DNA of 64,000 bases, taken from contig NZ_CP030771.1 in assembly GCF_006088715.1 (NCBI RefSeq), positions 4,464,001 to 4,528,000 of the forward strand, read 5' to 3'. This document shows positions 1 to 64,000 of this stretch, piece after piece. Numbering within the stretch: the stretch's first letter is position 1; each line of letters begins with the position of its first letter. The notes beneath the pieces were generated by a model. It saw nothing but the letters and a program-made list of their open reading frames with translations. It was not told where the DNA came from and ran no database searches. Origin of the DNA: Streptomyces sp. YIM 121038 (lineage in GTDB: Bacteria > Actinomycetota > Actinomycetes > Streptomycetales > Streptomycetaceae). A program made the position numbers and the translations under genes.

Positions 1-449
1 AACCCCCCAAGGCCCTCCACGAACGGCCGCAGCCCCACCTCCCCCCGCCCCCGCGCCAGGGTGAGGTGGGGATGGAAGCCCCGCCCCGCGTCCACGCCGG
101 GCCCGGCCCCGGCCCTGCGCCCCGCCGCGGACACCCGCTCCGCGAGCAGCCGCAGCGCGGCCGCCTCCCCGGCCACCCCCGCCCACAGCGCCCGGTCCCC
201 GAACCGCCCGCCCCCGCGCAGCGCGAGCGCGAACGGCGCGGTGCGCCAGGCCGCCCGCCCGAGCCGCGCGCCGAGGTCGGCCACGACCGCGTCGTCGACC
301 TCGCCGAGGAAGGCCAGCGTCAGATGCCACCCGGCACGCTCGGTCCAGCGCAGCGCCCCCGCGTCGGGCAGCCGCTTCAAGTCGTCCACGCGCCCGTCGA
401 GTTCGGCCACCACGCGCTCCGGGGGCAGCACCGCCACGAAGAGTCTCAT
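1..449 (-). CDS. thpR: RNA 2',3'-cyclic phosphodiesterase (2H family), 3' end cut off by the window
   Basis: The minus-strand frame opens with ATG at 449 and runs off the left edge, giving about 149 of the usual 180-190 residues. Both catalytic HxT motifs of the 2H phosphoesterase family are visible: HLTLAFLG near residue 42 and HPHLTLARG near residue 130. The start MRLFVAVLPPE is typical of the LigT/ThpR family. These enzymes open 2',3'-cyclic phosphates on RNA and act in the cytoplasm; the physiological substrate is unknown. The start codon lies only 17 bp from that of the divergent acetyltransferase, so the promoters of the two genes must overlap each other's coding ends. Confidence 0.9.
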   Translation of the reverse strand, partial: MRLFVAVLPPERVVAELDGRVDDLKRLPDAGALRWTERAGWHLTLAFLGEVDDAVVADLGARLGRAAWRTAPFALALRGGGRFGDRALWAGVAGEAAALRLLAERVSAAGRRAGAGPGVDAGRGFHPHLTLARGRGEVGLRPFVEGLGG

Positions 450-466
450 GCGGCTAGCCTGCCCTG

Positions 467-1006
467 ATGGACAGCAACAGCACAGATCACACCGGCCCCA
501 TACGCGTACGCACGGGCGGCGCGGAGGACGTACCCGTGTTCCTCGGTCTGCTCGACAGCGCCGCCGAGTGGCTGGTGGCGCAGGGGTACACGAAGCAGTG
601 GGGCACCGAGCCGCTGTCGGCGAATCCGCGGGTGGTGGAGTCCGTGGAGAAGTACCTCGCCACGGGCACGCCGTGGATCGCCGAGGTGGACGGGGTGCCC
701 GCGGGCATGCTGATGCTCACCGACAGCCCCACCGGCTACGTGGCGCCGGTCGACGAGCCCGAGCGGTACGTGCACTACCTCGCCACCGCCGGGCGCTTCG
801 CGGGCCTGGGCGTGGGCAGGACGCTGCTGGCCCGCGCCGCGGCCGAGACCCGCGCCCAGGGCGTGTCCCTGCTGCGGGTCGACTGCTACGCGGGCAACGG
901 CGGCAGGCTCGTCGCGTACTACGAGAGCAACGGTTTCGTCCGTACGGAGACCTTCACGGCGAAGGACGGCACCTGGCCGGGCCAGGTCCTCGCCATGCGG
1001 GTCTGA
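467..1006 (+). CDS. GNAT family N-acetyltransferase
   Basis: This 179-residue protein has the GNAT fold: the acetyl-CoA pyrophosphate-binding signature GLGVGR is at residues 113-118, followed by helix LLARAAAETRA and the terminal YYESNGFVR element (residues 151-159). The N-terminus (VPVFLGLLDSAAEWL) matches GNAT helix 1. The acceptor substrate cannot be read from the sequence. A TAGCCT hexamer at 455-460 sits exactly 6 nt before the ATG and there is no Shine-Dalgarno sequence, so a leaderless mRNA is likely. The gene stands alone and its stop is 48 bp from the convergent MFS gene. Confidence 0.88.
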   Translation: MDSNSTDHTGPIRVRTGGAEDVPVFLGLLDSAAEWLVAQGYTKQWGTEPLSANPRVVESVEKYLATGTPWIAEVDGVPAGMLMLTDSPTGYVAPVDEPERYVHYLATAGRFAGLGVGRTLLARAAAETRAQGVSLLRVDCYAGNGGRLVAYYESNGFVRTETFTAKDGTWPGQVLAMRV

Positions 1007-1054
1007 GCAAGGCCCGGCCCCGGCCCCGTACGGGACCGGGGCTCCGGGGCCGGT

Positions 1055-2401
1055 TCACGCCGCCGGGGCGAGCGCCACCTCGCGCGGCACGAAGCGCACG
1101 TGCTGGCGGCCCCGGCGCAGATCCACCTGCAGGCGCAGGTTGGCCGCGCGCGCCAGGCCCAGGCCGACGCCGAGCGAGGCCAGGGCGACGACGAGCCCGC
1201 CGAGCGCGAAGCTCACGCGGACCCCGTAGGTGTCGGTGAGCCAGCCGAAGAGCGGCCCGCCGAAGGGGGTGCCGCCGACGAACACCATCATGAACAGGCT
1301 CATCACCCGGCCCCGCATCTCGGGGTCGGTGGCCATCTGCACCGAGGAGTTCGCGGTGACGTTGACGGTCAGGCCGATCGCGCCGACGGGGATGAGCAGC
1401 GCCGCGAAGACGTACGCGTTCGGCACGGCGGCCACGGCGATCAGGGCGGCGCCGAAGAGCCCCGCCGTGGCGGTGAGCATCCGCAGCCTGGACGTCCGGC
1501 GCCGGGCGGCGAGCAGCGCGCCGATCAGCGATCCGGCGGCCATCAGCGTGGTGAACGCCGCGTACATGCCGGAGCCGCCGTGGAAGACGTCGTCGGCGTA
1601 CGCGCTCAGCCAGATCGGGAAGTTGAAGCCGAACGTGCCGATGAAACCGATCAGGACGATGGGCCAGATCAGCTCCGGGTGCGCGCGCACGTAGGTCAGG
1701 CCCTCGCGCAGCTGGCCCTTGCCGCGGCGCGGGGCGAGCGGGCTGCGGGTCAGTTCGCCGGTGCGCATGAGCAGCAGACCGGCGATCGGCGCGAGGAAGG
1801 ACAGGCCGTTCGCCAGGAAGGCGTAGCCGGGTCCGACGGCGGCGGTCACGACGCCCGCGACGGCGGGGCCGACGAGGCGGGCGGACTGGAAGTTGGCCGA
1901 GTTCAGGCTGACGGCGTTGCGCACCTGGTCCGGGCCGACCAGCTCGGAGACGAAGGACTGGCGGGTGGGGTTGTCGACGACGGTGACGAGGCCGGTGAAG
2001 AAGGCCGTCACATAGACGTGCCAGACCTGGACGTGGCCCGTGAGGGTCATCGCGGCCAGGAACAGACCGCCGAGGCCCATGGCTCCCTGGGTGACGAAGA
2101 GCAGGTTCCGCTTGGCGAAGCGGTCGGCGATCACACCGCCGTACAGGCCGAAGAGCAGCATCGGCAGGAACTGCATGGCCGTCGTGATGCCGACGGCCGC
2201 GGAGGACCCGGTGAGGCTGAGGACCAGCCAGTCCTGGGTGATGCGGGCCATCCAGGTGCCGGTGTTCGACACGACGGCCCCGGCCGCGAAGAGCCGGTAG
2301 TTCCGGATCCGCAGCGAGCTGAACATGGAGGTCTTGGAGCGGACAGAGGGGTCGAGGGCGGTTGGTGCGGGGGCGGAGTCTGCTCCGGATCCCGTACTCA
2401 A
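1055..2401 (-). CDS. MFS transporter (drug-exporter type)
   Basis: This 448-residue protein is strongly hydrophobic with about 12 predicted membrane segments. The N-terminal pattern (RIRNYRLFAAGAVVSNTGTW) is typical of the EntS/DHA3-like MFS exporters. The chosen start is a TTG at 2401 because a perfect AAGGAGG lies about 9 nt upstream; a GTG or ATG further in cannot be excluded. It lies 86 bp downstream of a MarR-type repressor on the same strand, a common arrangement for drug-inducible efflux. Substrate unknown. A GC-rich hairpin (2449-2474) separates the two genes and could attenuate readthrough. Confidence 0.9.
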   Translation of the reverse strand: MSTGSGADSAPAPTALDPSVRSKTSMFSSLRIRNYRLFAAGAVVSNTGTWMARITQDWLVLSLTGSSAAVGITTAMQFLPMLLFGLYGGVIADRFAKRNLLFVTQGAMGLGGLFLAAMTLTGHVQVWHVYVTAFFTGLVTVVDNPTRQSFVSELVGPDQVRNAVSLNSANFQSARLVGPAVAGVVTAAVGPGYAFLANGLSFLAPIAGLLLMRTGELTRSPLAPRRGKGQLREGLTYVRAHPELIWPIVLIGFIGTFGFNFPIWLSAYADDVFHGGSGMYAAFTTLMAAGSLIGALLAARRRTSRLRMLTATAGLFGAALIAVAAVPNAYVFAALLIPVGAIGLTVNVTANSSVQMATDPEMRGRVMSLFMMVFVGGTPFGGPLFGWLTDTYGVRVSFALGGLVVALASLGVGLGLARAANLRLQVDLRRGRQHVRFVPREVALAPAA

Positions 2402-2448
2402 AGGGGTTCGCCTCCTTTGGCGGTCCGGGCCCGCGCGGGGCCCTGAGG

Positions 2449-2474
2449 GGCACGGCCCCCGAGGGGGCCGTGCC
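2449..2474 (-). terminator. GC-rich hairpin between marR and MFS genes
   Basis: This is a 12-bp perfect inverted repeat (GGCACGGCCCCC, spacer GA, then its complement) located 14-39 nt after the MarR stop codon. It has no following T-run, as usual in high-GC bacteria, so it may act as an attenuator rather than a full terminator. Confidence 0.45.
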
Positions 2475-2487
2475 GGTGGTCAGTCGG

Positions 2488-2925
2488 TCACAGGTGGGCC
2501 AGCTTCTCCAGCACGGGCGCGGCGTCGCGGAGCTTCGCCCACTCGTCGTCGTCGAGCTCCTCGGTGAGCCGCGCGAGCCACGCGTTCCGCTTTCTGCGGC
2601 TCTCCTCGAGCATGGTCTCGGCCTGCTCGGTCTGGGTGACCACCTTCTGGCGGCGGTCGTCGGGGTGCGGTTCGAGCCGCACCAGACCCTTGGCTTCGAG
2701 CAGCGCGACGATGCGGGTCATCGACGGCGGCTGCACGTGCTCCTTGCGGGCGAGCTCGCCCGGGGTGGCGTTGCCACAGCGGGCGAGGGTGCCGAGCACC
2801 GACATCTCGGTGGGGCTCAGCGACTCGTCGACCCGCTGGTGCTTGAGTCGACGGGAGAGGCGCATCACGGCGGAGCGCAGTGAGTTCACGGCGGCGGCGT
2901 CGTCGCCATGGGAGAGGTCCGGCAT
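2488..2925 (-). CDS. MarR family transcriptional regulator
   Basis: This 145-residue cytoplasmic DNA-binding protein has the MarR winged helix: LSPTEMSVLGTLARCG (about 37-52), recognition helix region PPSMTRIVALLEAKGLV (about 67-83) and wing with the DDRRQK signature (about 89-94). Family members repress themselves and a neighbouring transporter until a small ligand binds; here the MFS gene immediately downstream is the obvious partner. A perfect 6+6-bp inverted repeat overlaps its own -10-like hexamer (see 2934-2949), consistent with autoregulation. TACTCT lies 7 nt before the ATG, suggesting a leaderless transcript. Confidence 0.93.
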   Translation of the reverse strand: MPDLSHGDDAAAVNSLRSAVMRLSRRLKHQRVDESLSPTEMSVLGTLARCGNATPGELARKEHVQPPSMTRIVALLEAKGLVRLEPHPDDRRQKVVTQTEQAETMLEESRRKRNAWLARLTEELDDDEWAKLRDAAPVLEKLAHL

Positions 2926-2933
2926 GGTCTTTA

Positions 2934-2949
2934 GAGTAACTCATTACTC
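2934..2949 (-). promoter_or_regulatory. Candidate MarR operator overlapping the marR -10 region
   Basis: The inverted repeat GAGTAA-CTCA-TTACTC lies 9 nt upstream of the marR start codon. On the minus strand TACTCT (2938-2933) is a plausible -10 element with 7 nt to the ATG, so a bound repressor would cover the promoter. The assignment to this MarR protein is inferred from position and symmetry. Confidence 0.6.
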
Positions 2950-3092
2950 AGGCTAAGTACCACCGCGTTTACGCGCACGGGAAGCGGGACCTGCCCAGGA
3001 ACCGGAACACGGAACCCTTTCGTCACCCGAACGAGTGAGCCGGATTCGGAAAGTCACGCATCGCCCGTCCGGGGGCGGCGACCCTGGCGGGC

Positions 3093-3269
3093 ATGGCATC
3101 GACAGTGCTCAGCCTGCGGATAGACAGTGAGCTGCTCGACCGGCTCCGGAAGCACGCCGCCAAAAGGGGAATGAGCGTCCAGGACTACGTGGTCCGGACG
3201 CTCATCCGTGATGACTTCGACGAACGGTTCAAGTCGTCCGTCGAGGAGACAGAGAGGTTCTACGCCTGA
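3093..3269 (+). CDS. Small ribbon-helix-helix (CopG-like) protein
   Basis: This 58-residue ORF begins ATGGCATCGACA and ends TGA at 3267-3269. Its sequence fits the RHH fold: strand TVLSLRIDSELLDRL, then helix RKHAAKRGMSVQDYVVRTLI. The strand-helix pattern is that of CopG/Arc-type dimers, which bind DNA as regulators or antitoxins. No toxin-like gene adjoins it, so a stand-alone DNA-binding role is more likely. The stop codon forms the first bases of a 17-bp terminator stem. Functional target unknown. Confidence 0.75.
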   Translation: MASTVLSLRIDSELLDRLRKHAAKRGMSVQDYVVRTLIRDDFDERFKSSVEETERFYA

Positions 3270-3319
3270 GGCCGCGCGCCGCGCCCGGGCTCGGGACCCG
3301 GACGCGGCGCGCGGCCTCA
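3267..3319. terminator. Bidirectional terminator with 17-bp stem
   Basis: Arms at 3267-3283 and 3303-3319 are perfect complements and flank a 19-nt loop. The hairpin sits between the convergent RHH gene (whose TGA is part of the stem) and the purine permease gene, so it can serve both. Confidence 0.8.
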
Positions 3320-3334
3320 GGGGCCCGCGGGGCT

Positions 3335-4783
3335 CTAGGTGAGGTCGAGCGCGGGCATCAGGTAGTAGAAGGCGAACACGGCCGACACGACGTACATGGC
3401 CACCGGCACCTCCCGGCCGCGCCCCGCCGCGAGGCGCAGGACGGTGAAGGTGATGAAGCCCATGCCGATGCCGTTCGTGATCGAGTACGTGAACGGCATC
3501 ATCAGCATCGTCACGAACGCCGGGATCGCGATCGTGTAGTCGCTCCAGTCGATCTGCCCGATCGAGCCCGACAGGATCAGGAAGCCGACCGCGAGCAGGG
3601 CGGGCGTCGCCGCCTGCGAGGGCACCATCGTGGCGAGCGGGGTGAGGAAGAGCGCCACGGTGAACAGGCCGCCGGTGACGACGTTGGCGAAGCCGGTGCG
3701 GGCACCCTCGCCGACGCCCGCCGTGGACTCCACGAAGCAGGTGGTGGCCGAGGAGGACGAGGCGCCGCCCGCCGCGACGGCGATGCCGTCGACGAACAGG
3801 ACCTTGTTGATGCCGGGGAAGTCCCCCTTGTCGTCGGTGAGGTGGGCCTCGTCGCCGATGCCCATGATCGTGCCCATCGCGTCGAAGAAGCACGAGAGCA
3901 GCACGGTGAAGACGAACAGGACGCCGGTGAGGACGCCGACCTTCTCGAAGCCGCCGAACAGGCTGATCTCGCCGACGAGCCCGAAGTCCGGCGTCGCGAC
4001 CGGGTTGCCGGGCCACTCGGGGGTCGTCAGGCCCCAGGAGGGCACGTCGGCGACCGCGTGGACGATCATGGCCACAGCCGTCATCACGACGATCGAGAGC
4101 AGGATCGCGCCCGGCACCTTGCGCACCAGGAGCGCGAGGGTGAGCAGCACGCCGAGGACGAAGACGAGCACCGGCCAGCCGTTGAGGTGGCCGTCGCCGC
4201 CGAGCTGGAGCGGCACGGTGGTGTGGGCGGCGTCCGGGATGCGCGAGACGAAGCCCGCGTCGACCAGGCCGATCAGCATGATGAACAGGCCGATGCCGAT
4301 CGCGATGCCCTTGCGCAGGCCGAGCGGCACCGCGCTCATCACCCGCTCCCGCAGCCCGGTGGCGACGAGCAGCATCACCACGAAGCCCGCGAGCACCACC
4401 ATGCCCATGGCGTCCGGCCAGGACATGCGGGGCGCGAGCTGGAGCGCCACCACGGTGTTCACGCCGAGCCCGGCCGCGAGCGCGATCGGGACGTTGCCGA
4501 TGACGCCCATGAGCAGCGTGGTGAACGCGGCGGTGAGCACGGTGGCGGTGACCAGCTGCTTGTTGTCCAGCTGGTGGCCGTACATGTCCTTCGCGCTGCC
4601 CAGGATGATCGGGTTGAGCACGATGATGTACGCCATCGCGAAGAAGGTGGCGAAGCCGCCGCGCACTTCCCGCGCCAGGGTCGAGCCCCGCTCCGAGATC
4701 TTGAAGAACCCGTCGAGCCCGCCCTGCGGGGGATTCGGGGGCGGCTGCTTGGCGTCGACCGGAGCGGTGGCCGAGGGGGACAT
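3335..4783 (-). CDS. NCS2 family purine permease (AzgA/PbuG type)
   Basis: This is a polytopic protein of about 482 residues. The N-terminal stretch ISERGSTLAREVRGGFATFF and the following FAMAYIIVLNPIIL are hallmarks of the AzgA branch of NCS2 transporters, which import adenine, guanine or hypoxanthine with protons across the cytoplasmic membrane. The frame is open to 4855, but ATG at 4783 (MSPSATAP) is preferred because GAGGT precedes it by about 7 nt and the upstream codons are atypical. The 200-bp upstream region is AT-rich and contains two GTAT/ATAC palindromes. No purine riboswitch fold is recognisable there. Confidence 0.92.
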   Translation of the reverse strand: MSPSATAPVDAKQPPPNPPQGGLDGFFKISERGSTLAREVRGGFATFFAMAYIIVLNPIILGSAKDMYGHQLDNKQLVTATVLTAAFTTLLMGVIGNVPIALAAGLGVNTVVALQLAPRMSWPDAMGMVVLAGFVVMLLVATGLRERVMSAVPLGLRKGIAIGIGLFIMLIGLVDAGFVSRIPDAAHTTVPLQLGGDGHLNGWPVLVFVLGVLLTLALLVRKVPGAILLSIVVMTAVAMIVHAVADVPSWGLTTPEWPGNPVATPDFGLVGEISLFGGFEKVGVLTGVLFVFTVLLSCFFDAMGTIMGIGDEAHLTDDKGDFPGINKVLFVDGIAVAAGGASSSSATTCFVESTAGVGEGARTGFANVVTGGLFTVALFLTPLATMVPSQAATPALLAVGFLILSGSIGQIDWSDYTIAIPAFVTMLMMPFTYSITNGIGMGFITFTVLRLAAGRGREVPVAMYVVSAVFAFYYLMPALDLT

Positions 4784-4832
4784 GCGGGACCTCATGACCT
4801 CTGTTGAACGGGATAAGCCGAGCTTGCACGAA

Positions 4833-4888
4833 TTTGTATCTTCATACGAAAGCAACCGGCCATTAAGAAGCCGTTTCAGTATGAATAC
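4833..4888 (-). promoter_or_regulatory. AT-rich promoter region with two GTAT...ATAC palindromes
   Basis: TTTGTAT-CTTC-ATACGAA (4833-4850) and GTAT-GA-ATAC (4879-4888) lie 50-105 bp upstream of the permease start, in sequence with far lower GC than its surroundings. They may bind a regulator of purine uptake; no known family is recognised. Confidence 0.35.
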
Positions 4889-4986
4889 ATGAGCGTGAAA
4901 TGGCTATCTCCGCGCGTAGAGCCTTGGGGCACAAGGGGTCCCGGAGCGCGCTCAGGGCCGGTGGGGGCCCCGTCTAAGCTGAGGGC

Positions 4987-5262
4987 ATGGCGAAGTGGAC
5001 ACCCAAGCACGAGGCGCCGGAGCCCCTGGAAGGGCCCGTCGTCGCCACCATCACCGGCGGCACGGCCATCTGGTTCGTCCTCTTCCTGGCCCAGCTGCCG
5101 TTCTACGGCTGGTTCGACGACCGCGACGCCACCTGGTGGGTGTGGACCTGCCTCGCGGGCGGCGGCCTCGGCCTGATCGGCATCTGGTACGTGCGGGGCC
5201 GCGAGGCGGCCATCAAGCGGGCGGAGGCCTCTCGTACCGCCGCAGTACGGGATGCGACCTGA
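4987..5262 (+). CDS. DUF2530 small membrane protein
   Basis: This 91-residue protein is recognisable as DUF2530, an actinobacterial family of unknown function. Two membrane segments are visible (about residues 20-38, ITGGTAIWFVLFLAQLPFY, and about 47-66 around WWVWTCLAGGGLGLIGIWYV), followed by a basic cytoplasmic tail RGREAAIKRAEASR. TAAGCT lies 6 nt upstream of the ATG, which suggests a leaderless mRNA, although GAGGG between them could also serve as a weak ribosome-binding site. Confidence 0.85.
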   Translation: MAKWTPKHEAPEPLEGPVVATITGGTAIWFVLFLAQLPFYGWFDDRDATWWVWTCLAGGGLGLIGIWYVRGREAAIKRAEASRTAAVRDAT

Positions 5263-5343
5263 GGGCAAACCCCCTCCTACCGTGGTCGGATCTTTCAGAC
5301 ATTCAAGGGGTGAAGCCCCTGATCCCCCCTTACCGTCGAAGGC

Positions 5344-7746
5344 ATGACGCATATCGACGCGGGCGCCGAGCTCGATCCGGTCCACCCGGTGCCACCGCCG
5401 ACAGGACGCGCCACCGGCCTCAGTGCCGCCGAGGTGGCCGAGCGGGTCGCCCGCGGCGAGGTCAACGACGTACCGGTCCGCAGCAGCCGCTCCACCGCCG
5501 AGATCGTCCGGGCCAACGTCTTCACGCGCTTCAACGCGATCATCGGCGTGCTCTGGGCGATCATGCTGTTCGTCGCGCCGATCCAGGACAGCCTCTTCGG
5601 CTTCGTGATCGTCGCGAACACCGGCATCGGCATCATCCAGGAGCTGCGCGCCAAGAAGACCCTCGACGGGCTCGCCGTCATAGGCGAGGCCAAGCCGACG
5701 GTCCGGCGCGACGGCGTGGCCGCCGAGATCTCCACCTCCGAGATCGTCCTCGGCGACCTGGTGGAGCTGGGCCCCGGCGACAAGATCGTCGTGGACGGCG
5801 AGACGGTCGAGTCCGACAGCCTCGAAGTCGACGAGTCCCTGCTGACCGGTGAGGCCGACCCGGTCCTGAAGAAGCCCGGCGACAAGCTGATGTCGGGCTC
5901 GTTCGTGGTCGCGGGCGGCGGCGCCTTCACCGCGACCAAGGTGGGCCGCGAGGCCTACGCCGCCCAGCTCGCCGAGGAGGCGAGCCGCTTCACCCTCGTC
6001 CACTCCGAGCTGCGCTCCGGCATCTCCACGATCCTCAAGTACGTGACGTGGCTGATGATCCCGACCTCGATCGGCCTGGTCATCTCCCAGCTCGTCGTCA
6101 AGGACGACAACTTCAAGGAGTCGATCGCGTACACGGTCGGCGGCATCGTCCCGATGATCCCCGAAGGCCTGGTCCTGCTCACCTCCGTGGCCTTCGCGAT
6201 CGGCGTCATCCGCCTCGGCCGCCAGCAGTGCCTGGTGCAGGAGCTCCCGGCCATCGAGGGCCTCGCGCGCGTGGACACCGTCTGCCTCGACAAGACGGGC
6301 ACGCTCACCGAGGGCGGCATGGACGTCACCGAGCTGCGCCCCCTGAACGGCTCGGACGAGACCTACGTACGCAAGGTCCTCGGCGCCCTCGGGGAGTCGG
6401 ACCCGCGCCCGAACGCCTCCCTCCAGGCCATCATCGACGCCTACCCCGACAGCGAGGAGTGGCGCTGCACCGAGTCGCTGCCGTTCTCCTCCGCCCGCAA
6501 GTACAGCGGCGCCAGCTTCAGCGAGAGCGACGGCGAGAGCTCGACCTGGCTGCTCGGCGCGCCCGACGTGCTGCTTCCCGCCGGGGACCCGGCGCTCGAC
6601 GAGGTCGAGGACCTCAACCACCAGGGCCTGCGCGTGCTGCTCCTCGCCCGCGCCGCGGGCGACCTGGACGCCCCCGACCTCGCCGCGGGGGCGCGCCCCA
6701 CGGCCCTGGTCGTCCTGGAGCAGCGGCTGCGGCCCGACGCCGCCGACACCCTGCGCTACTTCGCCGAGCAGGACGTCCAGGCCAAGGTCATCTCCGGTGA
6801 CAACGCGGTCTCCGTGGGCGCGGTCGCGGCCAAACTGGGCCTGCCCGGCGCCGAGAACACGGTGGACGCGCGGCAGCTGCCCAAGGAGGAGGCGGCGATG
6901 GCGCAGGAGCTCGACGCCAACTCCGTCTTCGGCCGCGTGACCCCGCAGCAGAAGCGGGACATGGTGGGCGCGCTCCAGTCCAAGGGCCACACGGTCGCCA
7001 TGACGGGCGACGGCGTGAACGACGTCCTGGCCCTGAAGGACGCGGACATCGGCGTGTCCATGGGCTCGGGCTCGGAGGCGACGCGGGCGGTCGCCCAGAT
7101 CGTGCTGCTCAACAACAGCTTCGCGACGCTGCCGTCAGTGGTGGCGGAGGGCCGCCGGGTCATCGGCAACATCACCCGTGTGGCCACGCTGTTCCTGGTG
7201 AAGACGGTCTACTCCGTCGTCATCGCCCTGCTGGTGGTCTGCTCCCAGGTGGAGTACCTGTTCCTGCCGCGCCACCTGACGCTCCTGTCCACCCTGACGA
7301 TCGGCGTCCCGGCCTTCTTCCTGGCGCTCGCCCCCAACAAGGAGCGCGCCAAGCCGCACTTCGTCCGCAGAGTCATGCGCTACGCGCTGCCCGGCGGCAT
7401 CATCGCGGCCCTCTCCACCTTCGCCACGTATCTGCTCGCCCGCCACCACTACGTGGGCGACGGGGCCCGCGAGGCCGAGACCAGCGCGGCCACGCTCACG
7501 CTCTTCCTGGTCTCGCTGTGGGTCCTGGCGATCATCGCCCGCCCGTACACCTGGTGGCGGATCTGCCTGGTGGCGGCCATGGGCCTGGGCTTCCTGCTGG
7601 TCCTGACCATCCCCTACCTCCAGGACTTCTTCGCCCTGAAGCTGGTCGGTACGACGATGCCGTGGGCGGCGGTCGCGATCGCGGCGGTCGCCTCGGCGGC
7701 GACGGAGTTCGCCTTCCGCTGGGTCGACCGCCGCTTCGCGGCGTGA
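5344..7746 (+). CDS. Cation-translocating P-type ATPase, CtpE-like
   Basis: This 800-residue protein has all P-type ATPase landmarks: the actuator TGEA motif in ESLLTGEADPVLK, phosphorylated Asp316 in CLDKTGTLTEGG, and the hinge TGDGVNDVLALKDADIG near residue 555, with membrane helices on both sides and a hydrophobic C-terminal bundle. There is no metal-binding CPC motif or N-terminal HMA domain, so it is not a heavy-metal pump. Length and the N-terminal text (EIVRANVFTRFNAIIGVL) resemble mycobacterial CtpE, for which calcium uptake has been described; calcium as substrate here is inference. TACCGT lies 7 nt before the ATG, suggesting a leaderless start. Confidence 0.93.
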   Translation: MTHIDAGAELDPVHPVPPPTGRATGLSAAEVAERVARGEVNDVPVRSSRSTAEIVRANVFTRFNAIIGVLWAIMLFVAPIQDSLFGFVIVANTGIGIIQELRAKKTLDGLAVIGEAKPTVRRDGVAAEISTSEIVLGDLVELGPGDKIVVDGETVESDSLEVDESLLTGEADPVLKKPGDKLMSGSFVVAGGGAFTATKVGREAYAAQLAEEASRFTLVHSELRSGISTILKYVTWLMIPTSIGLVISQLVVKDDNFKESIAYTVGGIVPMIPEGLVLLTSVAFAIGVIRLGRQQCLVQELPAIEGLARVDTVCLDKTGTLTEGGMDVTELRPLNGSDETYVRKVLGALGESDPRPNASLQAIIDAYPDSEEWRCTESLPFSSARKYSGASFSESDGESSTWLLGAPDVLLPAGDPALDEVEDLNHQGLRVLLLARAAGDLDAPDLAAGARPTALVVLEQRLRPDAADTLRYFAEQDVQAKVISGDNAVSVGAVAAKLGLPGAENTVDARQLPKEEAAMAQELDANSVFGRVTPQQKRDMVGALQSKGHTVAMTGDGVNDVLALKDADIGVSMGSGSEATRAVAQIVLLNNSFATLPSVVAEGRRVIGNITRVATLFLVKTVYSVVIALLVVCSQVEYLFLPRHLTLLSTLTIGVPAFFLALAPNKERAKPHFVRRVMRYALPGGIIAALSTFATYLLARHHYVGDGAREAETSAATLTLFLVSLWVLAIIARPYTWWRICLVAAMGLGFLLVLTIPYLQDFFALKLVGTTMPWAAVAIAAVASAATEFAFRWVDRRFAA

Positions 7747-7750
7747 CCGC

Positions 7751-8530
7751 CTAGCGCACGTCGACGAAGTCCCCGGCCGACACCACGGCCGGGGACGAAG
7801 CCGACCCGCCGAACACATACCGGAAGGTCCCGTCCACGGACGCCTTCACGGTGGCCTTCAGCTGCCCCTTCGCCCCCGACTTCACGGTCTTGACCGTCGT
7901 GTAAGCACTCGCGCCCGCCGCCTTGAACTGGAGCTTCACCGGCTGCCCGGTGTAGCCCGCGTACGTCCGGGACTCCCAGTTCGCCCGCGTCAGGGCGCCG
8001 GACACGGTGATGGTCTCGCCCTTCCCCGTCGGCTCCGGGGAGGCGTCGGCCGTGAGCTTGGCGGCGCGCAGGACGCGGGCGGTCTTGTACTTCTCCTTGA
8101 TGACGTGGTTCTCGGCCCGGCCCTTGCCGAGCAGGCCGGCCACCACGTTCCAGGTCCCCGCGGTGCTGTTCTTGAGGCCGCTCGGGTGGGCGACGGTGAC
8201 GATCTTGCAGGTGGCCCGCTTCGCGTCGATCTTGGTGCAGCGGGGGTCCTTCGCCGGGCTCAGCATGCCGTCCAGGCGGCTCCAGTCGAGCTTCTTGCCG
8301 TACCACAGCGCGACGAAGCCGTCCTTGATGCCCTTCGGGTCGGTGCCCGTGACGGTCATCGTGATCTTCTTGTCGGACGTGCCGAGCACGATGTCCTTGC
8401 CGCCGTTGACGACGACCTTCGTGATCTTGGTGTGGCCCTTGTGCGTGTCGGCGGCCTGGGCGGCCGGGAGGGCGAGACCGGAGAGGACGACGGCGCCGGA
8501 GACGGCGGCCACGGTGGTGCGGATGCGCAT
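7751..8530 (-). CDS. Secreted protein of unknown function, paralogue A
   Basis: The 259-residue product starts with a classical signal peptide (MRIRTTVAAVSGAVVLSG, cleavage likely after AAQAA near residue 27). The mature part looks like two beta-rich domains; the C-terminal one carries the pattern GETITVSGALTRANW, QPVKLQFK, TVKTVKSGAKG, DGTFRYVF and ends in DFVDVR. A close paralogue lies 42 bp upstream on the same strand, with the same signal peptide and the same C-terminal pattern. No catalytic motif is seen. Two Cys in the first domain (TKIDAKRATCK region) could form a disulfide. Role unknown; an extracellular structural or binding function is plausible. Confidence 0.85.
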   Translation of the reverse strand: MRIRTTVAAVSGAVVLSGLALPAAQAADTHKGHTKITKVVVNGGKDIVLGTSDKKITMTVTGTDPKGIKDGFVALWYGKKLDWSRLDGMLSPAKDPRCTKIDAKRATCKIVTVAHPSGLKNSTAGTWNVVAGLLGKGRAENHVIKEKYKTARVLRAAKLTADASPEPTGKGETITVSGALTRANWESRTYAGYTGQPVKLQFKAAGASAYTTVKTVKSGAKGQLKATVKASVDGTFRYVFGGSASSPAVVSAGDFVDVR

Positions 8531-8572
8531 GGGGTGGTTCCTCAGGAGTGCTGGTGGGGTACGGAGGCAGCG

Positions 8573-9400
8573 TCAGCGGACGTCGACGGCGTCGCCCGCG
8601 GAGGTGACGGCCGGGGTGGTCGACGTACCCGCGAAGACATAGCGGAAGGTGCCGTCGGCGGAAGCCTTCACGGTGGTCCTCAGGTTGCCCTTGGCGTCGG
8701 ACTTCACCGTCTTGAGCGTCGAGTAGCCGCTCGCGCCCTTCTTCTTGAACTGGAGCCGCACGGGCTGCTGCGTGTAACCCGCGTACTTCCTGGTGTCCCA
8801 GTTGGCCCGGGTCAGGGCGCCCGCGACCGTGATCGTCTCGCCCTTCCGCACCGGCTCCGGCGAGGCGTTGACGGTGAGCCGCGCGGCACGCTTGAGGTGG
8901 ATGCCCGTCTTGTACGCCGTGCGGATGACGTAGTCGTCGTCCGTGCCGCCCGCGGCGGCGAAGAGCTTCCAGCCGCCGCCCGCCATGTGGTTGGCGAGGC
9001 CGTTCTCGTCCCAGGAGGCCTTCGGGTTCACCGTGATGCTCACCGTGCAGGTCGCGCTGGTGGCGCTGAGCTTCTTGCACTTCTCGTCGGCGACCGGGGC
9101 GAGCACGCCGCTGAGGTTCTGGTCGTCGAACTTCCGGCCGTGCCACAGGAGACCGCCGCCGCCCGCGATGCCCTTGGCGTCGGTCGCGGTGACGGCGATG
9201 GTGAACTTCTTCTTGGCGGTGGTGCCGACCACGATGTCCTTGCCGCCGTTGACCACCGCCTTGGTGATCTTGGTGTCGCCCTTCTGCGCGTTCTTCGGCA
9301 GAGCGGTGACGTCCGGCCCCGCGGCCTGCGCGGCCGGAGCGAGAAGGGCGGACAGGGCCAGGGCGCCGGAGACGGCGGCCACGGTGGCACGGATGCGCAT
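8573..9400 (-). CDS. Secreted protein of unknown function, paralogue B
   Basis: This 275-residue secreted protein has signal peptide MRIRATVAAVSGALALSALL with an AQAA cleavage site near residue 27. It is a tandem duplicate of the following gene: identical motif order (KGETITVAGALTRANW, QPVRLQFKKKG, TLKTVKSDAKG, DGTFRYVFAG) and an equivalent end (DAVDVR). The N-terminal domain has diverged more and carries an extra Gly-rich loop (GIAGGGGLLW). The conserved Cys pair (KCKKLSATSATC) is retained. Two genes in one orientation, 42 bp apart, are probably one transcript. Function unknown. Confidence 0.85.
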   Translation of the reverse strand: MRIRATVAAVSGALALSALLAPAAQAAGPDVTALPKNAQKGDTKITKAVVNGGKDIVVGTTAKKKFTIAVTATDAKGIAGGGGLLWHGRKFDDQNLSGVLAPVADEKCKKLSATSATCTVSITVNPKASWDENGLANHMAGGGWKLFAAAGGTDDDYVIRTAYKTGIHLKRAARLTVNASPEPVRKGETITVAGALTRANWDTRKYAGYTQQPVRLQFKKKGASGYSTLKTVKSDAKGNLRTTVKASADGTFRYVFAGTSTTPAVTSAGDAVDVR

Positions 9401-9460
9401 GTTCTCCCCTGAGGAAGGAAGGGGCCCCGTGGTGCCGCAGCCGTCACACGGGGACCGATC

Positions 9461-9488
9461 GATCTAGGAGTCTGTTGACTCCCAGATC
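9461..9488. promoter_or_regulatory. 28-bp near-perfect inverted repeat (terminator or operator)
   Basis: GATCTAGGAGTC-TGTT-GACTCCCAGATC pairs over 11 of 12 positions. It lies 54 nt after the stop of the sacsin-like gene and 61 bp before the start of secreted paralogue B, so it could terminate the first or regulate the second. There is no T-run. Confidence 0.5.
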
Positions 9489-9541
9489 AGACCCACACCC
9501 ATGGCCAAAGGTTGTACGTTCCGTGAAAACCGCTGGCCGGG

Positions 9542-12500
9542 CTAGTCGAACCAGCGGTCCCGCGCCAGTTCGCCCGTCCGCGACGGGTCCTCAAGGAGCG
9601 CGGCCACCTCGAAGCGGCGCGGCCACTGGCGGGCCGCCCAGGCCAGGCCCGCGGCGACGCCCTCCACGGTCGCGGCGTGCACCGTGCCGTCGGGGGTGCG
9701 GCGCCACTCCAGGTCCACGCCGTCCACGACGAGCTCCTCGTGCTCGCGGTACGTCGCCGGGGTGGCCGGGCCGAGCAGGACCCGCACGGACTCGGGCACC
9801 TCGTGCTCCACGCCCGACGCGGGGTCCACCTCCGCCCGCACGTACGCGCTCAGCCGCTCCGCCTGGAGCAGCTCCGCGAGGTCACCGGCCCGCGACGGGG
9901 CCACGGGAAGCAGCGGCAGGCCCGCCGTCAGCGGCAGCAGGTCGGGAACGTCCGCGACCACCGCGTCCCCGGTGTCGACGCACATGACCTCACCGCCCTC
10001 GCCGCCCAGGACCACCCGCACCTCGTCCGGCAGCGTGACCTGCTCCGGGTCGACGTCGGCCAGCGCCCCGTACAGGGCGTGCAGCTGCGCCGGGGAAACG
10101 GTCCGCTCCGGGTCCGCGAGCCGGTCGAGCAGCTCGGCGGCGCCGCCGGGCTCGGCGAGCAGCGCGCCCACGGACGTCCGGACGCCGAGCGCGCGCAGCA
10201 CCTGCTCGTCGTCGAACCCGGCCGCGTCGGCGGAGTCGTACAGGCCGTCGAGCAGCGGATCGCCGCCCGCCGCCCGCAGACCGGCCGGGCGGCGGCCGTC
10301 CAGGACCGGGTGGCCGCGCAGCCACCAGGCCGTGTACGGGCGCACGCTCTCCGTCGTGCCGTCCGGGAGCAGCACCCGCACCGGCTGGGTGAGGGCGTCC
10401 CGCAGCGGCGGCCGGGACAGCAGCGCGAGCGCGCGCGGCCACTGGTCGTCGGCCACCAGGTCCAGGTCCCGCACCGCCACGATCTCCGTGGCCACGGGCG
10501 GCACCGCCGTGTCCGGAAGGCGGTCGAGCACGTCCTCGCACCACACGTCGACCGCGTCCAGGAGGCCCGCGTCGTCGGGCTCGGCGAAGTCCCCGTCGCG
10601 GGGCTCCAGGTCGTCCGGGTCGAGGACCACGTCCGTGGCGCGTACGAGGGTGAAGGAGGCGAGGACCCCGCAGGCGGCCAGCGGCTGCTCGCCCCACCGC
10701 CCGGCGACGTCCGCGTCCACGAAGGCCAGCTCGCCCTCGCGCATGACCTCGGCGAACGCGCTGCCGGGCAGCACGAGTTCACCGGCGGGCGCGGGCTCGC
10801 CGTCCTCGTCGGGCAGCGCGAGCGCGCCGAGCCAGGGCTCGTCGCCGGGCGCGAGGTCGGCGTCGCGGACGAGGCCGAGCACGAGGTCGGCGAGCTCGTC
10901 GGCGGCAAGGCCGGCCCGCTCGTCGAGACCGTCGTACCAGGAGTCGTCGTCGAGCGAAGCGGCCACCGCCGCCCGCACCTGGGGCGTCGTCAGGACCGCG
11001 CGGGGCGTGGCGGGCAGCGCGCCGAGCTTCTCCAGGAGCGGATGCGCGGCGTCCGCGTGGGCGACCTTCAGGCCGAGCCTGGCCAGGGCCGCGGGCGCGG
11101 TCGCGTCCCCCGGCGCGGGCAGCAGGACCTGGCGCGGCCCGATCGTCGTACGCCCGCTCGCCAGCGGCACGGGCAGCCCCGAGAGCCGGTCGGGGTCGAC
11201 ACCGGCGAGGGTGTCGTACAGGCGCCGCCACCAGGACGGCTCCCGCTCCAGGCCCGCGAGCCGGTCGACCGCCTCGGTCAGCGGCACCCGGGCGACGCCG
11301 AGCGTGCGCAGCTCGCCCCGGCGCTCCAGGCCCGCGGGCAGCAGACTGGGCAGGACCTCGGCGAGCACCCGCACGGTGTCCGCGCCCGCGCCCTCCACGA
11401 CCTCCGCGTCACGCGGCCGCAGCGCCTCGGGGGCCGCGTCCTGCGCCCACTCGTCGGCGGGCTCGGGCGCCCGGCCGTCGGCGGGCCCGCGCACCGGAGC
11501 CGCGGCGGGCGGCAGGAACGCGGTGCGCGGCAGCCGGTCGAGCACGGCCTGCCGCAGCGCGCCGTCCAGCTCGCTGCGGCCGAGCGGCCCCGGCACCAGG
11601 CCGATGACCGCCTCCGTCACCGGCCGCCACCCGGCGAGCAGTTCGGCGTACGCGTCCGCCGCCCGCTCCACCAGGAAGTCCGTGAGCGGCCCCGGCGCGG
11701 CGTGGCGGCGGCTGGTGTCCAGCGGGAACGTGCCGATCAGCAGCGCGGGCACGCCGAGCGGCTCGTCGCTGGGGGTCGGCGCGTGCAGCACCGGGCTCGT
11801 CCTCGGCGCCCCGGGCGTGCCGTCGTCGCCCACCGGCACGGCCCAGGTGAGCTGCCAGTACGGGCGGAGGCGTTCCTCCACGGGGCGGTCCGCGAGCAGC
11901 CGCGTGTCCAGCTCCCCTGCACGGGTGACGGTGCGCCAGCGCGTCGTGCCCTTCCGGGTGTCCGCCACGACGGTGTCCGCGCCGTCGGTGGAGCGGCGCA
12001 GGACCCGGGTCGTGCCGTCCGGGGTGCGGACGGAGACCTCCTCCAGGCCGGGCAGCGCGAGCAGCAGCGCGTCGTCGATGCCGGCCAGCAGCCGCGTGAC
12101 CAGGTCCTCGGCGGCGACGTCCCGCAGCGGCAGGATCACGACCGTGTCGTATCCGTCCGGAGCGCTGCCCTCGGCCGCGAGCGGAAGCCGCAGCAGCGGT
12201 ACGTGGCCGTCGCGCCGCCGCACCTCGTCGCCGAGGCCCGGGCTGAACCTGGCCGTCTCGGCGGCCAGTTCGCGGGCCTCCGCGAGGGACCAGCGCACCC
12301 CTCCGGTACGGCCCACCACGGCGGGCTCGTCCGACACGGAGAGGACGGCGGCGAAGCCCACGCCGAAGCGTCCGGTGGTCCGCCGCAGGGCGTCGCCCTC
12401 CCGCTTCGCGGACGCCCTGAGCGTCGCCAGGGACTCCACGCCCGCCGCGTCCAGCGGGGCGCCGGTGTTCGCCGCGGCGAGGACGCCGTCCTGGAGGGTG

Positions 12501-12730
12501 AGCGCGAGCCGGCCCGGCACGCCCGCCCGGGCGGCCGCGTCCGAGGCGTTCTGCGCGAGCTCGACGACCAGGCGGTCGCGGTAGCCGCCGAGGGCCAGGT
12601 CCTCCTCGGCGTTGGCGTCCTCCCGGAACCGGGCCGGGCTCGCCGCCCAGGCCTCGAGCACGGAGCGGCGCAGACGGGCGGTGCCGAACGGGTCGGTGCC
12701 CTCGGTGGCAGGCCGCACGGTCTTGCTCAC
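9542..12730 (-). CDS. Sacsin/HSP90-type ATP-binding domain protein
   Basis: The product is about 1062 residues. The N-terminal 250 residues resemble the GHKL/Bergerat fold seen in sacsin Nov domains: N box VVELAQNASDAA, a loop AANTGAPLDAAGV replacing the usual DxGxG, and the glycine motif TTGRFGVGFAAV. The remaining 800 residues are leucine- and proline-rich without a recognised catalytic domain. Such proteins may act as chaperone-like ATPases, but the bacterial role is unknown. The frame is open to 13123, yet GTG at 12730 (VSKTVRPATEG) with GAGAAGGG just upstream gives the expected N-terminus. It lies downstream of the DUF3027 gene on the same strand, with a 124-bp gap. Confidence 0.88.
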   Translation of the reverse strand: MSKTVRPATEGTDPFGTARLRRSVLEAWAASPARFREDANAEEDLALGGYRDRLVVELAQNASDAAARAGVPGRLALTLQDGVLAAANTGAPLDAAGVESLATLRASAKREGDALRRTTGRFGVGFAAVLSVSDEPAVVGRTGGVRWSLAEARELAAETARFSPGLGDEVRRRDGHVPLLRLPLAAEGSAPDGYDTVVILPLRDVAAEDLVTRLLAGIDDALLLALPGLEEVSVRTPDGTTRVLRRSTDGADTVVADTRKGTTRWRTVTRAGELDTRLLADRPVEERLRPYWQLTWAVPVGDDGTPGAPRTSPVLHAPTPSDEPLGVPALLIGTFPLDTSRRHAAPGPLTDFLVERAADAYAELLAGWRPVTEAVIGLVPGPLGRSELDGALRQAVLDRLPRTAFLPPAAAPVRGPADGRAPEPADEWAQDAAPEALRPRDAEVVEGAGADTVRVLAEVLPSLLPAGLERRGELRTLGVARVPLTEAVDRLAGLEREPSWWRRLYDTLAGVDPDRLSGLPVPLASGRTTIGPRQVLLPAPGDATAPAALARLGLKVAHADAAHPLLEKLGALPATPRAVLTTPQVRAAVAASLDDDSWYDGLDERAGLAADELADLVLGLVRDADLAPGDEPWLGALALPDEDGEPAPAGELVLPGSAFAEVMREGELAFVDADVAGRWGEQPLAACGVLASFTLVRATDVVLDPDDLEPRDGDFAEPDDAGLLDAVDVWCEDVLDRLPDTAVPPVATEIVAVRDLDLVADDQWPRALALLSRPPLRDALTQPVRVLLPDGTTESVRPYTAWWLRGHPVLDGRRPAGLRAAGGDPLLDGLYDSADAAGFDDEQVLRALGVRTSVGALLAEPGGAAELLDRLADPERTVSPAQLHALYGALADVDPEQVTLPDEVRVVLGGEGGEVMCVDTGDAVVADVPDLLPLTAGLPLLPVAPSRAGDLAELLQAERLSAYVRAEVDPASGVEHEVPESVRVLLGPATPATYREHEELVVDGVDLEWRRTPDGTVHAATVEGVAAGLAWAARQWPRRFEVAALLEDPSRTGELARDRWFD

Positions 12731-12854
12731 GGTTCGTCGCCCTTCTCCGGTTGGCTGTGGGGGCGAACCGTATCGCGTCCCGCGCCGGGCGCCCTCCGGG
12801 GGCTCGGGCCGCGCCCTCGCCGCGGAAGCCGTGGCGGCACAGGAGCCGTGGCGG

Positions 12855-13835
12855 CTAGGAGTGGCCCAGGTCCTCGTTCGCCCCCGGGTCGGCGGGCGGG
12901 ACCGAGCCGGAGTCGGGGGCGGGCCGCAGCGGCAGCTCGTCGACCCTCGTCTCGTCCAGGACCGGCGGGGCGGGGCGCGGCGGCTTCGGCATGACCGCGG
13001 CCTCGGAGTGCCCGCCGCAGCCGTACGCGAGCGAGACCACGTGGCCGTCAGCGGGACCGAACTCGTTCGCGCACACGCCGAAGGCCTGCCCGAGCGAGCC
13101 CCCGATGGGCACCAGGAAGCCACAGCTCACACAGGACGCGGGCGCGGCCTGCGCCATCGGCGTCTTCGCGCCGTACCCCTCGTCCCAGCGGTCGGCGGAG
13201 GTGTGCAGGCCGTACCGGGAGAGCACCCGGGCGCGGCGCATGCCGAGCTCCTCGGCGAGGGCCGCGAGGGAGCCGCGGGCGGGCACGGCGTCGGTGGCGG
13301 TGGCGTCCGTGTCCCGGACGGTGTCCGTGCCGTCCGTGGCGTCGGCGTACTCCGCATCGGCGTACTCCGCGTCGGCGCGCTCGGCCAGCTCCTGCGACAG
13401 GACGGAGTTCGGCGGCGGCGCGTCCTCGCCGGAGTAGCCGGGCTCCAGGCGCAGGTCCTCGGCGTCCGTCGGCAGGAGGTCGCCCGGGCCCATGTCGCCG
13501 GGGCGCAGCCGCTCGCTCCACGGCACCCACTCGGGCGCCAGGAGCGCGTCAGGGCCCGGCAGCAGCACGGTCTCGTCGAGCGTGACGACCTTCGCGCGGG
13601 AGGCGCGGGCCACGGTCACCGCCCAGCGCCAGCCGCGGTAGCCCAGCTCCTTGCACTCGAAGAGATGCGTGACGACGCGGTCGCCCTCCACGACGACCTC
13701 GACATGCTCACCGACCACCCCCGGCGCGGCGGCCTCCTCGGCCGCGGCCCGGGCGAACCCGACGGCCTCGGCGCAGAGGCGGTCGGGGGTACGCGGGGTG
13801 CGCTGGGTGCGGCTTCGCGTTGTCGCTGCGCTCAC
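12855..13835 (-). CDS. DUF3027 family protein
   Basis: This protein of about 326 residues belongs to actinobacterial DUF3027. Conserved parts are the ECKELGYRGWRWAV block, LLAPEWVPWSERLRPGD and the C-terminal Cys-containing block SCVSCGFLVPIGG with VCANEFGPADG, suggesting a metal site. A repetitive acidic linker (ADAEYADAEYADATDGTD) lies in the middle. The frame extends to an ATG at 13961, but GTG at 13835 (VSAATTRSRTQR) is preferred because the preceding 42 codons read through arginine-rich, repeat-adjacent DNA and a GGAGAG lies about 11 nt upstream. Function unknown. Confidence 0.85.
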   Translation of the reverse strand: MSAATTRSRTQRTPRTPDRLCAEAVGFARAAAEEAAAPGVVGEHVEVVVEGDRVVTHLFECKELGYRGWRWAVTVARASRAKVVTLDETVLLPGPDALLAPEWVPWSERLRPGDMGPGDLLPTDAEDLRLEPGYSGEDAPPPNSVLSQELAERADAEYADAEYADATDGTDTVRDTDATATDAVPARGSLAALAEELGMRRARVLSRYGLHTSADRWDEGYGAKTPMAQAAPASCVSCGFLVPIGGSLGQAFGVCANEFGPADGHVVSLAYGCGGHSEAAVMPKPPRPAPPVLDETRVDELPLRPAPDSGSVPPADPGANEDLGHS

Positions 13836-14099
13836 AGGTATCGCTTCTCTCCTACGCCGTCTCACGGGTGCGCCACCCTTACGCGGGGGCACGGACGGAG
13901 CGGACCAGGGGGCCGCGTCGACGTCCGCGCCCGACGTCACGGGCGCGCCTACGCCATCCATTCTGCGGGATGGCCATGAGGCGCGCGGCCGAGAGCTTCC
14001 GCCGCAGGCGCGTTACGCACGCTACCTGTTCCTGGCCCCTGGGCCCACACCGGCGCCCGTCCCGAGCCCCCCGATCCGGGACCGCCCCACCGAATTCTT

Positions 14100-14193
14100 C
14101 CCTCCCACCCGCCCGCCCGTCCCGGCCCCGGCGACCCGGCCCGGCCCCGACCTGGCGGCTCGCGGGCCGTCGTCCGGCTGTCCGCCCCGGGGT
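14100..14193 (-). repeat. Dispersed intergenic repeat (family B), inverted copy
   Basis: This stretch reads, on the minus strand, with the same core as the copies at 15.9-16.1 kb and 38.5 kb: a GTCCGG / ACGACGGCCCGCGAGCCGCC block next to GGGCGGGCGGGTGGG. It lies in the 628-bp gap between the DUF3027 and MFS genes. The rest of that gap holds a family A copy (14205-14248) and G-rich sequence, with no convincing gene. Confidence 0.65.
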
Positions 14194-14204
14194 CAGGTCG
14201 GAGC

Positions 14205-14248
14205 CATCCAGCCCGTCCGGCGATTGAGGACAAGCGCGGTAGCGCGGT
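14205..14248 (+). repeat. Dispersed intergenic repeat (family A) copy 1
   Basis: ATCCAGCCCGTCCGGCGATT followed by GAGGACAAGCGCGG matches the family A core found also at 18.29, 40.48, 42.2 and 61.0 kb. One base differs in the core (GATT for GTTT). No pairing arm is present here, so it is not a simple terminator. Confidence 0.7.
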
Positions 14249-14463
14249 GTGCGAGCGGGGCGGCGGTCGAAGGCGGGCGCGCGGCGCGGGGGAAGTGCCT
14301 GGTCCGTGGTTGAAGGGGCGGTGAAGGGGCGGGTGGGCGGGGGGAAACATGTGGGGCGCCCGGTGCGGCAAAGTGCCTGGTCAAGGGCGGATGAGGCGAC
14401 ATGGGGGGACGTCGGGCGGGAGAGGTGCCACTAGTCGGGGGCGGAAGGGGGCACTATGACTGG

Positions 14464-15873
14464 GTGGCTGGCGTCAGGTCGTCGTCGTCCCACGGGCTGC
14501 ACTCCCCCCGCCCGGCAGGCAGGGCAGCCCGTGCGCTGGCCCGCGCGCTGCACCTGCCGTTCACCGGAACGGCCCGCGGCATCCGCAAGGCCACCCACGC
14601 CCACGGAGCGGGCGAGTCCGGCCTGGGCAAGCTGATCGAGCTGCACGCGGTGAACGGCGCGGGCGACGTGCTGATCACCATCTCGCTGGCGTCCACGGTG
14701 TTCTTCTCCGTGCCGACCGACGAGGCCCGCGGCCGCGTCGCGCTGTACCTCGCCATCACCATGGCACCCTTCACGCTCCTCGCCCCCGTCATCGGCCCCC
14801 TCCTGGACCGCCTCCCCCACGGCCGCCGCGCCGCGATGGCGGGCGCGATGCTGGCGCGGGCGCTGCTCGCGCTGATCCTGTCGAGCGCGGTGGCGACGGG
14901 CGGCCTGGAGCTGTACCCGGCCGCGCTCGGCGTGCTCGTCGCGTCGAAGGCGTACGGCGTGGTCCGCAGCGCCGTCGTGCCCCGGCTGCTGCCGCCCGCC
15001 TTCTCGCTGGTGAAGGCGAACTCCCGGGTGACGCTGAGCGGGCTGCTCGCGACGGGTCTCGCCGCGCCCGTCGGGGCGGGGCTCCAGGCGCTCGGGGCGC
15101 GCTGGCCGCTGTACGGGGCGTGCGTGGTGTTCATCGCCGGGACCGTCCTTTCGTTCACGCTGCCCCGCAAGGTGGACTCGGCGAAGGGCGAGAGCAAGGC
15201 GCTGCTCGCGGCGGACGAGGAACATCTGCGCCTGGCCCGCGCCAGGGACCGCGGGGACTCGACCCGCAGGAGCCGCCTCGGCCTGCGGACGGTCGGCCCC
15301 GCCGTGACGCACGGCCTGGCCGTCAACGCCGCGCAGCGCGGACTCTCCGGCTTCCTGATCTTCTTCCTGGCCTTCCTGCTGCGCGAGCATCCGCTCGGCG
15401 GGCAGAGCGCGGCGGTGTCGCTCGGCATCGTCGGGGTCGCCGCGGGCACGGGCAACGCGCTCGGCACGGCCGTCGGGGCGTGGCTGAAGTCGCGCGCGCC
15501 CGAGATGATCATCGTGACCGTGGTGGCGGTGGTGCTCGGGGTCGCGGTGTGCGCGGCGCTGTTCTACAGCCCCGTGGGCATCGCCTGTCTGGCGGCCGTC
15601 GCGGGCTTCGCGCAGGCCCTGTCGAAGCTGTCGCTCGACGCGCTGATCCAGCGGGACGTACCGGAGGCGGTGCGCACGTCCGCGTTCGCCCGCGCCGAGA
15701 CGCTGCTCCAGATGGCCTGGGTGGTAGGCGGCGGCATCGGCATCGCCCTCCCCCTGAACGGAACGCTGGGCCTCTCCGTGGCGGCGGCGATCGTGGCGAT
15801 CGGCTGGCTCCCGACGGTACGGGGCCTCTTGGCGGCGGCCCGCCGGGGAGGCAGCCGCAGGGTGTTGGCGTAG
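14464..15873 (+). CDS. MFS transporter
   Basis: The product is about 469 residues with roughly 12 membrane segments; VIGPLLDRLPHGRRAAM is the loop 2-3 motif of the major facilitator superfamily. A charged central loop (about residues 220-275) separates the two six-helix halves. The frame is open from ATG 14401; GTG 14464 is proposed because GGAAGGGGG precedes it and upstream codons look non-coding, but this start is uncertain. A tempting ATG at 14456 is out of frame. The substrate is unknown. It is followed by 326 bp of repeats. Confidence 0.87.
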   Translation: MAGVRSSSSHGLHSPRPAGRAARALARALHLPFTGTARGIRKATHAHGAGESGLGKLIELHAVNGAGDVLITISLASTVFFSVPTDEARGRVALYLAITMAPFTLLAPVIGPLLDRLPHGRRAAMAGAMLARALLALILSSAVATGGLELYPAALGVLVASKAYGVVRSAVVPRLLPPAFSLVKANSRVTLSGLLATGLAAPVGAGLQALGARWPLYGACVVFIAGTVLSFTLPRKVDSAKGESKALLAADEEHLRLARARDRGDSTRRSRLGLRTVGPAVTHGLAVNAAQRGLSGFLIFFLAFLLREHPLGGQSAAVSLGIVGVAAGTGNALGTAVGAWLKSRAPEMIIVTVVAVVLGVAVCAALFYSPVGIACLAAVAGFAQALSKLSLDALIQRDVPEAVRTSAFARAETLLQMAWVVGGGIGIALPLNGTLGLSVAAAIVAIGWLPTVRGLLAAARRGGSRRVLA

Positions 15874-15891
15874 CCGGACGGGGGGCTGCGG

Positions 15892-16130
15892 GGAGGAACC
15901 CGCCGCGGTAGCGGCGGGCAACCGGACGACGGCCCGCGAGCCGCGAGGTCGGGGCCGGGCCGGGTCACCCGGGTGACACGGGTGGGCGGGTGGGAGAAAC
16001 CCGCCGCGGTAGCGGCGGGCAACCGGACGACGGGCCGGGAGCCGCCAGGTCGGGGCCGGGCAGGCGGAAGCCGGGGCGATGCGGGTGGGCGGGTGGGAGG
16101 GAAGGCCCGCCGCGGTAGCGGTGGGGCGGA
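15892..16130 (+). repeat. Three tandem-like copies of dispersed repeat family B
   Basis: The gap between the MFS and DUF2771 genes consists almost wholly of a unit of about 90 bp. Each unit has CCCGCCGCGGTAGCGGCGGG, then CAACCGGACGACGG, then GCCGCCAGGTCGGGGCCGGG and GGGTGGGCGGGTGGGA. Copies begin near 15892, 15985 and 16080, the last partial. CCGCCGCGGTAGCGGCGG is an 8-bp inverted repeat, so RNA from the region would fold. No gene is seen here. Confidence 0.8.
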
Positions 16131-16199
16131 GGGCCGCGCCGGAGGCGGCCCGGCGGGGCGGCCGGTATGGGCCCAGGGGCCAGGAGATAGCCTTCCGCC

Positions 16200-16703
16200 A
16201 TGACCTCCCTGGTACCCCGCTCAGCGCGCAGCCGCCGCGCCGTCGCCTCCCTCGGCGCCGTCTCCGCCGGACTGCTCGTCCTGTCGGCCTGTGACAAGCC
16301 GACGCCGCTGGCCACCGTGACGGTCGGCAGCAAGTCCGTGCACTCCGAGGCCTCCTGCTACAAGGACGGCAAGGAGCTCACGCCGTCCGCCGTACAGGAC
16401 TGCCTGAAGGACACGAAGGACATCAAGTCCATCACCGTCGACCCCGACGAGAAGGTCCGCTTCGGCGTCGACCCGGAGATCGCCGACAAGGGCTGGACGC
16501 TGCTGATGAACGGCCAGCCCCTGACCGAGGCCAGCAAGAAGACGTACGTCGTCATCCCGGGCAGCGTGTTCTTCAACCAGCAGTACGGCGGGGGCGGCTC
16601 CTCGACGACCGTCAGCCTCCTTGAGGGCGGCAAGAGCGAGGGCGGCGCGCCGAAGGCCACGGGCCTGTGGTCGTTCAAGCTGAAGAAGGACAAGGACGCC
16701 TGA
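16200..16703 (+). CDS. DUF2771 lipoprotein
   Basis: This 167-residue protein has a lipoprotein signal: a basic N-terminus (RSARSRRAVA), a hydrophobic core and lipobox VLSAC with Cys31. The mature part belongs to DUF2771, an actinobacterial family of unknown function, and has a Cys pair (SCYKDG and DCLKD) that may form a disulfide outside the membrane. TAGCCT lies 6 nt before the ATG, so a leaderless mRNA is likely. It leads an operon with mqnB and mqnD: the mqnB frame overlaps its 3' end. Confidence 0.87.
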   Translation: MTSLVPRSARSRRAVASLGAVSAGLLVLSACDKPTPLATVTVGSKSVHSEASCYKDGKELTPSAVQDCLKDTKDIKSITVDPDEKVRFGVDPEIADKGWTLLMNGQPLTEASKKTYVVIPGSVFFNQQYGGGGSSTTVSLLEGGKSEGGAPKATGLWSFKLKKDKDA

Positions 16704-17407
16704 CCCTGACCGGGACCGGGCGGGGCCCACGCGTCCTGGTGGCCACCGCGGTCCCCGCCGAACGGGACGCGGTGGCCTCCGGCCTGTCCGCCGGAGCGGG
16801 CCCCGCGAGCGGCGCCGGCCGCGTGGACGTGCTCGCCGTCGGTGTCGGCCCCGCGGCCGCCGCCGCGGGCACCGCGGCCGCGCTCGCCACCGCCGCCGCG
16901 CACGGCACCCCGTACGGCCTCGTGGTCTCCGCCGGAATCGGCGGCGGGTTCCCGCCGGACGCGCCGGTGGGGTCGCTGGTCGTCGCCGACGCCGTGACCG
17001 CGGCCGACCTGGGGGCCGAGACGGCCGACGGCTTCCTGCCGGTCACCGAGCTGGGCTTCGGCCGGGTCACGTACGAGCCGCCGGGCACCCTCGTCCGGGA
17101 GCTGGCCGCCGCGGCGGGCGCAGCGACAGGCACGGTCCTGACGGTGTCGACCGTCACCGGTTCCGCCGAGCGCGCGGCCGGGCTGCGCGCCCGCCATCCG
17201 CGTGCGCTCGCGGAGGCGATGGAGGGCTTCGGCGTCGCCGAGGCCGCCGCCGTGCACGGGCTTCCCGTGTGCGAGGTGCGCGCGGTCTCGAACCCGGTGG
17301 GCCCGCGCGACCGGGCCGCCTGGCGCATCGGGGACGCCCTCACCGCGCTCACCGGGGCGTTCGGGAAGTTCGCGCCCGTACTGGAGAGTTGGAACAGGCA
17401 TGACTGA
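16667..17407 (+). CDS. mqnB: Futalosine hydrolase (menaquinone biosynthesis)
   Basis: This nucleoside-phosphorylase-fold enzyme splits (dehypoxanthinyl)futalosine or futalosine to release hypoxanthine in the futalosine route to menaquinone. The text VVSAGIGGGFPP, VTVSTVTGSAERA-like segment and EAMEGFGVAEAAAVHGLP (purine/ribose-binding Met-Glu region) match MqnB. The longest frame begins at ATG 16667 inside the upstream gene; the conserved part begins at RVLVATAVPAERDA, so the first 20 residues are doubtful and GTG 16739 or a non-standard start is possible. The stop overlaps the mqnD start by 8 bp (ATGACTGA), which indicates translational coupling. Confidence 0.9.
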   Translation: MVVQAEEGQGRLTLTGTGRGPRVLVATAVPAERDAVASGLSAGAGPASGAGRVDVLAVGVGPAAAAAGTAAALATAAAHGTPYGLVVSAGIGGGFPPDAPVGSLVVADAVTAADLGAETADGFLPVTELGFGRVTYEPPGTLVRELAAAAGAATGTVLTVSTVTGSAERAAGLRARHPRALAEAMEGFGVAEAAAVHGLPVCEVRAVSNPVGPRDRAAWRIGDALTALTGAFGKFAPVLESWNRHD

Positions 17408-18257
17408 CACCGCCCCCGGGCCCCTGCGCATCGCGTACTCGCCCTGCCCCAACGACACCTTCGTCTTCGACGCCTGGGCGCACGGCCGGGTGCCGGACGC
17501 GCCCGCGCTCGACGTGACGTTCGCGGACATCGACATCACCAACGGCATGGCCGAGCGCGGCGAGTTCGACGTGCTCAAGGTGTCGTACGCCGTGCTGCCG
17601 TACGTCCTCGACGAGTACGCGCTGCTGCCGTGCGGCGGCGCCCTCGGCCGTGGCTGCGGGCCGCTGGTGCTGACCCGGGAGCCGGGCCTCGACCTCAGCG
17701 GCAAGAAGGTCGCCGTGCCGAGCGAGAGGTCGACGGCGTACCTGCTGTTCCGGCTGTGGGCCGCGGACGTCCTCGCGGACGGCGTCGGGGAGATCGTCGT
17801 GCTGCCCTTCGACCGGATCATGCCCGCCGTGCGGGACGGCGAGGTCGACGCGGGGCTCGTCATCCACGAGGCGCGCTTCACGTACCAGAACTACGGCCTG
17901 CACCGGCTCGCCGACATGGGCGAGCACTGGGAGGCCACGACGGGCCTGCCGATCCCGCTGGGCGCGATCATCGCGAAGCGGTCCCTCGGCGAGGACGCGC
18001 TGCGGGGGCTCGCGGACGCCGCGCGGGCGTCGGTGCGCGCGGCGTGGGACGACCCCGAGGTCTCGCGTCCCTACGTCCTGGAGCACGCGCAGGAGATGGA
18101 TCCGAAGGTGGCCGACCAGCACATCGGCCTGTACGTCAACGAGTTCACGGCGGACCTGGGCGAGGACGGCTACGCCGCGGTGCGCGGCCTGCTGACCCGC
18201 GCCGCCGCCGAGGGCCTGGTCCCGGCCCTGGCCCCGGGGGCCCTGGCCTTCCCCTGA
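17400..18257 (+). CDS. mqnD: 1,4-dihydroxy-6-naphthoate synthase (menaquinone biosynthesis)
   Basis: This 285-residue enzyme converts cyclic dehypoxanthinylfutalosine to 1,4-dihydroxy-6-naphthoate. It has the periplasmic-binding-protein-like fold of MqnD. Diagnostic text is YSPCPNDTFVFDAW at residues 12-25, DVLKVSYAVLPY, and GLVIHEARFTYQNYGL with the catalytic His. The ATG overlaps the end of mqnB. Presence of mqnB and mqnD together shows that this organism makes menaquinone by the futalosine route; the other mqn genes are not in the window. Confidence 0.95.
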   Translation: MTDTAPGPLRIAYSPCPNDTFVFDAWAHGRVPDAPALDVTFADIDITNGMAERGEFDVLKVSYAVLPYVLDEYALLPCGGALGRGCGPLVLTREPGLDLSGKKVAVPSERSTAYLLFRLWAADVLADGVGEIVVLPFDRIMPAVRDGEVDAGLVIHEARFTYQNYGLHRLADMGEHWEATTGLPIPLGAIIAKRSLGEDALRGLADAARASVRAAWDDPEVSRPYVLEHAQEMDPKVADQHIGLYVNEFTADLGEDGYAAVRGLLTRAAAEGLVPALAPGALAFP

Positions 18258-18268
18258 CTCCGCCCCGC

Positions 18269-18308
18269 AAACGCCGGACGGGCTGAAGATCCAGCCCGTC
18301 CGGCGTTT
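18269..18308. terminator. Bidirectional terminator containing family A repeat (copy 2)
   Basis: AAACGCCGGACGGGCTG (18269-18285) pairs perfectly with CAGCCCGTCCGGCGTTT (18292-18308), giving a 17-bp stem. The right arm is the family A core and continues into GAGGACGAGGCGCGAAGCGCC. It lies between convergent mqnD and the cold-shock gene. Confidence 0.85.
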
Positions 18309-18354
18309 GAGGACGAGGCGCGAAGCGCCGAAAAGCGGCGCACGGGACCCGCGG

Positions 18355-18738
18355 TCACACGTCCAGCTGGTCCGCCACCGCGCGCAGCAGGCCCGCGATC
18401 TTCGCGCCGGAGGCCTTGTCGGGGTAACGCCCCTTCTCCAGCATGGGGGTGATGTTCTCCAGGAGGGTGGTGAGGTCCTGGACGATCGAGGCCAGTTCGT
18501 CCGGCTTGCGGCGCTGCGCCGCGGCGACCGACGGCGTCGGGTCGAGAAGCGTCACCGAAAGGGCCTGGTCTCCCCGCTGGCCGGCGACCACGCCGAATTC
18601 CACGCGCTGGCCGGGCTTGAGTGTGTCGACGCCGTCGGGCAGTACGGAGGAATGCACGAAGACGTCGCCGCCGTCGTCGCGGGAGAGGAAGCCGAAGCCC
18701 TTCTCGCTGTTGAACCACTTGACCTTGCCGGTAGGCAC
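18355..18738 (-). CDS. Cold-shock domain protein with C-terminal extension
   Basis: The 127-residue product starts at GTG 18738 ([18 protein letters not shown]), with GAGGA 6-7 nt upstream. The cold-shock OB domain covers residues 1-67 with RNP1 KGFGFLS and RNP2 VFVHSS, so it should bind single-stranded RNA/DNA. Residues 68-127 are an extra helical tail ([28 protein letters not shown]) absent from 67-residue CspA. The tail may mediate dimerisation or partner binding. The gene converges on mqnD and diverges from the small membrane protein. Confidence 0.93.
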
Positions 18739-18948
18739 GTGAAGTCCTCGTCCTCGTACTAGTCGTCGTATCGGCGGCACCGCGCCGCCTTCGGCGTGGA
18801 CCCTCCGGTCCCCGTCCGCCGGGCGAAAACGGCTCTGGATAGCACTACAGCGGGTCGCACGACCCGCCAGCACCAAGACTATTGGTCCCGGGGCCGGTGA
18901 CAAGACGTCCCCGGTTTCTTCCTTCGCGCTGGGAACTACCCTGGTCCG

Positions 18949-19212
18949 GTGCGTGACAAAACCCAAGCGAATTCCACCGGACCGGGCGACGGCCTCGTCC
19001 GGATTGGCGCGATCGTTTTCTTCGTCGGTGCCGTGGCCACGCTGGTCACGGTGGCTCCGCTGTTCCTCGGCGGCGACCCTTTCCCACCCGTGGCCTATGC
19101 GGTGTGCATGCTGATGGGCGTGGGTTTCCTCATCGCCGGGGCAGGCGTGTTCCGCTCCATCGCCGTGCAGCGGCGTCAGGCCAGGTCAGCGGCGGGCCCA
19201 TCGGCCACGTGA
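18949..19212 (+). CDS. Small membrane protein of unknown function
   Basis: This 87-residue protein has two clear membrane helices (about residues 17-40, [24 protein letters not shown], and 48-68, [21 protein letters not shown]), a short positively charged tail and no further motif. GTG at 18949 is chosen because TACCCT lies exactly 6 nt upstream and no Shine-Dalgarno sequence is present, implying a leaderless mRNA. Its last 37 bp overlap the end of the convergent HAD gene. Confidence 0.72.
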
Positions 19213-19841
19213 GCCGCGAGCCAGGCCGGGAACTGGCTCAGATCGCCGAGTACGACGTCGGCGCCCGCCGCGCGCAGTTCCTCTGCGTCGCACGGCCCGG
19301 TCGCCACCGCTACGGAGAGCGCGCCCGCCGTACGCGCCCCGCGTACGTCCCCGGTGTGGTCGCCGACGTACACCGACGCCCCGTACTCGTGCAGGGCCTG
19401 CGCCTTCCGCTCCGCCCACAGATTGCCGACCACGGCGTCCGCCGCGATGCCGAGGTGCTCGATGTGGAGCTTGGCGTTCGGTTCGTACTTGGCGGTGACG
19501 ACTATCGCGCGGCCGCCCGCCGCGCGCACCGCGTCGACGGCCGCGCGGGCGCCGGGCAGCGCGGGCGTCGCCGCGATCGCGTATGTGGGATACATCTCAC
19601 GGTAGAGCTCCGCCGTCGCCGCGACCTCGGTGGCCGGAAACCAGTGGGCCAACTCCTGTTCCAGGGGCGGCCCGAGGCGGGTCACGGCCAGGTCCGCGTC
19701 CACGTACACACCGGTCCGCTCGGACAGCGCCACGTAACAGGCGTGGATGCCGGGCCGGGAGTCGATCAGGGTCATGTCGAGGTCGAAGCCGACGGTGAGC
19801 GCGCCGCCGTCCCGGGTGGTCCGTGCAGTCCGTGAGGTCAT
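19176..19841 (-). CDS. HAD superfamily phosphatase
   Basis: This product of about 221 residues has HAD motifs: motif [15 protein letters not shown] (nucleophile Asp and acid Asp), motif II Thr in [13 protein letters not shown], and motif [18 protein letters not shown] with the Mg-binding Asp pair. This resembles phosphoglycolate phosphatase-like enzymes, but the substrate is not evident. The frame is open to 19910; ATG 19841 (MTSRTARTT) is preferred because CACAAT lies 7 nt upstream, though ATG 19850 is possible. The upstream bases merge into the iron-box region of the divergent siderophore operon. Confidence 0.88.
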
Positions 19842-19902
19842 GGCGCCCATTGTGCCGGGGGGCCGAGGACCCGGGCGGGGCGGCCGGACCCCCTTATGCT
19901 TC

Positions 19903-19921
19903 TTAGCCAAGCCTTACCAAT
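19903..19921 (+). promoter_or_regulatory. Iron box (DmdR/IdeR-type operator) before siderophore operon
   Basis: TTAGCCAAGCCTTACCAAT matches the 19-bp DtxR/IdeR consensus (TTAGGTTAGGCTAACCTAA) at 12 of 19 positions, including TTAG, AG, CT and ACC. It sits 60 bp upstream of the first permease start, where an Fe-dependent repressor would block transcription when iron is plentiful. Confidence 0.7.
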
Positions 19922-19980
19922 CTTCGCCCCGTTCCGCGGCGGACCCCCTGCCGCCCTCGCCCTGCGAAACGAGCCAGCCG

Positions 19981-20979
19981 ATGCGTGTGAACGCCAGACG
20001 CGCCGTCGCGATGACGGCGGCCGTCGTGGCCCTGCTGCTCGCCGTCCTGTTCAGCCTCGCCGTCGGCGCCCGCGCGATCGCGCCGTCCGCGGTCCTCGAC
20101 GCCCTGCTGCACGGCGGGCACGGCGACGCCGCCGAAGTGGTCCGCGAGATGCGCGTGCCGCGCACGGTCCTCGGCGTCATGGTCGGTGCCGCGCTCGCCG
20201 TCGCGGGCACCGCGCTCCAGGGCATCACCCGCAACCCCATCGCCGACCCCGGCATCCTCGGCATCAGCCAGGGCGCGTCGGTCGGCGTGGTCGTCGCCAT
20301 CGCGTACGCGGGCACGCACACGCTCACCGGCTACGTCTGGTACGCCTTCACGGGCGCGGCCCTCGCGGCCGTCGCCGTCTACGCGATCGCCGCCAGTGGC
20401 CGGGGCGGCGCGACCCCCGTCAAACTCGCCCTCGGCGGCGCTGCGATCAACGCCCTGCTCGTCTCCGTCACCACGGGCGTCCTCACCACCCGGGCGTCCG
20501 CGCTCGACGAGTTCCGCTTCTGGCAGGTCGGCGCGCTCTCCGGGCGCGAGGCCGCGATCGTCGGCCAGACCTGGCCGTTCCTGCTCGCCGGGCTGCTGCT
20601 CGTCCTTTCCGTGGCCCGCGGTCTCGACGCCCTCGCCCTCGGCGAGGACGTGGCCAAGGGCCTCGGTCAGAACGTCGCCCTCGTCCGCGTCGTGGGCGGC
20701 CTCGGCGCCACCGTTCTGACCGGCGTCGGCGTGGCCGCCGCCGGGCCCATCGCCTTCATCGGCCTCGCGGTTCCCCACATCGCCCGCGCCGTCATCGGCG
20801 GGGACCACCGCTGGGTGCTTCCGCTCGCCGCCCTCCTGGGGCCCGTGATGCTCCTCGTCTCCGACACGGTGGGCCGGATCGTCTTCCCGCCGAGCGAGGT
20901 CCCCGCGGGTGTGATGACCGCCCTGATCGGCGTCCCGTTCCTGGTGACCCTCGTCCGCAGGAAGGCGGTGGCGGCGTGA
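19981..20979 (+). CDS. Iron-siderophore ABC transporter permease 1 (FecCD family)
   Basis: This 332-residue membrane protein has about nine to ten helices and FecCD signatures: [13 protein letters not shown] [20 protein letters not shown], the [11 protein letters not shown] turn and the coupling segment [19 protein letters not shown]. It forms the channel for ferric siderophore (or a similar metallophore) import. ATG 19981 is the first start after the iron box. Its TGA overlaps the GTG of the second permease by 4 bp, so the operon is translationally coupled. Confidence 0.94.
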
Positions 20980-22055
20980 GCCCCGACGTCCTCGCCGCCC
21001 CGCGCCGGGTGCGTCCCGCCGGGTACGCGGTCGTCCGCCTGGGCAGGGCCACGTTCCTCGCCCACCGCAGGGCGACCGTCGTGGCCACCGTCCTCGCGCT
21101 CCTCCTCGCGGCCGCCTGCCTGGCCTACCTGTGCGTCGGCGAGACCTACGTCCAGCCCGTCGAGGCCCTGAAGGTCGTCCTCGGCAGGCCCTCGGCGGAC
21201 GAGCTGGTCGTGGGCACCCTCCGCGAGCCGCGGATGACGGTGGGGCTGCTCGTCGGCGCCGCCTTCGGCGTCGCGGGCGCGCTCATCCAGACCGTCGCCC
21301 GCAACCCCCTGGCCAGCCCCGACATCATCGGCATCAGCCAGGGCGCGAGCGCGGTGACGGTCGCCGCGATGACGTTCGGGCTCACCTCGTACACGGTCCT
21401 GCCGTATCTGTCCGTGGCGGGCGGCGTCGCCGCCGCGCTCCTCGTGTACGCCTTCGCGTGGCGCGGCGGCCTGCACGCGACGCGGTTCGTCCTGATCGGC
21501 ATCGGCTTCGCGATCGCGCTGCGGTCCGTGACCACGCTCTTCATGACGAAGGGCGACTACCTCGTCGCGCAGCAGGCGCAGATCTGGATGACGGGGTCGC
21601 TGAACGGCCGCGGCTGGCCGGAGGCCGGGCCCCTCGCCCTGACGCTGCTCGTCCTGCTGCCGTGCGTGGCCTGGGCCGCCCGCGCCCAGCGCACCGTGTC
21701 GATGGACGACGACACGGCGACCGCGCTCGGCGTGCGGCTCGGCCGGGTGCGCACCGGGCTCGTGCTGCTCGGCGTCGTCCTGGCGTCGGTGGCGACCGGG
21801 GCCGCGGGGCCCGTCGACTTCGTGGCGCTGCTCGCCCCGCAGATCGCCCGGCGCCTGACCAGGACCGCGCAGATCCCGCTGGTCAGCTCGGCGCTGCTCG
21901 GCGCGATCGTCGTCGTCCTCGCCGATCTGCTCGCCCGGCGGCTCTTCTCGCCCACCGAGCTGCCGGTGGGCGTCCTCACGGCCGCCGTCGGGGCGCCCTA
22001 TCTGATCTGGCTCATCGTCCGCAGCCGTTCCGTCCGCAATGGAGGCACCGCGTGA
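20976..22055 (+). CDS. Iron-siderophore ABC transporter permease 2 (FecCD family)
   Basis: This 359-residue FecCD-family protein begins with GTG overlapping the preceding stop (GTGA). It has the paralogous motifs [33 protein letters not shown] and [17 protein letters not shown], the last corresponding to the ATPase-coupling loop. It probably heterodimerises with the preceding permease. A 40-residue N-terminal extension (residues 1-30 charged) precedes the first helix. It is followed directly by the ATPase gene with another 4-bp overlap. Confidence 0.94.
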
Positions 22056-22903
22056 GCGCCCCCGCCGGCGCGCGTCTGACCGCGCGCGAGCTGACCCTCG
22101 CCTACGAGGACCGTACGGTCGTGCACGCGCTCGACCTCGCGATCCCCGACGGCGCGGTGACCGTCGTCGTCGGCCCGAACGCCTGCGGCAAGTCGACGAC
22201 GCTGCGCGCGCTCGGGCGCCTCCTCAAGCCCAGGGGCGGCGCCGTCCTGCTCGACGGCGAGGAGCTGGCGAAGCTGCCGACGCGGCGCATCGCCCAGCGG
22301 ATCGGGCTGCTCCCGCAGACCCCCGTCGCGCCCGAGGCCATCACCGTCGCGGACCTGGTGGCGCGCGGCCGCCAGCCCCACCAGCGGTGGTGGCAGCAGT
22401 GGTCGGACGCCGACGAGCGGGCCGTCACCGAGGCGATGGAGCGCACCGACGTGACCGCTCTCGCCGAGCGGGCCGTCGACGAGCTGTCGGGCGGGCAGCG
22501 GCAGCGCGTGTGGATCGCCATGGCCCTCGCGCAGGAGACCGAGCTGCTGCTGCTCGACGAGCCGACGACGTACCTGGACATCGCCCACCAGGTCGAGGTC
22601 CTGGACCTCGTACGGCAGTTGAACCACGACCGGGGGCGGACGGTCGCGGTCGTCCTGCACGACCTGAACCAGGCCGCCCGCTACGCCGACCACCTCGTCG
22701 CCATGAAGGAGGGGCGGGTGGTCGCCGAGGGCGCGCCGCGCGACGTCGTGACCGCGGAGCTCGTCCGGGACGTCTTCGGGCTCGCGTGCGTGGTCGTCCC
22801 CGACCCGGTGACGGGCTCGCCGCTGGTGGTGCCGGGCACCCCGTGGCGGCCCCCGGCCCCGGAGGGCGAGAAGCCCTCCCCCGACGAAAGGTCCTCCTCA
22901 TGA
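22052..22903 (+). CDS. Iron-siderophore ABC transporter ATPase (FepC type)
   Basis: This 283-residue cytoplasmic ATPase has Walker [11 protein letters not shown] (about 41-50), Q-loop GLLPQTP, signature [17 protein letters not shown], Walker [13 protein letters not shown] and H-loop VLHDLNQA. The TYLDIAHQ sequence after Walker B is characteristic of the FepC/FhuC group. A proline-rich C-terminal tail (about 25 residues) is unusual. GTG 22052 overlaps the permease stop; its own TGA overlaps the ATG of the binding protein. Confidence 0.95.
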
Positions 22904-23871
22904 ACCGCAGCTCCCGCCGCCGCGTCCGTACCGTGGGCGCCCTCGCCGTGACCGGCGCGCTCGCGCTCGCCGGGTGCGGTTCGTCCGACGACGACAAGGA
23001 CGCCGGCTCGGGCAGGACGCACGTCGTGAAGACCGCCATGGGCGAGGTGAAGGTGCCCGTGGCGCCCGAGCGGGTCGTCGTGCTCGACACCGCCGAGCTG
23101 GACTCCGCGCTCACCCTCGGCGTGAAGCCGGTCGGCGCCACGCACACCGACGCCTCCAGCGGCTTCCCCGGCTATCTGCCGGAGGACGAGCTCACGGGCA
23201 TCAAGGACGTCGGCGAGATGATGAACCCGAACCTGGAGGTCATCGCCGGTCTGAAGCCGGACCTGATCCTCACCTCCAAGATCCGCCACGGCGCGAAGTA
23301 CGACCAGCTGAAGCAGATCGCGCCGACCGTCATGACGGAGACCACCGGCTACCCCTGGAAGGCGAACTTCCGGACGCACGCGGACGCGCTCGGCAAGAAG
23401 GCCGCGGCGGAGAAGACCGTCGCCGCCTACGACGCGCACGTCAAGGAGGTCACGGCGGCGATCGGCGGCCCGGCGAAGGCCAGGGCCACCGAGGTCAACG
23501 TGGTGCGCTTCGTCCAGGGCGCCGACATCCGCATCTACGGCGAGCAGTCGTACATCGCCACGATCCTCAAGGACGTGGGCCTGGGCCGCGCGCCCGTCTC
23601 CCAGAAGGCCAAGGACGGGTTCTCCTACGACGTGAGCCCCGAGAAGATCGACCTCGCCGACACGGACGTCATCTTCCAATCGACGTACGGCGATCCGAAG
23701 AAGGCCAAGCAGACGCAGACCGTGAACAGCGGCCTGTGGAAGAACATGAAGGCGGTCAGGTCCGGCAACGTCCACGTCGTCGACGACGAGCTGTGGCTCC
23801 AGGGCATCGGCTACACCGCGGCCGACGAGGTCCTGGACCAGCTGCGGACGGCGCTGGCGAAGAGGAAGTAG
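22900..23871 (+). CDS. Iron-siderophore substrate-binding lipoprotein
   Basis: This 323-residue protein has a basic signal ([16 protein letters not shown]), lipobox LAGC with Cys26 and the class III binding-protein fold (MetI-like [21 protein letters not shown], then [14 protein letters not shown]). It would capture a ferric siderophore at the cell surface and deliver it to the two permeases. ATG 22900 overlaps the ATPase stop (ATGA). The four-gene order permease-permease-ATPase-binding protein with 4-bp overlaps throughout makes the iron box at 19903 the common control. The particular siderophore is unknown, and no siderophore biosynthesis gene is nearby. Confidence 0.94.
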
Positions 23872-23910
23872 CCGCCGCGGTACGGGAGTTCGCCCGGGGC
23901 GTCCGCGCGG

Positions 23911-25188
23911 CTACTCGGGCTTGCTCCGCTGCGACCGCCACACGAGGAACAGGGCGGAGGCCACGGCCGCCGCCCTGACCACCCACGGCCAGGCCTCCTC
24001 GACCGCCGCGTTCATCTGGCCCTTGGCGATGGGCTCGCCCCACTTGCCCTGCGACCGGCCCCACAGCCAGGCGATGCCGCCCGCGATCGTGAGCGCGGGC
24101 ACGGCTATCACCGCGGCCTTCTTCTCGGCCGGGCTGAGCTTGCGGGAGAACCACGCGACGATCCAGCCGCCGCCGAGTGCGAACCAGTTGCCGATGACCG
24201 CGCCGACGACGAGCGCGGCGGCGGCGAGCAGCAGGACGGGGTTGCTGAGGGAGCGGACACCGGCGAGCACACCGGCCCCGGCGGAGCCATCCGGAACTGA
24301 CTCTTCCGAGCCGGGCGCTTCCTCGCCGGGGGGCTCCTCGGCGGCAGGCCTCTTCGCGGCGGGGCCCCTGGCAGGACCCTTGGCAGGGCCCTTGGCGGCA
24401 GGGCCCTTGGCGGCGCCGCCCTTGGTGAGCGGTGTCCTCCTGGCGGGCGGCGCGTCCTTCGTCAGGAGCGGGAGTATGCCGAAGCGGCGGCGGCGCGCCT
24501 CGTCCGGCGCGGCCTCCTCCTCGGCGTCCTCGTCGGCTTCGGAGTCCTCGGCCTCGTCGGGTCCGTCGGCTTCTTCGGAACCGTCCTCCGCCCGCTCCCT
24601 ACCGGCCCCCTTCTTCTCCAGGTCCGTGGGCGGCCGTCGCAGCATCTCGGGGATCTCCACCCCGCCCACGAACCCGTGCACGGTGTGCGCGCCCTCCTCC
24701 GGGACGCGCTCCACCCGCCACCAGTCGGGTTCCAGGTCCGGTGGGCTGTCGCCGAGTTCGTCGGTGCCCGCGAGGTGGGGCGGGGCGGGGCGCGGCGGCT
24801 CGGGGGCGGGCGGGCTCGCGGGCCCCGCCGGCGCGGCGGCCCCGGCGGCGCGGCGCGGGCGCGGCACCACCCGGCGCGGACGCCTGGGCTCACGCGACCG
24901 GGACGGAGCGGGCGACGAGGGCGCGGACGCCGCGGGCGGCGGGGGCGCGGCGGGCGCGCCCGTGGCGTCGGCGGCGGCGGTGACCAGCTCGTCCGGGGAG
25001 CCGATGCGGTCCAGGATGCGCCGCACCGCGGCGGGGCTGTCGGCGGCCTTGGCGCGGCGGCGGTCGATCTCGCCCCGGAGTTCGGACACGAGCCGCATAC
25101 GGGCGGCGGACGACAGCTGGCGCTGCTGCGCGAGGTCGCCGACGCGGCTCAGATAGTCGAAGACGAGCTGGTCGCTCTCGATCCCCAC
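23911..25188 (-). CDS. Membrane protein of unknown function with disordered Lys/Ala/Pro-rich middle
   Basis: The 425-residue product has three parts. Residues 1-75 form a helical domain (DYLSRVGDLAQQRQLSSAAR, RILDRIGSPDELVTAAA) resembling the short HAAS/permease-prefix modules found before membrane domains. Residues 80-290 are low-complexity: proline/alanine-rich, then strongly acidic, then a KGPAAKGPAKGPARGPAAKR repeat. The C-terminal 130 residues contain about four membrane helices. Function unknown; the prefix suggests interaction with a PadR-like regulator, but none adjoins. Convergent with the siderophore operon. Confidence 0.8.
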   Translation of the reverse strand: MGIESDQLVFDYLSRVGDLAQQRQLSSAARMRLVSELRGEIDRRRAKAADSPAAVRRILDRIGSPDELVTAAADATGAPAAPPPPAASAPSSPAPSRSREPRRPRRVVPRPRRAAGAAAPAGPASPPAPEPPRPAPPHLAGTDELGDSPPDLEPDWWRVERVPEEGAHTVHGFVGGVEIPEMLRRPPTDLEKKGAGRERAEDGSEEADGPDEAEDSEADEDAEEEAAPDEARRRRFGILPLLTKDAPPARRTPLTKGGAAKGPAAKGPAKGPARGPAAKRPAAEEPPGEEAPGSEESVPDGSAGAGVLAGVRSLSNPVLLLAAAALVVGAVIGNWFALGGGWIVAWFSRKLSPAEKKAAVIAVPALTIAGGIAWLWGRSQGKWGEPIAKGQMNAAVEEAWPWVVRAAAVASALFLVWRSQRSKPE

Positions 25189-25290
25189 GAAGTTCCCTCC
25201 GGGGCTGCGGTGTTGAGGTGGGCCCGGACAACGAAGTTACCGCGCCGCCGTGACCCGGCAGGTGACGGCCCCTGGCGGCGGGGTCGGGCG

Positions 25291-27729
25291 TCAGTCGTCG
25301 GCGAGCTCCGCGACGCCCGTGACGCGGTGCAGCGGATAGGTGCGGACCTCGTCCGCCGTGTGGTCGTACGCGGTGACGAAGCCGCCCTCGACGCGGACCG
25401 GGGCGATGACGCGCTGGCTCGCCGCGCCTTCGGCGTTGACGTAGCCGATCCACAGGGCCTCGCCGGTGAGGACGGCGGCCTGCACGGTGGCGAGGGTCTC
25501 GGCGGACGTGGTGCGGGGCAGCTGGCCGGTCGCGGCGGGCGCCGCCTTGCGCGGGGTCGTGGAGGCGAGGTCCCCGGCGCGGATGGCGCGTACGGCGGCG
25601 TCGATGAGCGTGGCGTCGGGCAGCGGCGGCCCGTCGGGAACCGGCTCGGGGGCGGTGCGCGGCGGCGTCCGGTGGCTGTGCGCGCGGGTGATCAGGACGT
25701 CGCCCTCGGCGCTCTCGGCGGCGGGCGCGAAGCCCATGGCGCGCAGCCCTTCGAGGAGCGTGGAGGGGTCGGCCTGGGCGGCGAGCACGGTGCCCGCGAG
25801 GCGCCGCAGCCGCAGCCCGTGGGCCCGCTTGTCCGCGAGGATCTCATCGAGCACGCCCTCGTCGTCGCACCGCACGTACGCGGAGGCGGCACCGACGCGC
25901 AGATGGCCGTGTCTGCGGGCCACGTCGTCGATGAGGTACGCGAGGGGCTGCGGGACGGGCGTACGGGAGTGCGCGGCGAGGAACGCGTGCAGGTCGGACG
26001 CGCTCTGCCCGGTGTCGAGCGCGCGACGCACGGAGCCCGGCGTGAACCGGTAGACGGTGGCGCCGCCCTTGGACTCCACGTCGGCGAGCACGGCGAGGGC
26101 GTCCGCGAGGGGGCGCCGCAGCGGCCCCGGCGCGACCGCGGTGAGGTCGGCCTGGAGCAGGACGTGGTCGAGGGGTTCGGGGAGCAGCGGGGCGAGGCGC
26201 CGGGCGGCCTCGGCACCGGCGGCGGCCCGCTCGGCGGCGGACGGGGGCGCGCCCTGCGCCAGGGAGTCCGCGGGGGGCCGCCCGGCGAGCAGCGCGCGGC
26301 CGTGGGCGGCGAGCGCCCCGCGCCCGGTGATCCCGAGGAGCTCCGCCTCGCTCAGCGTCCACCGGGCCAGGCGGGCCCGCGGCTCCGTGGCGCCGCCGCC
26401 GGAGGGGCGCTCCCAGCGCAGCCGGTCGAGCACGGACTCCTCGGCGGGCGCGGCGCCTTCGGGCAGTCCGGCCAGGAGGGCCAGGACGCGGTGGCGCACC
26501 TCGGGCGCGGCGGAGCGGTCGAGCCCCGGGCCGAGCGCGGACAGGGTGCGGTCCTTGCTGTCGCGCCCGCCGACGAGGCCCGGGGTGCGGGTGGCCTCGT
26601 ACCAGGCGGTGGCGAGCCGGGCCCAGCGCTCGGCGGGGGGCAGCTCCTGCCAGCTGTCGTAGGCGGGGGTCGCGGCGTAGCGCTCGTCGGCCTCGCCGTC
26701 GGCGGCCAGGAGCCCGGCGGCGTAGGCGAGTTCGACCCAGAACGCGGCCTGGGGCTCCGCCGCGTCCAGGGCGACGGCGGTCCGCTTGAGGTCCCGGACG
26801 CTCAGGCCGCCCGCGCGCAGGACGGCGGGGCCGCCCTCGTCCCAGTCCTTGAGCAGCTCCTCGACGGTGGCGAGCGCGGTGTAGGCCTGCCCGGCCGCCG
26901 TCGCGTCCACCACCTGGGGGCGGTGTTCGCGCGCGACCTCCACGGCCGGGGGCGACGGCTCCAGGACGCGGTGGGCGCGGCCCCCGCGCAGGTGCAGCGC
27001 GGCCTCTCGGGGCAGGACGACCGTGCCCGGCGCGGTCGGGAGCAGCAGGCCCCGGTCGAGCAGCCAGCGCAGATGGGGGGCCGGGTCCGCGGTGACCTGC
27101 CCGTACGGCGGGCCCCACACGAGCCGGGACAGGACCTCGACGGACTCGGCGGGCGCCTCGTCCAGGAGGTGGGACATCCGCTTCTGGTCGGTGAAGAGCG
27201 CGGTGAGGGACTCCACGGCCGACACCGCGTCGTGCGTGGAGGCGAGCCCGGCGGCCGTGACGACGCTCTGCACCCGGCCCGGTGACATCCCCGCCGTGGC
27301 CTCCGCGACCGTCGGGCCGAGCCCCGTCGGCGAGGGCCGCTGCGGCGTCGGCGCGAGCAGCTCGCGCGCGGTGCGCACCAGGCGCAGACGGCTCTCCGCG
27401 CCCCAGACGAGCGCCTGCCTGCGCAGCGTCGTCAGGGCCCGGTCGACGGCCTCGCCCGGCGCGGGCGCGAGCAGCCCCGCGAGCTCCTCGTACGACGCCG
27501 GGTCCGGGGCCACGGCCAGGGCCTCGGCGACCTGCTGCGCGAACCGGTCGAGGCGTTCCAGGGCACGTACCACCGACGCCCGCGTGCCCGCGCGGGTGGC
27601 CAGCTGCGTCAGATCGTTGGGCACGGGGCTGACGAGGTCGGGCCGGGATCGCAACAGCGCGACGAGCGTCGCGTCGTCGCTCGCCCGGAGGGCTTCCGCA
27701 AGGGAACGGGGGGCTTCCGGGGTACTCAT
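25291..27729 (-). CDS. Helicase-associated protein (Helicase_C_3 / XPB-associated family)
   Basis: This 812-residue protein starts at ATG 27729 (MSTPEAPRSLAEALRASDDA). The N-terminal part consists of winged-helix-like repeats (LTQLATRAGTRASVVRALER, LTTLRRQALVWG). The C-terminal third contains the helicase conserved C-terminal-like domain of Pfam type Helicase_C_3 (LPEPLDHVLLQADLTAVAPG) and ends with a WYL-like beta domain (ALWIGYVNAEGAASQRVIAP). No Walker A or DEAH motif is present, so it is not itself an ATPase. In mycobacteria a homologue lies next to the XPB gene, as here (1.3 kb away, opposite strand), suggesting joint function in repair. Confidence 0.85.
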   Translation of the reverse strand: MSTPEAPRSLAEALRASDDATLVALLRSRPDLVSPVPNDLTQLATRAGTRASVVRALERLDRFAQQVAEALAVAPDPASYEELAGLLAPAPGEAVDRALTTLRRQALVWGAESRLRLVRTARELLAPTPQRPSPTGLGPTVAEATAGMSPGRVQSVVTAAGLASTHDAVSAVESLTALFTDQKRMSHLLDEAPAESVEVLSRLVWGPPYGQVTADPAPHLRWLLDRGLLLPTAPGTVVLPREAALHLRGGRAHRVLEPSPPAVEVAREHRPQVVDATAAGQAYTALATVEELLKDWDEGGPAVLRAGGLSVRDLKRTAVALDAAEPQAAFWVELAYAAGLLAADGEADERYAATPAYDSWQELPPAERWARLATAWYEATRTPGLVGGRDSKDRTLSALGPGLDRSAAPEVRHRVLALLAGLPEGAAPAEESVLDRLRWERPSGGGATEPRARLARWTLSEAELLGITGRGALAAHGRALLAGRPPADSLAQGAPPSAAERAAAGAEAARRLAPLLPEPLDHVLLQADLTAVAPGPLRRPLADALAVLADVESKGGATVYRFTPGSVRRALDTGQSASDLHAFLAAHSRTPVPQPLAYLIDDVARRHGHLRVGAASAYVRCDDEGVLDEILADKRAHGLRLRRLAGTVLAAQADPSTLLEGLRAMGFAPAAESAEGDVLITRAHSHRTPPRTAPEPVPDGPPLPDATLIDAAVRAIRAGDLASTTPRKAAPAATGQLPRTTSAETLATVQAAVLTGEALWIGYVNAEGAASQRVIAPVRVEGGFVTAYDHTADEVRTYPLHRVTGVAELADD

Positions 27730-27822
27730 CCTGGCAACGGTAGCGGGTCACCGGCGGGCGCCGGTGTGCCGTGCCGCACGCGCCCCGGCGGGCAAGCGGG
27801 ACCGCGCGCCCCCTCGGGCGGC

Positions 27823-27931
27823 GCGGGGGCGGCGCGGGGGCGGCGCGGGGGCGGCGCGGGGGGCGGCCCGGGGGCCGGAGCGGGGGCGGCCCGGGGGGGG
27901 CGGAGCGGGGGCGGCCCCGGGGGGCCGGAGC
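27823..27931. repeat. GC-only low-complexity tract
   Basis: About 110 bp built of GCGCGGGGGCG-type units, starting with at least four GGCGCGGGG iterations and then decaying into GGGGGGCGGAGCGGGG variants. It lies just upstream of the GGCT-SGNH gene. It could form G-quadruplexes and is prone to slippage or assembly error. Confidence 0.75.
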
Positions 27932-27970
27932 GATCACTAGACTGGCTAGAACGTTCTTTCCAGAAAGGCC

Positions 27971-28897
27971 ATGGCAGCTCCGGTGTCCGAGTCCCGCCCG
28001 CACGCTCTGTTCTCCTTCGGCACGCTCCTGGACGAGCACGTCCAGACGACCCTGTTCGGGCGCGCCGTGCCCCGCTCCCCCGCGGCCCTCGCCGGGCACG
28101 CGACCAGGCCCCTGACCATCACCGACCCGGACGTCATCGCCACCAGCGGCCTGGACGTGCACCTGACCCTGGAGCGCCGCGTCGGCGCCGAGGTCGAGGG
28201 CGCCGTCCTCCGCCTGACCGACGCCGACCTCGCCGCCGCCGACGCGTACGAGGTCGACGACTACGTACGGCGGCGGGTCCGCCTCTCCTCAGGGGAGAGC
28301 GCCTGGGCCTATCTGGACGCGCGGCCGCTGCGCCCGGCGGCGCGCATCGTGATCGTCGGCGACAGCATCGCCTACGGCCGCTGCGACCCGTACGGCGGCT
28401 GGGCCGCGCACCTGGCGTCCGCCCACATCGCCGCGGACGAGAGCGCCCACCGCGTCTTCAACCTGGCCATCCCCGGCAGCACCCTCGCCGACGTCGCCGC
28501 GCAGACGCCCGCGCTCCTCGCGCCCCGGCTGCCCGACACCCTCCTGGTCGCCGCGGGCATCAACGACTCCGCCCTGCCCGGCGGCCTCGACCGGCTCGCG
28601 GACCACCTCGGCGCCCTGGCCGCCGCGGCCCACGCCCACAACGCCCGGCTCGTCGTCGCGGGCCCCCTCTGGCTGGACGAGTCGAGGACCGCCGACTACG
28701 AGGGCCTGTGCTTCACCGAGGCCCGCGCCCTGCGGCTGCGCGAGGGCCTGCGCTCCTGGTGCGCCGGGCACCACACCGACTTCCTCGACCTGTGGGACCC
28801 CCTGCACACCCGCCCCGACCTCTTCACCGACGGCCTGCACCCCACCCCCGAGGGCCACAAGACCCTCTCGGTGCACCTGACGGCCCTGACCGGCTGA
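27971..28897 (+). CDS. Fusion of gamma-glutamylcyclotransferase-like and SGNH/GDSL hydrolase domains
   Basis: The 308-residue protein joins two folds. Residues 8-118 match the GGCT/AIG2-like barrel: ALFSFGTLLDEHVQ (the YGTL motif as FGTL), then EVEGAVLRLTDADLAAADAYEVDDYVRR, whose Glu is in the catalytic position. Residues 125-308 are an SGNH hydrolase: block I IVIVGDSIAYGRCDPYGGW (Ser nucleophile), block III AAGINDSA, block V DGLHPTPEGH (Asp-His). No signal peptide, so cytoplasmic. It could remove both a gamma-glutamyl group and an acyl ester from the same metabolite; substrate unknown. AGAACGTTCT palindrome at 27948 and AGAAAGG precede the ATG. Confidence 0.87.
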   Translation: MAAPVSESRPHALFSFGTLLDEHVQTTLFGRAVPRSPAALAGHATRPLTITDPDVIATSGLDVHLTLERRVGAEVEGAVLRLTDADLAAADAYEVDDYVRRRVRLSSGESAWAYLDARPLRPAARIVIVGDSIAYGRCDPYGGWAAHLASAHIAADESAHRVFNLAIPGSTLADVAAQTPALLAPRLPDTLLVAAGINDSALPGGLDRLADHLGALAAAAHAHNARLVVAGPLWLDESRTADYEGLCFTEARALRLREGLRSWCAGHHTDFLDLWDPLHTRPDLFTDGLHPTPEGHKTLSVHLTALTG

Positions 28898-28917
28898 ACC
28901 CGGCGCCCGCCGAGCAC

Positions 28918-28939
28918 GGCGCCCCGGCGACGGGGCGCC
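28918..28939 (+). terminator. Hairpin after the GGCT-SGNH gene
   Basis: GGCGCCCC-GGCGAC-GGGGCGCC forms an 8-bp stem 21 nt after the stop codon and 73 bp before the XPB start. No T-run follows. Confidence 0.55.
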
Positions 28940-29011
28940 ATGCGGCACACTGGAGGTTTGGCCACCCGGCTGATCTCCAGCAGTGATCGCAGCAGAAAGG
29001 GCCCTGAAGTC

Positions 29012-30652
29012 GTGAATGGACCCCTCATCGTCCAGTCGGACAAGACGCTCCTGTTGGAGGTCGACCACGAGCGGGCCGACGCCTGCCGTCGTGCCATCGC
29101 CTCGTTCGCCGAGCTGGAACGCGCCCCGGAGCACATCCACACGTACCGCGTGACGCCGCTCGGGCTGTGGAACGCGCGGGCGGCGGGGCACGACGCCGAG
29201 CAGGTCGTGGACGCCCTGGTGGAGTTCTCGCGGTATCCGGTGCCGCACGCGCTGCTCGTCGACGTCGCCGAGACGATGGCCCGCTACGGCCGGCTCACGC
29301 TCAGCAAGCACCCGACGCACGGCCTCGTGCTCACCACCACGGACCGGCCGGTCCTGGAGGAGATCCTGCGGTCGAAGAAGGTCCAGCCGCTCGTCGGCGC
29401 CCGGATCGACCCGGACACGGTCGTCGTGCACCCCTCCGAGCGCGGCCAGATCAAGCAGACGCTGCTCAAGCTGGGCTGGCCCGCCGAGGACCTCGCCGGA
29501 TACGTCGACGGCGAGGCCCACAAGATCGACCTCAACGAGGACGGCTGGGCGCTGCGGCCCTACCAGCGCCAGGCCGTCGAGGGCTTCTGGCACGGCGGCA
29601 GCGGCGTCGTCGTGCTGCCCTGCGGCGCGGGCAAGACCCTCGTCGGCGCGGGCGCCATGGCCGAGGCGAAGGCGACCACGCTGATCCTCGTCACGAACAC
29701 CGTCTCCGCCCGCCAGTGGAAGCACGAGCTGATCAAGCGCACCTCGCTCACCGAGGAGGAGATCGGCGAGTACAGCGGTACGAAGAAGGAGATCCGGCCC
29801 GTCACGATCGCCACGTACCAGGTCCTGACGACCAAGCGGAAGGGCATCTACCCGCACCTGGAGCTCTTCGACTCCCGCGACTGGGGGCTGATCCTCTACG
29901 ACGAGGTGCACCTGCTGCCCGCGCCCGTCTTCAAGTTCACCGCCGACCTCCAGGCGCGGCGCCGCCTCGGGCTGACCGCGACCCTCGTCCGCGAGGACGG
30001 GCGCGAGTCGGACGTGTTCTCGCTCATCGGGCCCAAGCGCTTCGACGCGCCGTGGAAGGAGATCGAGGCGCAGGGGTACATCGCGCCCGCCGACTGCGTG
30101 GAAGTACGCGTCAACCTCACCGACAGCGAGCGCCTCTCCTACGCCACCGCGGAGGCCGAGGAGAAGTACCGCTTCTGTGCGACGACGGCCACGAAGCGGA
30201 AGGTGACGGAGGCGATCGTCCGGAAGTTCGCGGGTCAGCAGATCCTCGTCATCGGCCAGTACATCGACCAGCTGGACGAGTTGGGCGAGCATCTGAACGC
30301 GCCCGTGATCAAGGGCGAGACGTCCAACGCCCAGCGCGAGAAGCTCTTCGACGCCTTCCGCGAGGGCGAGATCTCCGTGCTCGTGGTGTCCAAGGTCGCC
30401 AACTTCTCCATCGACCTGCCGGAGGCGACCGTCGCCATCCAGGTCTCGGGCACCTTCGGCTCGCGGCAGGAGGAGGCCCAGCGCCTCGGCCGCGTGCTGC
30501 GCCCGAAGGCCGACGGCCACCAGGCGCACTTCTACTCCGTGGTCGCCCGCGACACCATCGACCAGGACTTCGCCGCGCACCGCCAGCGGTTCCTGGCGGA
30601 GCAGGGGTACGCCTACCGCATCGTCGACGCGGAGTCGCTGCTCGCGGAGTGA
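29012..30652 (+). CDS. DNA repair helicase XPB (SF2)
   Basis: This 546-residue SF2 helicase has an N-terminal damage-recognition-like domain (residues 1-170), Walker A LPCGAGKTLVG, DEVH box YDEVHLLP, motif III GLTATLVREDGR, which includes the RED triad typical of XPB, and motif VI EEAQRLGRVLRPK. The length equals that of actinobacterial XPB, a 3'-5' helicase proposed in nucleotide excision repair. GTG 29012 is selected with AGAAAGGG about 10 nt upstream; the frame is open 24 codons further. The helicase-associated protein at 25.3 kb is a likely partner. Confidence 0.94.
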   Translation: MNGPLIVQSDKTLLLEVDHERADACRRAIASFAELERAPEHIHTYRVTPLGLWNARAAGHDAEQVVDALVEFSRYPVPHALLVDVAETMARYGRLTLSKHPTHGLVLTTTDRPVLEEILRSKKVQPLVGARIDPDTVVVHPSERGQIKQTLLKLGWPAEDLAGYVDGEAHKIDLNEDGWALRPYQRQAVEGFWHGGSGVVVLPCGAGKTLVGAGAMAEAKATTLILVTNTVSARQWKHELIKRTSLTEEEIGEYSGTKKEIRPVTIATYQVLTTKRKGIYPHLELFDSRDWGLILYDEVHLLPAPVFKFTADLQARRRLGLTATLVREDGRESDVFSLIGPKRFDAPWKEIEAQGYIAPADCVEVRVNLTDSERLSYATAEAEEKYRFCATTATKRKVTEAIVRKFAGQQILVIGQYIDQLDELGEHLNAPVIKGETSNAQREKLFDAFREGEISVLVVSKVANFSIDLPEATVAIQVSGTFGSRQEEAQRLGRVLRPKADGHQAHFYSVVARDTIDQDFAAHRQRFLAEQGYAYRIVDAESLLAE

Positions 30653-30699
30653 ACGGGGCGAACGGGACGGCCAGGGCGGGCGGAGCGGAAGAAGCGGCC

Positions 30700-30906
30700 T
30701 CAGCGGCGGCGGACGCCCGCCTCCTCCGCGTACTCCCCGAGGACGACGACGCCGACGACGGCGCCCATGAAGACCTTCGCGGCGCGCAGGGCGTCGCCGA
30801 CGCGGTGCGGACGGTGGGCCTCCGAGACGGCGGTCGCGCCGTCGGCGCGGCGCGGGCCGCTGGAGGGGGCGGACAGGGACGCGGGGGTGATGACTGCGCT
30901 GCTCAT
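30700..30906 (-). CDS. Small hypothetical protein with one hydrophobic helix
   Basis: This 68-residue ORF from ATG 30906 (MSSAVITPASLSAPSSG) contains a helix KVFMGAVVGVVVLGEYAEEAG that may sit in or on the membrane. Coding potential is supported by third-position GC and a GGAG just before the ATG, though the spacing is short. It lies downstream of, and convergent to, the XPB gene. No family is recognised. Confidence 0.5.
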   Translation of the reverse strand: MSSAVITPASLSAPSSGPRRADGATAVSEAHRPHRVGDALRAAKVFMGAVVGVVVLGEYAEEAGVRRR

Positions 30907-31216
30907 GTCTCCATGGTCGTTCCCGGGGCGCCCGCACACATCGGCCTGCGGGTCTAACCGCCCGCGTCCACCGGTACGACTCCGGGCCCGCGCCCTCTAC
31001 ACCTACGGATGGACGGCGACCCTGAGGACCGTCTCAGGGATGAGTCAGGGTTCGCCTTCCGGACCAGGAGATCCACCGGAAATCCATTGGTGCCGCCACG
31101 GGCCGCTCACCTAGGATTCCCCCTTCCCCGCCTCCCGCCCACGGAGCGCCGCCGCCCGGTCGGAAACCGGCGGCCCGAGCCACGCACCGAGAACGTCCGT
31201 CACCGGAGGCAGCACC
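30907..31216 (+). other. 310-bp gap upstream of helR
   Basis: No gene is seen. It contains an inverted repeat CCCTGAG-GACCGT-CTCAGGG (31020-31039) followed by a third GTCAGGG, and a weak promoter pair TTGGTG (31087) / TAGGAT (31112) with a 19-bp spacer. I searched by eye for the 19-bp rifamycin-associated element described for helR genes and did not find it. Confidence 0.4.
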
Positions 31217-33307
31217 GTGAACGCCGTATCCGCCGACCCGCTCGCCCGCGAGCGGGCCCATCTGACGTCCTCCCGCGCCGCGCTGCGCGCCATGCGGGAG
31301 GACGTCGAGGCCCTGGACATCCGCGACGTCACCGCGAACTGGGTCAACGCCGAGGTGCTCCAGGGCCAGATCGACGACCGGATCAAGGCCCTCGCGGACC
31401 TCACGCACACCCCGCTGTTCTTCGGCCGCCTCGACTACGCGCACGCGCCCGGGGCCGAGGGAGCCGAGATCGGACAAGGGAGCGAAGCGACTTCCTTGCA
31501 AGGGCGGGGGTGGGAGACGGGTGGGCAGTTTTACATCGGGCGGCGGCACGTGCACGACGCCCACGGCGACCCCATGGTCATCGACTGGCGCGCGCCCGTG
31601 TCGCAGCCGTTCTACCGGGCCTCCAAGAAGGACCCGATGGACGTCACGCTGCGCCGCCGCTTCGGGTACACCGGCGGCGACCTGACCGCGTACGAGGACG
31701 AGCACCTCACGGACGCGACCGAGGCCGAGCAGGTCAGCAAGCTGCTCCAGGCGGAGATCGAGCGCCCGCGCGTGGGCCCCATGCGCGACATCGTGGCGAC
31801 GATCCAGCCCGAGCAGGACGAGATCGTCCGCAGCGGGCTCGCCGGTTCGGTGTGCGTGCAGGGCGGCCCCGGCACCGGCAAGACCGCCGTCGGCCTGCAC
31901 CGCGTCGCCTACCTCCTGTACGCCCACCGCGAGCGGCTCGCCCGCACGGGCACGCTCGTCATCGGGCCGAACCGTTCCTTCCTGCACTACATCGAGCAGG
32001 TCCTGCCCGCGCTCGGCGAGCTGGAGGTCAAGCAGGCCACCGTCGACGACCTGGTGGCGCACGTGGAGGTGCGGGGCACGGACGACCCGGCCGCCGCCCT
32101 CGTCAAGGGCGACGCCCGCATGGCCGAGGTGCTGCGGCGCGCGGTGCGCTCGCACGTCACGCCGCCGGCCGAGGGCGTCGTGGTCGTCCGCGGCTCCCGG
32201 CGCTGGCGCGTACCGGCGTACGAACTCGACGACATCGTGCGGGAGTTGCAGGCCCGCGACATGCGCTACGGCGCCGCGCGCGAGGCGCTGCCGCAGCGGA
32301 TCGCGCACGCCGTGCTCGTCCAGATGGAGCGGTCGGGGGAGGCGCCCGACGACCGCGTGCAGGACGCCGTGGCCCGCAACGCGGCGGTGAAGGCCGCCGT
32401 CAAGGCGATCTGGCCGCTGGTCGACCCGGCGAAGCTGGTGCACCGGCTGCTCGCGGACGCGGAGTTCCTCGCCGCGCACGCCGAGGGGGTCCTCACCGGC
32501 GAGGAGCAGCGGGCGGTCCTGTGGGCGAAGCCCGCGCGGACGCCGAAGAGCACCAAGTGGTCCGCCGCGGACGCGGTGTTGATCGACGAGGCGGCGGACC
32601 TGGTCGCCCGCACCCACTCCCTCGGCCACGTCGTCCTCGACGAGGCGCAGGACCTCTCCCCCATGCAGTACCGCGCGGTGGGCCGCCGCTGCACGACCGG
32701 CTCCGTCACCGTCCTCGGCGACCTGGCGCAGGGCACCACGCCGTGGGCGACGCCGACGTGGGCGGAGGCCCTCGGCCATCTGGGCAAGCAGGACGCGGTG
32801 GTGGAGGAGCTGACCGCCGGTTTCCGCGTGCCCCGCGAGGTCATCGCGTACGCGTCCCGGCTGCTGCCCGCGATCGCGCCGGGCCTGACGGAGGTCGCCT
32901 CGGTGCGCGAGTCGCCCGGCTCCCTGGAGGTCCGCGAGGTCGGGGCCGAGGACCTGGACGCGGCGGTGCTCGACGCCTGCGCCGCGTCGCTGCGACGCGA
33001 GGGGTCCATCGGCCTCATCGCGGCGGACGCGCGGATCGCCGCGCTCGCCGGGGCCCTGGACGCGGCGGGCGTCCCGCACCTCTCGCCCGGCGAGGAGACC
33101 ACCGCCGGGGCCCGGCTCACCCTCGTGCCCGCCTCGCTGGCCAAGGGCCTGGAGTACGACTACGTGGTGCTCGACGAGCCCGCCGCCGTGGTGGCCGGCG
33201 AGCCCGACGAACGCACCGGCCTGCGGCGCCTGTACGTGGCCCTGACCCGAGCGGTCTCGGGCCTCACGGTGCTCCACACCGGGGCCCTGCCCCCGGCCCT
33301 GGGCTGA
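31217..33307 (+). CDS. helR: HelD/HelR-like RNA polymerase-recycling helicase-type ATPase (SF1, UvrD fold)
   Basis: The 696-residue product has an N-terminal coiled-coil arm (REDVEALDIRDVTANWVNAE), the family block FYIGRRHVHDAHGDPMVIDW, Walker A GGPGTGKTAVGLHR near residue 218, Walker B VVLDEAQDLSPMQYR and a C-terminal motif LYVALTRAVSGLTVLH. HelD/HelR proteins bind RNA polymerase and remove stalled or rifamycin-bound enzyme from DNA; whether this one confers rifamycin tolerance is untested. Start GTG 31217 follows GGAGG by 8 nt. Residues 86-99 are encoded by codons unusual for this genome and by a small palindrome (see 31474-31498). Confidence 0.88.
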   Translation: MNAVSADPLARERAHLTSSRAALRAMREDVEALDIRDVTANWVNAEVLQGQIDDRIKALADLTHTPLFFGRLDYAHAPGAEGAEIGQGSEATSLQGRGWETGGQFYIGRRHVHDAHGDPMVIDWRAPVSQPFYRASKKDPMDVTLRRRFGYTGGDLTAYEDEHLTDATEAEQVSKLLQAEIERPRVGPMRDIVATIQPEQDEIVRSGLAGSVCVQGGPGTGKTAVGLHRVAYLLYAHRERLARTGTLVIGPNRSFLHYIEQVLPALGELEVKQATVDDLVAHVEVRGTDDPAAALVKGDARMAEVLRRAVRSHVTPPAEGVVVVRGSRRWRVPAYELDDIVRELQARDMRYGAAREALPQRIAHAVLVQMERSGEAPDDRVQDAVARNAAVKAAVKAIWPLVDPAKLVHRLLADAEFLAAHAEGVLTGEEQRAVLWAKPARTPKSTKWSAADAVLIDEAADLVARTHSLGHVVLDEAQDLSPMQYRAVGRRCTTGSVTVLGDLAQGTTPWATPTWAEALGHLGKQDAVVEELTAGFRVPREVIAYASRLLPAIAPGLTEVASVRESPGSLEVREVGAEDLDAAVLDACAASLRREGSIGLIAADARIAALAGALDAAGVPHLSPGEETTAGARLTLVPASLAKGLEYDYVVLDEPAAVVAGEPDERTGLRRLYVALTRAVSGLTVLHTGALPPALG
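31474..31498 (+). repeat. Palindromic in-frame insertion candidate inside helR
   Basis: ACAAGGGAG / CTTCCTTGC arms flank CGAAGCGA. The codons here (GGA CAA GGG AGC GAA GCG ACT TCC TTG CAA) are mostly rare in this genome and encode GQGSEATSLQGR, between the conserved family segments LDYAHAPG and FYIGRRHVHD. Confidence 0.5.
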
Positions 33308-33319
33308 CGCCGCCGGGGC

Positions 33320-34009
33320 TCAGGCGTCGACGGCCGCGCGCCAGGTCGCCACGGACTCGGCCGACAGGGCCCGGCCCCACCCGTGGGGCCGGGCCGCGCC
33401 GCCGATGTGGAAGGCGTCGAGCCCCGCCGCCTTCAGCCGCGCGAGGTGTTCGAGCCGGAGCCCGCCGCCCACGAGGATGCGCGGCTCGTACCCGGGCTCC
33501 CCGGCCCGCGCGGCCTCGCCCACCAGCGTGGGCAGCCCCTCGTCGACCCCGCCCGCGGCCCCCGCCGTGAGGTACGTGTCGAGTCCGGGCAGATCCGCGA
33601 GCTGCTTGCGCAGGGCGTCGCGGTCGGCGGCCCGGTCGATCGCGCGGTGGAAGGTCCAGCGGCAGCCGTCGAGCGCGTCGACGATGCGCTCGACGGCGGC
33701 CAGGTCGGCCCCGCCCGCCTCGTCGAGGAAGCCGAGGACGAACTCGTCGGCGCCCTCGGCGCGCAGCTCGCGCGCGCTGCGCACCAGCTCGCTGACGTCT
33801 CCCGCCGCGAACCCGTCGGCGACGCGCAGCATGACGCGCAGGGGGATGTCCACGGCGGCACGGATCGCGGCGAAGTCCGCGCGGGACGGCGTGAGGCCGT
33901 CGGCGGCCATGTCGGTGACCAGTTCCAGCCGGTCCGCACCTCCGGCCTGGGCCGCGATCGCGTCCTCGGCGTCGAGGGCGATCACCTCCAGGAGTGCGCG
34001 CTTGCTCAT
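33320..34009 (-). CDS. cutC: CutC family TIM-barrel protein
   Basis: The 229-residue product fits CutC: LLEVIALDAEDAIAAQAGGADRLELV at the N-terminus, RVMLRVADGF, RWTFHRAIDRA and the C-terminal DAFHIGGAAR. CutC was named for copper tolerance in E. coli, but that role is debated and the barrel looks enzymatic. ATG 34009 is preceded by GGAAGG. The gene lies downstream of copA on the same strand, 154 bp apart with a terminator between, so co-transcription is unlikely. A DasR-like site (34071-34086) rather than a copper box precedes it. Confidence 0.92.
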   Translation of the reverse strand: MSKRALLEVIALDAEDAIAAQAGGADRLELVTDMAADGLTPSRADFAAIRAAVDIPLRVMLRVADGFAAGDVSELVRSARELRAEGADEFVLGFLDEAGGADLAAVERIVDALDGCRWTFHRAIDRAADRDALRKQLADLPGLDTYLTAGAAGGVDEGLPTLVGEAARAGEPGYEPRILVGGGLRLEHLARLKAAGLDAFHIGGAARPHGWGRALSAESVATWRAAVDA

Positions 34010-34070
34010 GGGTGCCTTCCTTCTGGCCTTCTGCGGGCCGGCGTCGTGCCGGCAGCCGCACCACAGAAAC

Positions 34071-34086
34071 ACAGGTCTAGTCCAAT
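34071..34086 (-). promoter_or_regulatory. dre-like (DasR) site upstream of cutC
   Basis: ACAGGTCTAGTCCAAT matches the DasR element ACTGGTCTAGACCACT at 13 of 16 positions, with the GGTCTAG core intact. It lies 62 bp upstream of the cutC start. DasR represses amino-sugar genes in Streptomyces. Confidence 0.5.
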
Positions 34087-34102
34087 TACCAGGGTACGCG
34101 CA

Positions 34103-34141
34103 GATCACCCCGGCGCGCGGCGGAGGCGCACCGGGGTGATC
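34103..34141 (-). terminator. Terminator after copA
   Basis: GATCACCCCGG (34103-34113) pairs perfectly with CCGGGGTGATC (34131-34141); the hairpin begins 23 nt after the copA stop codon. Confidence 0.7.
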
Positions 34142-34163
34142 AAGCCAGCCGGGCTCGGATGGG

Positions 34164-36416
34164 TCAGCTCAGTGGCTGGAAACCGCGCAGCCGCAGGCTG
34201 TTGCCGACCACGAAGACCGACGAGAAGGCCATGGCCGCACCCGCGATCATCGGGTTGAGCAGGCCCGCGGCGGCCAGCGGGAGTGCCGCCACGTTGTAGG
34301 CGAAGGCCCAGAAGAGGTTGGACTTGATGGTGCCGAGCGTCTTGCGGGAGAGCCGGATCGCGTCGGCGGCGGCGCGCAGGTCGCCGCGGACGAGGGTCAG
34401 GTCGCCCGCCTCGATCGCGGCGTCCGTGCCCGTGCCCATCGCGAGGCCCAGATCGGCCTGGGCGAGGGCGGCCGCGTCGTTGACGCCGTCGCCGACCATG
34501 GCCACCGAACGCCCCTCGCCCTGAAGGCGCTTGACGACGTCGACCTTCTCCTGCGGCAGGACCTCGGCGATGACGTGTTCGGGAGCGATGCCGACCTCCG
34601 CGGCCACGGACTCGGCGACGGCCTTGTTGTCACCGGTGAGCAGGATCGGCGTGAGGCCGAGCTCGCGCAGGCGGCGGATGGCCTCGGGGCTGGTCTCCTT
34701 CACGGCGTCGGCCACTTCGAGCACGGCCCGTGCCTCGCCGTCCCAGGCGACGGCGACGGCGGTGCGGCCCGCCGCCTCGGCCGCGTCCTTGGCCTTCTTC
34801 AGCTCCGCGGGCAGGTGGATCACCCACTCGGCGAGCAGCTGCTCGCGCCCCACGAGCACCGCGTGCCCCTCGACGACGCCCTGCACGCCGAGCCCGGCGA
34901 CGTTCGCGAAGTCCTCGGGCGTGGGCAGCGTGCCCACCTCGGCGCTCGCCCCCGCGGCCACGGCCTGGGCGATCGGGTGCTCGGAGGCGTGCTCCAGGGC
35001 GCCCGCGAGGCGCAGGACGTCCCTCTCGTCGGTGCCCTCGGCGACGTGCGTGGCGAGGAGGGTCATCTTGCCGGTGGTGACGGTGCCGGTCTTGTCCAGG
35101 ACGATCGTGTCGACGCGGCGGGTGGACTCCAGGACTTCGGGGCCCTTGATGAGGATGCCGAGCTGGGCGCCGCGCCCGGTGCCGACCATGAGAGCGGTCG
35201 GCGTGGCCAGGCCCAGGGCGCACGGGCAGGCGATGATCAGCACGGCCACGGCGGCCGTGAACGCCGCGGTCAGGCCCACGCCGTTGCCGAGCCAGAAGCC
35301 CAGCGTGGCCACCGCGAGCGCGATGACGACGGGCACGAAGACCCCGGAGATGCGGTCGGCCAGGCGCTGCGCGGCGGCCTTGCCGTTCTGCGCGTCCTCG
35401 ACGAGCTTGGCCATCCGGGACAGCTGGGTGTCGGAGCCGACCCGGGTCGCCTCGACCACCAGCCGGCCGCCGACGTTCAGGGTCGCGCCGGTGACGGCGT
35501 CGCCCGCGCCGACCTCCACGGGCACGGACTCGCCGGTGAGCATGGAGGCGTCCACGGCGGAGGCACCCTCGACGACGCGCCCGTCGGTGGCGATCTTCTC
35601 GCCGGGCCGCACCAGGAACCGGTCCCCGACCTTCAACTCACTAACCAGAACGTTCTTTTCAATCCCATTTCGAAGTACGGTGACGTCCTTGGCGCCCAGT
35701 TCGAGCAGTGCCTTCAGGGCGGCGCCCGCCTTGCGCTTCGAGCGGGCCTCGAAGTACCGCCCGGCGAGGATGAACGCGGTGACGCCCGCCGCGGCCTCCA
35801 GATAGATGTTCCCGGCGCCGTCGGTGCGCTCGATGGTCAGCTCGAAGGCGTGCGTCATGCCGGGCTCCCCGGCCGAGCCGAGGAACAGCGCCCACAGCGA
35901 CCAGAGGAACGCCGCCGAGGTGCCGACCGAGATCAGCGTGTCCATCGTGGCCGCGCCGTGCCGGGCGTTGGTGTACGCCGCCTTGTGGAAGGGCCAGGCG
36001 GCGTACGTCACCACGGGCGCGGCCAGCGTCAGGGACAGCCACTGCCAGTACGTGAACTGGAGGGCGGGGACCATCGCCATGGCGATGACGGGCACGGACA
36101 GCAGCACGGCGGCGACCAGGCGCTGCCGCAGCGGCCGCAGCGCGGCGTCCTCGCCCTCGGCGTCCGGCTCTCCCCCGCCCCCCTTCTCCGCGCGGGGCGG
36201 CGCGGGTTCCTGCGCGGTGTACCCGGTGGCCTCGACGGTGGCGATCAGATCGGCCACGGCGAGGCCGTCGCCCTCGAAGCTCACCTTCGCCTTCTCCGTG
36301 GCGTAGTTGACGGTCGCCTCGACGCCGTCCATGCGGTTCAGCTTCTTCTCGATGCGCGCCGCGCAGGAGGCGCAGGTCATGCCGCCGATGGAGAGTTCTA
36401 CCTGGGTAGTGGACAT
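34164..36416 (-). CDS. copA: Copper-translocating P1B-type ATPase
   Basis: This 750-residue membrane pump exports Cu(I). Domains in order: N-terminal HMA domain with metal motif [16 protein letters not shown] (residues 11-26); eight helices including the transmembrane [10 protein letters not shown] motif; actuator [10 protein letters not shown]; phosphorylated Asp in [14 protein letters not shown] motif [11 protein letters not shown]; hinge [13 protein letters not shown] single HMA is usual for Streptomyces. ATG 36416 with AGAGGA upstream is the start. Transcription is divergent from the His-rich secreted protein, and each gene has a CsoR-type box within its own promoter. Confidence 0.95.
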
Positions 36417-36481
36417 GTCCTCTGCTCCTCGTGACGCGCTCTGCCCGGGGTACCCGGGGCCGGTATGCCTGACGAGGATCA

Positions 36482-36510
36482 TTTATACCCCTGGGGGGTA
36501 TCGAACGCAA
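36482..36510 (-). promoter_or_regulatory. copA promoter
   Basis: On the minus strand TTGCGT (36510-36505), a 17-bp spacer and TATAAA (36487-36482) form a good housekeeping promoter 66 bp upstream of the copA ATG. The CsoR-type box fills the spacer and touches the -10 element. Confidence 0.65.
36485..36501. promoter_or_regulatory. CsoR-type copper operator 1 (copA side)
   Basis: ATACCCCTGGGGGGTAT is a 17-bp inverted repeat of the TACCCC...GGGGTA form recognised by CsoR copper-sensing repressors. It lies inside the copA promoter. Confidence 0.8.
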
Positions 36511-36523
36511 GGGAGATCGCGGC

Positions 36524-36551
36524 TTGACTTCATACCCCCCAGGGGTATTGT
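36524..36551 (+). promoter_or_regulatory. Promoter of the His-rich secreted protein
   Basis: TTGACT (36524-36529), a 16-bp spacer and TATTGT (36546-36551). The second CsoR-type box fills the spacer and overlaps the -10 element. Confidence 0.65.
36532..36548. promoter_or_regulatory. CsoR-type copper operator 2
   Basis: ATACCCCCCAGGGGTAT is the exact reverse complement of operator 1, 47 bp away centre to centre. Each box occupies the same position relative to its promoter, giving a mirror-symmetric divergent control region. Confidence 0.8.
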
Positions 36552-36612
36552 CGAAGGTGATCCGAGCGACCCGCTCACGACCCGAGCGACCCCCTCACAA
36601 GGAGCCGACGCC

Positions 36613-37551
36613 ATGAACACCGGACTGAAGATCACCGCCTTCGCCGCGGCCGTCGCCGCGACGTTCGGCACCACGTACGCGGTGGGCGCGAGCGTCGACA
36701 CGGTGGGCAAGCCGGTCGCCCACACCGAGGAGCACGGCGAGAAGACCGCGAAGGGCGACCCCCGGAGCAGGGGCGGGGACCACACCCCGGGAGGCCTCCA
36801 GATCGCGGCCGACGGCTACGCCCTGGACCTGAAGACCCCGCGCGCCCGGGCGGGCGACCGCACCGACCTGCGCTTCAGGATCCTGGCGTCGGACTCGGGC
36901 CGCCCCGTGACCCGGTACGCCGAGGACCACGGCAAGGAGCTGCACCTGATCGTCGCCTCACGCGACCTGACGACGTACCGCCATCTGCACCCCGCCCGGG
37001 CCGCCGACGGCACCTGGTCGACCCCGGCGACGCTGCCCGCGGCCGGGGACTACCGCGTCTTCGCGGACTTCCGGCCCGAGCGGGCGAAGGAGAAGGTGAC
37101 GCTCGGCGCGGACCTGGCGGTGACGGGCGCGTACGCCCCCGCGCCCGCGCCGGAGCCGTCCGCCACGGCCAAGACCGCGGGCGGCTACGAAGTGCGCCTG
37201 GCCGGCGCCCTGACCCCCGGCGAGCCGGGCGGACTGACCCTGCGCGTCACCCGCCGGGGCAAGCCCGTCACCGACCTCCAGCCGTACCTGGGCGCGTACG
37301 GCCACCTGGTCGCGCTGCGCTCCGGCGACCTCGCCTACCTCCACGTCCACCCCAACGGCGAGCCCGGCGACGCCACCACGAAGCCGGGCCCGGAGGTCTC
37401 CTTCACGGCGACGGCGCCGAGCGCGGGCACGTACCGCCTGTTCCTGGACTTCCGGCACGAGGGGAAGGTGCGGACCGCGGCGTTCACCGTACGGGCGGGC
37501 GGGGGCGAGCCCCGGCACGAAGGCACCACCACCGGCGGCCACGGCCACTGA
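36613..37551 (+). CDS. Secreted/membrane-anchored His-rich protein, probably copper-linked
   Basis: The 312-residue product starts at ATG 36613 with AAGGAG upstream. Residues 5-27 form a signal peptide or anchor (LKITAFAAAVAATFGTTYAVG). Two similar beta-domains follow (about residues 55-165 and 180-300), each with a His motif: LTTYRHLHPA and LAYLHVHPNG. A GGHGH tail ends the protein. The HLHP/HVHP motifs and the CsoR-type box in its promoter suggest an extracytoplasmic copper-binding role next to CopA. The protein is not a CopZ or CopC in sequence. Domain repetition suggests internal duplication. Confidence 0.82.
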   Translation: MNTGLKITAFAAAVAATFGTTYAVGASVDTVGKPVAHTEEHGEKTAKGDPRSRGGDHTPGGLQIAADGYALDLKTPRARAGDRTDLRFRILASDSGRPVTRYAEDHGKELHLIVASRDLTTYRHLHPARAADGTWSTPATLPAAGDYRVFADFRPERAKEKVTLGADLAVTGAYAPAPAPEPSATAKTAGGYEVRLAGALTPGEPGGLTLRVTRRGKPVTDLQPYLGAYGHLVALRSGDLAYLHVHPNGEPGDATTKPGPEVSFTATAPSAGTYRLFLDFRHEGKVRTAAFTVRAGGGEPRHEGTTTGGHGH

Positions 37552-37582
37552 GCCCCGCCGCCCCGGTCCGGTCCGCCCGGCC

Positions 37583-38260
37583 TCAGCCGAAGATGGTCAG
37601 CTCGCCCTCCGTCGCGCCCGCGAGCTCGAACCGGGCGTCCCCCAGCGGCCGTCCCGCGTACAGCCGGACCAGTGTCGGCGCGTCCCCGATGTACCGCGCG
37701 GGCGGCCTGCGGCCGTCGCTCACGCCGAGGACCAGCGGCTCGTCCAGGCCGTCGACGTCGGCGTGCAGCGGCAGCGCCGCGCGCTGTCTGCTGTAGGCCG
37801 CGAGCAGCGGAAGGGCGTCGTCGAGCCCCGCGCCGCCGTAGGCGCCGGGCAGCCCCCACGCGTCCCGTACGTCACCGGCGTGCACCCACTCGCCGAGCGC
37901 GACCCCGTCGAACAGGCCCTTGCCCGCGGCGATGGCGGCGCCCGCGTTCGTCATGCCGTGCTCCAGCTCGTCCAGGACGCGCGCGACGGGCCAGTCGGCC
38001 CGCTCGGCGATGTCCCGGTCGTTGCCCTCGGCGGTGAACACGCCCTCGTCGAACCGGCTCTCGATCACCCGGGTGAGGGCGGCCGCGCAGTGCGCGAGCA
38101 GGTCCCGGACCGTCCAGCCCGGGCAGCAGGTGGGCGCCGCGAACGCGGCGTCGTCCGCGGCGCGCAACACGGGTATGAGGGCGTCCCGTTCGGTCCGCAG
38201 GAGTCGGCCGGGGCGGTCGGATTCCAACGCCGCGCCGGGCGTTGAGGGCTCGCTCGTCAT
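37583..38260 (-). CDS. Maleylpyruvate isomerase/mycothiol-dependent DinB-fold protein
   Basis: This 225-residue protein matches the maleylpyruvate-isomerase N-terminal (MDMPI, DinB-like) fold of actinobacteria: TCCPGWTVRDLLAHCAAAL with the metal His, and GEWVHAGDVRDAWGLP supplying the two further ligands. The C-terminal 60 residues form the alpha/beta cap (PTLVRLYAGRPLGDARF). Members are metal-dependent, often mycothiol-using enzymes; the reaction here is unknown. Start ATG 38260. It converges on the copper-linked gene with a 31-bp gap, and a repeat-rich gap precedes it. Confidence 0.85.
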   Translation of the reverse strand: MTSEPSTPGAALESDRPGRLLRTERDALIPVLRAADDAAFAAPTCCPGWTVRDLLAHCAAALTRVIESRFDEGVFTAEGNDRDIAERADWPVARVLDELEHGMTNAGAAIAAGKGLFDGVALGEWVHAGDVRDAWGLPGAYGGAGLDDALPLLAAYSRQRAALPLHADVDGLDEPLVLGVSDGRRPPARYIGDAPTLVRLYAGRPLGDARFELAGATEGELTIFG

Positions 38261-38289
38261 GCCGGCCACCCAACCGCCCCGGCCGCCGC

Positions 38290-38628
38290 TTGGCAACGCC
38301 CCCACACGGGCTCTTCTCCCACCCACCCGCCCCGGCGAACAGCCGAACGACAACGTGCACGCCACCAGACCGGAACAGGCCCGCGGCCACTGGGCCAGGA
38401 ACGGGAAACCCCACCCACCCGCCCCCCCCCCGTCCCCGCCGCGCCAGCGACGGACAGCCGAACAACAACGTGCAAGCCGCCAGGCCGGGGCCGAGCCAGG
38501 CCACTGGGGCAGGAACGGGTGGGCGGGTGGGAAATCCGCCGCGGTAGCGGCGGGCAGCCGAACGACGGCCGGAAGCCGCCAGGCCGGGGCCGGGCAGGAA
38601 AGCCGCGCCGGAACGGGTGGGCGGGTGG
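38290..38628. repeat. Cluster of repeat family B copies in both orientations
   Basis: The gap upstream of the HD gene holds at least four family B units. Two read leftwards (38310-38470: CCCACCCGCC...GCCGAACGACAACGTGC) and two read rightwards (38505-38630: GGGTGGGCGGGTGGGA, CCGCCGCGGTAGCGGCGG, GCCGAACGACGGCC, GCCGCCAGGCCGGGGCCG). No gene is evident in these 340 bp. Confidence 0.75.
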
Positions 38629-38684
38629 GAGAGGCCCCGCAAGAGAGGCCCCGCAAGAGAGGCCCCGCAAGAGAGGCCCCGCAA
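38629..38684 (+). repeat. Four perfect tandem copies of a 14-bp unit
   Basis: GAGAGGCCCCGCAA is repeated four times without a mismatch and ends 53 bp before the HD-protein start codon. Copy number is likely to vary between strains. Confidence 0.9.
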
Positions 38685-38737
38685 GGGAGCCCTCCGCGGG
38701 AGCGGGGCCCGAGCGGAGGGCCGCGTAGGGTCGGGGC

Positions 38738-39382
38738 ATGGCCACCCCCCATGACGCGCTGCGCGCCCGCTGGTGCCGGACACTCGCCGAGGCCCGCCAA
38801 GGGACAGCGACCCCGGCCCCGGAACCGTACGCGGACAACCTCCTGGCCCGCTGGGCCGAACCGCACCGCCGCTACCACACGACCACCCACCTCACGGCCG
38901 TCCTGGACCACATCGACACCCTGGAACAGCACGCGGACGCCCCGCACTTGGTGCGGCTCGCCGCCTGGTTCCACGACGCCGTCTACGCCCCGGACCGCTC
39001 GGAGAACGAGGAGCGCAGCGCCCGCCTGGCCGAGCGGGCCCTGCCGGAGGCGGGGCTCACGGACGAGGACACCGCGGAGGTGGCCCGCCTGGTCCGGCTC
39101 ACCGTCACCCACGACCCCGCCGAGGGCGACCGCGACGGCGAGGTCCTGTGCGACGCGGACCTGGCGATCCTCGCCGCGCCCCCGGACGCGTACGCGGCCT
39201 ACGCGGCGGCGGTCCGCGAGGAGTACGCCTTCGTCCCGGACGAGGCGTTCCGCCGGGGCCGGGCGGACGTCCTGCGCCAACTCCTGGCCCTGCCGAGGCT
39301 GTTCCGCACCCCGCACGGGGCCGCGCACTGGGAGGCCCCGGCGCGCGAAAACCTCTCGGCCGAGCTGGCGCTGCTCACGTAG
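38738..39382 (+). CDS. HD-like metal-dependent phosphohydrolase
   Basis: This 214-residue protein resembles predicted HD-superfamily hydrolases of the YHTTTHL type: HRRYHTTTHLTAVLDHI (metal-ligand His), AAWFHDAVYAP (HD pair) and CDADLAILAAPPDAY (distal Asp). Substrate unknown; homologues are annotated as N-methyl-D-aspartate receptor NMDAR2C-like proteins by historical error. TAGGGT lies 6 nt before the ATG, suggesting a leaderless transcript. The next gene begins 10 bp downstream. Confidence 0.85.
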   Translation: MATPHDALRARWCRTLAEARQGTATPAPEPYADNLLARWAEPHRRYHTTTHLTAVLDHIDTLEQHADAPHLVRLAAWFHDAVYAPDRSENEERSARLAERALPEAGLTDEDTAEVARLVRLTVTHDPAEGDRDGEVLCDADLAILAAPPDAYAAYAAAVREEYAFVPDEAFRRGRADVLRQLLALPRLFRTPHGAAHWEAPARENLSAELALLT

Positions 39383-39391
39383 CCTCGCGCC

Positions 39392-40504
39392 ATGCTGACG
39401 ATGGGCGCGGACGAGATCGACGAGGCGGTGGCGCACGCCTGCGGCGCGCTGCGCGCGGCGGCGACGGAGGAGTACGACTGGACGCGGCCCGCGGCCGGCC
39501 TCCAGTGGAGCTGTCTGGCGACGGCGGAGCACCTCGTGAGCGACTTCACGGCGTACGCGGCCCAGCTCACGGGGCGCACGAAGGACGCGTACGTCCCGAT
39601 CGACATCCGCCTCGAAGAGGGCACGGGCCCGGCCGCGGCGGTGCACGCCGTGGAGGCGTCGGGCGGCCTGCTCGCGGCGGTGGTGCGCACCACGCCGAGG
39701 GGCGGGCGCGGCTTCCACCCGTTCCCGTACGGCAGCGCGGACGCGCACGGCTTCGCCGCCATGGGCATCGTGGAGCTGCTGCTGCACACGCACGACGTAC
39801 TGAGCGCCTTCGACGTGGCGTACGAGCCCCCGGCGCGGCTCTGCGAGGCCCTGCTCGCCTGGCAGTTCCCGCACGTGCCGCCCGCCAGGGACGGCGCGTC
39901 GCACTGGCGGACGCTGCTGTGGGCGACCGGCCGTGGCACCCTGCCGGGCCGGTCCCGCCCGGAGCGCTGGCGCTGGCACAACCAGATCCACCTGCCCGCG
40001 GAGCACGTGGCGCTCCTGGAGCTGTCGCCCCCGGTCCTCGCCGACCTCGCCGCGGGCGGCACCGGCGGCCTCGACTGGATCGCGGGCGGCCCGTGCGAGG
40101 GCACTCGGATCGGCGCCGGGCTGATCGCGAAGGCGTACGCGGCGGGCACCCACCGCCCCGAGTGGGGCTCGTACGCGATCGTGCGCACCGCCGACCAGGT
40201 CGCGGTCGGCGCCATGGGCTTCCACGGGGTTCCCGACCACGAGGGCTGGGCGGAGGTCGGCTACGACCTGGCCCCCGCGGCCCGGGGCAACGGCTACGCG
40301 ACCCGGGCGCTGCGCGCGCTGTCCCGCTGGGCCCTGACCCTGCCGGACGTCCGGGGCATCCGGGCGGTGGTCGACGAGGGCAACACGGCCTCGGAGGCGG
40401 TCCTGCTCAGGGCGGGCTTCGAGCGGGACGCGGACAGAGAGGGCCAGCGGACCTACACGGTGTCAGCCGGTCCCGGCGATCCATCCAGCCCGTCCGGCGT
40501 TTGA
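39392..40504 (+). CDS. Fusion of DinB/MDMPI-like domain and GNAT acetyltransferase
   Basis: The 370-residue product combines a DinB/maleylpyruvate-isomerase-like N-domain (residues 1-200; LQWSCLATAEHLVSDF and LLLHTHDVLSAFD give candidate metal ligands) with a GNAT domain (residues 235-360; EVGYDLAPAARGNGYATRAL holds the acetyl-CoA loop, VVDEGNTASEAVLLRAGFER the beta-bulge). The two could use a thiol cofactor and acetyl-CoA on one substrate, but this is unproven. TAGCCT overlapping the previous stop lies 6 nt before the ATG. Its last seven codons (SSPSGV) are formed by a family A repeat that has supplied the stop codon. Confidence 0.85.
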   Translation: MLTMGADEIDEAVAHACGALRAAATEEYDWTRPAAGLQWSCLATAEHLVSDFTAYAAQLTGRTKDAYVPIDIRLEEGTGPAAAVHAVEASGGLLAAVVRTTPRGGRGFHPFPYGSADAHGFAAMGIVELLLHTHDVLSAFDVAYEPPARLCEALLAWQFPHVPPARDGASHWRTLLWATGRGTLPGRSRPERWRWHNQIHLPAEHVALLELSPPVLADLAAGGTGGLDWIAGGPCEGTRIGAGLIAKAYAAGTHRPEWGSYAIVRTADQVAVGAMGFHGVPDHEGWAEVGYDLAPAARGNGYATRALRALSRWALTLPDVRGIRAVVDEGNTASEAVLLRAGFERDADREGQRTYTVSAGPGDPSSPSGV

Positions 40505-40523
40505 GGACGGGGCGCGCAGCGCC
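40483..40523 (+). repeat. Family A repeat copy 3, overlapping a gene end
   Basis: ATCCAGCCCGTCCGGCGTTT then GAGGACGGGGCGCGCAGCGCC. The TGA within GTTTGAGG is the stop codon of the MDMPI-GNAT gene. Confidence 0.8.
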
Positions 40524-40558
40524 GACAAGGGCAGCGGGCCCGGCGTGGGCGGTACCGC

Positions 40559-40825
40559 CTAGCCCACGGCCCCCTTGCGCCGCCGCAGCCCCGCCTCGGT
40601 GAGCCTCCGCACCAGCTCCTTGGATCCCACCTCCACGGCCCCCGCGGCCACAGCGGACGCGTACCGCTCCGCGGGCACGTCGTAGTGGTCGCGCTCGAAG
40701 GCCCGCCGGGGCGCCCCGATCCGCACGGCGAAGGCGTGCAGCTCGTCGTAGGAGACGTCACTCACCAGGTGGGACCAGAGCCGCCCGTGCCCGGGCCACA
40801 CCGGCGGGTCGATGTACAGCGTCAC
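40559..40825 (-). CDS. DUF4031 protein
   Basis: This 88-residue protein starts at GTG 40825 (VTLYIDPPVWPGHGRLWSHL), the diagnostic N-terminus of DUF4031. Conserved text continues with HAFAVRIGAPRRAFERDHYD. Function unknown. It is translationally coupled to the upstream zinc-finger-like gene by a 4-bp GTGA overlap, so the pair is one operon. Confidence 0.85.
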   Translation of the reverse strand: MTLYIDPPVWPGHGRLWSHLVSDVSYDELHAFAVRIGAPRRAFERDHYDVPAERYASAVAAGAVEVGSKELVRRLTEAGLRRRKGAVG

Positions 40826-41178
40826 GACAGCCTGCCCACCGGCGCCACGACGACTCCGGCCTTGGCGCACACCCAGTGCGGGTCGGGCCCGAGCTCGGGC
40901 TCCACGTCCAGGGCGTGCGGCTCCCCGGTGCCGCACACCGGGCACAGCGGCCAGCGGCCGTACCGCTCCAGGATCCGGTCCTGCACGTCCTGGGCGACGA
41001 GCCCGGCGACGTACGCCGCGCCCTCGGGCCACTGCTCGACCCACCAGCGGCGGTGCGCCACGGACTCCTCGACGAAGGAGACCACGTCGGCCTGCGCCAC
41101 CTCGCGCGCGGCGAGGTCGGCGAGGACCAGCGCGCGGGCCGCGTGCAACGCCTGCTCCAGAGGGTCAATCGTGTCCAT
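40822..41178 (-). CDS. Conserved hypothetical protein with CPxCG motif
   Basis: This 118-residue protein starts at ATG 41178 (MDTIDPLEQALHAARALVLA). A helical N-terminal half with DVVSFVEESVAHRRWWVEQW is followed by RWPLCPVCGTGEPHAL and HWVCAKAG, which together offer three Cys and a His as a possible zinc site. Coupled to DUF4031 by overlap. GACAAT lies 6 nt before the ATG, which may be a weak leaderless start. Divergent from the RpiR regulator. Confidence 0.78.
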   Translation of the reverse strand: MDTIDPLEQALHAARALVLADLAAREVAQADVVSFVEESVAHRRWWVEQWPEGAAYVAGLVAQDVQDRILERYGRWPLCPVCGTGEPHALDVEPELGPDPHWVCAKAGVVVAPVGRLS

Positions 41179-41225
41179 GCAGCCATTGTCGCCCCCCGTG
41201 CCCCGCGGTGCGGTCGGCAGGAGTC

Positions 41226-41258
41226 TTGACCCGTTCACGACGGTGAAAATATCTTTCA
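41226..41258 (+). promoter_or_regulatory. rpiR promoter with overlapping palindrome
   Basis: TTGACC (41226-41231), 18-bp spacer, TATCTT (41250-41255). The palindrome TGAAA-ATATC-TTTCA (41244-41258) covers the -10 element and ends 3 nt before the GTG at 41262. This fits autorepression by the encoded RpiR protein and a leaderless mRNA. Confidence 0.65.
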
Positions 41259-41261
41259 GGA

Positions 41262-42173
41262 GTGACCTCTGACGTGAAGGAAATTTTCGCGGGCGGGGCT
41301 CCGCCCGCCCCGGCCGCCCTCGCGGCGAAGGTGCGTACGCTCGCGCCGTCGATGACCCGCTCCATGCAGCGCGTCGCCGAGGCCGTCGCGGGCGACCCGG
41401 CGGGCTGCGCCGCCCTCACGGTCACCGGCCTCGCCGAGCTCACCGGCACCAGCGAGGCCACGGTCGTCCGCACCGCCCGCCTCCTCGGCTACCCCGGCTA
41501 CCGCGACCTCAGGCTCGCCCTCGCCGGGCTCGCCGCCCAGCAGCAGTCGGGCCGCGCCCCGGCCGTCACGGCGGACATCGCCGTGGACGACCCGATCGCC
41601 GACGTCGTCGCCAAGCTGGCGTACGACGAGCAGCAGACCCTCGCCGACACGGCCGCCGGGCTCGACACCGCGCAGCTCGGGGCGGCCGTCGCCGCGCTCG
41701 CCGCGGCCCGCCGCACGGAGATCTACGGCGTGGCCGCGTCCGGGCTCGTCGCCCAGGACCTCGCGCAGAAGCTCCTGCGCATCGGCCAGGTCGCGCACGC
41801 GCACTCGGACCCGCACCTGGCCGTCACGAACGCGGTGACGCTGCGCGCGAAGGACGTGGCCGTCGCGATCACCCACTCCGGCTCGACGGGCGACGTCATC
41901 GAGCCGCTGCGGGTCGCCTTCGAGCACGGCGCCACGACGATCGCCGTCACCGGCCGCCCCGAGGGCCTCGTCTCGCAGTACGCCGACCACATACTGACCA
42001 CCTCCACGGCCCGCGAGAGCGAGCTGCGCCCGGCGGCCATGTCGTCCCGCACGAGCCAACTCCTCGTCGTGGACTGCCTGTTCGTGGGCGTGGCGCAGCG
42101 CACGTACGAGACGGCCGCGCCCGCGCTGGCCGCGTCGTACGAAGCCCTGGCCCACCGGCACCGCAACGGCTGA
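41262..42173 (+). CDS. RpiR/MurR family transcriptional regulator
   Basis: The 303-residue protein has an N-terminal RpiR helix-turn-helix (residues 20-95; TVTGLAELTGTSEATVVRTA is the DNA-reading part) and a C-terminal SIS domain (residues 125-285; EIYGVAASGLVAQDLAQKL and AITHSGSTGDVIEPLRVA) that binds a phosphosugar. The following gene is murQ, so MurNAc-6-phosphate or GlcNAc-6-phosphate is the likely effector, as for E. coli MurR. GTG at 41262 lies 6 nt after the proposed -10 and lacks a leader. Confidence 0.92.
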   Translation: MTSDVKEIFAGGAPPAPAALAAKVRTLAPSMTRSMQRVAEAVAGDPAGCAALTVTGLAELTGTSEATVVRTARLLGYPGYRDLRLALAGLAAQQQSGRAPAVTADIAVDDPIADVVAKLAYDEQQTLADTAAGLDTAQLGAAVAALAAARRTEIYGVAASGLVAQDLAQKLLRIGQVAHAHSDPHLAVTNAVTLRAKDVAVAITHSGSTGDVIEPLRVAFEHGATTIAVTGRPEGLVSQYADHILTTSTARESELRPAAMSSRTSQLLVVDCLFVGVAQRTYETAAPALAASYEALAHRHRNG

Positions 42174-42200
42174 GCCCCTGCCGGGGCCCGGCCCCTCATC

Positions 42201-42238
42201 GCGCTTCGCGCTCGTCCTCAAACGCCGGACGGGCTGGA
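42201..42238 (-). repeat. Family A repeat copy 4 (inverted) between rpiR and murQ
   Basis: GCGCTTCGCGCTCGTCCTC followed by AAACGCCGGACGGGCTGGA is the reverse complement of the family A unit. GCGC/GCGC self-pairing makes it a weak hairpin after rpiR. Confidence 0.8.
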
Positions 42239-42266
42239 CAATCCCTCCGTCACCGAAAGAGCCGCT

Positions 42267-43214
42267 GTGCCCATGACCTCCACCCCCGACGGCTACGGCG
42301 AACTACGTGCCGAGCTCGCGTCCCTCACCACCGAGGCCTTCCGGCCCGAGCTCGCCGAGATCGACCGGCTGCCGACGCCGGACATCGCCCGGATCATGAA
42401 CGGCGAGGACGCGACCGTCCCCACCGCCGTCGCCGCGCAGCTCCCCCGGATCGCCGCGGCCATCGACGCCACGGCGGAGCGGATGGCGCGCGGGGGCCGG
42501 CTGGTCTACGCGGGCGCGGGCACGGCCGGGCGCCTCGGCGTCCTGGACGCGTCCGAGTGCCCGCCGACCTTCAACACCGACCCCGGTGACGTCGTCGGCC
42601 TGATCGCGGGCGGGCCGCCCGCGATGGTCACGGCGGTCGAGGGCGCGGAGGACAGCAGGGCCCTGGCCGCCGAGGACCTCACGGCGCTCGCGCTCACCCC
42701 CGACGACACGGTCGTCGGCATCTCCGCGTCCGGCCGCACCCCGTACGCGATCGGCGCGGTCGAGTACGCCCGTACCGTCGGGGCCCTGACGATCGGCCTG
42801 TCCTGCAACGCGGGCAGCGCGCTCGCGGCGGCCGCCGAGCACGGCATCGAGGTCGTCGTCGGCCCCGAACTCCTCACCGGGTCCACCCGCTTGAAGGCGG
42901 GCACGGCGCAGAAGCTGGTCCTCAACATGATCTCGACGATCACGATGATCCGCCTGGGCAAGACGTACGGGAACCTGATGGTCGACGTCCGCGCCTCCAA
43001 CGAGAAGCTGCGCGCCCGCTCCCGCCGCATCGTCGCCCTGGCGACGGGCGCCCCCGACGACGAGATCGAACGCGCCCTGGCCGCCACGGACGGCGAGGTC
43101 AAGCCCGCGATCCTCACGATCCTCGGCGCCGTGGACGCCCCCACGGCGGCGCGCCTCCTGACGGAGTCGGGCGGCCACCTCCGCACGGCCCTCGCGGCAA
43201 CGGACCGGGCGTAA
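42267..43214 (+). CDS. murQ: N-acetylmuramic acid 6-phosphate etherase
   Basis: This 315-residue SIS-domain lyase cleaves the D-lactyl ether of MurNAc-6-phosphate to yield GlcNAc-6-phosphate in cell-wall sugar recycling. MurQ signatures: GRLVYAGAGTAGRLGVLDAS, VVGISASGRTPYAIGA (active-site region) and GSTRLKAGTAQKLVLNM. GTG 42267 (or ATG two codons later) is the start. The product feeds NagA at 57.9 kb, and the RpiR regulator upstream is the probable controller. Confidence 0.95.
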   Translation: MPMTSTPDGYGELRAELASLTTEAFRPELAEIDRLPTPDIARIMNGEDATVPTAVAAQLPRIAAAIDATAERMARGGRLVYAGAGTAGRLGVLDASECPPTFNTDPGDVVGLIAGGPPAMVTAVEGAEDSRALAAEDLTALALTPDDTVVGISASGRTPYAIGAVEYARTVGALTIGLSCNAGSALAAAAEHGIEVVVGPELLTGSTRLKAGTAQKLVLNMISTITMIRLGKTYGNLMVDVRASNEKLRARSRRIVALATGAPDDEIERALAATDGEVKPAILTILGAVDAPTAARLLTESGGHLRTALAATDRA

Positions 43215-43253
43215 CCGGGCGCCCTCACACGGAGCGGGGCCGACACCGACGCC

Positions 43254-43457
43254 TCACGGCAGCCGTCCTTCCCTGTTGACCTGGCGGACGCGGGCCCGCA
43301 GGACCTCGCCCGTCGACGCGGGGGCCGTCGACTCCGGTGGGCAGTCCCACTCCCGGCCGCCGCCCACCGGCCGCAGCTGTACGTAGCCGCCCTCGTGGCC
43401 CATCACCTGGCCGACGCTGCCGTCCCGTACGTCCACGGCGTACTCGCCCGGGGTCAC
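43254..43457 (-). CDS. Small hypothetical protein (beta-rich)
   Basis: This 67-residue product from GTG 43457 (VTPGEYAVDVRDGSVGQVMG) looks like a small SH3-like beta barrel: GSVGQVMGHEGGYVQLRPVGGGREWDC in two halves. It is coupled to the upstream 71-residue ORF by a GTGA overlap. Such gene pairs are common beside Streptomyces XRE/DUF397 loci. Function unknown. Confidence 0.7.
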   Translation of the reverse strand: MTPGEYAVDVRDGSVGQVMGHEGGYVQLRPVGGGREWDCPPESTAPASTGEVLRARVRQVNREGRLP

Positions 43458-43669
43458 TTCGCCGCCCCGCGCAGCACCGCCACGAGGCGCATCGCCGTGT
43501 CGAGGTTGCACCTTCCCAACTCCACGAGCGGGTACGGGGCCTCGGCCGCCATCGTCAGGGGGTCCACGCGCAGCGAGGGCAGCGTCAGCCCGAGCCGGGC
43601 CAGCTCCGCGCGCAGCGCGGCCACCGTGGCCTCGGCCGCGCGGCCCCTCTCCTCCGCCGTCATCGCCAT
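43454..43669 (-). CDS. Small helical hypothetical protein
   Basis: This 71-residue product (MAMTAEERGRAAEATVAALR) is largely helical with a central LPSLRVDPLTMAAEAPYPLVELG segment and ends RLVAVLRGAAK. The stop overlaps the start of the 67-residue gene. It diverges from the XRE regulator, sharing a 114-bp control region. Confidence 0.7.
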   Translation of the reverse strand: MAMTAEERGRAAEATVAALRAELARLGLTLPSLRVDPLTMAAEAPYPLVELGRCNLDTAMRLVAVLRGAAK

Positions 43670-43688
43670 ACCTACGCCTTTCTACTGA

Positions 43689-43718
43689 GTGTTCAACGTT
43701 CCTCACCCAGGGTGTTCA
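43689..43718. promoter_or_regulatory. Direct GTGTTCA repeats in the XRE divergent promoter
   Basis: GTGTTCA occurs at 43689-43695 and 43712-43718, 23 bp apart (about two helical turns), between the small helical gene and the XRE regulator. A possible operator for the XRE protein. Confidence 0.4.
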
Positions 43719-43783
43719 GCCGCGCCTACCCTGAAAAGCGCAGGCCACCCAACAGTCCCCGGTGTCCGAGGAGCTACCTGTCG

Positions 43784-44623
43784 ATGACCCGCCCCAAAGA
43801 CCTCGACCCGTCGTCGAACCCCCGCGCGTTACTCGGCGCCGAGTTGCGCCACGCTCGTGAGAAGTCCGGCTTCAGCCAGGAGGAGCTCGGCTGCCGCATC
43901 TTCGTCAGCGGCTCGTTCATCGGCCAACTGGAGGCCGGTACGCGCCGGATGCAGCCGGACCATGCGCGCATGCTGGATGAGGCGCTGGGGACGGAGGATT
44001 TCTTCACCCGCAATTGCAAGGCTGCGGCGAAGTCCCGGTACCCGGAGCACTTCGCGGAAGCGGCGGATGCAGAAGAGATCGCTACGGCGATCCGCCAGTA
44101 CGCACCGATGCTGATCCCCGGGTTGATCCAGACGCCCGCGTACGCACGAGCCGTGAACCGGGCGCACGACCCAACAGCCCCCGAGGAGACCATCGACGAG
44201 TGGGTGGACGGCAGGATGGTGCGGACGCGGCTGCTCAACCACCCGACAAAGCCGTTGTTGTGGGTGGTGCTTGACGAGGCAGTGCTACGTCGAGAGACCG
44301 GCGGCCGAGCAGTGATGGCAGAAGCCTTGCGTCACGTGGCAGGTCTGACACGCCGGGGCCGAATCATCGCGCAGGTACTCCCGTTCGACGGAGGGGCGCA
44401 CAAGGCCATGTCGGGTCCGATGAGGTTGATGGACTTCGAGGACGCCGCCCCGTTGGTCTACTTCGAAGGGCCCGGAACCGGACGGCTGGAGGACGACCCA
44501 GCAACAGTCGCGCAGTTGCGGTTCACCTTCGAACTCCTCGTTGCCGCCGCTCTCCCGCCTGAGAAGTCCCTAGCTCTACTCGAGTCAGTGGCGCAGGATT
44601 ACAGCCATGAGGAGCAACCCTGA
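43784..44623 (+). CDS. XRE-family regulator with DUF5753 domain
   Basis: The 279-residue protein has an HTH (residues 13-68: LGAELRHAREKSGFSQEELG and SGSFIGQLEAGTRRM) and the C-terminal DUF5753/Scr1-like domain (APMLIPGLIQTPAYARAVNR, VLDEAVLRRETGG, LVYFEGPGTGRLED). ATG 43784 is the start; the frame extends upstream without coding character. Such regulators are paired with DUF397 genes in Streptomyces, as here, in BldB/WhiJ-like developmental or toxin-antitoxin-like units. Local GC is lower than in neighbouring genes. Confidence 0.92.
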   Translation: MTRPKDLDPSSNPRALLGAELRHAREKSGFSQEELGCRIFVSGSFIGQLEAGTRRMQPDHARMLDEALGTEDFFTRNCKAAAKSRYPEHFAEAADAEEIATAIRQYAPMLIPGLIQTPAYARAVNRAHDPTAPEETIDEWVDGRMVRTRLLNHPTKPLLWVVLDEAVLRRETGGRAVMAEALRHVAGLTRRGRIIAQVLPFDGGAHKAMSGPMRLMDFEDAAPLVYFEGPGTGRLEDDPATVAQLRFTFELLVAAALPPEKSLALLESVAQDYSHEEQP

Positions 44624-44867
44624 CTACGACCTGAGCACAGCCGTCTGGCACAAATCGAGCTACAGCGGCGGGGGCGGCAACGAGTGCCTGGAGGTCGCCC
44701 GCTGGCGCAAGTCCACGTACAGCGCAGGGGATGGCGGCAACTGCCTGGAGGTGGCAGACGGCCCCCCGGACGTCATCCCCGTCCGGGACTCCAAGGACCC
44801 CCTTGGCCCCCACCTCCTCTTCCACCCCCCGGCCTGGTCCGCCTTCATCAGCTCCTTGGGGGCGTAG
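44607..44867 (+). CDS. DUF397 protein with duplicated N-terminal motif
   Basis: This 86-residue protein overlaps the XRE gene by 17 bp. DUF397 normally has one WxKSSYSxxxxNCVEVA motif; here the motif occurs twice in series: VWHKSSYSGGGGNECLEVA (residues 13-31) and RWRKSTYSAGDGGNCLEVA (32-50). The usual VRDSKDP segment and C-terminal AWSAFISSL follow. It probably works with the upstream XRE protein. The duplication looks like a fusion of a truncated and a complete DUF397 copy. Confidence 0.9.
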   Translation: MRSNPDYDLSTAVWHKSSYSGGGGNECLEVARWRKSTYSAGDGGNCLEVADGPPDVIPVRDSKDPLGPHLLFHPPAWSAFISSLGA

Positions 44868-44878
44868 GGCGGGAAACG

Positions 44879-44925
44879 CCCGAGGGCGGCACCCCCTGCT
44901 GGAAGCAGGGGGTGCCGCCCTCGGG
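44879..44925. terminator. Strong bidirectional terminator, 21-bp stem
   Basis: Arms 44879-44899 and 44905-44925 pair perfectly around a TGGAA loop between the convergent DUF397 and groEL genes. Confidence 0.9.
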
Positions 44926-44954
44926 AAGGACGAGCCCGAGCCGAACGAACCGGC

Positions 44955-46728
<1,774 letters not shown>

Positions 46729-46737
46729 CGCCAATGA

Positions 46738-46764
46738 TTAGCACTCGCCCCCTCCGAGTGCAAG
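46738..46764 (-). promoter_or_regulatory. CIRCE element 2 (HrcA operator)
   Basis: TTAGCACTC-N9-GAGTGCAAG: perfect left arm and 7 of 9 in the right arm. It is 36 bp from CIRCE 1, so two HrcA dimers could bind side by side. Confidence 0.8.
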
Positions 46765-46868
46765 GTCGCCCCCACGCTCTGGGGTCCGGCTTCCCCCGGC
46801 GCCCACCGCCCACCGGGCACGGACCCCGGCCCCCGACGCCGCCGCCGCGACTGCGGCTGGGCTGCCCG

Positions 46869-46932
46869 CTTGCCCGCTTGCCCGCTTGCCCGCTTGCCCG
46901 CTTGCCCGCTTGCCCGCTTGCCCGCTTGCCCG
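46869..46932. repeat. Eight perfect tandem copies of an 8-bp unit
   Basis: CTTGCCCG is repeated eight times exactly, flanked by degenerate CTGCCCG and CTGCGG. It lies about 290 bp upstream of groEL beyond the CIRCE elements. Probably a slippage-prone microsatellite. Confidence 0.92.
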
Positions 46933-46944
46933 CTGCGGATCTTC

Positions 46945-47830
46945 CCCACCCGCCCGCCATGACCAGCCAGCTCCACAGCGCGAGCTGGAGGGCACCCCCC
47001 TGCCCACACCGCGCCCTGCCAAGCAAACCGGCACCCTTCGCCCCCCACCACCCGCCAGGCGCGGGCCACCACCCACAACAACACCGCTCCACGCCGGGCC
47101 TTTCCCACCCACCCACCCGCCCATGACCAGCCAGCTTCGCCGTGCGGGCGGCCCGTTCGCCCCCCACCGCCCGCCGAGTGCGGGCCGCCACCCACAACAC
47201 CGCCGCTCCGCGCCGGAACTTTCCCACCCGCCCGCCCATGACCAGGCAGCTTCGCAGCGCGAGCTGGAGGGCACCTCCCTGCCCGCACAGTGCACTGCCG
47301 AGCAAACGGGCGGGTGGGTGGGAGGCATCCGCCGCGGAGCGACGGTGTTGGGGGCGACGGCCCGCACCCGAGCGACGGACGACAGGACGAACGACCCGCC
47401 GCACGGTGCAGCCGCCTGGTCACGGGTGGGCGGGTGGGAGGCGCCCGCCGCGACAGCGGCGGCCACGGGAGCGACGGCACACGCCCGAGAGACGGGCGGG
47501 ACAGCGGGGCGAACGAGCCGCCCGCACAGTGCAGCCGCCTGGCCATGGGCGGGCGGGTGGGAGGCACCCGCCGCGACAGCGGCGGCCACGGGGGCGGCGG
47601 CCCGCACCCGCGAGACGGACGGGACAGCGGGGCGAACGGGTCGCCCGCACGACGCAGCCGCCTGGTCACGGGTGGGCGGGTGGGAGGCATCCGCCGCGGC
47701 AGCGGCGGCGTCGGGGGCGGCGGCCCGCACCCGAGAGACAGGCGGGACGGCAGGGCGAACGGGCCCCGCACAGTGCAGCCGCCTGGCCACGGGCGGGCGG
47801 GTGGGAGGCGCCCGCCGCGACAGCGGTGGC
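46945..47830. repeat. Large inverted array of ~120-bp repeats between groEL and cspA
   Basis: The gap is filled by a unit of about 120 bp. Rightward units begin GTGCAGCCGCCTGG, continue GGGCGGGTGGGAGGC, CCGCCGCGACAGCGGCGG, CCCGCACCCG and GACGGGACAGCGGGGCGAAC; starts are near 47405, 47530, 47655 and 47777, with a variant at about 47310. Three leftward units, marked by CCCACCCGCCCGCCCATGACCAGCCAGCTTCGC, begin near 46945, 47105 and 47225. The orientation switch is near 47290. All six frames are open over long stretches because of the composition, but none looks like a gene. Confidence 0.85.
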
Positions 47831-47877
47831 GTCGGCGGGGGCACCGGGCCCCGGCCGGAGCGGGGGCCAACAGAGGA

Positions 47878-47908
47878 GGGCCCGCCTCCCGAACCGGGAG
47901 GCGGGCCC
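47878..47908 (-). terminator. Terminator after cspA
   Basis: GGGCCCGCCTCCCG pairs with CGGGAGGCGGGCCC (14 bp, AAC loop) 34 nt after the cspA stop. Confidence 0.85.
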
Positions 47909-47941
47909 ACGCGTCGCTGGTGGCCGATCGCGTCAAGCCGC

Positions 47942-48145
47942 TCAAACAGCGAGCTTGACCATGTCCGCCTGCGGACCCTTCTGGCCCTGCGAGATCTCGA
48001 ACTCGACTCGCTGACCTTCTTCCAGGGTGCGGTAGCCGTCCATCTGAATCGCGCTGTAGTGGACGAATACATCCGCACCACCGTCGACCGCGATGAAGCC
48101 GTATCCCTTCTCCGCGTTGAACCACTTGACGGTGCCCTGAGCCAT
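47942..48145 (-). CDS. Cold-shock protein CspA family
   Basis: This 67-residue OB-fold protein has RNP1 KGYGFI (residues 16-21) and RNP2 VFVHYSAI; it begins [13 protein letters not shown]. It binds single-stranded nucleic acid and acts as an RNA chaperone. ATG 48145 is preceded by GGGGAG at 7 nt. A long, AT-richer upstream segment (about 370 bp before the next terminator) may hold an extended 5' leader, as known for cold-shock genes. Confidence 0.96.
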
Positions 48146-48512
48146 GCCTAACTCCCCTATTACTGGCCCTTGCGCAGGACCGCACTTCACGGACCCGGGT
48201 CAGACCTCACCCCCCATGGGTTGGGGGATGTGCGCCGGAACGCGTCGACCGCGGCTGAATGTATCTGTCCAACTGCCGTCTGCAACAGGTCAATCGGACG
48301 AGAATTCTGGGCACGGCCGATCGTCGATATGCGGAGAATTCACCGGCGTTCGGGGCAAGTCGGGCCAGACAAAAGCCATGTTCGGCTCAAATAGGCAGGA
48401 CACTTTGGCTGCTTCTTGTCGGCTCCGCGGCCGACTTCACCGAGGCGACTCATGCCGCCCGACATCAAAAACGAAGCTCCATTCCCAACTGTACCGCGCT
48501 CAACCATGCAGA
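48146..48512 (-). other. Low-GC gap upstream of cspA, candidate long 5' leader
   Basis: These 367 bp are clearly less GC-rich than the flanks. I see no gene: short ORFs on both strands lack Shine-Dalgarno sequences and third-position GC bias. On the minus strand it probably contains the cspA promoter and a structured leader. Confidence 0.5.
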
Positions 48513-48547
48513 ATTGCCCCCTCCGCTTCTCTCGCGGAGGGGGCAAT
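48513..48547 (-). terminator. Terminator after the MoaD-like gene
   Basis: ATTGCCCCCTCCGC pairs perfectly with GCGGAGGGGGCAAT (14 bp, 7-nt loop), 80 nt after the MoaD-like stop. A-T pairs at the base give it a classic intrinsic form. Confidence 0.85.
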
Positions 48548-48626
48548 CGCGGTAACTCTGCGTAGGAACAAGAGCCGTTGTATACGAAACGGCCCCGCGA
48601 GTTCCCCGCGGCGGTTCCGGAACGGC

Positions 48627-48902
48627 TCAGCCGCCGGCGACCGCCGGAATGATCGAGACGCCCGCGCCGTCGGGCGTCGCGGTCTGGAGGCCCTGCTCGA
48701 AACGCACGTCGTCGTCATTGACGTACACGTTCACGAAGCGGCGCAGCTTGCCCTGGTCGTCCAGGACGCGGGCGCCGATCCCGGCGTGGTTCTTCTCCAG
48801 GTCGGCGATGACCTCGGCGAGGGTGGCGCCCTCGGCGGAGACCTCCGCCCGACCGCCGGTGTACGTACGAAGGATGGTCGGGATGCGAACGTTGACGCTC
48901 AT
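48627..48902 (-). CDS. MoaD/ThiS-like sulfur carrier protein
   Basis: This 91-residue beta-grasp protein runs from ATG 48902 (MSVNVRIPTILRTYTGG) and ends in the Gly-Gly tail (AVAGG) that is adenylated and thiocarboxylated in sulfur carriers. FVNVYVNDDDVRF is the core strand pattern. It lies 148 bp downstream of the threonine-synthase-like gene on the same strand, and that gene is governed by a SAM riboswitch. No moa or thi gene is nearby. This suggests sulfur delivery to amino-acid synthesis rather than to molybdopterin or thiamine. GTG 48911 is an alternative start. Confidence 0.9.
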   Translation of the reverse strand: MSVNVRIPTILRTYTGGRAEVSAEGATLAEVIADLEKNHAGIGARVLDDQGKLRRFVNVYVNDDDVRFEQGLQTATPDGAGVSIIPAVAGG

Positions 48903-48954
48903 ACTCTTCACCTCGGTAGTTCAGACAGGGCACCCGGTACAGGAGGGCCCCGAA

Positions 48955-49010
48955 GGGGCGCGGGGCTATGTCGATGTGCGGCTCCGCCGCGTGGGCGCGA
49001 CCAGCCACAG
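48955..49010. repeat. Streptomyces intergenic repeat (family C) between thrC-like and moaD-like genes
   Basis: GGGGCGCGGGGCTATGTCGA, TGTGCGGCTCCGCCGCGTGG and GCGCGACCAGCCACAG form one unit containing a GCGGCTCCGCCGC hairpin. From memory, this element is very common between Streptomyces genes. Confidence 0.6.
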
Positions 49011-49050
49011 CGAACCCGCTGACGACATGAGGACCTGCGACTCTACGGCG

Positions 49051-50358
49051 CTAGCCCGCGAGCCCCGCGGAGCGGAACGCGTCCAGGCTCGGGCGGATCG
49101 TCGCGGTCGCCTGCGACGTCGCGGCGACCGCGTCGAGGGTCTTCAGGCCGTCGCCGGTGTTGAGGACCACCGTGGTCAGCGAGGGGTCGATGAGACCGGC
49201 CTCGATCAGCTTGCGCGTGACCCCGACGGTCACGCCGCCCGCGGTCTCCGCGAAGATGCCCTCGGTGCGGGCGAGGAGCTTGATCGCGTCGACGACCTGC
49301 TCGTCGGTCACGTCCTCCACCGCGCCGCCGGTGCGGCGGGCGATGTCGAGCACGTACGGACCGTCGGCCGGATTGCCGATGGCGAGGGACTTGGCGATGG
49401 TGTTCGGCTTCTGCGGGCGGACGACGTCGTGGCCCGCCTTGAAGGCGGCGGAGACCGGCGAGCAGCCCTCCGCCTGGGCACCGAAGATCTTGTACGGCTT
49501 GTCCGCGACCAGACCGAGCTCGATCAGCTCCTTCAGACCCTTGTCGATCTTCGTGAGCTGCGAGCCGGAGGCGATCGGGATCACGAGCTGGTCCGGCAGC
49601 TCCCAGCCGAGCTGCTCGCAGATCTCGTACGCGAGGGTCTTGGAGCCCTCGCCGTAGTACGGCCGCAGGTTCACGTTGACGAAGCCCCAGCCCTCGCCCA
49701 GCGGGTCGCCGATGAGCTCGGAGCAGAAGCGGTTCACGTCGTCGTAGTTGCCCTCGATGCCGACGAGCTCGCCGCCGTAGACCGCGGCCATGACGACCTT
49801 GCCCTGCTCCAGGTCGTGCGGGATGAACACGCAGGAGCGGAAGCCCGCGCGGGCGGCGGCGGCGCCGACGGCCCCGGCGAGGTTGCCCGTGGAGGAGCAG
49901 GACAGCGTGGTGAAGCCGAAGGCGCGCGCGGCCTCAAGGGCCTGCGCGACGACGCGGTCCTTGAAGGAGTGCGTGGGGTTGCCGGAGTCGTCCTTGACGA
50001 ACAACTTGCCCTGTTCGACGCCCAGTTCACGGGCCAGGTTGTCGGCCTTGACGAGCTGGGTCCAGCCGGGGTTGAGGTTCGGCTTGTCCGCGACGTCGGC
50101 GGGGACGGGCAGCAGCGGGGCGTACCGCCAGATGTTGGCGGGGCCGGACTCGATCTTGGCCCGGAGCGCCTCGGGGTCGCCGACGGGGAGGTCGTACGCG
50201 ACTTCGAGCGGGCCGAAACACTCGGCGCAGGCGAAGATCGGTCCGAGCGGGAAGACGGTGCCGCACTCGCGGCAGGAGAGACCCGAGGCGGGTCCCAGGT
50301 CGACGGTGGCGTCCGCGGTGCCCTCGGGGGACGTGGTGTCGACGGTCTGCACAGCCAT
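49051..50358 (-). CDS. thrC: Threonine synthase-like PLP enzyme (candidate homocysteine synthase)
   Basis: This 435-residue fold-type II PLP enzyme starts at ATG 50358. Residues 29-47 form a zinc ribbon (CRECG...CAECF), and SFKDR near residue 131 contains the PLP lysine (about Lys133). GNLAGAVGAAAARAG is the phosphate loop. Threonine synthase converts O-phosphohomoserine to threonine. However, this gene lies behind a SAM-I riboswitch and next to a sulfur carrier, while streptomycetes usually have another thrC in a hom-thrC-thrB operon. It may therefore replace the phosphate of O-phosphohomoserine with sulfide to make homocysteine. I recall such a ThrC-like/sulfur-carrier route being reported in Streptomyces (unverified). 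Confidence 0.93.
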   Translation of the reverse strand: MAVQTVDTTSPEGTADATVDLGPASGLSCRECGTVFPLGPIFACAECFGPLEVAYDLPVGDPEALRAKIESGPANIWRYAPLLPVPADVADKPNLNPGWTQLVKADNLARELGVEQGKLFVKDDSGNPTHSFKDRVVAQALEAARAFGFTTLSCSSTGNLAGAVGAAAARAGFRSCVFIPHDLEQGKVVMAAVYGGELVGIEGNYDDVNRFCSELIGDPLGEGWGFVNVNLRPYYGEGSKTLAYEICEQLGWELPDQLVIPIASGSQLTKIDKGLKELIELGLVADKPYKIFGAQAEGCSPVSAAFKAGHDVVRPQKPNTIAKSLAIGNPADGPYVLDIARRTGGAVEDVTDEQVVDAIKLLARTEGIFAETAGGVTVGVTRKLIEAGLIDPSLTTVVLNTGDGLKTLDAVAATSQATATIRPSLDAFRSAGLAG

Positions 50359-50393
50359 GGAGGCGAGGCCCTTTCTCCTCATCTTCCTCGCGG

Positions 50394-50528
50394 CGCATCT
50401 CGCCACGAGACGGAATTGGCACCTTCCCGAGCCGGGAGCCTCGCGGTGCGCCTGTGGCGGCTACGAGACCGGCTGGAGGGTTGCCGGGGCTTCAACGGGC
50501 CGTATCCCTCTGCCCCTCTGGATGAGCG
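50394..50528 (-). promoter_or_regulatory. SAM-I (S-box) riboswitch upstream of the thrC-like gene
   Basis: The minus strand carries the S-box hallmarks in order: GCTCATCCAGAGGGGCAGAG (P1/P2), GGGATACGGCCCGTTGAAGC (P2 and J), CCCGGCAACC (P3), variable P3 arm, GGTGCCAATTCC (P4 region) and GAGATGCG closing P1. It ends about 36 nt before the thrC-like start, and a purine-rich GATGAGGAGAAAGG follows. Binding of S-adenosylmethionine would therefore lower expression, probably by blocking translation initiation, which is common in actinobacteria. Confidence 0.88.
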
Positions 50529-50698
50529 GTATTCGGTTGTTGTACGCGGGGCGCCAGTGGCACCCGTGACGGACGGCGACCCCCGACATGCGATGGTCAC
50601 CGGCCTTGTTCAAGACTGTAACCGACGGCCAGGACAGTTGAGATAGTCGTCCGAACCGCGAGATGGATCACATACGGCCACCAACGGGAGGAACCCGC

Positions 50699-51694
50699 GT
50701 GCTGGAAGAGGTCGAGCGCTGGCTGAGCAGGCGTTCCTGGTCCGTGACCGACCGCCCGCTGGACCGTCTCACCGCCGCGAAGCGGGCCTCGGGCACCACG
50801 GTGAGCGTCGTGCTGCCCGCGCTCGACGAGGAGCGGACGGTCGGGGAGATCGTCGCGGAGATCCGTCGCGAGCTGGTCGAGAAGATCCCCCTGGTCGACG
50901 AGCTCGTGGTGGTGGACTCCGGCTCGCGGGATCGCACCGCGGAGGTGGCGCGCGCCGCGGGCGCCCGGGTCGTGCGCCGGGACGACGTCCTGCCGCGCGT
51001 CCCGGCGGTGCCCGGCAAGGGCGAGGTCCTGTGGCGGTCCCTCCTGGTCACGCACGGTGACGTGATCGCGTTCGTGGACGCCGATCTGAAGGAGTTCTCG
51101 GCCGACTTCGTGACCGGCATCGTGGGCCCGCTGCTCACCGAGCCGGACGTGCACTTCGTGAAGGCGATGTACGACCGCCCGCTGACGATGCTCGACGGCC
51201 CGGGCGCCCCCGGCGACCCCGACGGCGAGGGCCCCGGCGCCACGGCGGGCCAGGGCGGCCGCGTCACCGAGCTGATGGCGCGCCCCCTGCTCAACATGCA
51301 CTGGCCCCAGCTCGCGGGCTTCGTCCAGCCCCTCGGCGGCGAGTACGCGGCCCGCAGGTCGCTCCTGGAGCGCCTGCCGTTCCCGGTCGGGTACGGCGTG
51401 GAGCTCGGGCTGCTCGTGGACGCGCTGCACACCGTCGGCCTGGACGCGCTCGCGCAGGTCGACGTCGGGGTGCGCAAGCACCGGCACCAGGACGGGCAGG
51501 CGCTCGGCCGGATGGCCGCGTCGATCTACCGCACGGCGCAGCTGCGGCTCGCCCGCGCCCATCTCGTGCGCCCCGAGCTGACGCAGTTCGTCCGGGGCGC
51601 GTCGGGCTTCGAGCCGCGCACGTATCCGGTGGACACGGAGGAGCGGCCGCCGATGACGGAGATCGAGGAGTACGCAGCGCGGCGCGTGGCTTGA
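50699..51694 (+). CDS. gpgS: Glucosyl-3-phosphoglycerate synthase
   Basis: This 331-residue GT-A glycosyltransferase matches the GT81 family. VSVVLPALDEERTVGEIV is the nucleotide-sugar strand, VVDSGSRDRT the diphosphate region, AFVDADLKEF the metal-binding DxD, and YGVELGLLVDALHTVGLDA the acceptor side. It would make glucosyl-3-phosphoglycerate from NDP-glucose and 3-phosphoglycerate, precursor of glucosylglycerate or methylglucose polysaccharide. GTG 50699 follows GGGAGGA by 7 nt, so it is preferred over the ATG 12 codons upstream. otsA follows at 186 bp. Confidence 0.9.
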   Translation: MLEEVERWLSRRSWSVTDRPLDRLTAAKRASGTTVSVVLPALDEERTVGEIVAEIRRELVEKIPLVDELVVVDSGSRDRTAEVARAAGARVVRRDDVLPRVPAVPGKGEVLWRSLLVTHGDVIAFVDADLKEFSADFVTGIVGPLLTEPDVHFVKAMYDRPLTMLDGPGAPGDPDGEGPGATAGQGGRVTELMARPLLNMHWPQLAGFVQPLGGEYAARRSLLERLPFPVGYGVELGLLVDALHTVGLDALAQVDVGVRKHRHQDGQALGRMAASIYRTAQLRLARAHLVRPELTQFVRGASGFEPRTYPVDTEERPPMTEIEEYAARRVA

Positions 51695-51743
51695 GCGGTG
51701 CGGCCGCGCGGGGCCTTCGCCGGTCTTCAGCTGCGGGCCGTCC

Positions 51744-51789
51744 TGGGCTGGGCGCGCAGTTCCTCGCGCCCCTTTGGGGGCGCTGCCCC
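51744..51789. repeat. Streptomyces intergenic repeat (family D) between gpgS and otsA
   Basis: TGGGCTGGGCGCGCAGTTCC then TCGCGCCCCTTTGGGGGCGC forms a unit with an inner GCGCCCC/GGGGCGC hairpin. From memory, this type recurs many times in Streptomyces genomes; only this clear copy is in the window. Confidence 0.55.
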
Positions 51790-51880
51790 ACAGGGCGGCT
51801 TCCCGTCGAGTCGGCCAAGTGAGGAGCCACTCGCACGGGTGCGCGTTTACGTGGACCCGGCTCGGGCTAGGTTCGCCAAC

Positions 51881-53269
51881 ATGGTCTCCCCTCACGCCGC
51901 CGCCCGGGTCCTCGTCGCGTCCAACCGCGGCCCCGTCTCGTACGCCGTCGGGGACGACGGCGAGCTGACCGCGAGCCGCGGCGGCGGCGGGCTCGTGTCG
52001 GGGCTCAGCGCCATCGGCGACGAGGCGGACGCGCTGTGGGTGTGCTCCGCGCTCGGCGACGGCGACCGCGAGGCGGTGCGGCGCGGGGTCTTTGAGCCCG
52101 GCGTGCGCATGCTCGACATCGACGCGAAGACCCACGCGGCGGCGTACAACGGCATCGCGAACTCGGTGCTCTGGTTCGTGCACCACATGCTGTACCAGAC
52201 GCCCCTGGAGCCGGAGTTCGGACCCGAGTTCCGCGCCCAGTGGGCCGCCTACGAGCAGTACAACCAGGCCTTCGCGGAGGCGCTCGCCGACAGCGCGGCG
52301 CCCGGCGCGGCGGTCCTGGTGCAGGACTACCACCTCGCGCTGGTGCCGGGGATGCTCCGCGAGCTCCGCGGCGACCTGCGGATCGGGCACTTCTCGCACA
52401 CCCCGTGGGCGCCCGTCGACTACTTCCGGATGCTGCCCGACGACATCGCCGAGCAGCTGCTCCGCGGCATGCTGGGCGCGGACCGGCTCGGCTTCCTGAC
52501 CGGGCGGTGGGCGGACGCGTTCACGGAGTGCTGTGTGCGGCTGCTCGGCGGCACGTCGGGGACGCGGGTCGGGGTGCACGGGCTCGGCGCGGACGCGGAC
52601 TTCCTGCGGGAGCGGTCGCGGCGCGCGGACGTCGAGGAGCGGCTCGCGAGCCTGCGCGAGCAGGTGGGCGCGGATCGGAAGGTCATCGTCCGGGTGGACC
52701 GCACCGAGCTGTCGAAGAACATCGTCCGGGGTCTGCGGGCGTACGAGCTGCTGCTCGACGAGCACCCCGAGTGGCACGAGCGGGTGGTGCACGTCGCGTT
52801 CGCCTACCCCTCGCGCCAGGACCTCGCGGTCTACCGCGCCTACACGGCGGAGGTCTCCCGCGTCGCCGAGGGCATCAACACCCGCTTCGGCACGGCCGGT
52901 TGGACGCCGGTGGTGCTGCACGTCAAGGACGACTTCGCACGCTCCCTCGCCGCGTACCGGATCGCCGACGTGGCCCTGGTCAACCCCATCCGGGACGGCA
53001 TGAACCTGGTCGCCAAGGAGGTCCCCGTCGTCTCCGACGAGGGCTGCGCGCTCGTCCTGTCCCGGGAGGCCGGGGCCTACGAGGAGCTCGGCGAGGACGC
53101 GTTCGCGGTGAATCCGTACGACGTGACGGGGACGGCCGGCGCGCTCCACGAGGCCCTGCTGCTGCCCGCCGCGGAGCGCGCCGAACGCACCAAGCGCCTG
53201 GCCGTCGCGGCCACGGCCCTACCGCCCGCCCGCTGGTTCCTGGACCAGCTCGCGGCGCTGGGCTCCTAG
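51881..53269 (+). CDS. otsA: Trehalose-6-phosphate synthase (GT20)
   Basis: This 462-residue retaining glycosyltransferase couples NDP-glucose and glucose-6-phosphate. GT20 landmarks: the N-terminal loop RVLVASNRGPVSYAV, VLVQDYHLALVPGML, FSHTPWAPVDYFRMLP, VDRTELSKNIVRGLRAYE and NPIRDGMNLVAKE. TAGGTT lies 7 nt before the ATG with TTTACG 16 bp further upstream, so the transcript is probably leaderless. otsB converges from the other strand 9 bp downstream. Trehalose is the main carbon/stress solute of Streptomyces spores. Confidence 0.95.
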   Translation: MVSPHAAARVLVASNRGPVSYAVGDDGELTASRGGGGLVSGLSAIGDEADALWVCSALGDGDREAVRRGVFEPGVRMLDIDAKTHAAAYNGIANSVLWFVHHMLYQTPLEPEFGPEFRAQWAAYEQYNQAFAEALADSAAPGAAVLVQDYHLALVPGMLRELRGDLRIGHFSHTPWAPVDYFRMLPDDIAEQLLRGMLGADRLGFLTGRWADAFTECCVRLLGGTSGTRVGVHGLGADADFLRERSRRADVEERLASLREQVGADRKVIVRVDRTELSKNIVRGLRAYELLLDEHPEWHERVVHVAFAYPSRQDLAVYRAYTAEVSRVAEGINTRFGTAGWTPVVLHVKDDFARSLAAYRIADVALVNPIRDGMNLVAKEVPVVSDEGCALVLSREAGAYEELGEDAFAVNPYDVTGTAGALHEALLLPAAERAERTKRLAVAATALPPARWFLDQLAALGS

Positions 53270-53278
53270 CCGCGCCGT

Positions 53279-54130
53279 TCAGGCGAGGGCCGCGGTCAGC
53301 CGGGCCAGGAGCCCGACCACGCCGGCCGGGCCTTCGACCACCAGGTCGGCGCGCGAGGCGAGCTCCGCGACCTCCGCGCTGCCGCTGCACACAAGGAGCC
53401 CCCGCACACCGCCGTCCGCCCGCAGCTTGTCCACGGCGGCGAACGCGGGCAGGTCCCCGAGGTCGTCCCCCGCGTAGAGGACCGACTCGGCTCCCACCTC
53501 GCGTACGTACTCGATGAGGGCCACGCCCTTGTCCACGCCGGGCGGCCGCAGCTCCAGGACCATCCGGCCGGGCTCCACGATCAGCCCGTGGCGGGCGGCG
53601 AGCTCGCCGAGGGGGCCGCGCAGGGCGTCGAAGGCGGCCTGGGGGTCCTCGGCCCGGCGCGTGTGCACCGCGACGGCCCGGCCCTTCTCCTCGATCCAGG
53701 TGCCCCGCCAGGCCCCGATCGCGTCGAGGAAGCCGGGCAGCTCGGCCCGTACCGCGGCGACGCCGGGGTGCGGCTCGGCCGCGCGCACGGTGCCGGTGAC
53801 GGCGTCCCAGCGCTCCGCGCCGTAGTGCCCGAGCACGACGAGGTGCTCCAGGCCGGGGACGCCCGCGAAGCCGCCGTGGCGGACGGCCACGCCCGCGGGG
53901 CGGCCGGTGACGACCGCGACGGAGCGCACCCTCGGGGCGAGGGCGGCGAGCGCGGGGACGGCGTCCGGGTGGGCCCTGGCCCGTTCGGGGTCGGGCACGA
54001 TCGCCGCGAGCGTGCCGTCGAAGTCCAGGGCGATCACGGCGCGTTCGGGGCGGGCCAGGATCGCGGCGAGGCCGTCGCGGCCCGCGGGGGTCAGTGGCTC
54101 GTACGGGGAGTGCGTGCGGTCGTCGCCCAT
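53279..54130 (-). CDS. otsB: Trehalose-6-phosphate phosphatase
   Basis: This 283-residue HAD-type phosphatase has nucleophile motif VIALDFDGTLAAIVPDP, motif II SVAVVTGRPAGV, a lysine-containing WIEEKGRAVAVH and GDDLGDLPAF. The reaction is trehalose-6-phosphate to trehalose, following OtsA. Transcription opposes otsA, so the pair is not an operon here. TAGGGT lies 7 nt upstream of ATG 54130, again suggesting no leader. DUF3263 and the sugar-binding protein lie upstream on the same strand. Confidence 0.94.
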   Translation of the reverse strand: MGDDRTHSPYEPLTPAGRDGLAAILARPERAVIALDFDGTLAAIVPDPERARAHPDAVPALAALAPRVRSVAVVTGRPAGVAVRHGGFAGVPGLEHLVVLGHYGAERWDAVTGTVRAAEPHPGVAAVRAELPGFLDAIGAWRGTWIEEKGRAVAVHTRRAEDPQAAFDALRGPLGELAARHGLIVEPGRMVLELRPPGVDKGVALIEYVREVGAESVLYAGDDLGDLPAFAAVDKLRADGGVRGLLVCSGSAEVAELASRADLVVEGPAGVVGLLARLTAALA

Positions 54131-54146
54131 GGGACCGACCCTAGCG

Positions 54147-54434
54147 TCAGCGCTCCGCGCGGCGTGCGGCGCGTACCCGTCGCAGGCGGTTCACGGTGAC
54201 CGGGTCGTGGGCCAGGGCGCGCTCGTCGTCAAGGAGGGCGTTGAGGAGCTGGTAGTAGCGCACCGGGGCCAGGCCCAGGTCCTCGCGGATGGCCCGCTCC
54301 TTGGCGCCGGGGCCGCTCCAGTTGCGCCGCTCCAGGGCGAGCACGGCCCTGGCCCGCGCGGACAGGCCGCCCCCGGCCCCGGAGGGCTCGGGCGCGGGAG
54401 GCTCCGCCTCGGGCACACCGTTCACCCCGCCCAC
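54147..54434 (-). CDS. DUF3263 protein
   Basis: This 95-residue protein shows the DUF3263 core LSARARAVLALERRNWSGPG and ERAIREDLGLAPVRYYQLLNALLD, a helical DNA-binding-like domain found near otsB in actinobacteria. The N-terminal 25 residues are proline-rich linker. GTG 54434 or GTG 54425 is the start. It begins 1 bp after the solute-binding-protein stop, so the two are probably co-transcribed. Function unknown. Confidence 0.85.
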   Translation of the reverse strand: MGGVNGVPEAEPPAPEPSGAGGGLSARARAVLALERRNWSGPGAKERAIREDLGLAPVRYYQLLNALLDDERALAHDPVTVNRLRRVRAARRAER

Positions 54435-54435
54435 G

Positions 54436-55704
54436 CTAGCTCGCGTTCTCCTCCGCCGCCGCCTTCGCGTCGAGCTGGCTCAGGGTCGCCTGCGGGTCGC
54501 CGTTCGGGTCGACGGTCTTGCCGATGTACTTCTTGATCTGCACGGACACCTGGGCCCAGGACGTCTTGCCGACGGGGTACAGCTGGGAGGCGGGCAGCTC
54601 CTCCAGGAAGCCGCCGAGCTTCTTCGCGTCGGCCTTGTCGTCGGCCATCTCCTGGGACGCCGACGTGGTCACCGGAAGGAGGTCGTACTCGCGCGAGAAC
54701 TCCAGGACGTTGTCCTTGGAGTAGGCGAAGTCGAGGAACTCGCGGATCTCCTTGCGGTGGCCGTTCTCCTTGAAGGCCATCATCCAGTCGGCGACGCCCA
54801 TCGTGGACTGGGCCTTGCCGTTGACGCCCGGCATGGGGACCATGCCGTACTTCAGGTGCTTCTTGGCGGCCATCTGCATCAGCGTCGGGTGGCCGTTGAG
54901 CATGCCGACCTCGCCGCGCGTGAAGGCGGCGAAGGCCTCGGCGCGGTTGAGCTTGCCGGGCGGCGTCGGCCCGGTCAGGCCCTTGCCGACCAGCTCGTTC
55001 TTCAGCCAGTTGAACGTGTTGACGTTCTGCTTGGAGTCGAAGTCGTACGAGCCGACGTTGTCGGTGTAGCCGCCGCCCCCGCTGAGCAGCCACTGGTACG
55101 TCTCGGCCTGCGCCTCCTCCGGGCCGAGCGGCAGCGCGTACGGGATCTTCACGCCGCGCGCCTTGAGCTTCTTCGCGGCGGCCTGGAGCTCGCTCCAGCT
55201 CTCCGGCGGGGTGACCCCGGCGCTCTTGAAGAGCTTCTCGTTGAAGAACAGCAGGCGCGTGGACGCGGCGAACGGCATGCCGTACTGGACGCGGTTGAAG
55301 ACGCCCGCCTTCGCCAGCGGCGCGAGGAAGTCGGCCTGGGTGGGGATGGAGAGCACGTCGTCGGCGCTGTACAGCTTGTCCTGCGCCGCGTAGTCCGCGT
55401 AGGCGCCGATCTGCGCGAGGTCGGGGGCCTCGCCGTCCGCGACCATCTCCTTGACCTTGCGGTCGACGTCCGTCCAGGAGTACACGGTCACGTCGACCTT
55501 GATGCCCGGGTGCTCGTCCTCGAACTTCTCGGCCAGCTCGCTCCAGTACTTCTTGGAGCTGTTCGCCGCCGAGTCGCCGTAGTCGGCCGCCACGAGCTTG
55601 AGGGTCACATCGCCCGATCCGCCCGATTCGCCGCATCCGGCGAGCAGCGCCGCCATGCTCAGTGCGGCCACCGCCGCCGTAAGGCCTGTCACGCGCCGCT
55701 GCAC
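54436..55704 (-). CDS. Sugar ABC transporter substrate-binding lipoprotein (family 1)
   Basis: This 422-residue lipoprotein has signal RRVTGLTAAVAALSMAAL with lipobox LAGC (Cys24), then the extracellular solute-binding fold: WSELAEKFEDEHPGIKVDV, APDLAQIGAYADYAAQ and EVGMLNGHPTLMQMAA. GTG 55704 is chosen over ATG 55797 because the earlier codons are not signal-like. It diverges from a SIS sugar isomerase across a DasR-type site, so it likely binds an amino sugar or chitin oligomer. No permease genes are in the window, so partners must be elsewhere. Confidence 0.9.
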   Translation of the reverse strand: MQRRVTGLTAAVAALSMAALLAGCGESGGSGDVTLKLVAADYGDSAANSSKKYWSELAEKFEDEHPGIKVDVTVYSWTDVDRKVKEMVADGEAPDLAQIGAYADYAAQDKLYSADDVLSIPTQADFLAPLAKAGVFNRVQYGMPFAASTRLLFFNEKLFKSAGVTPPESWSELQAAAKKLKARGVKIPYALPLGPEEAQAETYQWLLSGGGGYTDNVGSYDFDSKQNVNTFNWLKNELVGKGLTGPTPPGKLNRAEAFAAFTRGEVGMLNGHPTLMQMAAKKHLKYGMVPMPGVNGKAQSTMGVADWMMAFKENGHRKEIREFLDFAYSKDNVLEFSREYDLLPVTTSASQEMADDKADAKKLGGFLEELPASQLYPVGKTSWAQVSVQIKKYIGKTVDPNGDPQATLSQLDAKAAAEENAS

Positions 55705-55763
55705 CGCTTTTTCCCACCCTTGCCGAGACTTACCGGAACGCGAGTCTCCCCCGCGTCGACACA

Positions 55764-55779
55764 CCAGGTCTACACCACC
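55764..55779. promoter_or_regulatory. dre (DasR) site in the divergent SBP-SIS promoter
   Basis: CCAGGTCTACACCACC matches the dre consensus ACTGGTCTAGACCACT at 12 of 16 positions with GGTCTA intact. It can control both the binding-protein gene and the SIS isomerase gene. Confidence 0.6.
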
Positions 55780-55904
55780 CCAGTATCGCTTCTGCAACGG
55801 CGGTCACCCATTGCCCGCCCGGTCGTCCTGCTGCTAAGCACTGCTCCGGGCGCCGTCCCCGCGGCGCCCGGCACAACTCCCGCACCGGCAAGGAGCCTTG
55901 GCAC

Positions 55905-56798
55905 ATGTCGCGTACCGCAAATGAGATAGCCACCCAGCCCGACTGCTGGCGGCGGGCCGCCGGGAGCGCCGCGGCCTTCGCCGGGCTGCCGGAGCCGGGC
56001 GAACGGATCGCCGTGACCGGCTGCGGCACCTCGTGGTTCATGGCCCTCGCGTACGCGGCGCTGCGGGAGGCCGCGGGGCAGGGCGAGACGGACGCGTTCG
56101 CGGCGTCGGAGTTCCCCACCGGGCGGCGCTACGACCGGGTCGTGGCGATCACCCGCTCCGGTACGACGACGGAGGTGCTCGACCTGCTCGGGCGGGTGCG
56201 GGGCGCCGTGCCGACGCTGGCCCTGACCGCCGACCCGAAGACGCCGGTCATGACCGCAGCCGACGCGGTGGCCGTCCTGGACTGGGCGGACGAGGAGTCC
56301 GTCGTGCAGACCCGGTTCGCGACCACGGCCCTCGCCTTCCTGCGGGCCGGGCTCGGCGCGGTCCCGGGCGTCAAGCCGGTCGCCGAGGCCGCGGCGGACG
56401 CCGAGCGCACCGTCGCCGAGCCGCTGCCGGACGCGGTGGTCACGGCGGAGCAGTGGACGTTCCTCGGCCGCGGCTGGACGTACGGGCTCGCCCTGGAGGC
56501 GGGCCTGAAGATGCGGGAGGCCGCGGGCGCGTGGACGGAGGCGTACCCGGCCATGGAGTACCGGCACGGGCCGATCTCCATCACCGCGCCGGGCCGCGTG
56601 GCGTGGATGTTCGGGGCGCTGCCGGAGGGGCTCGCGGAGGACGTGGCCCGCGTCGGCGGCGAGCTGGTGGCGCGCACCGACGTCGACCCCCTGGCGGAGC
56701 TGGTCCGCGCCCAGCGCCTGGCCGTGCGGCTCGCCGAGGACCGGGGCCAGGACCCCGACCGGCCGCGCAACCTGACCCGGAGCGTCGTCCTCGGCTAG
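55905..56798 (+). CDS. SIS-domain sugar isomerase/deaminase-like protein
   Basis: This 297-residue protein has two SIS domains like the isomerase half of GlmS: residues 30-150 (RIAVTGCGTSWFMALAYAAL, then VVAITRSGTTTEVLDLL) and 165-290 (FLGRGWTYGLALEAGLKMRE, ending AMEYRHGPISI). There is no glutaminase domain, so it resembles AgaS/FrlB-type deaminases or isomerases of amino-sugar phosphates. ATG 55905 follows AAGGAG by about 10 nt. Its place between a dre site and nagKA suggests amino-sugar catabolism. Confidence 0.88.
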   Translation: MSRTANEIATQPDCWRRAAGSAAAFAGLPEPGERIAVTGCGTSWFMALAYAALREAAGQGETDAFAASEFPTGRRYDRVVAITRSGTTTEVLDLLGRVRGAVPTLALTADPKTPVMTAADAVAVLDWADEESVVQTRFATTALAFLRAGLGAVPGVKPVAEAAADAERTVAEPLPDAVVTAEQWTFLGRGWTYGLALEAGLKMREAAGAWTEAYPAMEYRHGPISITAPGRVAWMFGALPEGLAEDVARVGGELVARTDVDPLAELVRAQRLAVRLAEDRGQDPDRPRNLTRSVVLG

Positions 56799-56827
56799 CC
56801 CGGACCCGGGACGGGGACGGTGCGCAC

Positions 56828-56843
56828 ACTGGACTAGACCTCT
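56828..56843 (+). promoter_or_regulatory. dre (DasR) site upstream of nagK-nagA
   Basis: ACTGGACTAGACCTCT matches the dre consensus ACTGGTCTAGACCACT at 14 of 16 positions, 27 bp before the nagK GTG. DasR control of nagKA is known in S. coelicolor. Confidence 0.82.
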
Positions 56844-56870
56844 TATGGGGTCACACGCGACACTGTCCCC

Positions 56871-57857
56871 GTGAGACATGTCATCGCCCTGGACGTGGGC
56901 GGCACCGGAATGAAGGCCGCCCTGGTCGGGGCGGACGGCACGCTGCTGCACGAGGCGCGCCGCCCCACCGGCCGTGAGCGCGGCGCGAACGCCGTGGTCG
57001 AGTCGATCCTGGACTTCGCCGGGGAGCTGCGCGCCCACGGCGTGGCCCACCTCGGCGAGCCCGCCGCCGCGGTGGGCGTCGCGGTCCCCGGCATCGTCGA
57101 CGCCGAGCGCGGCCTCGCCGTGTACGCGGCGAACCTCGGCTGGACCGACGTACCGCTGCGCGATCTGATCAGCGCCCGCCTCGGCGGCGTCCCCGTGGCG
57201 CTCGGCCACGACGTGCGCACCGGCGGCCTCGCCGAGGGCCGCCTCGGCGCGGGCCGGGGCACGGCGCGCTTCCTGTTCGTGCCGCTCGGCACCGGCATCG
57301 CGGGCGCCATCGGCATCGACGGCGTCATCGAGCCCGGCGCGCACGGCTCGGCGGGCGAGATCGGCCACATCGTCGTCCGGCCCGGCGGCCCGCCCTGCGG
57401 CTGCGGCCAGCGCGGCTGTCTGGAGCGGCTCGCCTCGGCGTCCGCCGTGAGCAAGGCGTGGGCCGAGGCGAGCGGCGACCCGGCGGCGGACGCCGCCGAC
57501 TGCGCCAAGGCGGTGCGCTCCGGCGACCCGCGCGCGGCCGAGGTCTGGCAGCACGCCGTGGACGCCCTCGCCGACGGCCTGTTGACGGCCCTCACCCTCC
57601 TGGACCCCGACACGCTGATCGTCGGCGGCGGCCTCGCGGAGGCCGGGGACACGCTGTTCACGCCGCTGCGCCAGGCGGTGGCGGACCGCGTGGTGCAGTT
57701 CCAGACGCTGCCCGCGATCGTCCCCGCGGCGCTCGGCGACGCCGCCGGCTGCCTGGGCGCGGGCCTGCTCGCCTGGGACCTGCTCACGCCGGAGGGCTCC
57801 CGTACCGATACATCCACCACCACCCCCACCGACGCACCCCCGGAGGTATCCACCTGA
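56871..57857 (+). CDS. nagK: N-acetylglucosamine kinase, ROK family
   Basis: The 328-residue ROK kinase starts at GTG 56871 (VRHVIALDVGGTGMKAALVG, the ATP phosphate-binding loop). The sugar-binding motif EPGAHGSAGEIGHIVV and the zinc cluster CGCGQRGCLERLAS follow. It phosphorylates GlcNAc at C6 in the cytoplasm. The stop shares one base with the nagA ATG (TGATG), so the two are coupled. A strong dre site precedes it. Confidence 0.93.
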   Translation: MRHVIALDVGGTGMKAALVGADGTLLHEARRPTGRERGANAVVESILDFAGELRAHGVAHLGEPAAAVGVAVPGIVDAERGLAVYAANLGWTDVPLRDLISARLGGVPVALGHDVRTGGLAEGRLGAGRGTARFLFVPLGTGIAGAIGIDGVIEPGAHGSAGEIGHIVVRPGGPPCGCGQRGCLERLASASAVSKAWAEASGDPAADAADCAKAVRSGDPRAAEVWQHAVDALADGLLTALTLLDPDTLIVGGGLAEAGDTLFTPLRQAVADRVVQFQTLPAIVPAALGDAAGCLGAGLLAWDLLTPEGSRTDTSTTTPTDAPPEVST

Positions 57858-58996
57858 TGGCCACTAGCAAGGTTCTCGCCGGTGCCCGGGTGGTCCTGCC
57901 CACCGGGACCGTGTCCGGCGGCCGCGTCATCGTGGACGGCACACGCGTCGTGGGGAGCGCTCCCGCGGACGCCGAGACGCTCGATCTGACCGGCCACTGG
58001 CTGGTCCCCGGCTTCGTGGACATGCACAACCACGGCGGCGGCGGCGCGTCCTTCACCAACGGCACGGTCGAGGACATCCTGCACGGCGTCCACACGCACC
58101 GCCTGCACGGCACGACCACCCTCGTCGCCTCCACGGTCACCGGCGAGATGGACGCCCTGGCGCAGCGCGCGGGCCTGCTCAGCGAGCTGGCCGAGCAGGG
58201 CGAGATCGCGGGCGTCCACTTCGAGGGCCCGTTCATCTCGCCGTGCCGCAAGGGCGCGCACAGCGAGTCCCTGCTGCGCCACCCGGACCCGGCCGAGGTC
58301 CGCAAGCTGATCGACGCGGCCCGCGGCCAGGCCAAGATGGTCACCCTCGCCACCGAACTGCCCGGCGGCATCGACTCCGTGCGCCTGCTCGCCGAGCACG
58401 GCGTGGTCGCCGCGATCGGCCACACCGACGCCACGTACGAGCAGACGGCGGCGGCCGTCGACGCGGGCGCCACCGTGGCCACGCACCTGTACAACGCGAT
58501 GCCGGGGCTCGGCCACCGCGCGCCGGGGCCCATCGCCGCCCTCCTGGAGGACGAGCGGGTCACCGTCGAGCTGATCGACGACGGCACGCACCTGCACCCG
58601 GCCGCCTTCCAGCTGGCCTTCCACCGCGCGGGCGCCGACCGCGTCGCGCTCATCACGGACGCGATGGACGCGGCGGGCTTCGGCGACGGCACCTACCACC
58701 TCGGCCCGCTGGAGGTCGTGGTGTCGGACGGCGTCGCGCGGCTCGCCGAGGGCGGCGCCATCGCGGGCTCCACCCTCACCCAGGACCGCGCGTTCCAGCG
58801 CGCGGTGACCATCGACGGGCTGCCCGTCGAGGATGTCGTCACCGCGATCTCCGCGACCCCCGCGAAGGTCCTCGGCATCTACGACCGCGTCGGCTCCCTG
58901 GAGCCCGGCAAGGACGCCGACCTCGTCGTCCTGGACGCGGACTTCGCGCTCAAGGGCGTGCTGCGCAAGGGCGAGTGGGTCATCGACCCGAGGTGA
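57857..58996 (+). CDS. nagA: N-acetylglucosamine-6-phosphate deacetylase
   Basis: This 379-residue amidohydrolase removes acetate from GlcNAc-6-phosphate, the product of NagK and of MurQ. Metal and substrate motifs: VPGFVDMHNHGGGG, HFEGPFISPCRKGAH, AAIGHTDATYEQT, ATHLYNAMPGLGHR and catalytic Asp in LITDAMDAAG. ATG 57857 overlaps the nagK stop. A classic terminator follows at 59031. Confidence 0.96.
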   Translation: MATSKVLAGARVVLPTGTVSGGRVIVDGTRVVGSAPADAETLDLTGHWLVPGFVDMHNHGGGGASFTNGTVEDILHGVHTHRLHGTTTLVASTVTGEMDALAQRAGLLSELAEQGEIAGVHFEGPFISPCRKGAHSESLLRHPDPAEVRKLIDAARGQAKMVTLATELPGGIDSVRLLAEHGVVAAIGHTDATYEQTAAAVDAGATVATHLYNAMPGLGHRAPGPIAALLEDERVTVELIDDGTHLHPAAFQLAFHRAGADRVALITDAMDAAGFGDGTYHLGPLEVVVSDGVARLAEGGAIAGSTLTQDRAFQRAVTIDGLPVEDVVTAISATPAKVLGIYDRVGSLEPGKDADLVVLDADFALKGVLRKGEWVIDPR

Positions 58997-59030
58997 GGCG
59001 CGCGCGGTCCCGCGCGAACCGGTCGCAGTG

Positions 59031-59072
59031 AGGCGGTTGGCCCCGAGGTCTGGGCCAACCGCCTTCTTTTTG
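59031..59072 (+). terminator. Intrinsic terminator after nagKA
   Basis: AGGCGGTTGGCCC (59031-59043) pairs with GGGCCAACCGCCT (59052-59064) and is followed by TCTTTTT, one of the few T-runs in the window. Confidence 0.93.
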
Positions 59073-59186
59073 GCATGATCAGGCCCCGAACACCGCAAGC
59101 AGTGAGCGCAGAGCCGTACGCGGCGGGCGAATTGGGCGTCCTGGGCCAATCCGCCTTCCTGGATCAGGGGTTTCGGGGGTGAAGCA

Positions 59187-60119
59187 GTGATCGTCACGGT
59201 CACGCTCAACGCCGCCCTTGACCTCACCTATCGCGTCCCGGCCCTCACGCCCCACACCACCCACCGCGTCACCGAGGTGACCGAACGCGCGGGCGGCAAG
59301 GGCGTGAACGTGGCACGGGTGCTCGCCGCGCTCGGCCACACGGTGACGGTCACCGGCTTCGCGGGCGGCCCCACCGGGCGCACCCTGCGCGACCACCTCA
59401 CGCGCACCCCCGGCCTCGTGGACGCGCTGCGCCCCGTCGAGGGCCCGACCCGCCGCACCCTCGCCGTCGTGGACGCCCGCACCGGCGACACCACCCAGCT
59501 CAACGAGCCGGGCCCGGCCGTGTCGCCCGCCGAGTGGTCCGGATTCCTCACCGCGTACGAGGAGTTGATGCGCGGCGGCGTCACCGCGGTGGCCCTGTGC
59601 GGCAGCCTGCCGCCGGGCGTCCCGGTCGGCGCGTACGCCCTCCTGGTGCGGGCGGCGCGCGCCGCCCGCGTGCCGGTGCTGCTCGACACCAGCGGCGAGC
59701 CGCTGCGCCGCGGCGTCGCCGCCCGCCCCGACCTCGTCAAGCCGAACGCCGAGGAACTCGCCGAACTCACCGGCGCCCACGAGCCGTCGCGGGCCACCCG
59801 CGACGCCCGCCGCAGGGGCGCGCACGCCGTCGTCGCCTCCCTCGGCGCCGACGGCCTCCTGGCCGTCACCCCCGAGGGCACCTGGCGGGCGACGCCGCCC
59901 GCCGCCGTGCGCGGCAATCCGACGGGCGCGGGCGACTCGGCGGTCGCGGGCCTGCTCTCCGGGCTCGTGGAGGGCCTGGCCTGGCCGGACCGGCTCGCCC
60001 GGGCGGCGGCCCTGGCGTCGGCGACCGTCGCGGCGCCCGCCGCGGGCGAGTTCGACCGGGCGGTGTACGAGGACGTCCTGCCGAAGGTGACGGTGAGCGG
60101 CAAGGCGTCGGCCGCGTAA
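59187..60119 (+). CDS. PfkB family hexose-phosphate kinase (1-phosphofructokinase/tagatose-6-phosphate kinase type)
   Basis: This 310-residue ribokinase-fold enzyme has AGGKGVNVARVLAALG at the substrate/Mg region and NPTGAGDSAVAGLLSGL with the catalytic Asp near residue 250. LNEPGPAVSPAEW is the LacC/FruK signature. Paired with a class II aldolase 47 bp downstream, it probably phosphorylates a ketose 6- or 1-phosphate that the aldolase cleaves. GTG 59187 has AGGGG upstream. The two genes follow nagKA after a strong terminator and need their own promoter; none is obvious. Confidence 0.9.
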   Translation: MIVTVTLNAALDLTYRVPALTPHTTHRVTEVTERAGGKGVNVARVLAALGHTVTVTGFAGGPTGRTLRDHLTRTPGLVDALRPVEGPTRRTLAVVDARTGDTTQLNEPGPAVSPAEWSGFLTAYEELMRGGVTAVALCGSLPPGVPVGAYALLVRAARAARVPVLLDTSGEPLRRGVAARPDLVKPNAEELAELTGAHEPSRATRDARRRGAHAVVASLGADGLLAVTPEGTWRATPPAAVRGNPTGAGDSAVAGLLSGLVEGLAWPDRLARAAALASATVAAPAAGEFDRAVYEDVLPKVTVSGKASAA

Positions 60120-60165
60120 CGGGGTTGGGCGACACGGGCCGCGCGTGCCCGGGAATGAGGGCACC

Positions 60166-61014
60166 ATGCCACTGATCACCACCGGCGAGCTGGTCGGCCG
60201 GGCCCGCGCCGAGGGGCGCGGCCTCGCCGCCTTCAACGTCATCACCCTGGAGCACGCGGAGGCCGTCGCGCTCGGCGCGGAGCGCGCGGGCCGCGCGGCC
60301 GTGCTCCAGATATCCGAGAACGCGGTGCGGTTCCACGGCGGCGCCCTCACCCCGATCGCCCAGGCCGCCGCGGCCGTCGCCCGCGCCTCCTCAGCCCCCC
60401 TGTCGCTGCACCTGGACCACGTCACGGACGTGGACCTGCTGCGGGCCGCGCACCCCGCGGGCTTCAGCTCCGTGATGTTCGACGCCTCGAAGCTGTCGTA
60501 CGCGGAGAACGTGAAGGCCACCGCGGACGCGGTGCGTTGGGGCCACGAGCGGGACATCTGGGTCGAGGCGGAGCTGGGCCGGGTCGGCGGCAAGGAGGGT
60601 GAGGCGCCCCTCGACGCGCACGCGCCGGGGGTGCGCACGGACCCCGACGAGGCCGTCGCCTACGTCGCCGACACCGGGGTCGACGCGCTCGCCGTCGCGG
60701 TGGGCTCCAGCCACGCCATGACGGAGCGCACGGCGTCCCTGGACCACGAGTTGGTCCGGGCCCTGCGCGCGCGGGTCCCCGTGCCGCTGGTCCTGCACGG
60801 GTCGAGCGGCGTGCCCGACGCGGAGATCCGCGCGGCGGTCGCCGCGGGGGTGGTGAAGGTGAACGTGGGCACGGCCCTGAACACCGGCTTCACCGGGGCG
60901 GTACGCCGGTTCCTGGCGGCGGACAGGGCAACGGTGGACCCCCGCAAGTACCTGGCCCCCGCCCGGGAAGCGATGGCGGAGGCAGTCACCCACTTCCTCC
61001 ACCTGACCGGCTGA
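60166..61014 (+). CDS. Class II fructose/tagatose-bisphosphate aldolase family
   Basis: The 282-residue enzyme starts at ATG 60166 (MPLITTGELVGRARAEGRG). Zn ligands are seen in SLHLDHVTD, AVGSSHAM and VLHGSSG; the active-site loop with VEAELGRVGGKEG follows the family order. It is shorter than housekeeping FBA and closer to the GatY/KbaY/AgaY group that cleaves tagatose-1,6-bisphosphate. This fits catabolism of galactosamine-type sugars, with the SIS protein, NagA and PfkB kinase completing an Aga-like set. Substrate assignment is inference. Confidence 0.9.
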   Translation: MPLITTGELVGRARAEGRGLAAFNVITLEHAEAVALGAERAGRAAVLQISENAVRFHGGALTPIAQAAAAVARASSAPLSLHLDHVTDVDLLRAAHPAGFSSVMFDASKLSYAENVKATADAVRWGHERDIWVEAELGRVGGKEGEAPLDAHAPGVRTDPDEAVAYVADTGVDALAVAVGSSHAMTERTASLDHELVRALRARVPVPLVLHGSSGVPDAEIRAAVAAGVVKVNVGTALNTGFTGAVRRFLAADRATVDPRKYLAPAREAMAEAVTHFLHLTG

Positions 61015-61023
61015 CAGCAAGCC

Positions 61024-61095
61024 GATCAGCCCGTCGAGGGGGTACCCCCTGCTCCTCAAGAGCTTGGGGGAGTTTGAGGACGAGGCGCGAAGCGC
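61024..61095 (+). repeat. Family A repeat copy 5, interrupted by another palindromic repeat
   Basis: GATCAGCCCGTC (61024-61035) and GTTTGAGGACGAGGCGCGAA (from 61072) are the two halves of the family A unit. CGGC between them is replaced by about 36 bp with palindrome AGGGGGTACCCCCT (61037-61050) and the stem pieces CCCCCTGCTC / AGAGCTTGGGGG. The nested structure also serves as a hairpin after the aldolase gene. Confidence 0.75.
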
Positions 61096-61104
61096 CGCAA
61101 AGGG

Positions 61105-62085
61105 TCAGCCCTTGACGTGGCCCGCCTTCAGCCACATCTGGTCGAGGTTCGCGTCGCACTTGTCGCCCTGCTGACAGGACACGGAGATCGTGTTCGTGCC
61201 CTTGTTCAGCTCCACGAAGGCGAACGTCTTCGTCCAGCCCTTGTCCCAGGCCCCGTCCTCCGCGTGCGCGAAGTTGTCCATGTTGAGCTTGCGCGGGGAC
61301 GGCGTGCCGTTGATCACGAGGGTCGTCTCGGCCGCCTTGCCGGGCACTCCGTAGCCGACGAAGACCGTGTACGCGCCGTCCTTGGGGATGCCGTTGACGG
61401 TCCAGGTCACTTGCGCGCCGACCTTGTTGAGCCCGGCCACGTACACGCCGTCGGCGGACTTGGCGCCGTCGATGTCGGACGCGGTGGTGGTGCCGCCCTC
61501 CAGCTTGAGGGCCTTGGCATCCGTTTCGGGCAGTTCGGCCTTCTTGCCCGGCTTGCCCTTGTCCTTGGACGCGCTGGGGCTGGGGTCGGAGGACTCGCTC
61601 TGCCGCTGCGAGGGCCCGGCCTTGTTGTCGTCGCCCTTGTCGTCGCCGCCGGTGAGCATGGCCGCGCCGATGCCGAGCGACACCACGGCGACGACGGCGA
61701 TCGCGCCGATCAGCAGGCCCTTGGTGTTGGGCCCGCGGCCGCGCCCCGCGGGGGCCGGGGGCGGCACCTGCCGGACGGGGGCGGTGGCGCCGGGCTGGGC
61801 CTCGGGGGCCGTGTAGTGCGCGCTGGGCTGGCCGTAGGGCTGCTGCTGCGGGGGGTAGCCGTAGCCGCCCTGGGCCGGGGGCTGCTGCGGCTGCTGCCCG
61901 TACTGCCGCTCGCCCACCGGGCGCACCTGGTGGTACGAGGACCGGGGCCCGGGGTAGCCGTAGCCGCCGCCTCCAGGGGGCGGGGTGGCACCGGCCGCCT
62001 GGCCGTCGGCGTACAGATAGCCGAAGGGGTCGTCGTCGCCCTGTGGCGCGTTCGGCGTCTGCTCGCCGTTGTTGCCGGGCGTCAT
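61105..62085 (-). CDS. Membrane protein with C-terminal carbohydrate-binding-like domain
   Basis: The 326-residue product has a cytoplasmic Gly/Pro/Gln/Tyr-rich region (residues 1-120: GYGYPPQQQPYGQ and similar), one membrane helix (GLLIGAIAVVAVVSLGIGAA), a Ser/Lys-rich linker and an extracellular domain of about 140 residues. The latter (GAYTVFVGYGVPGKAAETTL, WTKTFAFVELNKGTNTISV) resembles CBM35/CBM6-like sugar-binding beta sandwiches. ATG 62085 has GGGAG about 10 nt upstream. It may sense or hold cell-wall sugar. Similar prolines-plus-anchor proteins are common in Streptomyces. Confidence 0.8.
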   Translation of the reverse strand: MTPGNNGEQTPNAPQGDDDPFGYLYADGQAAGATPPPGGGGYGYPGPRSSYHQVRPVGERQYGQQPQQPPAQGGYGYPPQQQPYGQPSAHYTAPEAQPGATAPVRQVPPPAPAGRGRGPNTKGLLIGAIAVVAVVSLGIGAAMLTGGDDKGDDNKAGPSQRQSESSDPSPSASKDKGKPGKKAELPETDAKALKLEGGTTTASDIDGAKSADGVYVAGLNKVGAQVTWTVNGIPKDGAYTVFVGYGVPGKAAETTLVINGTPSPRKLNMDNFAHAEDGAWDKGWTKTFAFVELNKGTNTISVSCQQGDKCDANLDQMWLKAGHVKG

Positions 62086-62184
62086 TCGCAGGTCACTCCC
62101 TCGCATCGCGGATGCGGGCGAGCCTACCCGCTCCAGGTGACCGCCCAAGGTGCCGTTGACGTCAACAAGTTCCCGGTACGGGAC

Positions 62185-63864
62185 CTATCCGGCCCGCCGG
62201 TGCTGCTTGGCACGGGAACGTTTCTCGACGTACATCCGCTGGTCGGCGGAGTGCAACACCTCGTCCGCCGACATGCCGCAGTGGGCCCAGCCGATGCCGA
62301 AGCTGGCGCCCACGCGCACGGCCCGGCCCTCGACCCTGATCGGCGGGATGATGGCGTTCCGCAGCCGCACCGCGAGGTCCTGCGCGTCGGCCCTGCCGAG
62401 CCCGTCGGCGAGGACCACGAACTCGTCGCCGCCGAGCCGCGCCACCGTGTCGCCGTCGCGGACGCCGCTGGTCAGACGCCGTGCGACCTCGATGAGGACG
62501 GCGTCACCCGTGTGGTGCCCGAAGCGGTCGTTGATCGACTTGAAGCCGTCGAGGTCGCAGAAGAGGACGGCGAGCCCCTTCGTGCCGTCGTCCGCCTCGG
62601 TCTCCTCGGGCGGTGCGACGGTGTGCACGTGGTGGTCGAAGTCGCCCTGGGCGCCGTGGTGCGCGCCGGGCGGGGCGGCGTGCCCGTGCCCGGCCGGGTG
62701 ACCGGCGGCGCCGCTGTACAGGCCGCTGTTGTCGTACGCCGCATCGAGCGAGTCCACCGTGCTCGGCCGGCCCGCGTGCGGCCTGCGACAGAGACGGGCG
62801 CTCAGCCGGGCGCGCAGCTCGGCGGAGTTCGGCAGGCCGGTGAGCGAGTCGTGCGAGGCGCGGTGCGCGAGCTGGAGCTCGCGCCGCTTGCGCTCCTCGA
62901 TGTCCTCGACGTGCGTGAGCAGAAACCGGGGCCCGTCCGCGGCGTCCGCGACGACGGAGTTGCGCAGCGACACCCAGACGTAGGTGCCGTCGCGGCGCCC
63001 GAAGCGCAGCTCGGCGCGGCCGCCCTCGGCGGAGGTGCGCAGGAGCGTGCCGATGTCCTCGGGGTGGACCAGGTCGGAGAAGGAGTAGCGCCGCATCGCG
63101 GAGGCGGGGCGGCCGAGCAGCCGGCACAGCGCGTCGTTGGTGCGCAGGATGCGGCCGTGCTGGTCGCCGCCCATCTCGGCGATGGCCATGCCGCTCGGCG
63201 CGTACTCGAAGGCCTGCCGGAAGGACTCCTCGCTGGCCCGCAGCGCCTGCTGCTCGCGCTCCAGGCGGACGAGGGCGCGCTGCATGTTGGCCCGCAGCCG
63301 GGCGTTGCTGATGGCGATCGCGGCCTGGAAGGCGTACATCTGGAGGGCTTCGCGGCCCCAGGCGCCGGGCCTGCGGCCGTTGCGCGGGCGGTCGACGGAG
63401 ATCACGCCGAGCAGTTCGCCGCCGGAGCCGCCGGTCGCGTACATGGGGGCGAAGAGCCGGTCGGAGGGGTGCCACTCGTCCTCGAAGCGGGGATCGGGGC
63501 CCTCGGTGTACCACTGCGGCACGTCGTCCTCGTCGAGGACCCAGCCCTCGGTGTGCGGGATGAAGCGCAGGGCGCCCCAGGCCTCGCCCATGGCGAGGCG
63601 GCGGTCCCAGGACTCGCGGGAGCCGACCCGGCCGGTGATGAGCGCCTCGGCGGCGGGGTTGCCCGCGAAGGCGGCGACGACGAGGTCGCCGTCCGGGCGC
63701 ACGAGGTTGACGCACGCCAGCTCATAGCCCAGGCCGTTCACCACGCCGTCGGCGACGGTCTGCAGCGTGTCCGCGAGGCTGCGGGCCGTGTTGAGGTCCG
63801 CCACCACTTGGTGCAGCTGCCGCAGGGTCGCAAGACGGACGTACGGCTCCGACTCGGTCTCCAT
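62185..63864 (-). CDS. cdgB: GAF-PAS-GGDEF diguanylate cyclase, CdgB-like
   Basis: The 559-residue protein has a GAF domain (about 20-190), a PAS/PAC domain (about 210-325) and a GGDEF domain (about 335-545). The active site RLGGDEF (478-482) and allosteric I-site RDGD (469-472) are intact, so c-di-GMP synthesis and product inhibition are expected. No EAL domain. Residues 361-428 are an insertion inside the GGDEF domain between its first helix and the LAVLFCDLDGFKSIN strand, containing a His cluster (GHPAGHGH, AHHG, DHHVH). A BldD-type box precedes the gene, in line with CdgB of S. coelicolor, a known BldD target that affects development. Confidence 0.93.
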   Translation of the reverse strand: METESEPYVRLATLRQLHQVVADLNTARSLADTLQTVADGVVNGLGYELACVNLVRPDGDLVVAAFAGNPAAEALITGRVGSRESWDRRLAMGEAWGALRFIPHTEGWVLDEDDVPQWYTEGPDPRFEDEWHPSDRLFAPMYATGGSGGELLGVISVDRPRNGRRPGAWGREALQMYAFQAAIAISNARLRANMQRALVRLEREQQALRASEESFRQAFEYAPSGMAIAEMGGDQHGRILRTNDALCRLLGRPASAMRRYSFSDLVHPEDIGTLLRTSAEGGRAELRFGRRDGTYVWVSLRNSVVADAADGPRFLLTHVEDIEERKRRELQLAHRASHDSLTGLPNSAELRARLSARLCRRPHAGRPSTVDSLDAAYDNSGLYSGAAGHPAGHGHAAPPGAHHGAQGDFDHHVHTVAPPEETEADDGTKGLAVLFCDLDGFKSINDRFGHHTGDAVLIEVARRLTSGVRDGDTVARLGGDEFVVLADGLGRADAQDLAVRLRNAIIPPIRVEGRAVRVGASFGIGWAHCGMSADEVLHSADQRMYVEKRSRAKQHRRAG

Positions 63865-63930
63865 GCTCGCTCTCCCCGAGACCTCGACAGCAACTCCAGG
63901 ATCCGCAGCGTCCTCAGTGTCCGTAATCTC

Positions 63931-63943
63931 TGACTCTTCGTGA
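63931..63943 (-). promoter_or_regulatory. BldD-type operator upstream of cdgB
   Basis: TGAC-TCTTC-GTGA reads TCAC-GAAGA-GTCA on the gene strand, an exact match to the BldD consensus TNAC-N5-GTNA. It lies 67 bp upstream of the ATG. BldD binds such sites when loaded with c-di-GMP. Confidence 0.75.
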
Positions 63944-64000
63944 CTCTTCTGGCTTCGTACGGTGCTGTACGCCTTCGTACTTCTACGTACGGTGCTGTGC

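Follow-up and report, generated by a model that had tools for sequence, protein, structure and literature searches.

Why should a SAM-I riboswitch precede a gene that, by its profile, codes for a threonine synthase, and why should the next gene on the same strand code for a sulfur carrier? The question is raised by a locus of Streptomyces sp. YIM 121038, located within a stretch of 64,000 nucleotides that was analysed as a whole and is termed the window here. A span from 48627 to 50528 takes in the riboswitch, a gene of the ThrC family (metM) and a carrier gene (metO), all of them on the minus strand. The original prediction read these elements as a unit for the formation of homocysteine, and we consider it very probable that the locus is indeed a methionine-branch unit, metM-metO, which employs the MetM/MetO homocysteine route. 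The basis for this reading is a SAM-I leader, a ThrC-family enzyme with an altered pocket, a Gly-Gly carrier, and a genome in which threonine genes are present separately and a convincing homoserine acyltransferase is lacking.

The MetM/MetO pathway as such is known. MetM, a homocysteine synthase, was identified in Streptomyces by Hasebe et al. 2024 (Appl Environ Microbiol 90:e01247-24; cited in PMC12172450). The parts of PMC12172450 available to us describe a SAM riboswitch upstream of metM in S. albulus, the relief of methionine auxotrophy by MetM in that organism, and metO as a sulfur-carrier gene, a relative of a Microcystis carrier gene that adjoins the thrC of its own genome. The Streptomyces pathway with a ThrC homologue and a carrier that was mentioned at the outset thus exists, namely as MetM and metO of S. 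albulus, and the idea that the homocysteine unit might be new is superseded by its publication (Hasebe et al. 2024, via PMC12172450). Likened by description, and as far as that source goes, the S. albulus system and the locus in the window share a ThrC homologue with a sulfur carrier, a SAM riboswitch before metM, homocysteine formation from O-phosphohomoserine and the genus, and they reveal no difference of kind; the MetO in the window ends in Gly-Gly. The present analysis extends this knowledge by showing how broad SAM-I control is, and by one methionine T-box, a residue signature and tails on the carrier. The 2024 work of Hasebe and colleagues reportedly places metO downstream of metM, with thiocarboxylated MetO as the sulfur donor and O-phosphohomoserine as the substrate, and is said to find MetM/MetO widely conserved in Streptomyces, which agrees with the present reading.

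In the mechanism that we propose, the leader would expose the ribosome-binding site at low SAM levels, and MetM and MetO would be made. MoeZ, comprising an E1 and a rhodanese domain, would adenylate MetO and load it with sulfur in the form of a C-terminal thiocarboxylate. O-phosphohomoserine would be supplied to MetM by the Hom-ThrB branch, and its phosphate would be eliminated as by ThrC. MetM would then add the sulfur of MetO at the gamma carbon, whereas in the ThrC reaction water enters at the beta carbon, and the product would be homocysteine, either free or as a MetO adduct for release by a JAMM protease. Homocysteine would finally be methylated to methionine, and high SAM would turn the metM-metO unit off.

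Layout of the locus and its leader

The riboswitch aptamer (50376..50528, minus strand) matches the full SAM-I model RF00162 of Rfam (positions 1-108) with 74.0 bits, compared to a gathering score of 44.4 (E 5.6e-16). No other SAM-I match emerged from the 11.1 Mb genome, in which 150 of 595 first-look candidates were scored. The gene that follows, metM (49051..50358, minus strand), codes for a PLP enzyme of 435 amino acids and a predicted homocysteine synthase acting on O-phosphohomoserine. Its product matches Pfam PALP with 223 bits and the NCBIfam thrC model with 272 bits (cut-off 167), and the claim that an S-box fold precedes a ThrC-family gene is thereby borne out. The carrier gene metO (48627..48902, minus strand) starts with an ATG at 48902, with an alternative GTG at 48911, and its frame ends in AVAGG and a stop at 48627. 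MetO matches Pfam ThiS with 61 bits and NCBIfam SAMP1 with 56.7 bits, just under the cut-off of 60 bits; the expected MoaD/ThiS-like protein with a Gly-Gly tail is thus present on the same strand after the ThrC-like gene. The gap of 148 bp between metM and metO counts against the reading as a single unit.

Of 585 metM relatives from named genomes, the best 80 all belong to Streptomyces and are 86-93% identical, and in each of these 80 other loci metO lies just downstream of metM. All 81 Streptomyces leaders, window included, contain the P1/P2 start of the S-box, and 80 of them the full core pattern; within the genus, the Rfam scan covered the window and its genome, and the other leaders were judged by a text pattern. 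The order riboswitch-metM-metO is beyond chance, since metO follows metM in 80/80 loci and the P1/P2 start is present in 81/81 leaders.

The end of the leader (50359..50375, minus strand) harbours the likely ribosome-binding site AAAGGG, with the ATG 10 nt further on, as judged by a platform pattern and by folding in silico. In the 75 of 81 Streptomyces leaders that were parsed by the platform pattern, the stretch after P1, GATGAGGAGAAAGGGCCTCGCC, is almost invariant. In computed foldings, AAAGGG was unpaired to a mean of 0.65 in the free ensemble versus 0.89 with P1 forbidden, an increase shown by 73 of 74 leaders. GAGGAG, which is located upstream of AAAGGG, shifts the opposite way in most leaders; forbidding P1 made it more accessible in only 9 of 75. 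These foldings suggest that the leader functions as a translational switch.

Active site and ribbon of MetM

Two observations count against the reading of the enzyme as a MetM. By the score of the NCBIfam thrC equivalog, the protein would be a threonine synthase. Moreover, according to the available parts of PMC12172450, MetM homologues exist in cyanobacteria, and that of Microcystis (51.6% identical to S. albulus MetM, with the carrier gene adjacent) makes threonine, being mainly a threonine synthase and threonine deaminase and not fully a MetM in the cell. As the curated NCBIfam model names MetM a threonine synthase, methionine synthesis can look incomplete, which concerns Streptomyces and many deep actinobacterial lineages.

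Residues 73-428 of MetM match solved threonine synthases by sequence, and the PLP lysine is Lys133. For the comparison of the active sites, 205 MetMs were aligned with the T. thermophilus ThrC (1uim), whose numbering is used for ThrC residues, and with the genome's own ThrC. MetM has the PLP lysine and the STGN loop in common with canonical fold-II threonine synthases (1uim, 2d1f), and the ThrC residues K61 (the PLP lysine), N87 and N154 are conserved in all 205 aligned MetMs, S84 in 204. In contrast to the canonical enzymes, MetM features Leu in place of T88, Arg in place of N157 and Tyr in place of R160 (205/205 each), Asn in place of S155 (203/205) and Ser in place of N188 (202/205), as well as an N-terminal four-Cys ribbon. 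The equivalents in the MetM of the window are Leu160 (T88), Asn230 (S155), Arg232 (N157), Tyr235 (R160) and Ser264 (N188), and the substrate-pocket residues T88, S155, R160 and N188, which we take to be the contacts of ThrC with the substrate phosphate, are accordingly absent from this protein. Due to a one-residue insertion of MetM beside S155, the counterparts assigned to S155 and N157 are alignment-dependent, while those of T88 and R160 are not. Since Streptomyces accounts for 89 of the 205 rows, the replacements do not amount to 205 independent events; the 116 distant rows agree. The substrate pocket of MetM is consistently altered relative to ThrC, and MetM might be told apart from ThrC in annotation by a rule built on the riboswitch, the T-box described below and the signature T88L/R160Y with N157R.

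The zinc ribbon predicted for residues 29-47 was located exactly, with cysteines at positions 29, 32, 44 and 47 of the MetM in the window. All four cysteines are present in 203 of 205 MetMs, and one of the other two rows is cut. The MetM of locus L209 (genome G143) has a Cys-Ser-Cys-Ser ribbon, yet retains riboswitch and carrier, and therefore the ribbon is general, not indispensable. That the ribbon might be the docking site for the carrier, as was proposed initially, is a guess, which L209 weakens.

Relatives outside Streptomyces and the rest of the genome

Of 396 Actinomycetota genomes, 138 hold a MetM relative at E<=1e-80, i.e., 12 genomes of the window's genus (its own genome included), 2 more of its class and 124 of other classes. 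Loci from 128 of the 138 genomes were examined, 12 from Streptomyces and 116 others, and the set of 116 was chosen by protein similarity alone. A SAM-I riboswitch was found by Rfam in 81 of the 116 non-Streptomyces loci, in every case upstream of metM and on the same strand, at a distance of 323-586 nt from the FKDR codon. A carrier-like frame is located at metM in 92 loci, and 73 loci possess both the carrier and the riboswitch. No carrier-like frame adjoins metM in 24 loci, and SAM-I is missing from 35; some contigs are cut, but these gaps count against the reading.

In one of these genomes (G233, locus L172), a T-box lies directly before metM (102.9 bits versus a gathering score of 93). The specifier loop is GAA-C-AUG-C, and with the specifier position presumably the same as in known T-boxes, the element reads as specific for methionine, for which AUG is the codon. 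The carrier frame of this draft assembly runs through a long T run to a Trp-Gly end, and therefore the carrier gene or the assembly is doubtful there. Sat- and JAMM-like frames are found less than 10 kb from the same metM.

A more complete cluster is present at locus L139 (G244), where the order is Sat-TauE-JAMM-ThiS/CysM-MetM-MetO-E1. Pfam supports the ATP sulfurylase (cut by the end of the locus), TauE, JAMM, a single frame that combines ThiS and PALP, MetM, the ThiF E1 and a PP-loop-like protein; the carrier between MetM and E1 bears the tail ETDV past Gly-Gly. The gene order at locus L138 (G351) is the same as far as a cut metM. Of the 116 loci, most of which span only about 1.5-2 kb on each side, 3 have a JAMM frame in the vicinity of metM. 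In few but telling cases, metM-metO is tied to sulfate assimilation, an E1 and a JAMM protease.

Loci without an adjacent carrier raise the alternative that MetM uses free sulfide, and that MetO is dispensable or a mere rate enhancer. We regard this as unlikely. It would account for the 24 of 116 non-Streptomyces metM-like loci that have no carrier next to metM, and, as stated in the available parts of PMC12172450, sodium sulfide served to mimic MetM activity; against it stand the linkage of metM and metO across deep lineages (92/116) and the E1 and JAMM protease held by the cluster at L139. The family f12 is instructive in this respect. All 13 f12 loci examined are without riboswitch and without adjacent carrier (at L224 only 156 nt are available downstream), and the f12 MetMs still have T88L and R160Y. 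Four f12 genomes were inspected further, and each possesses a MoeZ-carrier set at another site, which likewise speaks against free sulfide. A matching JAMM frame accompanies the set at three of these loci (L250-L252), and for the fourth the genome-level JAMM match falls at the same place.

The reading of the locus as a MetM/MetO unit also has to be viewed in the context of the whole genome, which is assembled in two contigs with a total of 11.1 Mb. The original prediction called for a second thrC in a hom-thrC-thrB operon, and such a gene was found at C1:6437568 (L007). Its product, 36% identical to MetM, matches solved threonine synthases with E values of 2.1e-126 to 3.7e-146. The gene is enclosed by putative hom and thrB genes, with one diaminopimelate-decarboxylase-like and one Rho-like frame to either side of the group, all of these names being derived from reading the translations. 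Therefore, the protein in the window is not the only candidate threonine synthase of the genome.

The absence of metX and metY, which was to be checked as well, was largely as anticipated. MetA has no match in the genome, while 8 of 14 controls gave one in the same search, 6 of them above the cut-off. MetX is represented by only two short, weak stretches (74 and 103 model positions, 26.3 and 25.2 bits). In the MetX control, 9 of 14 genomes gave matches and 0 of 14 exceeded the 500-bit cut-off; hence, this control is soft, and the absence of MetX is judged from low scores over short stretches. Two near-full-length PF01053 proteins are of the CGS type (PRK07811, 686 bits, cut-off 513) and the CGL type (PRK07582, 570 bits), neither of which fits MetY, and six further matches are weaker and partial, three of them above the Pfam cut-off. 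The separate hom-thrC-thrB genes, the lack of a convincing MetX or MetA and of a MetY-type protein, and the genuine SAM-I riboswitch thus support the predicted homocysteine unit.

The PRK07811-type protein, however, could also indicate that homocysteine arises mainly via a cystathionine gamma-synthase which acts on O-phosphohomoserine as in plants, metM being a side route. This is very improbable, given that the one SAM-I riboswitch detected in the genome stands before metM and not before the CGS-like gene (L009), that the other near-full-length PF01053 protein fits CGL, so that no MetC of PF01053 is seen, and that the CGS-like protein may act in reverse transsulfuration. There is hardly any likelihood that the genome has a second threonine synthase in the ThrC-like protein and uses the carrier for another purpose, e.g., in molybdopterin synthesis or thiolation, as the equivalog score (272 bits, above the cut-off of 167) and the threonine formation reported for the cyanobacterial homologue with its adjacent carrier gene (PMC12172450, in the parts available) are opposed by a ThrC near solved threonine synthases that is already in place between hom- and thrB-like frames, by the SAM-I or Met T-box leaders of distant relatives, by T88L and R160Y in 205/205 MetMs and by the carrier adjoining metM in all 81 Streptomyces loci examined.

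Carrier tails and the JAMM protease

The genome codes for four carriers of the ThiS family and an E1 of the MoeZ type (756 bits, cut-off 647), the candidate for loading MetO; in addition, there are one weaker ThiF match above the cut-off, one below it, and one JAMM match. A CysO-like carrier at C1:3851632 adjoins a cysM-like frame and shares VRIPTILRTYTGG and PAVAGG with the MetO of the window. The CysO/CysM/Mec system of actinobacteria resembles the metM-metO route in its carrier family, in MoeZ as the E1 candidate and in a PLP enzyme as the acceptor, but its product is cysteine, the acceptor is CysM, and the CysO-like protein of this genome ends in AVAGGMV. A methionine synthesis that depends on a protein thiocarboxylate was reportedly described for Wolinella succinogenes by Krishnamoorthy and Begley in 2011, with HcyS/HcyD/HcyF and MetY as components. 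In that system, a protein thiocarboxylate is likewise the sulfur source for methionine, and a JAMM-type protease is said to trim the carrier tail; the PF01053 enzyme MetY is said to act on O-acetylhomoserine, whereas here a ThrC-fold enzyme would act on O-phosphohomoserine.

The carriers differ in their C-termini. In Streptomyces, MetO ends in Gly-Gly at 50 of 81 loci and in Gly-Gly-Cys (AVAGG-Cys) at 31. Among the 120 closest MetO-like carriers listed, 65 end in GGC and 49 in GG, and of the at least 120 proteins obtained by this search, nearly all named ones are from Streptomyces. The 91 complete carriers from outside Streptomyces comprise 26 with 1-15 residues past Gly-Gly, 64 with Gly-Gly and one with Trp-Gly (G233). 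Tails past Gly-Gly are likewise borne by CysO-like carriers, such as the GGMV end in the genome of the window. An E1 requires a free Gly-Gly end on its carrier; tailed carriers should therefore need trimming, and a MetO with residues past Gly-Gly is probably trimmed before use. The JAMM protease Mec opens the CysO-cysteine adduct. Since the Gly-Gly-Cys end of MetO has the same make-up as this adduct, we propose one shared JAMM protease. By this analogy, MetO may widely be a precursor, and a single JAMM protease may mature MetO as well as serve cysteine synthesis, thus coupling the methionine and cysteine branches, and it might in addition free homocysteine that is bound to MetO as an adduct. 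We put this forward tentatively and rate its chances somewhat below even. The carrier tails would accordingly predict a protease common to MetO maturation and cysteine synthesis.

A JAMM match (PF14464, E<=1e-10) is present in 127 of the 138 MetM genomes versus 99 of 258 others (Fisher p 1.5e-27, phylogeny uncontrolled). The association is not taken as proof, because phylogeny is uncontrolled and JAMM often lies beside CysO-CysM-like genes, an adjacency that may be behind it. The notion that MetO tails occur only where a JAMM protease exists was rejected. Among the 91 genomes from outside Streptomyces in which the carrier frame is complete, a JAMM match at the same threshold was obtained in 22 of 26 tailed and 60 of 64 Gly-Gly genomes, and also in G233 with its Trp-Gly carrier, and hence a tail does not predict JAMM. 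Among the four tailed genomes without JAMM, a loose cut-off yielded matches above the curated score in G017 and G064 and only a weak one in G010; G365, 97% complete and with the tail QA, has no JAMM match even at the loose cut-off and constitutes a direct counterexample. As to the history of the GGC end, its treatment as a trait of single origin is unsupported in simple form: a quick tree, 34 of whose 78 inner branches are open, gives 9 changes, and the starred branches force at least 2.

Sulfur genes and leaders at metM loci

In genome G244, the gene for the ThrC-like enzyme MetM lies within a cluster (L139, 3-6488) that encodes, in order, an ATP sulfurylase, TauE, a JAMM protease, ThiS plus a cysteine synthase, MetM, the sulfur carrier MetO, an E1 and a PP-loop-like protein. 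MetO ends here in the tail ETDV. The gene set reads as a route from sulfate to homocysteine.

The metM gene of genome G233 (L172) is directly preceded by a T-box leader (1693-1991), in which AUG is read at the specifier position, and a SAM-I riboswitch is absent from this locus. The carrier frame (3353-3640) contains a long T run and terminates in Trp-Gly.

Variant and distant MetM proteins

In MetM of L209 (genome G143), serine replaces two of the four ribbon cysteines, and riboswitch and carrier are still present at the locus. Among the MetM relatives of the family-level group f12 (L122, L123, L126, L127, L130 and others), all 13 that were examined lack both a SAM-I riboswitch and a neighbouring carrier. 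Four f12 genomes have a MoeZ-carrier set at a site away from the metM relative.

Further loci in the source genome

A third ThrC-like protein (G000:C1:3664303-3665409; L003, L008) shares 29% identity with MetM over a match within which one TAG falls. Its PLP-lysine site reads NPTWSHKDR, and its scores do not reach the cut-off of any threonine-synthase model checked.

The CysO-like carrier (region G000:C1:3851632-3855793; L020, L256) ends in GGMV, and the genome's sole JAMM match lies approximately 3.6 kb upstream. Frames resembling ABC transporters, named from translation, adjoin cysO on the JAMM-facing side.

Within the window, a repetitive G+C-rich stretch (approximately 46738-47650), whose translated frames repeat RASGQAGK or ACPLARLP, is flanked by a GroEL-like frame on one side and a cold-shock-like frame on the other.
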